Of a DNA stretch of 41,851 nucleotides, positions 1 through 41,851 are shown piece by piece; the first letter of the stretch is position 1; each line of letters opens with the position of its first letter. The notes under the pieces were generated by a model that did no database searches, was not told the DNA's origin, and worked only from the letters and a program-made list of their open reading frames with translations. Origin of the DNA: Bacteroidales bacterium (GTDB lineage: Bacteria > Bacteroidota > Bacteroidia > Bacteroidales > UBA1556); contig JAFGWF010000102.1 of assembly GCA_016937295.1 (NCBI GenBank), forward strand, positions 1 to 41,851. Reading direction: 5' to 3'. Made by a program: the position numbers and the translations under genes.

Positions 1-612
1 AATTGTTCGCAGTTTGCGAAAATAAAATCTATTGATAGAATCCACCTTAACAAATTGTTCGTCCGTTAGTTGCAATTTTTCTTTCAAAGCTAATGATCGC
101 TCACTGTATAAACTTTTAACAGAGTTTTTCGGCTTATTCTGTCGGATTTGCTGACGACGAATTAAAAGACTATCTAGCAAAGTTGATGAAACAGAATCTT
201 TACGAAGCTCTTTTACAATAGTTTGTAACTTTTGGCGCTTGTTTACGGGAATATTTTTCAAACTTAATTCAGGTGTGTTTTCAATCTTACGCTTTTGCTT
301 ATCGTTCAGTTTTTGTTCTAATTGATCATGTAAATCTATGCGAATCAAATCAAGAGAATCCTTGTAGAGTTCCATAATTTGAGCATTGCGTTGGGCAAAA
401 ACTTCCACCAACGAATCGACATAAGACTCTTGATCCTTATCAGGTTTAATCACTTCCATCAAGCGTTTCTTAAGTCCTTCCTCTGTATTTAAGGCCATTA
501 ACTCATCAATTCGATGACGAGTGTAAAAACCAGTAACTAAAACCCCCAATAGAAATCCGATGATTAGGGAAGTTAGAATTACGATTGTCGGTTTGATTTG
601 AATTGATTGCAT
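1..612 (-). CDS. Membrane-anchored LTxxQ (Spy/CpxP-like) protein, partial
   Basis: This gene is open to the left edge, so its C-terminus is missing; 204 codons are visible from an ATG at 612. Residues 8-29 form one hydrophobic membrane segment, followed by a long charged helical region. Two motifs of the type that defines the Spy/CpxP/heavy-metal-resistor fold are visible: LNDKQ at residues 102-106 and LTDEQ at 182-186, each followed by a basic/hydrophobic helix. Members of that fold act in the periplasm as chaperone-like stress sensors. It starts 18 bases after the anti-sigma gene, as third gene of a sigma/anti-sigma operon, which suggests a role in signalling or responding to envelope stress. 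The motif assignment is by eye; a generic coiled-coil membrane protein is the alternative. Confidence 0.7.
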   Translation of the reverse strand, partial: MQSIQIKPTIVILTSLIIGFLLGVLVTGFYTRHRIDELMALNTEEGLKKRLMEVIKPDKDQESYVDSLVEVFAQRNAQIMELYKDSLDLIRIDLHDQLEQKLNDKQKRKIENTPELSLKNIPVNKRQKLQTIVKELRKDSVSSTLLDSLLIRRQQIRQNKPKNSVKSLYSERSLALKEKLQLTDEQFVKVDSINRFYFRKLRTI

Positions 613-630
613 TTTACCAATTTTAAATTA

Positions 631-954
631 TTAATACGTCCAATAATCAAGCAAGAAAGGATTCACCGAATTTTTGGTCAAGTCAGCAGTTCCAATAAGG
701 GCATCTTTCGAGACTTCGTGTTCAAGGATAAAAGAAACGCCAAACAGAATGATTACGACTGCCGCAGCCGGAATCACAATTCGACTAAAATCTCTCCACC
801 AGTTAATAGACGGCCTCTTACTATCCATAACCAATTCATTATAAATCTTTTCCATGACATTTTCTGCAAAATTTGCAGAAAAATTTGTTTGATAGTTCTT
901 GAGTAAATCCTCAAGTTGACCCTCAATTTGCTCTTCATTAAAATTTCTATCCAT
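631..954 (-). CDS. Anti-sigma factor-like single-pass membrane protein
   Basis: A 107-residue protein with an acidic N-terminal helical part (1-45), one membrane segment (about 59-77, IVIPAAAVVIILFGVSFIL) and a short C-terminal tail. Small size, topology and position directly after an ECF sigma gene, with an 8-base overlap, indicate an anti-sigma factor holding the sigma factor at the inner membrane. It has no cysteine and a single histidine, so it lacks the HxxxCxxC zinc site of classical ZAS-type anti-sigma factors. The function is inferred from context and topology; sequence alone does not place it in a named family. Confidence 0.7.
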   Translation of the reverse strand: MDRNFNEEQIEGQLEDLLKNYQTNFSANFAENVMEKIYNELVMDSKRPSINWWRDFSRIVIPAAAVVIILFGVSFILEHEVSKDALIGTADLTKNSVNPFLLDYWTY

Positions 955-1522
955 AATAATTAGATTTACTTAAAACGTCTTTCAATTGCTTCTGTCCGCG
1001 CGAAAGTCGGGAAAGCACTGTTCCTTGAGGCAAGTTCAGAATCTCCGCAGTTTCTTTCACGCTATATCCATTCATTAACCTCATCACTACAACCGCCCGA
1101 ATTCCTTCATCCAATTTTTGCAGAGCCCTTTCAAGCAATTCCTTAATATCCGAGCTCTCACTCAAGTCAACCTCTACAGCATCATGAGCATATTCATTTT
1201 TTTCGGATAAACCAACGAATCGCTGCAAAAGTCGCTTTCGCTTTTTTAGAGCATTTAAGGATAGATTTATAGCTATTCTTGTGAGAAAAGTGCCTACCGA
1301 AGATTCTCCCCGAAAAGTCTCCAAAGCCCGAAAAAATCTGATAAAGACCTCTTGTCCAACATCCTCAACCTCCTCGCAATTGCCAATCATAGCAGTTATT
1401 GTAGAAGCCACTTGCGATTGATAACGCCGAATTAACTCACCAAAAAATTGCTTATTCCCTTGCAAAACAAGGGAAATCAACTCTGCATCAGTGAGTTTAT
1501 TGGAGTTAGGATTATCAGACAT
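947..1522 (-). CDS. ECF-type RNA polymerase sigma factor
   Basis: A 191-residue extracytoplasmic-function sigma factor. Region 2 spans about residues 18-97 and contains the VEDVGQEVFIRFFRAL helix (52-67) that binds core polymerase and the -10 element. Region 4 spans about 130-182 with a helix-turn-helix at 152-176 (GYSVKETAEILNLPQGTVLSRL) for the -35 element. Regions 1 and 3 are absent, as usual for the ECF group. The stop codon overlaps the following anti-sigma gene, which implies translational coupling. It is expected to redirect RNA polymerase to an envelope-stress or nutrient regulon; the target genes cannot be read from this window. Confidence 0.93.
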   Translation of the reverse strand: MSDNPNSNKLTDAELISLVLQGNKQFFGELIRRYQSQVASTITAMIGNCEEVEDVGQEVFIRFFRALETFRGESSVGTFLTRIAINLSLNALKKRKRLLQRFVGLSEKNEYAHDAVEVDLSESSDIKELLERALQKLDEGIRAVVVMRLMNGYSVKETAEILNLPQGTVLSRLSRGQKQLKDVLSKSNYYG

Positions 1523-1564
1523 GATAGTTAGACAATATGATTTTTAAATTTATTCCGTGGAAAG

Positions 1565-1600
1565 CAAAAAAATAACCACCTGAATTAACAGGCAGTTATT
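1565..1600 (-). terminator. Intrinsic terminator after the DUF4177-like gene
   Basis: The arms 1571-1582 and 1589-1600 pair over 12 positions, two of them G-U, around a six-base loop. Read on the minus strand, the hairpin is followed by a run of seven T (1566-1572). It sits between the exported-protein gene and the sigma gene, so the sigma operon should have its own promoter. Confidence 0.8.
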
Positions 1601-1619
1601 CCTTTGATTACTAGATTTA

Positions 1620-2099
1620 CTATTCAGCTAATAACCGCTTGAAGGTATATCTTGTAATGAAAATTCCCTGCCCGTCTTCCTTTCCGGCATCACTTTCAAC
1701 ACCGGAAGCAATATTCACCAACTCCCAGCCTTCATAGGTCATTTGAGTTAATTTAGCTGAAATGATTGCATCATTAGAGGCGATGTTTTGAAAATTTATC
1801 CCCACGGCGCTATAAAAGTTTAAAAGCTTAGTTTCCTCAAACTTCTCAATTCTCAAATCATCTCTTTTCACTTTGCCTTGTCCCGAACTTTTACCATCGG
1901 TACGCAACGTAGCAAAAACAGATGGATCTACTTGCTCCTGTGACATAATGATTCTTGACCGACCTATTCCCATTGGAATTATGGATTCGATGGTGGTAAA
2001 CATTTGATACTCATACTTTGGCGTACTCGTATTGAAACTGAACAAGATAGCCGTTGCAACTAAGGCCATTCCGGTTAAAAACAATAATCCTTTTTTCAT
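1620..2099 (-). CDS. Exported DUF4177-like protein
   Basis: A 159-residue protein with an N-terminal hydrophobic segment (residues 4-22) that looks like a signal peptide or anchor. The mature part begins with a KYEYQMFTTIES strand and ends with YEGWELVNIASG and a final RYTFKR strand. This is the pattern of the small DUF4177 fold: N-terminal Y-strand, then G-WELV, then a terminal aromatic/basic strand. Function is unknown. It is a single-gene unit with its own terminator. The DUF assignment is by pattern only and moderately sure. Confidence 0.6.
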   Translation of the reverse strand: MKKGLLFLTGMALVATAILFSFNTSTPKYEYQMFTTIESIIPMGIGRSRIIMSQEQVDPSVFATLRTDGKSSGQGKVKRDDLRIEKFEETKLLNFYSAVGINFQNIASNDAIISAKLTQMTYEGWELVNIASGVESDAGKEDGQGIFITRYTFKRLLAE

Positions 2100-2168
2100 A
2101 GTTTAAAATTTAAGTTTATAATGTTATAATTAAAAAAAGAGCCGATTTAGCAAATCTCTTGCCATATA

Positions 2169-3452
2169 TCAGTCCTGTTGTGGATTAAGTATTGCATTGC
2201 CAATAGCACAATCCAAACATTTGATATGTGTGCAATAATCATTTTTCAAAGTAAGTAAAGCCTGACTTTGTGCAGCATTGGCTGCATTCACTCCTGAAGA
2301 ATTCCACCTGCGAACAACCCCATTCTTTTCAGGTTTTGTTTGTTGTAAATAAATCATTGCTCGCTCGCTTATTTTTGCATCATTCTGATGAATTCCATAC
2401 AAATAAAGAAACGGAACAATCGTATTAATAAGAATTAAGTCGAAAGAATCGACTCCCAATGATTTAGATTTTGACTTTGAGGGCTTTCCAAAACTGTAAT
2501 GCGTTAGCCAATAATCCGACACATCAACCTCAAACAATTCTCTCAAATGCTGAAGTTTTTCAACCTCAATCACTTTCGATAAAAGATGGCCGTCTTTCGT
2601 TATTAGCTTGGCAAACTGTGAAATACGAATTGTCGGAAAATTAACCGGACGCATGCGCATAAATTTCCAAGCCCATGATTGAACGGCTTGAAGCTTGTAT
2701 TTATTGGATAGAAAGAGATATTCTCGAAGCAAATCCTGAAGATAATCATCTTTAATTCTTTGATTTAACAAGCCTGCCTGACCATAAAGCAAAGCTTCAA
2801 CCTGAAACAAACTATCGCTATGCTTGGTGATAATTTTAAGTGGTAAAACCCTTGCTAACTGTTCAAAAGGCTGATTATTAGTGTTGAAACCAAAACTTCG
2901 AGCAAGGGTTATGTAAAATGCTTCTTGCCAGTCGTTATTCGTTTCGTTTAAAATTTGAAAGATAAAATCCGTTTTTCGTTGTAACCGCTCCACCAAAACC
3001 CGATCTAACCAACTATATATCACCAAATCGCTCACTTGCTTTAAATTGGTGGCACAGGGAATCCATTCGCGAGCACCAATTAGCTGTTGATACCGATAAA
3101 GTATTCTTTCGGGAAAATGTCCTTGAACAGAAAGAGTGGGAATTTCTTCATTATAGGAATTCCTAATCACCATATCCGCATGATAAACTACATGAAGAAT
3201 AACACTGTCGTAGGCCTTATCGGTTTGATGACCATGTTTAATCCAATCGCTTGAAGAAACATGCATTTCGACATTTCCAGCCCATTCCGTTTCGCCAATT
3301 TTTATTCGAGCATTGAAAAAATCAGGACCGGAATCATAGTTGCGCATCCCCGGTTGAATGATGGATACTATTTGTCCATCAGTGGTGCTTAAGTCTCCCC
3401 GAAGCAGTTTTAAACTCCACAAATAATACAAGAAATCTTCAGCTATCTTCAT
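2169..3452 (-). CDS. DUF2851 family protein
   Basis: A 427-residue protein recognisable from its N-terminal part: FLYYLWSLKLL, TTDGQIVSIIQPG, YDSGPDFFNARIKIG, WAGNVEMHVSSSDWIKHGHQ and VILHVVYHAD. These blocks characterise a conserved Bacteroidota family of unknown function. No signal peptide or membrane segment is visible, so it is probably cytoplasmic. The last 25 residues hold a Cys/His cluster (C407, H409, C412, C415) that could bind metal or form a nucleic-acid-binding knuckle. It lies about 100 bases after the TlpA-like gene and behind a terminator, so it is probably transcribed alone. Confidence 0.88.
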   Translation of the reverse strand: MKIAEDFLYYLWSLKLLRGDLSTTDGQIVSIIQPGMRNYDSGPDFFNARIKIGETEWAGNVEMHVSSSDWIKHGHQTDKAYDSVILHVVYHADMVIRNSYNEEIPTLSVQGHFPERILYRYQQLIGAREWIPCATNLKQVSDLVIYSWLDRVLVERLQRKTDFIFQILNETNNDWQEAFYITLARSFGFNTNNQPFEQLARVLPLKIITKHSDSLFQVEALLYGQAGLLNQRIKDDYLQDLLREYLFLSNKYKLQAVQSWAWKFMRMRPVNFPTIRISQFAKLITKDGHLLSKVIEVEKLQHLRELFEVDVSDYWLTHYSFGKPSKSKSKSLGVDSFDLILINTIVPFLYLYGIHQNDAKISERAMIYLQQTKPEKNGVVRRWNSSGVNAANAAQSQALLTLKNDYCTHIKCLDCAIGNAILNPQQD

Positions 3453-3505
3453 GTTACTAAAGTAGATATTTTTTATTTATCACAAAACATCAATAAGCAT
3501 TGACC

Positions 3506-3539
3506 AAAAAAAAAGCTATCCCAATAGGACAGCCTTTTT
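3506..3539 (-). terminator. Intrinsic terminator after the TlpA-like gene
   Basis: The arms 3514-3521 and 3527-3534 form an eight-pair stem with two G-U pairs around a five-base loop. It is extended by A-T pairs, and on the minus strand it runs into nine T (3506-3514). Confidence 0.85.
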
Positions 3540-3556
3540 CAAAATTTTATGTATCG

Positions 3557-4969
3557 CTATAAACCTTCAAGATTCATTAGCTTTCGACTAACTCCTGACG
3601 AAGGTCTATCGGCACTGACCTCAAGAATATTCCCATCTTTATCAAAAAGCATAAAACGCGGAATTCCGGAAATCTTATAATATCCTGAGAGCTCATCACT
3701 TAGCCCAACATAAATCTGTGTTCCGGCCAAACCACCTTGTTCAACGCGCTCCACCCATTTATCCTTGTCACGATCGACCGAAACACCTAAGAAAACAATA
3801 TTTTTCTCTTTAAAAGTTTCGTCCATCTCAAGCAAAAAAGGTATTTCGCGTAAACAAGGCTGACACCATGTTGCCCATACATCCACATAAACATATTTAC
3901 CTGTAAAGTCGGACAGTCGTATAGAATCACCTTTTAAATTTACTCCGGCAAAATCGTTTGAAGGCATACCCTTTTTCAATAACTCCCAATCTTTCAAATC
4001 ATTCTGAATTTCCGCCTTAAAAGCCTCTACTAAACACAACTCATTGAAAATAGGCATAATGATGTCGTAGTCTTTAACGCCGTCGTAAAGCACATGATCT
4101 TTCAAAATCCGAAATGCAAGATAGCTTTTCACGTTTTTATCCGAAAAGAGCGTATTGGCCATATTTAGCTGATAAGCCGTGAATGAAGGCTGAGAGACTT
4201 GCAGAGAATCGCTGTAAAAATAGCTATTAACCTTACTACTCAAAAAATTTGAAACAAATTGACGGTACTCCGGAATGGAAAGCAAGCTGCTATCGTTGAG
4301 GTTAAGTTCATTCATATAAGCACTAAAATCCGGACTCGGCTCATAATTTTCGATTTGGTTCAAATAACCATGATATAAAGGAAACAATAGATGATTTACT
4401 CCCCAATAATACAAAATTCGATTCTTCTCGGTAGTAATAAAAATCGGATCAGTTTTTCCAAAATTTTTCTCAAGAACCTCTAAGTCAGCCAAATGAGCCG
4501 CCCGAACCGAGTCCATTGACTTTGATACGATTTTTTCATCAGCGCGAAAGATGTTTTGCAAACTTGCGCTATAAGCTCCTTGATTTTTAGTCAGTTTCAC
4601 TAAATAATCGTTATAAACCGATGAATTTCCTGAAAACTTAATCTCATCAAAACGCTGAATATCAGCATTAAAAGACACCGTATCGTTTGGCTTCATATAA
4701 ATCACCAATTGATCGCGACCAATAAAAAGAGTGAAATACTCCGGTTTATTCAAATTAGTGGTAAAAGAAAAACTACCATTCATGGATACAAGAATAGTAT
4801 CTAATTCATTTTGATTAATCGTTTCTTTACGAATATACAACTGTTGATTTTCGGCACCAACAATGCTACCGGCTAAAGTTGCTGGACCTGCTTTATAGGT
4901 CACTTCATTTTTACATCCCGCAAATACAATCAGGAGAAGGAATGATAATCCAAGAAGAAAATTTTTCAT
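3557..4969 (-). CDS. TlpA-like thioredoxin-fold lipoprotein (DUF4369 N-terminal domain)
   Basis: A 470-residue lipoprotein: the signal peptide ends in a lipobox with C19 (VFAGC). Residues about 27-120 form a beta-rich domain of the DUF4369 type. A long helical linker follows, and the C-terminal TlpA/thioredoxin domain (about 335-470) carries the redox motif WCQPC (W368, C369, C372) and the cis-proline loop SGIPRF (P437). Such proteins are periplasmic thiol-disulfide reductases, usually kept reduced by a DsbD-like partner and acting on cytochrome c maturation or on damaged envelope proteins. The substrate is not indicated here. The gene stands alone between a promoter-like sequence and a terminator. 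Confidence 0.9.
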   Translation of the reverse strand: MKNFLLGLSFLLLIVFAGCKNEVTYKAGPATLAGSIVGAENQQLYIRKETINQNELDTILVSMNGSFSFTTNLNKPEYFTLFIGRDQLVIYMKPNDTVSFNADIQRFDEIKFSGNSSVYNDYLVKLTKNQGAYSASLQNIFRADEKIVSKSMDSVRAAHLADLEVLEKNFGKTDPIFITTEKNRILYYWGVNHLLFPLYHGYLNQIENYEPSPDFSAYMNELNLNDSSLLSIPEYRQFVSNFLSSKVNSYFYSDSLQVSQPSFTAYQLNMANTLFSDKNVKSYLAFRILKDHVLYDGVKDYDIIMPIFNELCLVEAFKAEIQNDLKDWELLKKGMPSNDFAGVNLKGDSIRLSDFTGKYVYVDVWATWCQPCLREIPFLLEMDETFKEKNIVFLGVSVDRDKDKWVERVEQGGLAGTQIYVGLSDELSGYYKISGIPRFMLFDKDGNILEVSADRPSSGVSRKLMNLEGL

Positions 4970-5007
4970 AAAATTATAATATTAAAATTGAACTGAAATT
5001 TGAAACG

Positions 5008-5043
5008 CAAAAATAGAAAAACAACCCTTCGCCATCCATCAAA
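5008..5043 (-). promoter_or_regulatory. Possible Bacteroidota promoter for the TlpA-like gene
   Basis: On the minus strand TATTTTTG (5008-5015) matches the -7 box TAnnTTTG. TTTG lies at 5040-5043, giving a 24-base spacer that is slightly long. The start codon is about 38 bases downstream. It overlaps the possible eno terminator. Confidence 0.45.
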
Positions 5044-5074
5044 TCACAGTAAGATTTATGAGAAAGGTTGTTTT
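5018..5074 (-). terminator. Possible terminator after eno
   Basis: A perfect nine-base inverted repeat (5018-5026 and 5066-5074) encloses a 39-base loop. On the minus strand it is followed by a T-rich stretch. The large loop makes it a weak candidate, but no better one lies between eno and the TlpA-like gene. Confidence 0.4.
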
Positions 5075-5106
5075 AGATAAGCAGATGCTAGCAAACAAGC
5101 AATAAA

Positions 5107-6417
<1,311 letters not shown>

Positions 6418-6484
6418 TTAAGATATAATTTAAATAATAATTATAAAATGTTTGATTAAAATTTAGCAGCGATAAAAATACAAT

Positions 6485-6519
6485 AAAAAAGGACAATGAA
6501 AATAAAATCATTGTCCTTT
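6485..6519 (-). terminator. Terminator of the ribosomal protein run
   Basis: A perfect 12-base inverted repeat (6488-6499 and 6508-6519) with an eight-base loop. On the minus strand it is followed by six T (6485-6490). It lies 19 bases past the rplQ stop and ends the 33-gene run. Confidence 0.9.
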
Positions 6520-6538
6520 CAGATAAAATAACATGTAA

Positions 6539-7078
6539 TTATTTAACTTCTTTCGATTCGTCGGTATCCGAAGTTGGCGCCTCGGGAGCGGTAGATGATT
6601 CCTCAACAATCTGAGCATCTTCGGCCATTGGGGCTGCTTTAGCCACTGTTTTACTTCCTGAACCACGTCTGCGGCGGGTAGATTTAGCAGGTTTACTTGC
6701 TTTTTCAGCTAACATTACCTCATTATAATCTACCAGTTCAATGATACACATTTCAGCGTTATCACCTAAGCGGTTACCGGTTTTTAAAATTCTGGTATAA
6801 CCACCCGGACGATCAGCCACTTTCACAGCAATTTCTCTAAACAACTCAGTAACTGCATCTTTACTTTGCAATTTACGAAATACCATACGTCTTGAGTGGG
6901 TAGTATCCTCTTTTGAACGATTAATGATAGGTTCAACAAACATGCGCAATTCTTTAGCTTTGGCTAAAGTAGTTTTGATGCGCTTATGAAGAATCAGCGA
7001 GGTAGCCATATTTTTCAACATAGCTTTACGATGTGGAGCTGTTCTTCCCAAATGATTAAATTTCTTCTGATGTCTCAT
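6539..7078 (-). CDS. rplQ: 50S ribosomal protein L17 (bL17) with C-terminal extension
   Basis: Residues 1 to about 125 are a standard L17: [21 protein letters not shown], then the TLAKAKELR and [11 protein letters not shown] blocks. L17 lies at the peptide exit region of the large subunit. About 55 extra residues follow: a basic [10 protein letters not shown] stretch, then an Ala/Glu/Ser/Thr-rich acidic tail to residue 179. E. coli L17 is about 127 residues, so the tail is an addition; extended tails are common in Bacteroidota. It is the last gene of the run, five bases after rpoA and just before the terminator. Confidence 0.97.
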
Positions 7079-7083
7079 AACAC

Positions 7084-8076
7084 TTATTCCTTATCTAATT
7101 TGTAAATGGCGGTGTTCATGCCAAAGGTCAAATTTTTTGATTTAACTAAATCTTCTAACTCTGTTAATGATTTTTTGCCAAAGTTTCTAAACTTCAACAA
7201 ATCATTTTTATTGAATGAAACCAACTCTCCAAGAGTCTCCACTTCAGCAGCTTTCAAGCAGTTAAGGGCACGAACAGACAAGTCAAGATCGACCAATTTT
7301 GCCTTTAGCAACTGACGAGTATGAAGCATATTCTCATCAAATTCTTCAGATACTCCTTTATCCTCTTCATCTAAGGTGATTTTCTCATCGGAAAACAACA
7401 TAAAGTGCTGAATAAGAATTTTAGCAGCATCTTTCAATGCGTCCTTAGGATGAATGGAGCCATCGGTATCAATTTCGATGATGAGTTTTTCGTAGTCGGT
7501 TTTACGTTCCACGCGATAATTTTCGATAGAGTACTTAACATTTTTTATTGGAGTATAAATCGAATCAATAAATACAGTACCGAGTGGTGCATTGATTACT
7601 TTATTTTCTTCAGCCGGAACATAACCCCTACCCTTTTCGATATTAAGTTCGATGGAAAGATTGACAGAAGGATCCATATTGCAGATGACTAAATCAGGAT
7701 TTAACACCTGAAAACCAGACAGAAACTTATTGATATCTCCAGCTTTAAAAGTTTGTTGATTACTAATGGTAATGAGGATTTTTTCGGTTTCGTAAGACTC
7801 TATTTGTCTTTTCAACCGAACTCGTTTCATGTTCAACACAATATCAGTTACATCCTCAATAACGCCAGGAATTGAAGAGAACTCTTGTTCGACGCCTTCG
7901 ATACGAATACTAGTCACGGCGAATCCTTCTAATGAATTCAACAAGATGCGGCGTAGGGAATTTCCGATTGTAATACCATAGCCAGGCTCCAAAGGACGAA
8001 ACTCAAATTTCCCTTTGAAGTTATCGGCTTCAATCATGATTACCTTATCCGGTTTTTGAAATGCAATAATAGACAT
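7084..8076 (-). CDS. rpoA: DNA-directed RNA polymerase subunit alpha
   Basis: A 330-residue alpha subunit of normal length. The N-terminal dimerisation domain (about 1-230) contains [20 protein letters not shown], the assembly motif. The C-terminal domain (about 250-330) contains [22 protein letters not shown] and a helix-hairpin-helix [13 protein letters not shown] that contacts UP-element DNA and activators. Its place between rpsD and rplQ is the conserved alpha-operon order. Confidence 0.98.
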
Positions 8077-8108
8077 TTATGTTTATTTTAAGATTATTTC
8101 AATAGTTA

Positions 8109-8714
8109 TTACTTAGAATACAATTCAACGATTAGCTGCTCGTTGATGTTTTCAGGTATATCGGCACGCTCTGGATAAGCATTAAACAGACCTGTCAGGG
8201 AAGCATCGTCCCAGCTAAGCCAATTATATTTATTAGCACGACCGGAGAGAGAATTAGTGATTGCCTCAAGAGATTGAGATTTTTGGCGAACACCAATTTT
8301 TTGACCTACACGAACTGAATAACTTGGAATATTGACTACTTCACCATCCACAGTTATGTGTCGATGAGAAACAAGTTGACGTGCAGCAGGACGAGAAGGA
8401 GCTATGCCTAAACGAAAGACTACATTATCTAACCTCGATTCACAAAGTTGTAATAGAATTTCACCGGTAATACCTTTTCTTCGTGTTGCAACATCGAAAA
8501 GATTGCGAAACTGACGCTCAAGAATACCGTAGGTATATTTAGCTTTCTGTTTTTCTTTCAATTGCACACCATATTCGCTCAATTTCTTGCGGCGATGCGA
8601 ATTGCCATGTTGTCCCGGAGGATATTTCTTCTTTTCGTAGTTTTTATCAGGACCATAAATGGGATCTCCAAATTTACGGGCTATTTTGGTTTTTGGACCT
8701 CTATATCTTGCCAT
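8109..8714 (-). CDS. rpsD: 30S ribosomal protein S4 (uS4), Cys-free N-terminus
   Basis: A 201-residue S4. It opens with [19 protein letters not shown] and has the S4 RNA-binding domain around residues 92-155 ([31 protein letters not shown]). The N-terminal cysteine cluster that binds zinc in some bacterial S4 proteins is absent. S4 nucleates 16S rRNA 5'-domain assembly, and in enterobacteria it represses the alpha operon; whether it does so here cannot be read from the sequence. Confidence 0.98.
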
Positions 8715-8748
8715 ATCTTCTTTATTATTTGAATATTATTCTAACTAA

Positions 8749-9147
8749 TTACACTCTTCTACGCTTCGGCGGACGACATCCGTTGTGTGGCATAGGTGTC
8801 AAATCACGAATCTCGGTCACTTCAATTCCGGCATTGTTTATCGACCTGATAGCTGATTCGCGTCCGGCGCCGGGTCCTTTAACAAAAACTTTTACTTTTC
8901 GTAACCCCAGGTCAAAAGCTACCTTAGAACAATCTTCTGCTGCAAGTTGACCTGCATAAGGAGTATTTTTCTTTGAACCTTTAAAACCCATTTTACCGGC
9001 TGACGACCATGATATTACCTGACCGGCACTATTAGTCAACGAAATAATGATATTGTTAAATGTAGCATTGACATAAGCATTACCCATTGCTTCAATTTTA
9101 ACAACCCTTTTCTTCGTTACTTTACCTTTCTTTACATTCTTAGCCAT
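8749..9147 (-). CDS. rpsK: 30S ribosomal protein S11 (uS11)
   Basis: A 132-residue S11 with a basic N-terminus and the diagnostic blocks [37 protein letters not shown] and [16 protein letters not shown] at the end. It belongs to the 30S platform near the mRNA exit. It lies 53 bases after rpsM and 34 bases before rpsD; neither gap contains an obvious promoter. Confidence 0.98.
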
Positions 9148-9200
9148 ATCTATTTACTAATGGTTTCTATTTAATATTAAATCTTATCTGAGACTATGGG

Positions 9201-9578
9201 TTATTTGACCGCTTTCTTCTTGTTGGCAACAGTCTTCTTACGCCCTTTTCGTGTACGAGCATTGTTCTTTGTACTTTGACCACGCACCGGAAGTCCGATT
9301 CTGTGACGTATGCCTCGGTATGAACCAATGTCCATAAGACGTTTGATACTCATTTGAACTTCGGAACGCAATTCACCCTCTACTTTAATAGTGGAGGAAA
9401 TAAATTCACGAACTTTCTTTTGATCCTCATCTGTCCAATCTTGTACTTTCTTATTGACATCAATATCAACCGATTCCAAGATAAATTTTGCTTTGCTACG
9501 ACCTATCCCGTAGATGTAGGTAAGTGCTATCTCGCCTCGTTTGTTATTTGGGATATCTATACCCGCTATTCTAGCCAT
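9201..9578 (-). CDS. rpsM: 30S ribosomal protein S13 (uS13)
   Basis: A 125-residue S13. [26 protein letters not shown] is the conserved start, and the C-terminal [22 protein letters not shown] block contacts P-site tRNA and forms the bridge to the large subunit. It is complete and of usual length, with a basic KK-rich tail. It lies 31 bases downstream of rpmJ. Confidence 0.98.
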
Positions 9579-9609
9579 ATCTATTCTAAATAAATTATTA
9601 CTTTAATTC

Positions 9610-9726
9610 TTAACCTTGACGTTGCTTATGCTTAGGATTCTTCTTGTTTATCACAAAAATTTTACCCTTTCTTCTCACTATTTTGTCATCTTCTGACCTC
9701 TTCTTTATGGACGCTCTAATTTTCAT
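9610..9726 (-). CDS. rpmJ: 50S ribosomal protein L36 (bL36), zinc-free form
   Basis: A 38-codon gene with an ATG at 9726 and TAA at 9610-9612. It encodes [15 protein letters not shown], then [15 protein letters not shown] and the invariant ending PKHKQRQG. The zinc-ribbon cysteines of the C+ form (two near positions 11 and 14, one near 27) are replaced by S, D and N/K, so this is a C-minus L36. It sits in the expected place between infA and rpsM, with gaps of 33 and 31 bases. Confidence 0.96.
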
Positions 9727-9759
9727 AATCGCCTTTATTTTAATATTATTCGTTGATTT

Positions 9760-9978
9760 CTATTTATATCTGAAGGAAATTCTTCCTTTGGTCAAATCGT
9801 AAGGACTTATCTCTAAACGAACTCGGTCGCCAGGCAGAATTTTAATGTAATTCATTCGCATCTTACCTGAAATATGAGCTGTAACTACGTGACCACTTTC
9901 AAGTTTTACGCGAAACATCGCATTCCCGAGTGATTCAGTTACAATTCCATCTTGCTCTATCGAACCTTGTTTTGCCAT
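9760..9978 (-). CDS. infA: Translation initiation factor IF-1
   Basis: A 72-residue S1-fold protein of standard length: [22 protein letters not shown] at the start, the [22 protein letters not shown] core and [15 protein letters not shown] at the end. It binds the 30S A site during initiation. It lies eight bases after map and 33 before rpmJ. Confidence 0.98.
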
Positions 9979-9986
9979 AAAAATAA

Positions 9987-10772
9987 TTATTCAATATTCT
10001 GATTTTGACTTAAAACTTCGTTTATATAATCATAAGTCGATAAAAACTCCGGCTGACCATGCTTAACTACTACGGTGTGCTCGAAATGCGCTGACGGTTT
10101 GGAGTCGAATGTTGAAATAGTCCAGCCGTCTGTACTCATTACAATCTCTTTTTCCCCTAAATTAATCATCGGCTCTATACATATTACTATGTTTTCCAAC
10201 AACTTCTTTCCGGTACCTTTTCGTCCATAATTGAACACATCTGGCTTTTCGTGTAGGTTTTTTCCAATACCATGTCCAACTAAATCGCGAACAACGGAAT
10301 ATCCAAACGACTCTACATAGCTTTGTATGGCATTGCCAATATCACCTATCCGTTTACCAACAACAGCCTGAGCAGCACCCAAATACAAGGATTCTTTGGT
10401 TGCTCTAAGCAACTGCCTAACAGAATCTTCAACCTCACCAACTGCAAAACTATAGGCGTAATCGCCATAATAGCCATTCAAATAGGTTCCACAATCGATG
10501 CTCACTAAATCGCCATCTTTTACTTCCCTATCACTTGGTATTCCATGAACAACCTGTTCATTGATTGAAATACACAAAGTTGCAGGAAAATCGCCATAAC
10601 CTTTAAAGCCCGGAACTGCTCCGTTATCACGGATGAACGTTTCGGCTACACGATCAAGCTCAATGGTTTTTACTCCCGGTCGAAGTATTTTAGCAACCTC
10701 TGCCAAAGTTTTTCCAACAAGTAAAGAACTTTCTCTTATTAATTCTATTTCCTCTAAAGTCTTAACAATCAT
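9987..10772 (-). CDS. map: Methionine aminopeptidase, type I
   Basis: A 261-residue type I enzyme that removes the initiator methionine from nascent proteins. All five metal ligands are visible: D93 (SIDCG), D104 (YYGDY), H167 (GHGIG), E200 (CIEPM) and E231 (HFEHT). The catalytic H76 region (NEQVVHGIP) is also present. There is no N-terminal zinc-finger extension. It is placed between secY and infA in the spc region, with five- and eight-base gaps, so it is co-expressed with the ribosome and the Sec channel. Confidence 0.97.
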
Positions 10773-10777
10773 ATCAA

Positions 10778-12175
10778 TTATTGATGAAGACCTGCGGATT
10801 GAAACATATTTGATGATCTTCCTTTAATACGTCCCGACTTAGTTAAGCCATCGTAATGACGCATTAATAAATGACTTTCAATTTGCTGCAAAGTATCTAA
10901 AACGACTCCCACTAAAATAAGTAAGGAAGTTCCACCATAGAACTGAGCAAATTGCTGATTTACACCAATTAAACTTACTAATGCCGGCATAATAGATACA
11001 AAACCCAAGAAAATAGAACCGGGAAGAGTTATTCGAGATAAAACATTATCAATAAACTCCGCGGTACGTTTTCCTGGTTTAACGCCAGGTATAAAACCAC
11101 CATTTTTCTTCAAATCCTCTGCAATTTGATTTGGATTTATGGTGATGGCCGTATAGAAATAGGTGAACGCAATAATCATCAAGAAGAAAACAAGATTGTA
11201 CCAAAATCCCGTAAAATCAGTTAGTGCACGTGCGAATGATGACAAAGCACCATCATCTGTAGCATAGCCTATAAGAGAAATTGGCAACATCATAATAGCT
11301 TGTGCAAAAATGATTGGCATTACTCCAGCAGCATTCACCTTTAGGGGAACGTATTGACGAACACCTCCATATTGCTTATTACCTACAATTCGTTTTGCAA
11401 ATTGCACAGGAATACGTCTTGTACCCTGAACTAACAAAATGGTGAGTAAAATAACCGCAATCAAGAAAACCATCTCGAAGAGGAACATAACTAGACCTCC
11501 TGTTTGGTCAACAACTTTAGAAGAAAACTCAGCAGCTAAAGCCATTGGCAATTGAGCTATGATACCAATCATAATGATTAAAGAAATACCGTTGCCTACT
11601 CCTTTGTCGGTGATTCGCTCACCTAACCACATAATAAACATAGTACCCGCAATTAGAATAGCTATTGAGAGCACAAAGAAGAATGTGGAACTATAATCGT
11701 GAAGCGGAACGGTACGCAGGACGTCACCACCTTTGCTAAGATAGGTTGGTCCAACGGTGCGAAGTAAGTTAGTGATATAAGCTGGCGATTGAAAAGCAAC
11801 AATAATTACGGTTAGTAAACGAGTAATCTGATTAATTTTCTTTCGGCCACTTTCACCATCTTTTTGCAGTTTTTGAAAATATGGAACAGCCATACCAAGC
11901 AACTGAATAACGATAGAAGCTGTGATATAAGGCATTATACCTAAGGCAAAGATAGAAGCGTTTGCAAAAGCTCCACCTGAAAACATGTTAATCAGGCCAA
12001 GTAAACCGGACGAACTTTGATCTTGCAAAGCCGCAAGACCACGCGGGTCGATACCTGGCAAAACCACATAAGAGCCTAAACGATAAATCAGTATTAGGCC
12101 GAGGGTGAGCAAGATGCGATTGCGCAACTCTTCAATGTTCCAAATATTTTTTAATGTTTCAAAAAACTTTTTCAT
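10778..12175 (-). CDS. secY: Protein translocase subunit SecY
   Basis: A 465-residue inner-membrane protein with about ten hydrophobic segments. Typical SecY blocks are present: LGIMPYITASIVIQLL after the plug region, GNGISLIIMIGI, the cytoplasmic loop ILLVQGTRRIPVQFAKRIVG, and ADDLKKNGGFIPG-like AEDLKKNGGFIPGVKPGKRT. It forms the Sec channel with SecE and SecG. The gene starts one base after rplO, as in most bacteria, and map follows after five bases. Confidence 0.98.
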   Translation of the reverse strand: MKKFFETLKNIWNIEELRNRILLTLGLILIYRLGSYVVLPGIDPRGLAALQDQSSSGLLGLINMFSGGAFANASIFALGIMPYITASIVIQLLGMAVPYFQKLQKDGESGRKKINQITRLLTVIIVAFQSPAYITNLLRTVGPTYLSKGGDVLRTVPLHDYSSTFFFVLSIAILIAGTMFIMWLGERITDKGVGNGISLIIMIGIIAQLPMALAAEFSSKVVDQTGGLVMFLFEMVFLIAVILLTILLVQGTRRIPVQFAKRIVGNKQYGGVRQYVPLKVNAAGVMPIIFAQAIMMLPISLIGYATDDGALSSFARALTDFTGFWYNLVFFLMIIAFTYFYTAITINPNQIAEDLKKNGGFIPGVKPGKRTAEFIDNVLSRITLPGSIFLGFVSIMPALVSLIGVNQQFAQFYGGTSLLILVGVVLDTLQQIESHLLMRHYDGLTKSGRIKGRSSNMFQSAGLHQ

Positions 12176-12176
12176 A

Positions 12177-12623
12177 TTAGATAATATTAGCTACTCCACC
12201 AACTGCCTCGATTGCATTCTTTGCAGTAGCAGTATAAGCATGAGCGTTAACTTCCAACTTAGCTTTCAATTCTCCACGACCTAAAATCTTGAAAAGGTCT
12301 TTTTGATTAATCAAACCATTAGCCATCAACAATTCTTGATCGATAACTTGAACATTACGTTCGTCGGCTAATTTTTGTAAAATATCGAGATTAATACCTC
12401 TATATTCAACCCGATTAGGATTTTTAAAGCCAAACTTTGGTACGCGACGGTAGATAGGCATTTGACCTCCTTCAAATCCTCGTTTGGATTTGAAACCGGA
12501 GCGAGATTTGGCACCTTTATGTCCTCGTGTTGATGTGCCGCCATGACCGGAACCGGTTCCTCTACCAATTCTTTTACGATTTTTGACCGAGCCTGTAGCC
12601 GGTTTTAGATTACTTAAATCCAT
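12177..12623 (-). CDS. rplO: 50S ribosomal protein L15 (uL15)
   Basis: A 148-residue L15 with the glycine/basic N-terminal extension KRIGRGTGSGHGGTSTRGHKGAKSR that threads into 23S rRNA. RVPKFGFKNPNRVEYRGINL and the C-terminal globular domain follow. Length and motifs are normal. It is coupled to secY by a one-base gap. Confidence 0.98.
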   Translation of the reverse strand: MDLSNLKPATGSVKNRKRIGRGTGSGHGGTSTRGHKGAKSRSGFKSKRGFEGGQMPIYRRVPKFGFKNPNRVEYRGINLDILQKLADERNVQVIDQELLMANGLINQKDLFKILGRGELKAKLEVNAHAYTATAKNAIEAVGGVANII

Positions 12624-12652
12624 TATATATAATCTTTTAGATAATATTAATA

Positions 12653-12832
12653 TTAAACTTCTTCCACTTTAAGCAGGTGTTTAACCGCTTCAATCATTCC
12701 CATTATTTCGGGTGTAGCATTGACAATTTTCTCTTGGTTCATTTTTCGTAAGCCAAGAGCAACCATGGTACGTTTTTGACGCTGTGGGCGGTCGATTACG
12801 CTATGTATCTGCTTTATTTTTAATTGCTTCAT
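12653..12832 (-). CDS. rpmD: 50S ribosomal protein L30 (uL30)
   Basis: A 59-residue L30: KIKQIHSVIDRPQRQKRTMVALGL, then IMGMIEAVKHLLKVEEV. I chose the ATG at 12832 over an in-frame GTG one codon upstream. The ATG gives the usual family length and there is no initiation signal favouring the GTG. It lies 11 bases after rpsE and 29 before rplO. Confidence 0.96.
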   Translation of the reverse strand: MKQLKIKQIHSVIDRPQRQKRTMVALGLRKMNQEKIVNATPEIMGMIEAVKHLLKVEEV

Positions 12833-12843
12833 CACATTAACTA

Positions 12844-13362
12844 TTAACCGTTGAACACTTTACTAACACTAATACCACGCATTTCGGCTACCATAGCAGC
12901 ATCGCGCAACTGGGTAAGCGCATCAAATGTAGCTTTAACCACACTGTGTGGGTTAGACGAACCTTTCGATTTGGCAAGTACATCATGCACTCCTACACTC
13001 TCAAGCACGGCACGCATAGCACCGCCGGCAATTACACCGGTACCTGGAGAGGCAGGTTTAAGAAATACTTTTGCTCCGCTATACTTTCCATATTGTTCGT
13101 GAGGCAAGGTACCTTTCAAAACAGGAACTTTAATTAAGTTCTTCTTTGCATCGTCAATACCTTTTTGGATAGCGGCAGTTACCTCTTTTGCTTTACCCAA
13201 ACCGTAGCCAACAACGCCATTTTCATTTCCAACGACAACAATTGCCGAGAAGCTGAAGGTGCGACCCCCTTTGGTTACTTTTGTAACACGTTGGATACTA
13301 ACCAAACGGTCTTTATACTCAATATCAGCGGGTTTAACCCTTTTCATTTCATTATTTGCCAT
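12844..13362 (-). CDS. rpsE: 30S ribosomal protein S5 (uS5)
   Basis: A 172-residue S5. It has the double-stranded RNA-binding fold with [20 protein letters not shown] (the fidelity-related N-terminal loop), [15 protein letters not shown] and the C-terminal block [20 protein letters not shown]5 contributes to the mRNA entry channel and decoding accuracy. The length is normal. Confidence 0.98.
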
Positions 13363-13368
13363 AGTTTC

Positions 13369-13722
13369 TTAAAATTTTAATCCACCTTCACGGGCGCCAT
13401 CAGCTAATGCTTTCACTCTTCCGTGGTAAATATAACCATTACGATCAAAAACTACCTGTTCAATTTCGGCTTCTTTAGCTCTTTCGGCCAATAGAACACC
13501 TACCATTTTGGCAGTTTCTAATTTGGGAGCATTTTTAGAAGCGATGCTTTCCAATTTCGATGACGCCGAGGCAATAGTTGTTCCGGTTTGGTCATCGATA
13601 ATTTGAGCATATATTTGTTTATTACTTCTAAAAACACTCAATCTTGGGCGCTCTCCAGTACCGGAGATTTTGGCACGCACGCGGCGTTTCGCCCGGGATC
13701 TTTGAAATTCTTTTTTATTCAT
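13369..13722 (-). CDS. rplR: 50S ribosomal protein L18 (uL18)
   Basis: A 117-residue L18 that binds 5S r[35 protein letters not shown] and the C-terminal [26 protein letters not shown] are diagnostic. It is complete and lies six bases before rpsE. Confidence 0.98.
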
Positions 13723-13741
13723 CGTGCTTTTAATTTAACTG

Positions 13742-14299
13742 TTATTTCTTAGCAGAAGCTTTTCCTGCTTTACGTCTGACATCTTCATTTTGGAAACGAA
13801 TACCTTTTCCTTTGTATGGCTCAGGTTTCCTCAACGATCTGATTTTTGCTGCAACTTGTCCAATCAATTGTTTATCGTGAGAAGTGAGGATAATTAGCGG
13901 ATTTTTTCCTTTAGCAGTTACGGTTTCAACCTTTACTTCCTCTGGTAATAAGAAGTATATATGGTGAGAATAACCTAAGGACAAATCGAGTAGTTGGCCT
14001 GTATTTGAGGCGCGATAACCTACACCAACCAACTCTTGAGTGATTTTAAATCCTTCACTTACACCAACTACCATGTTGTGTATCAGAGAACGATAAAGTC
14101 CGTGTTTTGCGCGGTGTGGCCCTTCTTCCGAATTGCATTGAACGTTGATAGTTTGATTTTCAAATTGAATATCAATAACTTCATGGTCATAGCTTTGTTT
14201 CAATTCCCCCAATTTACCTTTAACGGTAATTACGCCATCGGCTATCGTAATATCTACACCGCTGGGTACATTTATGGGTAATTTTCCTATTCTTGACAT
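13742..14299 (-). CDS. rplF: 50S ribosomal protein L6 (uL6)
   Basis: A 185-residue L6 with the two repeated alpha/beta domains. It starts MSRIGKLPINVPSGV and has GVGYRA in the second domain and the conserved ending RKPEPYKGKGIRFQNEDVRRKAGKA. L6 lies near the GTPase-associated centre. The length is a few residues above E. coli L6, normal for the phylum. Confidence 0.98.
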   Translation of the reverse strand: MSRIGKLPINVPSGVDITIADGVITVKGKLGELKQSYDHEVIDIQFENQTINVQCNSEEGPHRAKHGLYRSLIHNMVVGVSEGFKITQELVGVGYRASNTGQLLDLSLGYSHHIYFLLPEEVKVETVTAKGKNPLIILTSHDKQLIGQVAAKIRSLRKPEPYKGKGIRFQNEDVRRKAGKASAKK

Positions 14300-14317
14300 A
14301 ATTTATAATCTTAATAA

Positions 14318-14722
14318 TTAACTAACATAACACAACACTTCACCACCCACTTTAAGGTTTCGTGCTTCTTTATCCGTAATAACACCTTTTGAAGTGGAGA
14401 GGATAGCTACGCCTAAACCGTTTAATACGCGAGGCAATTCATCGCTGCCTACATATTTTCTTAATCCTGGTTTACTTACACGTTTAAGGGTGTTAATTGC
14501 AGAAGCTTTAGTCTGAGGATGATATTTCAACGCAATTTTTATTACGTTATTAACACCATTTTCGGTTTCTACAAATTTATAACTCAAGATATATCCTTTT
14601 TCAAAAAGAATCTTCGTAATAGCCTTTTTAAGATTGGATGAAGGAATCTCGACTACACGATGATTAGCTTTTACGGCATTTCTAATTCGTGTCAAATAAT
14701 CGCCAATTTGATCTGTTACCAT
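14318..14722 (-). CDS. rpsH: 30S ribosomal protein S8 (uS8)
   Basis: A 134-residue S8: [18 protein letters not shown] at the start, [24 protein letters not shown] in the middle and [25 protein letters not shown] at the end. S8 binds helix 21 of 16S rRNA and is the spc-operon repressor in E. coli. No copy of that target was identified by eye near rplE. Confidence 0.98.
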
Positions 14723-14742
14723 CTTTTGATTTATTTAATAAT

Positions 14743-15012
14743 TTACCAACTTGCTTTTTTAACACCAGGGATTAAGCCTTTGAGAGCCATTTCGCGGAAA
14801 TTTATACGCGAAATTCCAAATTGTCGGATATAGCCTTTAGGTCTTCCACTTAATTCACAACGATTGTGCAAGCGAACCGGTGAGCTGTTTTTGGGCAGTT
14901 TTTGAAGTGCTTCATAGTCTCCGGCTTCTTTCAGAGCAGCGCGTTTTGCTGCATACTTTGCAACTAATTTTTGTCTTTTGCGCTCCCGCGCTTTCATTGA
15001 TTCTTTTGCCAT
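14743..15012 (-). CDS. rpsN: 30S ribosomal protein S14 (uS14), zinc-free form
   Basis: An 89-residue S14 from the ATG at 15012 ([20 protein letters not shown]). The frame stays open nine codons further upstream into rplE, but that extension is not part of the family. The C-terminal block [20 protein letters not shown] with ending GVKKASW identifies S14. It is the long form with one cysteine, so it cannot form the CxxC-CxxC zinc site of short S14. It lies four bases after rplE. Confidence 0.97.
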
Positions 15013-15016
15013 TATT

Positions 15017-15562
15017 TTAGTTTTTAAATGGTAATCCAAATTCTTTCAACAATGCAAATGCCTCAGCATCTGTTTTTGCATTAGTGACAATGGTGATATT
15101 CATTCCTTGAATTTTTGTTACCTTATCAATTACGATTTCCGGAAAAATCAATTGTTCGGTAATTCCAAAAGAATAGTTGCCACGACCGTCAAAACCTTTA
15201 TCATTGATTCCTCTGAAGTCGCGAACACGAGGTAGCGATATAGAAATCAAACGATCTAAAAACTCGTACATTCGTTCACGGCGAAGGGTAACGCGAACCC
15301 CGATAGCCATTCCTTTACGAAGTTTAAAGTTTGAGATATCTTTCTTTGAAACAGTTTTTACAGCTTTTTGTCCGGCGATGGATGTCATTTCGTCCACTGC
15401 ACTATCTAATATTTTCTTATCAGAAATTGCAGAGCCTACACCCTGATTGAGAGAGATTTTCACAATCTTAGGCACTTCCATGATAGAAGAGTAGTTAAAC
15501 TGCTTCATCAAAGCAGGCACAACTTCTTTATGGTATTTTTCTTTGAGTCTTGGTGTGTACAT
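15017..15562 (-). CDS. rplE: 50S ribosomal protein L5 (uL5)
   Basis: A 181-residue L5 that contacts 5S rRNA and P-site t[46 protein letters not shown] and [18 protein letters not shown] are conserved. The start codon shares one base with the rplX stop (TAATG). A purine-rich GGGGAGG ten bases upstream lies inside the end of rplX and resembles a Shine-Dalgarno sequence, which is rare in this window. Confidence 0.98.
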
Positions 15563-15879
15563 TATTTAATTACCTCCCCTGATTTTTTAGAGTAACGAAC
15601 AATTTTGTCGCCTTCTACACGGCGTCCAACGCGAGTTACGTTACCTTTGTTATCAACTAACATCACATTTGACAAATGGATGGCTGCTTCTTTCTTCACA
15701 ATACCTCCCTGAGGAGCGGCATTATTTGGTTTGGTGTGTTTCGAGATTATATTTACACCTTCAACCATCACCCTGTTGGTTTTTGGAAAAACCTCAAGCA
15801 CCTTACCCTCTTTCCCTTTCGAGGCACCGGCGATTACCTTAACGATGTCGCCTTTTTTAATTTTCAATTTAGGTTGCAT
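15562..15879 (-). CDS. rplX: 50S ribosomal protein L24 (uL24)
   Basis: A 105-residue KOW-domain protein: [36 protein letters not shown], then THISNVMLVD-like [14 protein letters not shown]24 starts 50S assembly and borders the exit tunnel. It ends in a one-base overlap with rplE, so the two are probably translationally coupled. Confidence 0.98.
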
Positions 15880-15900
15880 AACACTTCTTACTTTATTGGT

Positions 15901-16269
15901 TTATAACACCTCAGGTGCCAATGAAACAATTTTCATAAATTTCTTTTCGCGCAATTCGCGTGCAACCGGTCCAAAAATACGTGTTCCACGCATTTCATCG
16001 TTGGCATTAAGCAATACAACGGCATTGTCGTCAAAACGAATATATGAACCGTCGGCGCGTCTGGTTTCTTTACGGGTGCGAACCACCACGGCTTTAGAAA
16101 CACTTCCTTTCTTCACATTTCCTGATGGAAGAGCTGATTTGATAGTAACGACAACTTTGTCGCCAATATGAGCATAACGGCGTCCTGTACCACCTAGTAC
16201 CCGAATTACCAATACTTCTTTGGCTCCACTATTATCTGCTACTAAAGCTCTGGATTCTTGTTGTAACAT
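15901..16269 (-). CDS. rplN: 50S ribosomal protein L14 (uL14)
   Basis: A 122-residue L14, the standard length: [66 protein letters not shown]. It forms part of the inter-subunit bridge near the EF-binding site. Confidence 0.98.
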
Positions 16270-16271
16270 AA

Positions 16272-16529
16272 TTACTTAGCTTTCTCTATTATTTCCACTA
16301 ATCTCCAATTCTTATTCTTACTCAATGGCCGGGTTTCCATAATCCGGACGGTGTCACCAATGCCACACTCATTTTTTTCATCATGAGCCATGTACTTTTT
16401 GGTACTTTTTACGAATTTACCGTAAATAGGATGTTTTAACTTCCTTTCAACACTAACGGTAATTGATTTTTCCATTTTATTACTGGTAACAATACCGATA
16501 CGTTCTTTTCTTAAATTTCTGCTTTCCAT
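16272..16529 (-). CDS. rpsQ: 30S ribosomal protein S17 (uS17)
   Basis: An 85-residue OB-fold protein: [37 protein letters not shown], then [27 protein letters not shown]. Normal length. It starts 10 bases after rpmC and ends two bases before rplN. Confidence 0.98.
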
Positions 16530-16539
16530 ATCTTACAGA

Positions 16540-16767
16540 TTAATTTGCGTTGTTTGCCATTTCCATTTCTTGAGCACGGGCTATTTCGCGCTTTCTCAAT
16601 TCGGTCATTATTCGGGCAATTACCTTGCGAGTTTCCTTAATCTTTTGAGGATTTTCGATAGGTGATACCGCATGATGCAATTTCATCTTGCTTAGTTGTA
16701 GTTTCTCAACATCCAAGCGTTCTTGCAATTCCTCGGTCGAGAGCTCTTTAATTACTTCTTGCTTCAT
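16540..16767 (-). CDS. rpmC: 50S ribosomal protein L29 (uL29)
   Basis: A 75-residue two-helix protein: IKELSTEELQERLDVEKLQLSKMKLHHA, then PIENPQKIKETRKVIARIMTELRKREI. The tail (about ten residues, EMEMANNAN) is slightly longer than in E. coli. L29 sits at the exit-tunnel rim beside L23, where chaperones and SRP bind. Confidence 0.97.
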   Translation of the reverse strand: MKQEVIKELSTEELQERLDVEKLQLSKMKLHHAVSPIENPQKIKETRKVIARIMTELRKREIARAQEMEMANNAN

Positions 16768-16790
16768 CTTTATCTAATTGTTTTATTATT

Positions 16791-17210
16791 TTATTCCTGA
16801 TAATCACGTCTCACTATAAAAGCTGTTTTTACAGGCAATTTTTGTGCTGCTAACCGTAAAGCTTCTTTTGCTACTTCATAAGGAACACCCTCAGCTTCAA
16901 ATAATATCTTGCCTGGTTTACAACGAGCTACAAACATCTCAGGAGCACCTTTACCTTTACCCATACGAACCTCAGCAGGCTTTTTGGTTATAGGTTTGTC
17001 GGGAAAAACGCGAATCCATATCTGTCCTTCACGTTTCATGTGACGTGTAACCGCCTGACGAGCTGCTTCGATTTGACGACCGGTCAACCAGTTTTCTTCG
17101 AGCGATTTGATTCCGAACGAGCCAAATGCCAACTCAGCACCGCGCGACACATTTCCTTTCATGCGTCCTTTCTGCTGCTTTCTGTATTTTGTCTTTTTAG
17201 GTTGTAACAT
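16791..17210 (-). CDS. rplP: 50S ribosomal protein L16 (uL16)
   Basis: A 139-residue L16: [19 protein letters not shown] at the start, [52 protein letters not shown] and KILFEAEGV. The loop near the peptidyl-transferase centre ([10 protein letters not shown]) is intact. L16 is needed late in 50S assembly. Confidence 0.98.
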
Positions 17211-17240
17211 TATTACAAAAGTTTAATCGTTTTCTAATTA

Positions 17241-17948
17241 CTATCTCTTACGGGCTCTGCGTGGTCGATTTTCCACATTTTGGTGTTTTTTTGCTGGTTC
17301 TTGTGTAAGAATCAAATCACGCTTACCATAAACCTCACCTTTGAATATCCATACTTTAACACCTATTCTTCCATAAGTAGTATGTGCTTCAACCCACGTG
17401 TAATCGATGTCGGCGCGCAAGGTGTGCAGTGGAATTCGTCCTTCTTTATACATTTCCGAACGGGCAATTTCAGCTCCGCCAATACGACCGCTTATCAAAA
17501 CCTTGATACCTTCGGCGCCAATACGCATGGTGGATGCAATGGCAGTCTTGACGGCTCGGCGATAGGAAACCCTACCTTCGATTTGTTTGGCTATCGAAGT
17601 TCCAACTAAAAACGCATCAAGTTCCGGACGTTTAATCTCATGAATATTTATCTGAACTTCTTTATCCGTAATTTTCTTTAATTCTTCTTTCAGCTTATCC
17701 ACTTCTGAGCCTGCTTTTCCGATAATAATTCCGGGACGTGCAGTATTGATAGTTATGGTAACTAACTTTAAAGAACGTTCAATAAATATTTTTGACACAC
17801 TGGCATTAGCCAAACGTACAAATAAATACTTTCTTATTTGCTCGTCTTCAACAAGTTTGTCGGTAAATTTCCGACCACCAAACCAATTGGAACTCCATCC
17901 GTGTGTAATTCCTAATCTTAACCCTATTGGATTTGTTTTCTGACCCAT
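17241..17948 (-). CDS. rpsC: 30S ribosomal protein S3 (uS3)
   Basis: A 235-residue S3 starting at the ATG at 17948 ([20 protein letters not shown]). The frame is open 21 codons further upstream into rplV, but the family start is the MGQK methionine. The KH domain (about 38-115, with [17 protein letters not shown]) and the C-terminal domain with [20 protein letters not shown] and WIFKGEVYG are complete. S3 forms part of the mRNA entry helicase. Confidence 0.97.
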
Positions 17949-17958
17949 TAGTTTCTTA

Positions 17959-18399
17959 TTATTCGTTATTAATTTCTGACTCTTTAACCTGTTTCCCATC
18001 AGACAAAACACGACTGTTTAAGTACATAGTCACGTGATTTGACCTTTTACGGACGCGGTGTGCTCTTCCTTGAGGCGCAGTTTGCAAACGTTTCAAGGCT
18101 CTTCCGCCATCAACGAATATTTCGCTGATGAATAGATGAGCGTCTTCAATCCGTTGACCTTCATTTTTCTGCTGCCAGTTTGAAATGGCAGATAATAAAA
18201 GCTTATATACTCGATTCGATGCCTCTTTTGGTGAATACTTCAAAATTGCTAAGGCATCATTTACTTCACGGCCACGCACCATATCGGCAACCAATCTCAT
18301 TTTACGGGGAGAGGTAGGAACATCGACAAGCTTAGCAAAATATGTCGTTTTCTTGGCTTCCTTAACCATTTCAGCACGTTTATTCTTTCTAGAACCCAT
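17959..18399 (-). CDS. rplV: 50S ribosomal protein L22 (uL22)
   Basis: A 146-residue L22 with a basic N-terminal extension before the family core ([28 protein letters not shown]). The tunnel-lining hairpin block [24 protein letters not shown] is complete. The extended N- and C-termini are usual in Bacteroidota. It lies 10 bases before the chosen rpsC start. Confidence 0.98.
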
Positions 18400-18418
18400 T
18401 GTTTAAGTTTTTAGATTA

Positions 18419-18694
18419 TTATTTACCTTTTTTTCTGTTACCGGCGTGGCCTCTAAAAGTACGAGTTGGGCTAAATTCGCCTAACTTGTGACCAACCATA
18501 TTTTCAGAAATATAAACGGGTATAAATTTATTTCCGTTGTGAACACCAATTGTAAGTCCAACAAAATCAGGAGAAATCACTGAAGCACGCGACCATGTTT
18601 TAATCACCGACTTTTTACCTGCTTCTTGAGCTTCTACTACTCGTTTCTCTAACTTGTAATGTATATAAGGACCTTTCTTTAATGACCTACTCAT
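18419..18694 (-). CDS. rpsS: 30S ribosomal protein S19 (uS19)
   Basis: A 91-residue S19: [42 protein letters not shown] and [26 protein letters not shown]. It belongs to the 30S head near S13. Complete and of normal length. Confidence 0.98.
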
Positions 18695-18716
18695 ATTGCG
18701 TTTCGTTTAAATGCTA

Positions 18717-19541
18717 TTATTTCTTCTTTCTATCAACGATATACTTATCACTTGCCTTTTTCTTGTCGCGTGTGCGGAATCCTTTTGCAGGAATACCTTT
18801 ACGTGAACGTGGATGACCTCCGGTCGAACGGCCTTCACCTCCGCCCATTGGGTGATCTACTGGGTTCATACGCACTGCATTAACACGTGGACGACGTCCG
18901 AGCCATCTGGTTCTTCCGGCTTTACCACTGCGTTCAAGCGTGTGGTCAGGATTTGAAACTACACCAATAGTGGCGCGGCACGTCTGAAGAATCATTCGAG
19001 TTTCACCACTGGGCATCTTAAGTATAGCATACTTTCCATCACGGCTAACCAATTGCGCATAAGCTCCGGCCGACCTTGCCATTTTTGCTCCTTGACCTGG
19101 TCGCAATTCAATATTATGAATGATGGTTCCGAATGGAATATCAGCAAGGAACATCGTATTGCCTACTTCGGGAGTGGCTGCCTTTCCTGATAGGATTTTT
19201 GTGCCAACGGTCAAACCATTTGGAGCAATGATATATTTCTTCTCTCCATCAGCATAAACAACTAAAGCAATACGCGCAGTGCGATTAGGATCGTACTCAA
19301 TAGTTTTTACCATTGCAGGGATACCATCCTTGTCGCGTTTAAAATCGATGATACGATATTTTTGCTTGTGACCGCCACCAATATAACGCATTGTCATTTT
19401 TCCTTCACTATTTCTACCACCTGACCTTTTCTTAGGAGCCAGCAAACTCTTTTCGGGAGTTGCAGTAGTTATCTCGTCATAGTCGCTTATTATTTTAAAG
19501 CGTTGACCCGGGGTTGTTGGTTTGTATTTCTTTAAAGCCAT
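18717..19541 (-). CDS. rplB: 50S ribosomal protein L2 (uL2)
   Basis: A 274-residue L2: [46 protein letters not shown] and the C-terminal [20 protein letters not shown], whose histidine loop approaches the peptidyl-transferase centre. The start is preceded by AGGAG with only two bases to the ATG. That sequence is formed by the rplW stop codon (TAG) plus GAG and is probably not a working ribosome-binding site. Confidence 0.98.
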
Positions 19542-19546
19542 TTCTC

Positions 19547-19837
19547 CTAAATATTACTGTAAAAATCAATAGTTTGACCTTCTGCTAATGTTACGACAGC
19601 CTTTTTAAAAGCTTTCGTCCGTCCGGGTATATAGCCCGCTTTAGTTGCACGTGATTTAGTTTTACCGGAATAATTCATGGTATTAACTTCCACAACTTCA
19701 ACATCGTACATCTTTTCAACTGCCTGCTTTATCTGAATTTTATTTGATTTTCGATTTACGATAAACCCATAACGATTGAGTTTATCAGTCAACATCGACA
19801 TCTTTTCAGAAATAATAGGCCTTTCAATAATTTCCAT
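19547..19837 (-). CDS. rplW: 50S ribosomal protein L23 (uL23)
   Basis: A 96-residue L23: [57 protein letters not shown]. The tunnel-rim protein binds trigger factor and SRP. The end ([11 protein letters not shown] stop) is five bases before rplB. Confidence 0.98.
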
Positions 19838-19857
19838 TGTATTTAATTTTTAAATGT

Positions 19858-20487
19858 TTACTTATTGAGGGTTTCTTCAATTACTTTAACAGCGGATTCC
19901 TGCAATATCAATTTTTTTGCACGTAATACTTCAAACGAAGTAATATCGGCAGCAAGCCTGACACTCACTGTGGGAATATTGCGGCCTGACATATAAATAT
20001 GCTGATCTATTTGGCTTGTTAATAGTAATGTTTTCACATCATTAACTTTCAAATCATTAAGCAATTTAACGTAATTCTTAGTTTTGATGTTTTCAAAAGA
20101 AAAATCCTCTATTACAATAATGTCAGCCTGTTGAGCTTTATAGGTCAAAGCAGATTTACGAGCAAGTCGTTTCACCTTTTTATTGAGCTTAAAACCATAG
20201 TCACGAGGTTTCGGTCCAAAAGCTCTACCACCTCCACGTAAAACAGGTGAATTAACATCACCAAGACGTGCGGTTCCGGTTCCTTTTTGACGTTTCAATT
20301 TACGGGTACTTCCGCTAACTTCCGAACGCTCTTTAGATTTATGAGTTCCCTGACGCTGATTTGCCTGATATTGTTTTACATCAAGATAAATTGCATGATC
20401 ATTTGGGGTGATTCCAAAAACAGAATCGTCCAATGAAACGGTTCTTCCCGTTTTTTCACCTGTTATTTTTAATACTTCTAACTCCAT
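19858..20487 (-). CDS. rplD: 50S ribosomal protein L4 (uL4)
   Basis: A 209-residue L4 with the long tunnel loop: [39 protein letters not shown], then [21 protein letters not shown]. The globular domain ends with [22 protein letters not shown]4 is the S10-operon repressor in E. coli; a leader target is not evident here. It overlaps rplC by ten bases. Confidence 0.98.
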
Positions 20488-21101
20488 CGTTCTATAATTA
20501 CGTATGAACCACTTGGCCCTGGTACAGCGCCTTTAACCACTAACAAATTTCTGGAAGCATCAATCTTTACAACTTGTAAGTTGATAATCTTAACACGATG
20601 ATTTCCAGTTTGACCTGCCATTCGTATGCCTTTAAAAACTCTTGAAGGGTAAGAAGAGGCTCCTAACGAACCGGGTGCTCTCAGTCGGTTATGCTGACCG
20701 TGTGTAGCATCACCAACACCTGCAAAGCCATGACGCTTAACAACTCCCTGAAAACCTTTACCTTTGCTTACACCCACAACGTCAACGTATTCTCCTTCAG
20801 TAAATACATCTACTTTAACAACCTCACCAAACTCTTTACGTTCTTCAAAACGAGTAAATTCTACAACCTTGCGTTTTGGAGTAATACCGGCCTTTTTGAA
20901 ATGACCTATTAGCGCCTTTGGTGTGCGTTTTTCCGATTTATCATCATAGCTAAGCTGGACAGCACTGTATCCATCTTTCTCCATTGTCTTGATTTGGGTA
21001 ACAACACAAGGGCCTGCTTCGATTACGGTACAAGGTATATTTTTACCGTTTTCGTCATAGACACTGGTCATCCCAATCTTTTTTCCTATTATTCCGGACA
21101 T
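20478..21101 (-). CDS. rplC: 50S ribosomal protein L3 (uL3)
   Basis: A 207-residue L3: [32 protein letters not shown] at the start. The central block [54 protein letters not shown] is followed by [15 protein letters not shown]. The central extension carries the glutamine (HGQHN region) that is methylated in E. coli. Complete. Confidence 0.98.
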
Positions 21102-21123
21102 CTCTATTATCTTTTACGAATAA

Positions 21124-21429
21124 TTACACTTTAATTTCCACTTCAACACCGCTGGGCAATTCCATCTTCATAAGAGCATCAATGGTCTTAGAAGAGGTAC
21201 TGTAAATGTCCAGTAATCTTTTGTATGTAGAAAACTGAAACTGCTCACGGGACTTCTTATTCACGAATGTGGAACGAAGTACGGTGTAAATACGCTTATT
21301 TGTTGGAAGCGGAATTGGACCGTTAACTATAGCTCCGGTAGCGCGAACCGTCTTAACAATTTTCTCGGCTGATTTATCAACCAGATTAAAATCGTAAGAT
21401 TTAAGCTTTATTCTAATTTTTTGACTCAT
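21124..21429 (-). CDS. rpsJ: 30S ribosomal protein S10 (uS10)
   Basis: A 101-residue S10: [62 protein letters not shown]. Standard size. It is also the NusE transcription factor in other bacteria. It follows fusA by 11 bases, joining the str and S10 clusters without a tuf gene between them. Confidence 0.98.
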
Positions 21430-21440
21430 CTTTAATAAAT

Positions 21441-23519
21441 CTATTTATTGATAATTTCTTCTGCTATTGAATCTGGAACGATTTCGTACTTACCAAACTC
21501 CATCGAACTTGTAGCGCGACCGCTGGATAAAGTACGAAGTGAGGTTACGTAACCGAACATATTCGCCAAAGGAACTTCGGCTTTTATAATTTGCACAGCA
21601 TCTTTAGCAGTAACACCATTGATGATACCTCGACGCTTATTTAAGTCTCCAATTACATCACCCATATATTCTTCAGGTGTTACAACTTCAAGTTTCATAA
21701 TTGGTTCAAGAAGAGCTCGTTTTACTTTTCGCGTTGCATTCTTGAATCCAATTCGTGCCGCAAGCTCAAAACTTAGTTGGTCGGAATCCACAGAATGGTA
21801 TGAACCGAAGAAAAGACGCACTCTCATGCTTTCCACTTCAAATCCGGCTAAAGTACCATTAGTCATTGCTGATTGGAATCCCTTTTGAATGGAAGGTACA
21901 AACTCTTTAGGAATCACTCCACCCTTAATGTCATCAATAAATTGAAGTCCAACAACGCCGGCATCGGCAGGGCCAATCTCAAATTGAATATCGGCAAATT
22001 TACCACGACCTCCGGTTTGTTTTTTGTAAACTTCACGGTGTTCAGTAGAACCAATAATGGCCTCACGATATGCCACTTGCGGTTGTCCTTGATTGCATTC
22101 CACTTTAAACTCACGTCTCAAGCGGTCAACTAAGATTTCGATATGAAGCTCACCCATCCCACTAATAATAGTCTGACCGGTTTCTTCATCTGTTTTGACT
22201 TTGAAAGTTGGGTCTTCTTCGGCAAGTTTAGCCAAAGATGCTCCTAACTTATCCAAATCCTTTTGAGTTTTAGGCTCAATTGCAATACTGATTACAGGAT
22301 CAGGGAAAGTCATAGATTCCAACACTATAGGATGTTTTTCATCACAAAGAGTATCTCCTGTGCGAATAGTTTTGAAACCAACTGCTGCACCAATGTCACC
22401 GGCTTCGATACGATCGAGCGGATTTTGCTTATTGGCGTGCATTTGCATTACACGACTAATACGTTCTTTTTTGTTGGTATTAGTATTAAAAACATAAGAA
22501 CCAGCATCTAAAGCGCCGGAGTAAACTCGGAAGAAAGCGATACGTCCTACAAAAGGATCTGTGGCGATTTTGAATGCTAATGCAGCAAATGGCTCACTTT
22601 CACTAACTCTTCTAATTTCTTCTTTTTGAGTATCTGGATTGATACCATGAACAGCTTCAATATCTAAAGGACTTGGAAGGAAGTCGATAATTGCATTGAG
22701 CAACATTTGAACTCCTTTATTTTTGAAAGCAGAACCACACATGATTGGTGTAATTCGCATATCGATAGTGGCTTTACGAATGGCAAAACGAATCTCATCA
22801 TCGGTGATAGAATCCGGATTGTCCATAAATTTTTCAAGAAGCTCGTCACTTTCTTCCGCAACACCTTCAATTAATCTCATTCGGTATTCTTCGACCGTTG
22901 AAACCAAATCTTCAGGAATCGGCACTTCAGAAACAACAACGCCCTGACTGGAATCGTCCCAAACAAAGGCTTTATTTTGAATTAGGTCAACAACACCTTG
23001 AAATTTTTCTTCAGCACCAATTGGAATTTGAATTGGAACAGGATTAGTGCCAAGTCTTTCACGAATTTGAGTAACTACATCAAAAAAGTCGGCTCCGCTA
23101 CGATCCATTTTGTTAATGAAACCAAGACGAGGAACTTTATATTTGGTAGCCTGACGCCAAACGGTTTCTGATTGAGGTTCAACACCGCCAACTGCACAGA
23201 ACAGAGCTACAGCTCCATCGAGAACGCGCAATGAGCGTTCAACTTCAACGGTAAAATCAACGTGACCGGGAGTATCGATAATATTTATCTTGTGCTGAAT
23301 ATCGTTACGATTCCAAAAAACAGTAGTTGCAGCAGATGTAATAGTAATACCACGTTCTTGCTCCTGTACCATCCAATCCATGGTGGCAGCACCATCATGA
23401 ACCTCCCCAATCTTATAATTTTTTCCGGTATAGTAAAGAATCCGCTCGGTAGTTGTAGTTTTACCGGCGTCGATATGGGCCATGATACCAATATTCCTTG
23501 TTCTTTCTAAATTTGCCAT
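21441..23519 (-). CDS. fusA: Elongation factor G
   Basis: A 692-residue EF-G that drives translocation. The G domain holds [19 protein letters not shown] (P-loop), the RGITI switch [22 protein letters not shown] (switch II) and NKMDRSGAD (G4). Domain II follows. Domain IV contains the [16 protein letters not shown] region, and domain V the GRATSSMEF block near the end. It is full-length, in the canonical position after rpsG, and is the elongation-type paralogue rather than a ribosome-protection protein. Confidence 0.98.
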
Positions 23520-23534
23520 TTCGTTGATTCTTTA

Positions 23535-24005
23535 TTAAAATCTAAAATGTGAGAAGGCTTTATTGGCATCAGCCATACGGTGGGTATCCTCTTTCTTTTT
23601 GTAAGCGGTACCTTCTTCTTTGTATGCTGACATAATCTCACCGGCGAGCTTAGCGGCCATGGATTTTTCATGACGCTTGCGTGCAGCAGTGATAAGAGAT
23701 TTCATGCCGATAGATTGTTTTCTATTGGCAGGAATTTCGGATGGAATTTGAAATGTGGCACCACCTATACGACGACTTCTAACCTCTACGGAAGGAGTAA
23801 CGTTAGCTAAGGCCTTTTTGAAAATTTCCACCGTTGGCTCATCTTTCATTTTGTCGCCAACGATATCCATTGCATCGTAAAAAATATTGTAAGCAATATT
23901 TTTCTTCCCTACCAACATCAAATTATTTACAAATTTTGAAACAACGACGTCTTTAAATTTTGGGTCGGGAAGTATGATTCGTACTTTTGGTTTCTGCTTT
24001 CTCAT
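23535..24005 (-). CDS. rpsG: 30S ribosomal protein S7 (uS7)
   Basis: A 156-residue S7 that organises the 30S head: [35 protein letters not shown], then [32 protein letters not shown] and the C-terminal [15 protein letters not shown]. Standard length. It lies 18 bases after rpsL and 15 before fusA. Confidence 0.98.
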
Positions 24006-24023
24006 GCTTGAAAATCTTTAAAA

Positions 24024-24404
24024 TTATTTTTTCTGCTTAGGACGTTTAGCTCCATATTTAGACCTACGTTGAGTTCTTGAATCCACTCCAAGGGTATCTA
24101 AAGCACCACGAATGATATGATAACGAACACCTGGCAAATCTTTAACTCTCCCGCCGCGAATTAGAACAATCGAGTGTTCTTGTAAATTATGGCCTTCACC
24201 CGGAATATACGCATTAACCTCTTTACCATTGGTTAAACGAACCCGAGCCACCTTACGCATTGCTGAGTTAGGCTTTTTGGGAGTTGTGGTATAAACGCGA
24301 ACGCAAACACCTCTTCGTTGAGGGCAAGACTCCAATGCCGGAGACTTAGACTTGTCTGTAAGCTTTTTGCGTCCTTTTCTTACTAACTGTTGAATTGTTG
24401 GCAT
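24024..24404 (-). CDS. rpsL: 30S ribosomal protein S12 (uS12)
   Basis: A 126-residue S12, first gene of the run: [77 protein letters not shown]. The lysines at which streptomycin-resistance substitutions occur (in PKKPNSA and GRVKDLPG) are the wild-type residues. The start codon is preceded by an A/T-rich leader with no Shine-Dalgarno sequence. Upstream lies a 423-base non-coding region carrying the promoters. Confidence 0.98.
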
Positions 24405-24460
24405 AATCTGCTAAAAATTAATTCATTTAATATTTCGTATTATCCCCGAAAATGGGGCTG

Positions 24461-24468
24461 CAAAAGTA
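24461..24468 (-). promoter_or_regulatory. Proximal promoter -7 box of the ribosomal run (P2)
   Basis: On the minus strand TACTTTTG matches TAnnTTTG and is followed by CAGCC and a CCCC-loop-GGGG hairpin (24444-24457) at the likely transcript start. No good TTG box is found 17-23 bases upstream. The leader to rpsL would be about 50 bases. The 13 bases 24456-24468 are identical to 24715-24727 at the distal promoter. Confidence 0.55.
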
Positions 24469-24606
24469 TCTTATTACGGCTCAGGTTTGATGAAAACTTT
24501 TCTACAATTGCGAAAAATCTTTAATCAAACTCTTAACAGTTTAATATTCAATAATTTAAATGGAAAAAAGTTTAAGGAAGGATTTATTATCTAAATCTTC
24601 AAACCT

Positions 24607-24705
24607 TAAGTGCTCTACACTTACGAAACCTATAACGGCTTGACCTTATCAGGTTCCTTATTCTATTTTCGTTTAACGTTCACAAAACCAAACTATAATA
24701 GTTTG
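24607..24705 (-). promoter_or_regulatory. Structured 5' leader of the distal rpsL transcript
   Basis: Three hairpins lie between the two promoters. The first is a perfect seven-base stem with a three-base loop at 24689-24705. The second is a roughly 13-pair hairpin at 24625-24657 (outer stem 24625-24631 with 24651-24657 including one G-U pair, inner stems ATAA/TTAT and GG/CC, loop of five, one bulge per arm). The third is a perfect six-base stem with a five-base loop at 24607-24623. None is followed by a T-run, so they are not plain terminators. No open frame beginning with ATG is present. It may be a regulatory leader; no known family is recognised. Confidence 0.45.
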
Positions 24706-24719
24706 AAAAATTGCGGCTG

Positions 24720-24750
24720 CAAAAGTAGAAATATTTTTTTAATCTCCAAA
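24720..24750 (-). promoter_or_regulatory. Distal promoter of the ribosomal run (P1)
   Basis: On the minus strand TTTG (24747-24750), 19 bases, then TACTTTTG (24720-24727): a full match to the Bacteroidota consensus, followed by a GC-rich CAGCCGC. The transcript would carry a leader of about 310 bases before rpsL. Confidence 0.8.
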
Positions 24751-24808
24751 TTAAATTTCAATTAAATAAAATATTTTTTTTAAACTCCTTTAAAATCGTG
24801 ATTTAATG

Positions 24809-24816
24809 TATATTTG
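24809..24816 (+). promoter_or_regulatory. -7 box of the tRNA-Gly promoter
   Basis: TATATTTG matches TAnnTTTG, followed by CAGC, 11 bases before the mature tRNA. No clear TTG box was seen upstream. Confidence 0.6.
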
Positions 24817-24827
24817 CAGCTTGTTTT

Positions 24828-24900
24828 GCGGTAATAGCTCAGGTGGTAGAGCATTAGCTTCCCAAGCTGAGGGTCGCGGGTTCGAGTCCCGTTTACCGCT
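24828..24900 (+). tRNA. tRNA-Gly (anticodon CCC)
   Basis: A 73-base cloverleaf. The acceptor stem is GCGGTAA with TTACCGC (seven perfect pairs). The D stem is GCTC/GAGC. The anticodon stem TTAGC/GCTGA encloses the loop TTCCCAA with anticodon CCC. A five-base variable loop follows, then the T stem GCGGG/CCCGT around TTCGAGT. The discriminator is T, as in bacterial tRNA-Gly. CCA is not encoded, so it must be added enzymatically. It reads GGG codons. Confidence 0.96.
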
Positions 24901-24910
24901 CAACTTTAAC

Positions 24911-24949
24911 AAAAAGGGTTGCCATTGAAACGGCAACCCTGTTTTATTT
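24911..24949. terminator. Bidirectional terminator between tRNA-Gly and htpG
   Basis: A perfect nine-base stem (24915-24923 with 24932-24940) and an eight-base loop. GTTTTATTT follows on the plus strand and five T on the minus strand, so it can end both the tRNA transcript and the converging htpG transcript. Confidence 0.9.
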
Positions 24950-24962
24950 CTAATAAAGTTTT

Positions 24963-26870
24963 CTACTTATCCTTCTTAATTATTTCCACTGATCGTTGGA
25001 TAAAATCTGCCAATTTCTTTCCGGTGAGTAGATTTTGAGATAGCAGTGCCAAATCAACAAGCTGATTGACAATGTTTTTCGAATCCTCCGATTCTGACTT
25101 GGAAACCAAATCGTATATAACCGGATGATTGGAATTGACAACTAAATTCAATTGGTCGGGCAAATCGCCATAAAAACTCATTCCGCCACCTCCAAGTGCT
25201 TGCATATCTTTCATCCTCCGCATCCATTCAGGTCTGGTAATTAACACAGGCTGCTCAGTTTCGCTAAGACTTTCAAAAACAACCGAGTATTGTATTTTGT
25301 CGTCCACTTGCTCAAAAAGGGGCTTAATTTTATTTTGCTCTTCCTCGGTTATTTTGCTGGCTTGCTGTTCCTCCTTCTTAATCAGCTTGTCAATCGTTTC
25401 GGCATCAACTCTGGAGAAGGTAGTTTTTTCCAACTTTTGCTCAATATGATTGATAAAGTGATTGTCCAAAATGCCATCCATTACTAAAACATCGTAGTTT
25501 CTATCTTTAGCTTTTTGAATGTAGGTGTATTGCGCATTTTCATCCGTACTATAGAGAACCACTAAATTTCCATCCTTATCCGTTTGGTTCGTGGAAATCT
25601 TATTTTTGTATTCATCAATTGTAAAATATTCTTTTTCAATATTTTTTAAAAGTGTAAACTTTTCTGCCTTTTCGCTAAACTTCTCGTCTGAAAGCATTCC
25701 ATATTGGATGAATACCTTAATATCGTCCCATTTTTTACTGAACGATTCGCGATCTGCTTTAAAAAGGTCTTCCAGTTTATCGGCAACTTTTTTAGTAATA
25801 TGATTTGAAATCTTCTTAACGTTGCTATCACTCTGCAAATACGAACGACTCACATTCAAAGGAATATCGGGAGAATCAATTACACCATGAAGCAGGGTGA
25901 GAAACTCCGGAACAATATCCTTGACATCATCCGTTATAAAAACTTGATTGGAATATAATTGAATCTTATCTCTCTGAACTTCAATATTCTTCTTAATTTT
26001 CGGAAAATACAAAACCCCGGTTAAGTTAAATGGATAATCGACATTTAGATGAATCCAAAACAATGGCTCATCGAATTGCATAGGATAAAGCTCTCTATAG
26101 AAGGATTTGTAATCTTCTTCCGTTAGATCGGCTGGTGCTTTTTTCCAAATAGGATGAGGATTATTAATTATTCTTGGAACTTTGATCTCTTTCTTTTCAG
26201 GATTGCCCTCTTTGTCTTTCTTTTTTTCATCATCAACCCATTTAGATTCAGTTCCAAACTCAATTTCGACTGGTAAAAACTTACAATATTTATTCAAGAT
26301 AGATAAAATTCGATTTTCCTCAAGAAATTCTTTAGAATCCTCAGCAATATGAAGCGTAATTTCTGTTCCACGTTCTTCTTTCTCCGCTTCCGACAAAGTA
26401 TATTCAGGACTTCCGTCACATTCCCAGCGCACCGCTTTTGTTTCCGGACCGTCTTTGTACGATTTTGTTAAAATCTCAACTTTCTCAGCGACCATAAAAG
26501 CAGAATAGAAGCCCAAACCAAAATGTCCTATAATGTTGGTTCCATCAATTTCTTTATACTTTTCAAGAAATTCTTCGGCACTCGAAAAAGCAATTTGATT
26601 GATGTATTTGTCAACTTCCTCTGCTGTCATACCAATACCCCTATCCATGATTTTTAAAGTTTTCTTCTTTGAATCAAGAACAATCTTTATAGTCAAATCG
26701 CCAGCCTCAGCCTCCGTTTTTCCACCGCGAATTAGAGCTTTCATTTTTTCGGTAGCATCCTCAGCATTCGATACCAATTCACGAAGAAAAATTTCGTGGT
26801 CGGAATACAGAAACTTCTTTATAACAGGAAAAATATTCTCTGTTTGAACATTTATTTTACCTTTTTGCAT
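24963..26870 (-). CDS. htpG: Chaperone protein HtpG (Hsp90 family)
   Basis: A 635-residue bacterial Hsp90 that remodels client proteins with ATP in the cytoplasm. The N-terminal GHKL ATPase domain contains FLRELVSNAEDAT (N35), MDRGIGMT (D76, G78) and GHFGLGFYSAFMV (from G115). The middle domain has YSNQVFITDDVKDIVPEFL and GVIDSPDIPLNVSRSYLQ, with the ATP-contacting arginine. The C-terminal dimerisation domain ends near 620 without the eukaryotic MEEVD tail. It has its own promoter and ends at the terminator shared with the tRNA. Confidence 0.98.
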   Translation of the reverse strand: MQKGKINVQTENIFPVIKKFLYSDHEIFLRELVSNAEDATEKMKALIRGGKTEAEAGDLTIKIVLDSKKKTLKIMDRGIGMTAEEVDKYINQIAFSSAEEFLEKYKEIDGTNIIGHFGLGFYSAFMVAEKVEILTKSYKDGPETKAVRWECDGSPEYTLSEAEKEERGTEITLHIAEDSKEFLEENRILSILNKYCKFLPVEIEFGTESKWVDDEKKKDKEGNPEKKEIKVPRIINNPHPIWKKAPADLTEEDYKSFYRELYPMQFDEPLFWIHLNVDYPFNLTGVLYFPKIKKNIEVQRDKIQLYSNQVFITDDVKDIVPEFLTLLHGVIDSPDIPLNVSRSYLQSDSNVKKISNHITKKVADKLEDLFKADRESFSKKWDDIKVFIQYGMLSDEKFSEKAEKFTLLKNIEKEYFTIDEYKNKISTNQTDKDGNLVVLYSTDENAQYTYIQKAKDRNYDVLVMDGILDNHFINHIEQKLEKTTFSRVDAETIDKLIKKEEQQASKITEEEQNKIKPLFEQVDDKIQYSVVFESLSETEQPVLITRPEWMRRMKDMQALGGGGMSFYGDLPDQLNLVVNSNHPVIYDLVSKSESEDSKNIVNQLVDLALLSQNLLTGKKLADFIQRSVEIIKKDK

Positions 26871-26921
26871 CCTTAAATATTTTAATGGTTATACATTTTC
26901 TCATGAATTTGGCGGATTTGT

Positions 26922-26954
26922 CAAAGTTAGTGCCACCTCTACTAAACTGACAAA
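26922..26954 (-). promoter_or_regulatory. htpG promoter
   Basis: On the minus strand TTTG (26951-26954), a 21-base spacer, then TAACTTTG (26922-26929): a full Bacteroidota consensus about 50 bases before the start codon. No CIRCE-type inverted repeat was found. Confidence 0.75.
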
Positions 26955-26969
26955 CTGACAATAAACGAA

Positions 26970-27001
26970 TTGAAGTGATATAAAAACATTTCCTATTTTT
27001 G
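26970..27001 (+). promoter_or_regulatory. Promoter of the class IV aminotransferase gene
   Basis: TTG (26970-26972), 21 bases, TATTTTTG (26994-27001): consensus match. Divergent from the htpG promoter, with only 15 bases between the two -33 boxes. Confidence 0.7.
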
Positions 27002-27081
27002 ACCACAATTAGATTGATTTTAAATCGAGGGTTTTACCACAAAGAAAATCGAAAACCCATACATCATTTATAGTAAACTCA

Positions 27082-27909
27082 ATGAAAAGAATTTTTAACG
27101 GATTGGAAATATTGCCTGAAATGGATCAGTTTAAATGGGAAAACAGAGCTTTTAAATATGGTGATGGATTATTTGAATCGATGCGAATCGAGAATTTTCA
27201 ACCAAGGTTTCTTGACGACCATTTTGTCAGATTGGAATCGGCCTGTCAAACAATCGGGATTGAAACAAACAATTCACTCGATACGATTAAAGATGAGATT
27301 GAGTTTATTTCAAAAGACTTCAAAGATGCAATCCTTAGGTTAAGCGTGATTAGGAAATCAGGCGGAAAATACCTTCCTCTTAATAATAATTTCGATTACC
27401 TTATTGAGATTCAAGAACTTGCTCCGCAATCATTACAATCATCAATAGAGACAATTGGGATTTATTCAAAAAACGAAAAACCTATTTCGGATTTTGGCCG
27501 ATTTAAAACCACGAGTTCAATACTTTACGTTTTAGCCTCCATATTTGCAAAGGAAAATGGATATGAAGATGTTTTAATAAAGAACACGAATGGAAACATC
27601 ATTGAAGCAACCTCCTCAAATGTATTCGTTCGCAGAGGCAATCAAATAAGCACCCCTCCCCTTTCCGATGGTCCGATTGACGGGGTAATGAGAAAACAAA
27701 TATTGAAATTATCCAATCTGACACCTTATTATATTGTTGAACAAACTATCTCCGAAACGGATTTAAATAAGGCTGATGAGATATTTTTGACGAACTCAGT
27801 TAAGGGAATTGTATCTGTTACTTCCTTTAATAACAAACTTTTCAAATCTAATTTTGCAAAATCATTGCACACTCAAGTTTTCAGCGAAAAAAACCATAAT
27901 TCATTATAA
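27082..27909 (+). CDS. Class IV PLP-dependent aminotransferase (BCAT / ADC lyase superfamily)
   Basis: A 275-residue fold-type IV PLP enzyme. Seen are FKYGDGLFESMRI near the N-terminus, the catalytic lysine K142 in RFKTTSSILYVLA, NGNIIEATSSNVFV (PLP phosphate binding) and STPPLSDGPIDGVMRKQIL. The family includes branched-chain aminotransferases, D-amino-acid aminotransferases and aminodeoxychorismate lyase (PabC), and the sequence does not clearly decide between them. panB lies just downstream; its substrate 2-oxoisovalerate is the valine transamination product, which would fit a branched-chain role. panB has its own -7 box, so the link is only suggestive. Confidence 0.85.
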   Translation: MKRIFNGLEILPEMDQFKWENRAFKYGDGLFESMRIENFQPRFLDDHFVRLESACQTIGIETNNSLDTIKDEIEFISKDFKDAILRLSVIRKSGGKYLPLNNNFDYLIEIQELAPQSLQSSIETIGIYSKNEKPISDFGRFKTTSSILYVLASIFAKENGYEDVLIKNTNGNIIEATSSNVFVRRGNQISTPPLSDGPIDGVMRKQILKLSNLTPYYIVEQTISETDLNKADEIFLTNSVKGIVSVTSFNNKLFKSNFAKSLHTQVFSEKNHNSL

Positions 27910-28018
27910 CACTTTAAATAATAAGACTGTAGCACTAATTTTAAATTTAAAGAATGGAAAATTCTATAATAGAATCCCTCACAAAATTCAAATCGAAATG
28001 CAGTATTAACAAAAAACC

Positions 28019-28026
28019 TATTTTTG
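28019..28026 (+). promoter_or_regulatory. -7 box of the panB promoter
   Basis: TATTTTTG matches TAnnTTTG and is followed by CAG, 19 bases before the panB start. The upstream TTG box is not evident. Confidence 0.5.
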
Positions 28027-28045
28027 CAGTTTTAAATCGAATAAT

Positions 28046-28867
28046 ATGTCAACAGCCAATAGAGTAAATAAGAGTAAAGTGACAACTCATGTTCTTCAGG
28101 AGATGAAGTTGAAAGGTGAAAAAATTGCCATGCTTACCGCCTACGATTTTTCGATGGCTAAAATACTTGATCAAGCGAATATAGATGTGATATTAGTTGG
28201 AGATTCTGCTTCCAATGTAATGGCCGGTCACAAGACGACTTTGCCAATAACTTTAAACGATATGATTTATCACGCGGCATCTGTAATGCGCGCTGTATCA
28301 AGACCTTTGGTAGTAGTTGACTTACCATTTGGCACTTATCAGGGAAACTCTAAGGAGGCTTTAAGCTCAGCAATCCGAATCATGAAAGAATCCGGAGCCA
28401 ATGCTGTGAAGATGGAGGGAGGCCATGAAATATTAGAATCGATAACACGAATCATTTCTGCCGGAATTCCTGTAATGGGTCACTTAGGTTTAACCCCGCA
28501 AAGCATTCATAAATTTGGAACTTATGTGGTTCGTGCAACTGTTGAAGAAGAAGCAAACCAACTTCGTGAAGATGCAAAAATCTTAGAACAGGCCGGATGT
28601 TTTGCCCTCATCCTTGAAAAAATTCCCGCAGTTTTGGCTCATGAAGTTACTGCATCGCTCAAAATTCCAACCATTGGAATCGGTGCCGGTTCCGGAGTTG
28701 ATGGTCAAGTTTTAGTTTTGCACGATATGCTCGGAATTACTCAAGAATTTTCACCACGTTTTTTAAGACGATATCACAATTTAAAAGAAGAAATATTAGG
28801 GGCTGTGGCAACCTATATTAATGATGTAAAGACCATGGATTTTCCAAATGAGCGCGAACAGTACTGA
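28046..28867 (+). CDS. panB: 3-methyl-2-oxobutanoate hydroxymethyltransferase
   Basis: A 273-residue PanB, first enzyme of pantothenate synthesis, which transfers a hydroxymethyl group from methylene-tetrahydrofolate to 2-oxoisovalerate. Diagnostic blocks: [40 protein letters not shown] (metal-binding Asp in GDS), [32 protein letters not shown] and [18 protein letters not shown]. Complete. Its 3' end overlaps the next gene by 20 bases. panC and panD are not in the window. Confidence 0.97.
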
Positions 28868-29555
28868 TTGGAATCCTTCTTCCATAAGCAACAGGATATT
28901 ATTTGAAGATAATCACCTGATAATCATCAACAAATTACCCTCCGAGATTGTGCAAGGTGATAAAACTGGCGACTCTCCCCTTTCGGATGCTGTTAAAAAA
29001 TATCTAGTTTGGAAATATAACAAACCGGGAGAAGCCTTTTTGGGAACTGTTCATCGACTCGATCGTCCGGTAAGCGGGGCATTAGTTTATGCCAAAACCA
29101 GTAAGGCATTAAGTCGGATGAACCAGCAAATTAAGGATGGAGAATTGACAAAAGTCTATCATGCCGTAGTTGCAAAAAGGCCTCCCAAGGATTCGGACGT
29201 TTTAGAGCAATGGCTGATAAAAAACGAAAAACAGAACAAATCTTACGTTTCAAACTCTAAAACTGCCGGAGCAAAATTAGCCAAGCTAAAATACACTCTT
29301 TTAAAATCCATAGATAATTATCATCTTGTTGAAATTGAACTGTTTACCGGACGACACCACCAAATCAGAGTACAACTTTCGGACATCGGATGCGTAATCA
29401 AAGGCGATTTGAAATATGGCGCGCCAAGAAGTAACAAAAATGCTTCAATCTCCCTACATGCAAGGTCTTTATCCTTTTTACATCCTGTTTCCAAACAATC
29501 TGTTTCAATCCTTGCACCATATCCCACGGGTGATATTTGGGAAAAATTTGAATAA
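28848..29555 (+). CDS. RluA-family RNA pseudouridine synthase
   Basis: A 235-residue enzyme with only the catalytic domain; no S4 domain precedes it. [15 protein letters not shown] is the family's first motif. [18 protein letters not shown] carries the catalytic aspartate D72. [21 protein letters not shown] and [13 protein letters not shown] complete the pattern. It isomerises uridine in rRNA or tRNA; the site cannot be told from the sequence. It overlaps panB by 20 bases, which implies coupled translation. Confidence 0.93.
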
Positions 29556-29659
29556 ATATCTGTTAGAAACGAAAAAATCCTATTTTTACAGCTAAGACAT
29601 TAATCATCATCCTTCTTTGTCTTCAAATTCGATTTTTCATTATTTTAATAGACAACACA

Positions 29660-30331
29660 ATGAATATCAAAATTTTACCATTCGCATTACTAGCGCTAAT
29701 CACTTCGCTTCTTATTGCATCCTGCTCAACAACATCACGATTCCAACCGGAGAGTTTTGCCCAAAACAATAAATTCAAAAGAAAAACAACATCAACCTCG
29801 GAATATCCAGCCGGAATTATTGAAAAAAACAAAATAGATTTAGAAAAGGAGCAACAATGCGCCAATAACCCAATTGGTGAATCCTATCAAAATTCTGTAA
29901 ATACCAAAACAGATTCCGATAGCATCCAACAGGAAAAGAATTCTGATATTATCAACAGCGACAGCGCAATTGTAACAAATGAGACACATTTGAAAAAATC
30001 GTTTAAGAAGAAAGAAAAAGAGAAAAATCCCACACAAGACCCACAAACACCTCCAAAAAAGAATTCTTCTGCTTTGCTTGGTTTCTGGCTTTCTATTGCC
30101 GGATTAATCAGTGTAATTCTTCCTTTTGTTGGTTTTTTAGCACCGATTTTATATATTTTAGGATTAATATTTTCAATACGTGGACTTACTCAAATCAACA
30201 GAAGCAAAGAGTATCAGGAAGGCAAAAGTTTAGCAATTGCCGGTATAATAATCAGTTCCATTATGCTATTGCTGGCAATTCTTGCAATAGCTTTTATAAT
30301 ATTAATAATGATGGAAATGTTAGTTATATAG
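29660..30331 (+). CDS. DUF4190-type membrane lipoprotein
   Basis: A 223-residue protein with a lipoprotein signal peptide (LIASC, C22). A low-complexity polar and charged linker rich in N, S, T, K and E follows (about 25-130), and then two membrane segments (about 134-160 and 194-222) separated by GLIFSIRGLTQINRSKEYQEGKSLAIAGI. The last part is the DUF4190 pattern (G-SI-GL, R-G-A-AGI). An outer-membrane lipid anchor combined with inner-membrane-type helices is unusual. Either the cysteine is not lipidated or the protein stays in the inner membrane. Function unknown. Confidence 0.75.
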   Translation: MNIKILPFALLALITSLLIASCSTTSRFQPESFAQNNKFKRKTTSTSEYPAGIIEKNKIDLEKEQQCANNPIGESYQNSVNTKTDSDSIQQEKNSDIINSDSAIVTNETHLKKSFKKKEKEKNPTQDPQTPPKKNSSALLGFWLSIAGLISVILPFVGFLAPILYILGLIFSIRGLTQINRSKEYQEGKSLAIAGIIISSIMLLLAILAIAFIILIMMEMLVI

Positions 30332-30430
30332 TAAAACTGAAAACTAATTACAAATCAACATATATCATCCATTAAATAAATCACCTGACATACAACAAGC
30401 TCAAAACTGATATATTTTTAAAATCATTTC

Positions 30431-30460
30431 TTGGAAATGGAGCAAAAAACTGTACATTTG
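30431..30460 (+). promoter_or_regulatory. sucC promoter
   Basis: TTG (30431-30433), 19 bases, TACATTTG (30453-30460): consensus match, 48 bases before the sucC start. Confidence 0.75.
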
Positions 30461-30508
30461 GCCACGAATTTCAAACATATAAACAATTAAATATAAATCT
30501 TTCAGAAT

Positions 30509-31699
30509 ATGAACTTACACGAATACCAAAGCAAGGAAATCTTGAAAAAGTATGGAGTTTCAGTTCCAATGGGACTGGTTGCATTCACCCCAGAAGAAGC
30601 TTATGAAGCTGCAAAAAAAATCACTGAAGAAACCGGTTTAGAGTATTGGGCAGTCAAAGCACAAATACATGCAGGCGGTCGAGGAAAAGGCGGTGGTGTA
30701 AAAATTGCCAAAACCATTGATCAAGTAAAAGATTATGCAAATCAAATTATTGGAATGCATTTAGTTACACCACAAACCAAAAAAGAAGGTAAATTGGTTA
30801 GAAAGGTTTATATTGAACAAAACATATTTTACGATGGACCATCAGAGCCTGCCGAAATTTACATGAGTGTTTTATTGAATCGTGCTACCGGCAAAAACAT
30901 GATAATGTATTCACCAAGAGGTGGAATGGATATTGAAGCAGTTGCTGAGGAAACACCTGAACTAATTTTCACGGAAGAAATTGACCCTAAAGTAGGTATA
31001 ATGCCATTTCAAACGAGAAAAATAGCTTTTAATTTGGGTTTAAGCGGAAAGGCTTTTAAAGAAATGGGCAAATTTGTTACTGCACTATATAATGCTTATG
31101 TTGGCATTGATGCTTCTCTTTTCGAGATTAATCCGGTTGTAAAAACTAAAGACGACTTAATTTATGCTGCTGATGCTAAAGTAGTTATCGACAATAACGC
31201 ATTATATCGGCATCCAGATATTGCTGCAATGCGCGATATTGATGAAGAAGACCCAATGGAAGTGGAAGCCGGAAAATACGACCTTAACTATGTTAAACTT
31301 GATGGAAATGTTGGTTGCATGGTAAATGGCGCCGGGCTTGCAATGGCCACTATGGATATTATTAAAATGAGCGGTGGCGATCCGGCAAATTTCCTTGACG
31401 TTGGAGGCACAGCAAGTGCTGAAAGGGTTGAACAAGCATTCAGAATTATTCTGAAAGACCCTAACGTTAAAGCGATTTTAGTAAATATATTTGGTGGAAT
31501 TGTCCGTTGCGACCGTGTAGCTAATGGCATCGTTCAAGCATACAAAAACCTTGGCGAAATTGATATTCCAATCATCGTTCGACTTCAAGGAACGAATGCG
31601 GAAGAAGGTAAAGACATTATTGACCAATCCGGTTTGAAAGTGTTTTCAGCAGTAACTCTGACAGATGCTGCAACCCTCGTTAACGACATGGTGATATAG
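30509..31699 (+). CDS. sucC: Succinate-CoA ligase [ADP-forming] subunit beta
   Basis: A 396-residue beta subunit of succinyl-CoA synthetase (TCA cycle, substrate-level phosphorylation). The ATP-grasp N-terminal part begins MNLHEYQSKEILKKYGVSVP and has VKAQIHAGGRGKGGGVK. The C-terminal ligase domain has DGNVGCMVNGAGLAMATMD, FLDVGGTAS and VNIFGGIVRCD, which contact CoA and the alpha-subunit phosphohistidine. sucD does not follow: a terminator and a convergent gene come next, so the alpha subunit must be elsewhere. Confidence 0.97.
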   Translation: MNLHEYQSKEILKKYGVSVPMGLVAFTPEEAYEAAKKITEETGLEYWAVKAQIHAGGRGKGGGVKIAKTIDQVKDYANQIIGMHLVTPQTKKEGKLVRKVYIEQNIFYDGPSEPAEIYMSVLLNRATGKNMIMYSPRGGMDIEAVAEETPELIFTEEIDPKVGIMPFQTRKIAFNLGLSGKAFKEMGKFVTALYNAYVGIDASLFEINPVVKTKDDLIYAADAKVVIDNNALYRHPDIAAMRDIDEEDPMEVEAGKYDLNYVKLDGNVGCMVNGAGLAMATMDIIKMSGGDPANFLDVGGTASAERVEQAFRIILKDPNVKAILVNIFGGIVRCDRVANGIVQAYKNLGEIDIPIIVRLQGTNAEEGKDIIDQSGLKVFSAVTLTDAATLVNDMVI

Positions 31700-31700
31700 C

Positions 31701-31754
31701 TTTTTATCTTTAATAGATAAAAAATAGCCGCTGTAAAATCAGCGGCTTTTTTTT
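31701..31754. terminator. Double hairpin terminator between sucC and lolA
   Basis: An A/T-only nine-pair stem (31701-31709 with 31715-31723) begins one base after the sucC stop. A GC-rich perfect stem follows (31726-31732 with 31741-31747, eight-base loop) with eight T on the plus side and an A-run on the other. It serves sucC and probably the converging lolA operon. Confidence 0.88.
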
Positions 31755-31769
31755 CAGTGTTTAAGTAGT

Positions 31770-32411
31770 TTACCGAAGGTCAACAACCTCAGCATCAGGA
31801 TAATCTTTTGGATTTAAAGAAAAATAATTAGCAGCTAGTTTTAAATTAGTTTCAAATTTCTTTACAATATAAGTATAAGTTGCCCCATCCTTATTAAAAA
31901 TGATTCCTTCAACAACCTGCGATTCCTTAGCGGCAACTTTAAGTCTGATTTTATAGTATGATTTTCCTTCTTGAGGGTATAAATCAATGATATGATAATG
32001 AAGTCCTTTTTCAGTAATCGTCTTTATCAACTTAGTTCTGAAGGATTTATCATAACCGGTTAGGAGTTTACCCGGATTGAAAGCCTCTTGATCTTCAGCC
32101 ACATTTGAGATTTGAATTTCTTCAGCATCAGGATCATACTGCCAAACGGTAACTCCATCACTGATAATCTTCCGCCCCATAAAGTCGAGATTGAATTTAT
32201 TTCCGCTCATCACCACAACTCCATCGAGACTGTCTTTAATTTTATTCTTTTTATCGTCCATTTTATAGGTAAATGCAAACTTCATATTGGAATATGCTTT
32301 TGCCTTTTCGCTTACCTTATTAAGAATTTCCCGAGATTTGGTATCATCAACTTGGGAGAAAGAATTTACGGATATAAAAACACTTAAGAGTGTTAAAAAT
32401 AATAATCGCAT
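31770..32411 (-). CDS. lolA: LolA-like outer-membrane lipoprotein carrier protein
   Basis: A 213-residue exported protein. The signal peptide (about 1-19) ends SFSQ, a usual Bacteroidota cleavage context. The mature part shows the LolA pattern: SNMKFAFTYKMDD near the start, DGVVVMSGNKFNLDFMGRKIISDGVTVWQYDPDAEEIQISN, then a long beta-rich domain. LolA ferries lipoproteins across the periplasm to the outer membrane. It lies 12 bases after ftsK, a common pairing. Distant LolA-like folds exist, so the exact role is inferred. Confidence 0.85.
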   Translation of the reverse strand: MRLLFLTLLSVFISVNSFSQVDDTKSREILNKVSEKAKAYSNMKFAFTYKMDDKKNKIKDSLDGVVVMSGNKFNLDFMGRKIISDGVTVWQYDPDAEEIQISNVAEDQEAFNPGKLLTGYDKSFRTKLIKTITEKGLHYHIIDLYPQEGKSYYKIRLKVAAKESQVVEGIIFNKDGATYTYIVKKFETNLKLAANYFSLNPKDYPDAEVVDLR

Positions 32412-32423
32412 AGTTTAATTGGT

Positions 32424-34931
32424 TTAGTTATCATTTAAGTTTTTCAAAAACTGTTCCAAATAATTAAGATCTGAAATTCGAACTTCGCGCGCTTTGGATC
32501 CTTCAAAAGGCCCAACAATACCGGCAGCTTCTAATTGATCGATAATGCGCCCTGCGCGATTGTAACCTAGTTTCAATTTCCTTTGAATCAGCGAAGTACT
32601 ACCCTGCTGATGCTGAACGATAAGTCGAGCTGCTTCTTCAAACATTTCATCTCTATCATCCATATCAAGGTCTTTTTGTGGAGAATTTTCATCAATATAC
32701 TCTGGCAGCTCCATTGCAGAAGAATAGCCTCTTTGATTGCCAATATAATCGACAATTTCTTCAATTTCTGGAGTATCCACAAAAGCACATTGAATCCTTA
32801 TCAAGTTTCCACCGGTGGAGAATAACATATCACCACGACCTATCAATTGATCGGCTCCGCCAGTGTCGAGAATTGTTCGGCTGTCAATTTTTGAAGTTAC
32901 TCTAAAAGCGATACGTGCCGGAAAATTTGCTTTAATGACTCCGGTAATAATATTCACCGAAGGCCGCTGAGTGGCAATAATCAAATGAATACCAATAGCC
33001 CGAGCTAACTGCGCCAATCGAGCGATGGGGCCTTCCACTTCCTTACCGGCTGTCATTATCAAGTCAGCAAACTCGTCAACAATAAGCACTATATAAGGCA
33101 AATAACGATGTCCATTTTGTGGATTGAGCTGTCGCTGAACAAATTTGACATTATATTCTTTAATCGTGCGCACCTGTGCATCTTTCAATAAGTCGTAACG
33201 ATGATCCATTTCCATACACAATGAATTAAGTGTCGTTACAACGTCGTGAACATCAGTTATGATTGCTTCGGCCTTTTCGGGAAGTTTGGCTAAATAATGT
33301 CGCTCAATTTTCGAATACAACGAAAGCTCCACCTTTTTGGGATCGACCATCACAAATTTGACCTGAGCGGGGTGTTTTTTATATAACAAACTGGTAATTA
33401 CAGCATTAAGCCCAACTGATTTTCCTTGTCCTGTAGCACCTGCCATTAATAAGTGTGGCATCTTTGTCAAATCGAATACAAAAGTTTCATTGGAAATCGT
33501 TTTTCCAATGGCCACCGGAAGTTCGCCTTTAAAAGTTTGAAATTTCTCAGAACTCAAAACCGTTTTCATCGAAACAATTTCCGGTTTTTGATTAGGAACC
33601 TCAATACCGATTGTTCCTCGTCCGGGAATTGGAGCAATAATACGGATACCTAAAGCAGATAAACTCAGCGCTATATCATCTTCCAAATTTCTAATCTTAG
33701 ATATTCGAATGCCTGGAGCAGGAACTATCTCATATAGCGTGATAGTTGGACCAATCGTAGCTTTAATTTTGTCAATTGCAATACTATAATCAGAGAGTGT
33801 TTTTACAATTTTATTCTTGTTAGCTTCTAACTCCTCTTTGTTTATACTTATTTCGTTGCTGGAACCATGGTCATTAAGAAACTCTAAATCCGGAGTCTTA
33901 AAATCGCGCAAATCCTCTAATGGATCGTATTCTGTATCAATAGTATGATGTACTATTTCGTCCGAATCAGGCTTTTCACTATCTGGCTCAACCTGCCCAT
34001 CTCCCTCGGCAATTTCTACTGCAAAACCATCGTTTTCGTCAATTGTATCTGTTTCCGAAACAGAAGTATCCAGTTTAATTTCATGGAATGCGTCTTCCAA
34101 ATCCGGATAACTTTCCTCCTCTATTGCCGATTCGTTGGTAATTTCCATTTCCATAGAATCTGCTATTTTTTCAACGGAATCTTCATCATCAGCCATCAAA
34201 GACTCTAATTCTGAATAACTTAATCCTGTTTCTTCATCTGCAATTTCATCAGTCTTACTTGAAAATAAACTCCTAAGAAGAAAGTGAACATTAAAGCCGA
34301 TAATGAGATAACTTAACAAACTGATTAGCACCAAGATAAAAGTTCCGGATTTTCCTAATAAACCATTGAACCATTGGCTTAATTCAAAACCAACCACACC
34401 ACCTAAGATGGAAATTCTGCCGGTTTGAAAAAAATATCCCAATGAAATGGACAACCACAAAACAAGGAACACACCGTGAGTAAAAAAATATCGCAATCTG
34501 ATTAGAGTAATTCCAGTGAGCCATTTCAGCCCCAGATTGAAGAAAAGCAATAGAAAATAAACCGATGATAAACCGAACCAGTTTTTAATAAACAACGTAC
34601 TAAACGCAGCGCCTAACCTACCTGTCCAATTATTTACGACCAAAGTTTGGTCAAATAAAACTCGTGAAAAACTAATATTTGTAAAAATGTCGTCGCTGGT
34701 GAAACGAAACCAATTGATAAAATAAGACACAAATGCAATCAAAAGATAAAATGAAAATCCAAGAAGGATTAGACCAAACACTCTGGCGAATCTTTCATCC
34801 TTAATCCAATCTAACTTGAGATTAAAGCTACGTTTCTTCGGCGAGCCGTTTGATGACTTCACTTTTTTCACTTTGGGTTCATTTTCAACCCGAAGCGAAT
34901 TTTTTGGCTTTTCTTTAGACTTCGATCCCAT
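32424..34931 (-). CDS. ftsK: DNA translocase FtsK/SpoIIIE
   Basis: An 835-residue septal DNA pump. A basic N-terminal tail (1-45) precedes four membrane segments (about 51-75, 121-140, 155-168, 198-219). An acidic linker (about 225-345) follows, then the alpha/beta motor. Walker A is GATGQGKS (498-505) and Walker B IVLIVDE (614-620). RLAQLARAIGIHLIIATQRP is the sensor region. The gamma winged-helix domain (about 765-830, LIQRKLKLGYNRAGRIIDQLEAAGIVGP) reads polarity sequences and activates XerCD. It is complete and is the middle gene of a three-gene operon. Confidence 0.97.
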   Translation of the reverse strand: MGSKSKEKPKNSLRVENEPKVKKVKSSNGSPKKRSFNLKLDWIKDERFARVFGLILLGFSFYLLIAFVSYFINWFRFTSDDIFTNISFSRVLFDQTLVVNNWTGRLGAAFSTLFIKNWFGLSSVYFLLLFFNLGLKWLTGITLIRLRYFFTHGVFLVLWLSISLGYFFQTGRISILGGVVGFELSQWFNGLLGKSGTFILVLISLLSYLIIGFNVHFLLRSLFSSKTDEIADEETGLSYSELESLMADDEDSVEKIADSMEMEITNESAIEEESYPDLEDAFHEIKLDTSVSETDTIDENDGFAVEIAEGDGQVEPDSEKPDSDEIVHHTIDTEYDPLEDLRDFKTPDLEFLNDHGSSNEISINKEELEANKNKIVKTLSDYSIAIDKIKATIGPTITLYEIVPAPGIRISKIRNLEDDIALSLSALGIRIIAPIPGRGTIGIEVPNQKPEIVSMKTVLSSEKFQTFKGELPVAIGKTISNETFVFDLTKMPHLLMAGATGQGKSVGLNAVITSLLYKKHPAQVKFVMVDPKKVELSLYSKIERHYLAKLPEKAEAIITDVHDVVTTLNSLCMEMDHRYDLLKDAQVRTIKEYNVKFVQRQLNPQNGHRYLPYIVLIVDEFADLIMTAGKEVEGPIARLAQLARAIGIHLIIATQRPSVNIITGVIKANFPARIAFRVTSKIDSRTILDTGGADQLIGRGDMLFSTGGNLIRIQCAFVDTPEIEEIVDYIGNQRGYSSAMELPEYIDENSPQKDLDMDDRDEMFEEAARLIVQHQQGSTSLIQRKLKLGYNRAGRIIDQLEAAGIVGPFEGSKAREVRISDLNYLEQFLKNLNDN

Positions 34932-34945
34932 TAATTATCAGTCGA

Positions 34946-35641
34946 TTAACCACCAAACTCTTTTTGCAACTCTTCTTCGGTGACTACTTTAAAATCCGTT
35001 GGGACAAGGAAATCAGCATCAGAAACACTACCTTTTTTTACTTCAGTAGCAAGATATGACATTATAACCGGACCCTGAACCATTGAAAACTCTAAGAGCA
35101 TTCCGGGAACTTGACTATATATATCATCGTCCTTATTGGTTGTTTCGTCGCCTAATTCGGTGGAATAATAACAATTAAAAACATGTTCTGTTCCTGAACT
35201 ATCTTTGGGAGTTAAGGTAACAACGGCCTTATTGCAAGGATATGTACAAATCATTTTAGTTTCATTAACCAAATCAATGGTTACTTCATAAGGAAACTCG
35301 GTGGTATCTTTTTCTTCGCTCAATTTCTTTTTAACCACGTACTTTTTATCCATATACTCGATTAATTGCAGATGCAAATCGAACTCAGGATTTTGAACTT
35401 CGGTAATAGTAACCGGACCGATAAGCATTTCAGTGGCACTTTTATCACCCATTACTTTTACACGAGTCGATTTTGGCGCATTTGCAATCGAAGCTGGCGT
35501 AATGCCCTCCCCATCATAACTGATTGAATAGGTTATTATTCCTTTCCAAGATTTTTTCTTCTTCGTGGTTGAACTCGTCAAAACACCTACGGTTAATAGC
35601 GAAATAACCAATAATACAAAGAGACTACTTAATTTATTCAT
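34946..35641 (-). CDS. Exported protein of unknown function, first gene of the ftsK operon
   Basis: A 231-residue protein with an N-terminal signal or anchor (about 4-22, LSSLFVLLVISLLTVGVL), a basic TTKKKKSWKG stretch and then a beta-rich part starting GIITYSISYDGEGI. That opening resembles GLPGLI or DUF4412-type Bacteroidota exported proteins, but the assignment is weak. Two cysteines in ICTYPC and one in NCYYS could form a disulfide in the periplasm. It lies 14 bases before ftsK and shares its transcript. Confidence 0.7.
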   Translation of the reverse strand: MNKLSSLFVLLVISLLTVGVLTSSTTKKKKSWKGIITYSISYDGEGITPASIANAPKSTRVKVMGDKSATEMLIGPVTITEVQNPEFDLHLQLIEYMDKKYVVKKKLSEEKDTTEFPYEVTIDLVNETKMICTYPCNKAVVTLTPKDSSGTEHVFNCYYSTELGDETTNKDDDIYSQVPGMLLEFSMVQGPVIMSYLATEVKKGSVSDADFLVPTDFKVVTEEELQKEFGG

Positions 35642-35670
35642 AATTATCCATTTTAAAGTACAATAATCTT

Positions 35671-35678
35671 TAATTTTG
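35671..35678 (+). promoter_or_regulatory. -7 box for the transglutaminase-like gene
   Basis: TAATTTTG matches TAnnTTTG. Its TTTTGC half forms a perfect inverted repeat with GCAAAA of the minus-strand box 15 bases on. No clear upstream TTG box. Confidence 0.55.
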
Positions 35679-35685
35679 CAAACCG

Positions 35686-35693
35686 CAAAAGTA
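35686..35693 (-). promoter_or_regulatory. -7 box for the ftsK operon
   Basis: On the minus strand TACTTTTG matches TAnnTTTG, about 45 bases before the first gene of the ftsK operon. The nearest TTTG (35705-35708) is only 11 bases upstream, too close for the usual spacer. Confidence 0.55.
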
Positions 35694-35741
35694 CCTTTTT
35701 ATTTCAAAGTATAATACCTTTTGAATGATTTTAATAACAAT

Positions 35742-36695
35742 ATGAATGTGAATAAGATAAGATCACAACCTATGGATAATTTCTATTTGAAATCCTCCTC
35801 CAAAGGGATGAAATATTTGTATATTGGTGTCTCTACTTTAATCGCATTAATCATTACCGCACCATTATTTATCATTGTTTATCGGTATTTTCCAAGTCTT
35901 GTCGTCGATTTTGGATTGACCATTCGTATTGATATGCTCCTAAGCTTTATTCTGGTTTTTGTACCAACTTTTACCTTAATCCGCTTCCTAAATAAAAAAT
36001 TTGTAATCAGTTTTGTAATTTTTTTTCTATTTAGCATGACCATTGTTCAACTCTTGGACATTTATTCCTTTAATCAAATAAAAAAATCTTATTTAGATAT
36101 TCTTAACTACGTAGAAACCAATCCGGTAAAAGTTCCCTTTCTATCCGAGCATAAAATGACCATACGAAATGCGGAAAAAATAAAGGAAGCTATTGACTAT
36201 CAAAACACTGAAGTGAGAAACTTTGCCATTGAAGCCTCTCTGAGATACTTTAACGAAGAAGGATATTATGGAAAATATGGCAACATTATCAGATACTTTT
36301 CAGTATTCAAAACCATCAATCAATGGAATTATGTTCCCGATCCAAAAGGGCTTGATTATTTTGCAAAAGCTTCAGAATCCATCAACCATTTAGGAGGCGA
36401 CTGCGACGATCATTCCATTCTGATGGCGGCCTGCATAAAGGCTATCGGTGGCGAAGTCAGGTTAATCCACACCGAAGGCCATTTGTATCCCGAGGTGAAA
36501 ATTGGCTCAGTGGAGAATTTATCAACGATTTTTGACTTGATAAAACGAGATCTTTTTTATAAGGAATCTATGGGTAATCAGATATTTTATCGAGTGGATT
36601 TTGAAAACAATGTTTGGCTTAATTTCGACTACACGGGAAAATATCCCGGAGCAAAATACTTAGACAATAAAATCATTGGAATTTTGAACATATAA
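35742..36695 (+). CDS. Membrane protein with transglutaminase-like domain
   Basis: A 317-residue protein from the ATG at 35742; an in-frame TTG at 35721 would add seven residues but has no support. Three membrane segments (about 24-47, 63-81 and 86-106) precede a soluble part. Within it, HLGGDCDDHSILMAACIKAIGGEVR carries the catalytic-type cysteine C221, EGHLYPEV carries H247, and NVWLNFDYTG a later aspartate. This is the Cys-His-Asp order of the transglutaminase/cysteine-protease fold. Such domains act as peptidases or on peptide cross-links; the substrate is unknown. The next gene starts three bases after its stop. Confidence 0.82.
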   Translation: MNVNKIRSQPMDNFYLKSSSKGMKYLYIGVSTLIALIITAPLFIIVYRYFPSLVVDFGLTIRIDMLLSFILVFVPTFTLIRFLNKKFVISFVIFFLFSMTIVQLLDIYSFNQIKKSYLDILNYVETNPVKVPFLSEHKMTIRNAEKIKEAIDYQNTEVRNFAIEASLRYFNEEGYYGKYGNIIRYFSVFKTINQWNYVPDPKGLDYFAKASESINHLGGDCDDHSILMAACIKAIGGEVRLIHTEGHLYPEVKIGSVENLSTIFDLIKRDLFYKESMGNQIFYRVDFENNVWLNFDYTGKYPGAKYLDNKIIGILNI

Positions 36696-36698
36696 AAC

Positions 36699-37880
36699 AT
36701 GATTAAAGCAACTATTATTCTAAAATCAGGAAAATCAGACTCCTTAGAACGTCGGCATCCTTGGGTATTTTCTGGAGCAATAAAAAAATTTGAAGGAAAT
36801 CCTTCAGAAGGCGACCTGGTTGAAGTGGTTTCCAATAAAAATGAATTTCTTGGTATTGGCCATTACCAAAACGGAAGCATAGCCATAAGAATCTTATCCT
36901 TCGAAAAAACAATTGTTAATAATGACTTCTGGACAAAGAAAATTCAATCCGCTTTCCATTTGCGTAAAAATATAGGGCTGATTGATAATCCGAAAACAAA
37001 CACTTACCGACTAACTTTTGCCGAAGGAGACGGATTGCCCGGACTTGTTGTTGACATTTACAACAAAACCGCTGTTATTCAAGCTCATTCGCTTGGAATG
37101 CACCAAAATCGAAAGGTGATTTCCGAAATAATAAAAGAATCTTTAGGCGCAAGAATCAAAAACATCTATTATAAAGGTGAGGATTCTTTGCCTAAGAATA
37201 ATGAGATTAGCGTAAAAAATGAGTTTCTGTTAGGAAATTTAGCCGAAGATATTGTTTTTGAAAACGGCCTCAAATTCAAAGTCAATTGGGTTGACGGTCA
37301 GAAAACCGGTTTTTTTATCGACCAACGCGAAAACCGTAAGTTAGTTGGAAGGTATGCAAATGAAAAAACCGTGCTTAATACCTATTGCTATACCGGTGGT
37401 TTTTCGGTTTATGCCTTAGCCAACGGAGCAAAACACGTTGATTCTGTGGATAGTTCAAAAAAAGCCATGGAATTAACGGACGTCAATATTGATTTAAATA
37501 ATTTTGGCGCAAATCATCAATCGCACACCAATGATGCCATGGACTTTTTAGCAAACATCGAAAAACCCTACGACCTGATGATTCTCGACCCTCCTGCCTT
37601 TGCAAAACATATCGACGTCAGACACCGAGCAGTAAGTGGTTATAAACGAATCAATTTAATGGCACTTTCAAAAATCGCTTCAGGGGGGATTTTGTTCACG
37701 TTCAGTTGTTCTCAAGTGATTGACCCACGCCTTTTTGAATCCACAATCTTATCGGCTGCAATCATTGCAAAACGAAATGTGCGAGTGCTTCACCACCTTT
37801 CACAACCGGCCGACCACCCTTTTTCAATCTTTCATCCCGAAGGGCGCTACTTGAAAGGCTTAGTTCTTTATGTCGAATAA
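36699..37880 (+). CDS. rlmI: RlmI-type 23S rRNA (cytosine-5-) methyltransferase
   Basis: A 393-residue class I SAM-dependent methyltransferase with an N-terminal PUA domain (about 1-80, RRHPWVFSGAI, EGDLVEVVSNKNEFLGIGHY). The middle part has GDGLPGLVVDIY and KTGFFIDQRENR. The Rossmann domain has LNTYCYTGGFSVYA (227-240, SAM binding), LDPPAF (296-301) and FSCSQ with C337 as candidate catalytic cysteine. This order is that of RlmI, which methylates C1962 of 23S rRNA in E. coli; specificity here is by homology. Probably cotranscribed with the preceding membrane protein. Confidence 0.9.
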   Translation: MIKATIILKSGKSDSLERRHPWVFSGAIKKFEGNPSEGDLVEVVSNKNEFLGIGHYQNGSIAIRILSFEKTIVNNDFWTKKIQSAFHLRKNIGLIDNPKTNTYRLTFAEGDGLPGLVVDIYNKTAVIQAHSLGMHQNRKVISEIIKESLGARIKNIYYKGEDSLPKNNEISVKNEFLLGNLAEDIVFENGLKFKVNWVDGQKTGFFIDQRENRKLVGRYANEKTVLNTYCYTGGFSVYALANGAKHVDSVDSSKKAMELTDVNIDLNNFGANHQSHTNDAMDFLANIEKPYDLMILDPPAFAKHIDVRHRAVSGYKRINLMALSKIASGGILFTFSCSQVIDPRLFESTILSAAIIAKRNVRVLHHLSQPADHPFSIFHPEGRYLKGLVLYVE

Positions 37881-37912
37881 AAAAGGCCAACGGTTAAACC
37901 ATCAGCCTTTCT
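37879..37912. terminator. Possible bidirectional terminator after rlmI
   Basis: A six-pair AAAGGC/GCCTTT stem (37882-37887 with 37905-37910) encloses a 17-base loop that contains a further short GGT/ACC pairing. A-runs and T-rich sequence flank it. It lies between convergent genes. Moderate support only. Confidence 0.5.
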
Positions 37913-37936
37913 CTATGCTTATTTAAAATATATCCT

Positions 37937-38824
37937 CTAATCTACCTTTGCTTTTGCATAATAGTAAGGCCAATCGATTTCTTGATTTTGATAGTAAACC
38001 GAATTCCACTTAGGATGTCCACTTTTCTGCATCTTTGGCAAATTTGTATTGATGTCTTCAAGTAGTTTATTTACCTGCTTCTCAAGCTCAGGAGTCATAT
38101 TTTTAACTTTAACAACAATGAGTGTTGGAACTGCATAAGTGCTCACTTTTTTCGATTGCCATTTATAAGTTCCTCCGTCTATGGTTTTACTTTTATAGGT
38201 GTCTTTCAAACTCTTATGCTTTATGGAAACTAATTGAATTTGTGTTGTGTCCGGTAATATTTCAAGCGATTTTACTGGGAGTCCTCCAACGTAGAAATAG
38301 GCATCAATCTCCCCAGCTAACAGAGCTTGAAGCGCTTCATTTGAATTAATTTCTACGTCTTGCCAGTCAATTCCCGTCTTGTTTTTTATATTCACGGCCG
38401 TAACATGAGCTCCTTGACCGATAGAACCGATTCCAACTTTTTTCCCTGCAAGATGTTTTAACTTAGTGATTTTTGACCCTTTCTTTGAAACGAGATGTAT
38501 CTCCTCATCCAAAAACAACGGAAACATAACGCGCACTTCATTAGGTAATTTACTATTTATCAATTTATTAGTCATCAAAACATCATACTGCATGAAAGCA
38601 ATATTTATATCGTTTTCTTCCATCAACTGATTAAAATTTTCTACACTACCTCCTGAAACTAACACCTCAACCGGTTGGCTTGAATTGGACGCTATGTCCA
38701 TTGCAAGATGATAGTAAGTACCATTTTCTAAGCCACTAAGTAATTTTATTGGCTCCTGAGCAAAAACAAGCGCCGGAAAAAGCAAAAATGCAATTATCAG
38801 CCTTTTGAAACTAATGTCTTTCAT
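37937..38824 (-). CDS. TAXI-family (TRAP-associated) solute-binding protein
   Basis: A 295-residue periplasmic protein from the ATG at 38824, whose signal peptide (KRLIIAFLLFPALVFA, cut after A22) starts at once. The frame continues upstream to a TTG at 38905 with an ATG at 38902, but that would place a second hydrophobic stretch before the signal. LLSGLENGTYYHLAMDIA, VLVSGGSVENFNQLMEENDINIAFMQYDVL, LKHLAGKKVGIGSIGQGAHVTAVNIK and ALLAGEIDAYFYVGGLPVKSL are the TAXI/NMT1-like pattern. TAXI proteins usually feed a TRAP permease, but no permease gene is beside it. Confidence 0.85.
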   Translation of the reverse strand: MKDISFKRLIIAFLLFPALVFAQEPIKLLSGLENGTYYHLAMDIASNSSQPVEVLVSGGSVENFNQLMEENDINIAFMQYDVLMTNKLINSKLPNEVRVMFPLFLDEEIHLVSKKGSKITKLKHLAGKKVGIGSIGQGAHVTAVNIKNKTGIDWQDVEINSNEALQALLAGEIDAYFYVGGLPVKSLEILPDTTQIQLVSIKHKSLKDTYKSKTIDGGTYKWQSKKVSTYAVPTLIVVKVKNMTPELEKQVNKLLEDINTNLPKMQKSGHPKWNSVYYQNQEIDWPYYYAKAKVD

Positions 38825-38854
38825 ATCTATAAATTTTGCGTTTATAATGTTCGA

Positions 38855-38862
38855 CAAACATA
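38855..38862 (-). promoter_or_regulatory. -7 box for the TAXI-family gene
   Basis: On the minus strand TATGTTTG matches TAnnTTTG, 30 bases before the chosen start. This supports the ATG at 38824, since it would lie inside the longer reading. The upstream box is unclear. Confidence 0.45.
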
Positions 38863-38891
38863 AAAAAAATACAATTACATAACACAGTATT

Positions 38892-38928
38892 TTTGACACC
38901 ATCAATAAACAGCAATTTGATATATTTG
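38892..38928 (+). promoter_or_regulatory. Promoter of the sua5-cupin-aminotransferase-guaD operon
   Basis: TATATTTG (38921-38928) matches the -7 box. TTTG at 38892-38895 gives a 25-base spacer, slightly long. The start codon at 38962 is 33 bases downstream, which supports that start over a TTG at 38893. Confidence 0.5.
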
Positions 38929-38961
38929 CAACTTAGTTCTTCAACTATAAATTATACAATA

Positions 38962-39579
38962 ATGCTAATAAAACTTTACTCAGAGAACCCTTCTCCAAAA
39001 CATCTAAAGATTATCACTGAATGCTTAAATGATGGGGGAGTTGTCATCTATCCAACCGATACCGTCTATGGCTTTGGGTGTAGCGTTAATAAACCGAAAG
39101 CCCTTGAACGAATTGCCCATATTAAAGGTTATAAAACAAAAGAACATAATTTTACACTAATTTGTGACTCCATGAGTCAACTGTCCACTTATGTTAAACC
39201 CATTCCAAATCACCTGTTTAGATATATAAATAAAGCTTTGCCCGGCCCTTATACTTTCATTTTAGAAGCCAATAATCAGGTTCCAAAAGTTTTGTTTCGA
39301 AAAAAGAAATTCATTGGAGTCAGAATTCCTGATAACGCAATAACTATGGCTATTCTAAATGATTTAGGAACCCCTTTATTGAGTTCATCAGTGCTTCACG
39401 ATGATGAATTTTTAGAGTATCGAACAGATCCGGAACTAATTCACCAAAGATATGAAAACCTGGTAGATATAGTCGTGGATGGAGGATTTGGCGACATAAC
39501 CCCTTCAACTATAGTCGATTGCTCAAATGAAGAAATTGAAATTATCAGAGAAGGTAAAGGCCCCATAGATTTTTTCTAA
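38962..39579 (+). CDS. L-threonylcarbamoyladenylate synthase (TsaC/Sua5/YrdC family)
   Basis: A 205-residue YrdC-domain protein from the ATG at 38962; the frame is open upstream to a TTG, which I rejected because it lies within the promoter. VVIYPTDTVYGFGCSVNKPKALERIAHIKGYK, LPGPYTFILEANNQVPKVLF, IGVRIPDN and PLLSSSVL are diagnostic. It makes threonylcarbamoyl-AMP from threonine, bicarbonate and ATP for the t6A37 modification of ANN-decoding tRNAs. The C-terminal Sua5 domain is absent (TsaC-like length). The cupin gene follows after 47 bases. Confidence 0.93.
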   Translation: MLIKLYSENPSPKHLKIITECLNDGGVVIYPTDTVYGFGCSVNKPKALERIAHIKGYKTKEHNFTLICDSMSQLSTYVKPIPNHLFRYINKALPGPYTFILEANNQVPKVLFRKKKFIGVRIPDNAITMAILNDLGTPLLSSSVLHDDEFLEYRTDPELIHQRYENLVDIVVDGGFGDITPSTIVDCSNEEIEIIREGKGPIDFF

Positions 39580-39626
39580 ACATGGCTTTTAACAAGAAAC
39601 AACAACCCATTTAAAAAATTCCTAAA

Positions 39627-39974
39627 ATGAATTTTAAACCAATTAACATCTTCAAAATTACTAATCTGTCGCAGGATGAAAATTCAAAAGAGGCAATTCA
39701 TGTTTTGGAGAATAATGAAAACCTGAAAATTGAAACTATTTTTTCACCCGGATCGGAAAGAGGATTTGATAAATGGTATTTACAACCGGAAGAAGAGTTT
39801 ATCTATCTAATTCAGGGAGAAGCCATTATCGAGTTTATCAACAACGAACAACTGAAATTAACTAAAGGAGATTTCTTTAAGATTCCGGCAGGCATTTCAC
39901 ATCGTGTCGCTTACACATCATCGACTCCATCTTGTATTTGGTTGACTATCTTTAACAAAAACAGAAATGATTAA
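39627..39974 (+). CDS. Small cupin-domain protein
   Basis: A 115-residue single-domain beta-barrel protein. The first cupin motif appears as the region around KWYLQPEEEFIYLIQGEAII and the second as KGDFFKIPAGISHRV (H at the metal position). The first motif has glutamates but no HxH pair, so metal binding may be altered. No enzyme function can be assigned. Its last eight bases overlap the aminotransferase gene, which points to coupled expression. Confidence 0.8.
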   Translation: MNFKPINIFKITNLSQDENSKEAIHVLENNENLKIETIFSPGSERGFDKWYLQPEEEFIYLIQGEAIIEFINNEQLKLTKGDFFKIPAGISHRVAYTSSTPSCIWLTIFNKNRND

Positions 39975-41169
39975 TTTAAAAGAGCTGTATTTCAATCATT
40001 TAGCACAAACATCCAAAACCTCATTAGCACTTGAAATCCACGATGCAAATGGCGTTTATCTCTATTCGCCAGACGGAAAAAACTATATCGATCTTATAGC
40101 AGGAGTTTCTGTAGCGAATCTTGGACATAAAAATAAGAGAATAATAAAAGCCATTGAAATACAAGCAAATAGATATCTCCATTTGATGGTTTATGGTGAA
40201 ATTATCCAAGCTCCTCAGGTACTCTTATCAAAAAAACTCAACGATTTTTTACCAGAATCCTTAAACTCTACATATTTTTTAAATAGCGGAAGTGAAGCCA
40301 TTGAAACAGCTATGAAATTGGCCAAAAGAGTTACCGGTCGAACAGAAATTATCGCATGTCGAAATGCCTATCACGGCAGCACTCAAGGAGCCTTAAGCTT
40401 GCAGTCAAGCGACTATTTCACGGCTTCTTACCGGCCTTTACTGCCTGATGTGAAGCATATAAATTTTAATTCTTTTGAAGATTTAGAAAAAATTAGCAAA
40501 AAAACAGCCTGTATAATTATTGAACCAATTCAAGGAGAAGCAGGAGTAATTTTACCAAAAAATGATTATTTACAAAAATTAAAACAACGTTGTATTGAAA
40601 CTGAATCCTTGTTAGTTTTCGATGAAATACAAACTGGTTTCGGACGTACAGGTGAATTATTCGCTTTTCAAAATTTTAATGTTATTCCCGATATTCTTGT
40701 TTTAGCCAAAGCGCTTGGGGGAGGTTTACCGCTTGGAGCTGTAGTCTCGTCCAAAGAAATAATGGACTATTTTACTGAAAATCCATCACTTGGCCATATC
40801 ACCACTTTTGGCGGTCACCCTCTTTCATGTGCAGCAGCTTTAGAATCACTAAATATACTAACGGAGAACAATGAAATTATTAACTCCGTTGAATCCAAGG
40901 CAAATCTTTTCGTTGAATTACTAAAAAACACTAATCTCTTTAAAGAAATTCGATATAGCGGATTGCTAATGGCAGTGGATTTAGAAAATCCAGATACTTT
41001 TTTTAATTTTTTACCATACCTTTACGAAAATGGCATTCATACCGATTGGTTTTTATTCAACGACCATTCGTTTAGGATAAGTCCACCGCTGACTATATCA
41101 GAGGATGAAATTAAAGAATCTGTCAATCGAATTTTAAATGCAGTAAATAAATTTCAAAACAATGACTAA
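39967..41169 (+). CDS. Class III PLP-dependent aminotransferase
   Basis: A 400-residue fold-type I enzyme of the acetylornithine/4-aminobutyrate/omega-aminotransferase group. Seen are NSGSEAIETAMKLAKRVTGR (PLP phosphate site), NAYHGSTQGALSL, IIEPIQGEAGV, LLVFDEIQTGFGRTGELFAF (D219) and LAKALGGGLPLGA with Schiff-base lysine K248. The closing RISPPLTISEDEI is typical. Substrate is not decided by sequence: no arg genes are adjacent, so ArgD is not assumed. It overlaps the cupin gene upstream and guaD downstream by eight bases each. Confidence 0.93.
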   Translation: MINLKELYFNHLAQTSKTSLALEIHDANGVYLYSPDGKNYIDLIAGVSVANLGHKNKRIIKAIEIQANRYLHLMVYGEIIQAPQVLLSKKLNDFLPESLNSTYFLNSGSEAIETAMKLAKRVTGRTEIIACRNAYHGSTQGALSLQSSDYFTASYRPLLPDVKHINFNSFEDLEKISKKTACIIIEPIQGEAGVILPKNDYLQKLKQRCIETESLLVFDEIQTGFGRTGELFAFQNFNVIPDILVLAKALGGGLPLGAVVSSKEIMDYFTENPSLGHITTFGGHPLSCAAALESLNILTENNEIINSVESKANLFVELLKNTNLFKEIRYSGLLMAVDLENPDTFFNFLPYLYENGIHTDWFLFNDHSFRISPPLTISEDEIKESVNRILNAVNKFQNND

Positions 41170-41635
41170 CGATTTAGATTTCATAAAAAAGACCATTCAA
41201 TTGGCCGATGAAAATGTGCAAAACGGTCATGGCGGACCATTTGCCGCAATTATAGTTAAAGAAGGAAAAATTATCGCTACCGGAGTAAACTCAGTCACTT
41301 CTGAACTTGATCCTACAGCTCACGCCGAAATCAAAGCTATACGTAATGCTTGTAAAGCCCTAAACACCTATCAACTAAATGATTGCATCATCTATTCCAG
41401 TTGCGAACCCTGCCCTATGTGCTTAGGAGCAATTTATTGGTCAAGGCCAAAAAAAATCGTCTTCGCTGCGAATAAAACCGATGCGGCTAATGCCGGATTT
41501 GATGATAGTCTGATTTACGACCAATTAAACCTTCCAATTGCTGAAAGAAAAATTGAAACTGTTGAAATTGCGCTCGAAAACAAGAATCAACCATTCCTTA
41601 GTTGGACAAATTTTAACTCCAAAATCGACTATTAA
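41162..41635 (+). CDS. guaD: Guanine deaminase (cytidine-deaminase fold)
   Basis: A 157-residue zinc deaminase that matches the B. subtilis-type guanine deaminase along its length: NGHGGPFAAIIVKEGKIIATG, LDPTAHAEIKAIRNACKAL, then DCIIYSSCEPCPMCLGAIYWSRPKKI and TDAANAGFDDSLIYDQL. Zinc ligands H54, C84 and C87 and the proton-shuttling E56 are present. The AGFDD-IY segment and C-terminal aromatic tail separate it from tRNA adenosine deaminase TadA. It converts guanine to xanthine and ammonia in purine salvage or catabolism. Last gene of the operon seen. Confidence 0.92.
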   Translation: MTNDLDFIKKTIQLADENVQNGHGGPFAAIIVKEGKIIATGVNSVTSELDPTAHAEIKAIRNACKALNTYQLNDCIIYSSCEPCPMCLGAIYWSRPKKIVFAANKTDAANAGFDDSLIYDQLNLPIAERKIETVEIALENKNQPFLSWTNFNSKIDY

Positions 41636-41851
41636 TCATTATAATAACTCAAATTCTTATTAGACAAACATTAAATCTAAGCGTTTTCTATATGAACATT
41701 TTGTGATTTTAGGGATTCACACAATGATTCATGCAACCCATACCCAACTAACGTGTCTTACTTCCGTTAACTTTAACACTTTAATTTACTGCATTCTTAT
41801 AAGATAATTAACTAATAGTCAAATTATTATTCGTTATCCAAACATGAATTC
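41636..41851. other. Right-end non-coding stretch
   Basis: No gene, RNA or convincing terminator is visible in these 216 A/T-rich bases. An ATG near the very end (41844) could begin a gene that continues outside the window, but too little is present to judge. Confidence 0.5.

Follow-up and report, generated by a model that had tools for sequence, protein, structure and literature searches.

Evidence for a conserved, pseudoknotted leader RNA ahead of rpsL in Bacteroidales

Comparison across Bacteroidales genomes leaves us almost certain that the region ahead of rpsL, the gene of ribosomal protein S12, encodes a real, conserved and pseudoknotted leader RNA. We studied it in a stretch of 41,851 nt, hereafter the window, from a Bacteroidales bacterium (UBA1556; assembly GCA_016937295.1, contig JAFGWF010000102.1). 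With less assurance, we consider it probable from the sequence comparison that this RNA is a new Bacteroidales ribosomal-protein leader whose ligand and mechanism are those proposed below. A Bacteroidota-specific leader RNA had been suggested for this place in a first-pass annotation of the window, and both the conserved position of the element and its covarying pairs strongly support that suggestion.

Genomic setting and fold of the element

The ribosomal run of the window is headed by rpsL, and translation gives the gene order S12, S7, EF-G, S10, L3 and L4 (rpsL, rpsG, fusA, rpsJ, rplC and rplD). Upstream of rpsL lie two promoter-like sites, a distal one (P1) and a proximal one (P2), which we take to be of the Bacteroidota type with -33 and -7 boxes; their positions and those of all the elements described below are collected in Table 1. 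A tRNA-Gly (CCC) gene is found at 24828-24901 on the plus strand, divergent from P1. The coordinates of the P1 box and of rpsL imply a leader of about 310 nt for the P1 transcript, the same length as claimed in the first-pass annotation; a transcript started at P2 would be an mRNA without the leader RNA.

Table 1. Coordinates of the leader RNA, its pairing strands and the neighbouring features in the window
Feature	Position	Strand	Sequence or basis
Distal promoter P1	24750-24720	minus	TTTG 24750-24747, N19, TACTTTTG 24727-24720
5'-terminal hairpin of P1 transcript	24715-24681	minus	folding; core is the stem 24689-24705
Whole conserved leader RNA	24670-24563	minus	between P1 and P2; homologs and R1 match
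Closing helix, 5' strand	24670-24656	minus	P0 GAAAA 24670-24666; P1h TAAGG 24660-24656
Hairpin P2h	24655-24627	minus	AACCU 24655-24651 / AGGUU 24631-24627
Pseudoknot, 5' strand	24643-24637	minus	UCAAGCC, in P2h loop
Variable hairpin P3	24623-24607	minus	third stem of the first-pass annotation
Pseudoknot, 3' strand	24605-24599	minus	GGUUUGA, one base past P3; pairs with 24643-24637
Closing helix, 3' strand	24577-24563	minus	CCUUA 24577-24573; UUUUC 24567-24563; contains most of the T run
Proximal promoter P2 and 5' hairpin	24468-24444	minus	TACTTTTG 24468-24461; CCCC/GGGG 24457-24444
rpsL (S12)	24404-24024	minus	translation; heads the ribosomal run

The same arrangement recurs among the 73 homologs linked to rpsL. 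In 69 of them the leader is preceded, at a distance of no more than 150 nt, by a TAnn(n)TTTGC box, and in 47 such a box (P2-like) lies between the leader and rpsL. Thus, some species would produce leader-bearing mRNA alone and others also a leader-free mRNA. The distance between the end of the model match and rpsL has a median of 172 nt in the presence of a P2-like box versus 86 nt without it. The starts of both predicted transcripts tend to fold better than shuffled sequences: the interval from P1 to the leader, which includes a 5'-terminal hairpin differing in sequence among species, has a mean z of -1.41 (n = 68 homologs; p < 0.05 singly in 19), and the first 30 nt after the P2-like boxes have a mean z of -1.23 (n = 47; nine singly at p < 0.05).

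Folding of the window sequence recovered all three stems described earlier (24689-24705, 24625-24657 and 24607-24623). Compared with dinucleotide shuffles, 324 nt of the leader region gave a z of -2.95, with none of 100 shuffles as good, and 116 nt gave a z of -2.71, with 2 of 200 shuffles as good. The middle stem had been presented as a hairpin of 13 pairs. Its outer part is indeed conserved, namely AACCU/AGGUU plus two flanking pairs, but the inner pairs compete with a pseudoknot that is absent from the earlier description: the P2h loop, which carries the conserved boxes GAYAA, AGAC-like and UAU, can pair with a strand just past P3, and this pairing excludes the inner pairs of the hairpin. 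The remark that no terminator T-run is present likewise needs amending, since a T run does occur at 24569-24564; however, comparison places it in the 3' strand of the GAAAA/UUUUC closing helix, and it does not constitute a terminator tail.

Comparative evidence for the base pairs

The comparison with related genomes that had been named as the check on these stems was carried out, and the element came through it with both conservation and covariation. Across species, the closing helix consists of GAAAA/UUUUC together with NAAGG/CCUUN-like pairs of variable sequence. The P2h helix is nearly invariant and, therefore, says little alone; it covaries in divergent members only, which carry GACCU/AGGUC (L094) or AGCCU/AGGCU (L222 and G157). 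As to the pseudoknot, we found the versions AGAC/GUCU, AAGC/GUUU, AAAC/GUUU, AGGU/ACCU, AGGC/GCCU and AAAAC/GUUUU.

In MAFFT alignments of the natural sequences the variable hairpin ended up in the wrong place, so we used instead a fitted alignment of 37 condensed, N-padded rows (A3). This alignment omits L126 and L149, which had no clean placement, L132 and L146, a duplicate or near-duplicate each, and L127 and L140; furthermore, the leader stretch of L042 is that of L125, and the leader of L041 is that of G004. In A3, 94.7% of the cells pair and double changes occur in 17 of the 22 pairs, a result reached by none of 500 shuffles, although these statistics are partly circular because the positions of P1h, P3 and the pseudoknot were picked by pairing. 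This applies also to P3, in which all five counted pairs vary, with double changes. The outermost closing pair fails to form in 17 of the 37 rows; for the outer pseudoknot pairs the corresponding numbers are 5 and 9.

Two tests escape this circularity, and they carry our conclusion. The first is a pairing-blind one on the pseudoknot: in 30 independent sequences that were not used in training, the 3' strand was set by a sequence profile together with P3. We counted 150 of 180 possible pairs, as against 138.8 (sd 2.6) when strands were swapped between sequences, and none of 2000 swaps was as high. Taken pair by pair, the outermost alone is significant, while the other five range from p 0.05 to 1.0 because the letters of the core hardly vary. 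A few strands were misplaced by the profile (for instance that of L199, as judged by eye); such errors make the test harder to pass.

The second, a swap test on 61 independent sequences, training ones included, compared the best partner in a sequence's own downstream region with that in the downstream region of other species. The closing helix scored 19.42 with its own partner versus 16.64 with swapped ones, and the pseudoknot 16.36 versus 15.25; in neither case were any of 300 swaps as high, whereas the reversed-strand controls gave 45 of 300 for the closing helix and 50 of 300 for the pseudoknot. Finally, shuffle tests of the pseudoknot in each sequence are weak singly (p < 0.05 in 6 of 30) and combine to a Fisher p of 1.9e-4.

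These sequences hint at a second pseudoknot strand: UUNUC, located immediately ahead of the closing helix, may be a partner of the GANAA box in the P2h loop. Examples are GAUAA/UUAUC, GACAA/UUGUC and GAGAA/UUCUC (L184, L205, L130, L139 and L125). The GANAA/UUNUC pairing reaches p < 0.05 in 5 of 39 sequences; for GACAA with UGUC or UUGU the Fisher p is 0.002, each single-motif test giving 0.09. We regard this second strand as suggestive only.

Distribution and relation to known leaders

Within the genus of the window, rpsL was found in 10 of 11 genomes, and all ten carry the element upstream of it, between P1-like and P2-like boxes. These copies read GGAACCTGAYAA..., AGGTTYC, a hairpin of variable sequence and, last, a strand that can pair with the first hairpin's loop; the stretches of G003 and G006 are identical. 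In the order, a pattern for the first hairpin (P2h) was present in 65 of 393 genomes, as compared with 2 genomes for the reversed-pattern control. Thirty pattern loci were read: 28 are upstream of rpsL and two (L127 and L140) are chance matches.

The order was also searched with R1, a covariance model of the leader from which the pseudoknot pairs were left out. R1 finds the window copy, which is part of its training set, at 24667-24572 with an E of 2e-8, and gives 79 matches in 77 of the 393 order genomes. For seventy-three of these, rpsL follows in the same orientation after a gap of 39-276 nt, counted from where the match ends, and one lies upstream of rpsJ (genome G044). The remaining matches, L209, L220, L225, L226 and L227, are low-scoring (25-33 bits), lie elsewhere in their genomes and were judged false. 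By our judgement, then, 74 genomes are true carriers, and they represent 30 of about 120 sampled families. The training set consisted partly of loci picked near rpsL; among the 46 matches outside the model alignment, 40 adjoin rpsL and one adjoins rpsJ. Since the genome searches used strict filters, the carrier counts are lower bounds.

A search of 395 genomes of the class matched three further genomes besides the window's own, which were judged false because none of the listed ORFs of 90 codons or more in the 3 kb read encodes S12. The element occurs in six of 80 named rpsL loci (L094 at an E of 0.005 only), all from uncultured lineages labelled Bacteroidales, Bacteroidia or Bacteroidetes; it is absent, or beyond detection, in the other 74 and in most of the order, with 74 carriers in 393 genomes. 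Judged by eye, three Bacteroidales loci without the element (L049, L055 and L077) seem to have a different stretch in common in their rpsL 5' UTR, in the vicinity of GTTTTTGA and of GGTCAG or AGTCAG; it may be a further type of leader.

At gathering thresholds, Rfam 15 (4227 families) matched only a tRNA in the window and no family in 20 homologous loci, and a permissive scan of the leader region returned five matches, all with E > 2; the element would add a structured RNA family that has no match in Rfam 15. It shows two traits of ribosomal-protein leaders as set out in the available text of PMC7247131, in that it lies upstream of ribosomal-protein genes (74 of 79 matches) and has a secondary structure supported by covariation. 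The best reading is that of a new leader within a known kind, the rpsL leader, for which no relation to a known family was found.

The closest parallel in position is the rpsL motif of 'Candidatus' Pelagibacter ubique, a structured RNA heading 22 fused ribosomal genes, whose partner protein is not known (PMC2704228, in the portion available). Both RNAs immediately precede rpsL and head a fused ribosomal run, which in Pelagibacter is homologous to the str, S10 and spc operons. On the other hand, the Pelagibacter motif is portrayed there as a three-stem junction reached through a bulged stem, with no pseudoknot mentioned, and is confined to Pelagibacter and marine metagenomes; the two were compared through these descriptions. 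This parallel between different folds suggests that fused ribosomal operons may independently gain a single leader at their head. Attenuating leaders before rpsL have also been described (PMC2965389, in the part available); they are diverse and unrelated between lineages, and they carry intrinsic terminators, whereas none is enriched with the Bacteroidales element. The main text of that paper contains no word with the stem 'bacteroid'.

In Bacteroidia, the L13 and S4 leaders of PMC7247131 are similar in being lineage-specific 5' UTR RNAs with covariation support, but as far as the available text tells they belong to other genes (the rplM and rpsD groups) and the S4 leader is a hairpin; none of the 20 new leaders in Table 1 of that source precedes rpsL, rpsG or rpsJ in Bacteroidota. 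The accessible part of PMC2864571 reports Bacteroidales motifs, none tied to rpsL, and PMC8040213, also seen in excerpt, reports other candidate leaders in human microbiomes, with tables that may hold this element. In the literature searched, to the extent that its text was available, rpsL or str leaders are known in other phyla and none was found in Bacteroidota.

Candidate ligand and mode of control

Judged from the sequences, autoregulation by a ribosomal protein would be the natural reading of such an element. The leader would act in cis from the start of the P1 transcript in the fused str-S10 operon of Bacteroidales. Comparison shows one compact fold (closing helix, P2h, P3 and pseudoknot), maintained by compensatory changes and placed consistently in the interval from the promoter-like box to rpsL. 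One of the operon's own ribosomal proteins, when in excess over rRNA, would bind the pseudoknotted fold and lower expression of the P1 transcript, whereas P2 transcripts, where present, would escape this control. According to the portion of PMC10931766 available, Bacteroidota start translation without Shine-Dalgarno pairing, which makes the way they balance ribosomal proteins against rRNA a separate question; a conserved pseudoknotted element in 30 of about 120 sampled families makes this question directly testable.

As for the step that is controlled, a hairpin followed by a T run occurs between leader and rpsL in 3 of 73 homologs versus 2.3 expected, and no intrinsic terminator inside the leader itself was noted by eye. 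Transcription attenuation is thus unsupported, and control of translation start or of mRNA decay would be likelier than intrinsic termination. As a point against this reading, the leader match ends 88-276 nt before the start codon where P2 exists, a long distance for a direct block of the start site.

Position cannot reveal the ligand, because most operons look fused: of the 73 genomes searched, 63 have rpsJ and the leader on one contig, 6 have them on separate contigs and 4 gave no rpsJ, and the distance from the leader down to rpsJ is 3.1-3.4 kb in the five genomes measured. The hint that we have comes from one genome, G044 (L222/L240), in which rpsJ-rplC is preceded by a leader that has P1-like and P2-like boxes of its own, while no homolog of rpsL, rpsG or fusA (S12, S7 and EF-G) occurs in the 14 kb read. 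This arrangement argues against S12 or S7 and in favour of a ligand whose gene is rpsJ or lies beyond it. A search of the G044 assembly did not find rpsL; a second leader copy before rpsL is therefore possible in this organism. In a relative, G157 (L241), the operon is fused and a variant leader precedes rpsL (recognised by eye; R1 E 2.3), and in G250 (L242/L243), of the same genus as G044, the operon is split and the leader was seen before neither the rpsL nor the rpsJ part. Within this one genus, str and S10 operons are thus fused in one genome (G157) and apart in two (G044 and G250).

On this ground the ligand would more likely be a protein encoded from rpsJ onward than S12 or S7, and L4 would be the first candidate. 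In E. coli, the S10 operon is regulated by L4 acting on a structured 5' UTR (PMC10931766, available part). That leader is long, structured and placed before the S10 genes, a placement directly before rpsJ that the Bacteroidales element has in G044 only; it differs in having a termination site, none being enriched here, and in that nearly all copies of the Bacteroidales element precede rpsL, with rpsJ some 3 kb further downstream in the genomes measured. More tentatively, and with considerable doubt on our part, a single protein from S10 onward, encoded about 3 kb or more downstream, could report a shortage of rRNA to the first gene of the operon, with the P2h loop switching between internal pairing and pairing with downstream sequence through one or two pseudoknot strands (AGAC/GUCU and GANAA/UUNUC). 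If this is true, a single pseudoknotted RNA would set the output of a large share of the ribosomal-protein supply.

Alternatively, the leader could bind S12 or S7, as the first-pass annotation had supposed. The element adjoins rpsL in 73 of the 74 matches judged real, S7 is known to repress the str operon of E. coli, which shares the cluster rpsL, rpsG and fusA (PMC10931766, in the text available), and S7 has been considered as a partner of the diverse rpsL leaders (PMC2965389, likewise in part). However, the E. coli S7 site is intercistronic, between rpsL and rpsG, outside the leader, and resembles the S7 site of 16S rRNA; in Bacteroidales, S7 would instead have to work from in front of rpsL. 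Sequence patterns revealed no mimic of rRNA in the 16S of G001 and G013 nor in about two-thirds of the 23S model in G013. Imitation of the rRNA site is a frequent but not obligatory trait of ribosomal-protein leaders (PMC7247131); within this scope, the lack of 16S similarity would speak against S12 and S7, and the lack of any mimic counts against the main reading as well. We consider S12 or S7 unlikely, the arrangement in one genome, G044, also disfavouring them.

Equally improbable in our view is an element for stability or ribosome loading, in which a 5' hairpin and the pseudoknot would shield the long mRNA from decay. The better-than-shuffled folding of both transcript starts and the lack of terminator enrichment after the leader are consistent with it, but such a function would not need a pseudoknot whose loop letters GAYAA, AGAC and UAU are kept in 30 families.

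The ribosomal protein S10 is also NusE. A role in processive antitermination along this very long operon, possibly by recruitment of Nus factors, would fit the location at the operon's 5' end and the position of the G044 leader immediately ahead of the S10 gene; yet P2 transcripts would lack the element in 47 of 73 genomes, and we give this explanation very little weight. Chance, functionless stems in an AT-rich intergenic region would agree with single-sequence folding whose advantage over shuffles is only moderate (z about -2.7 to -3), but conservation and coevolution in 30 families leave this with a negligible probability.
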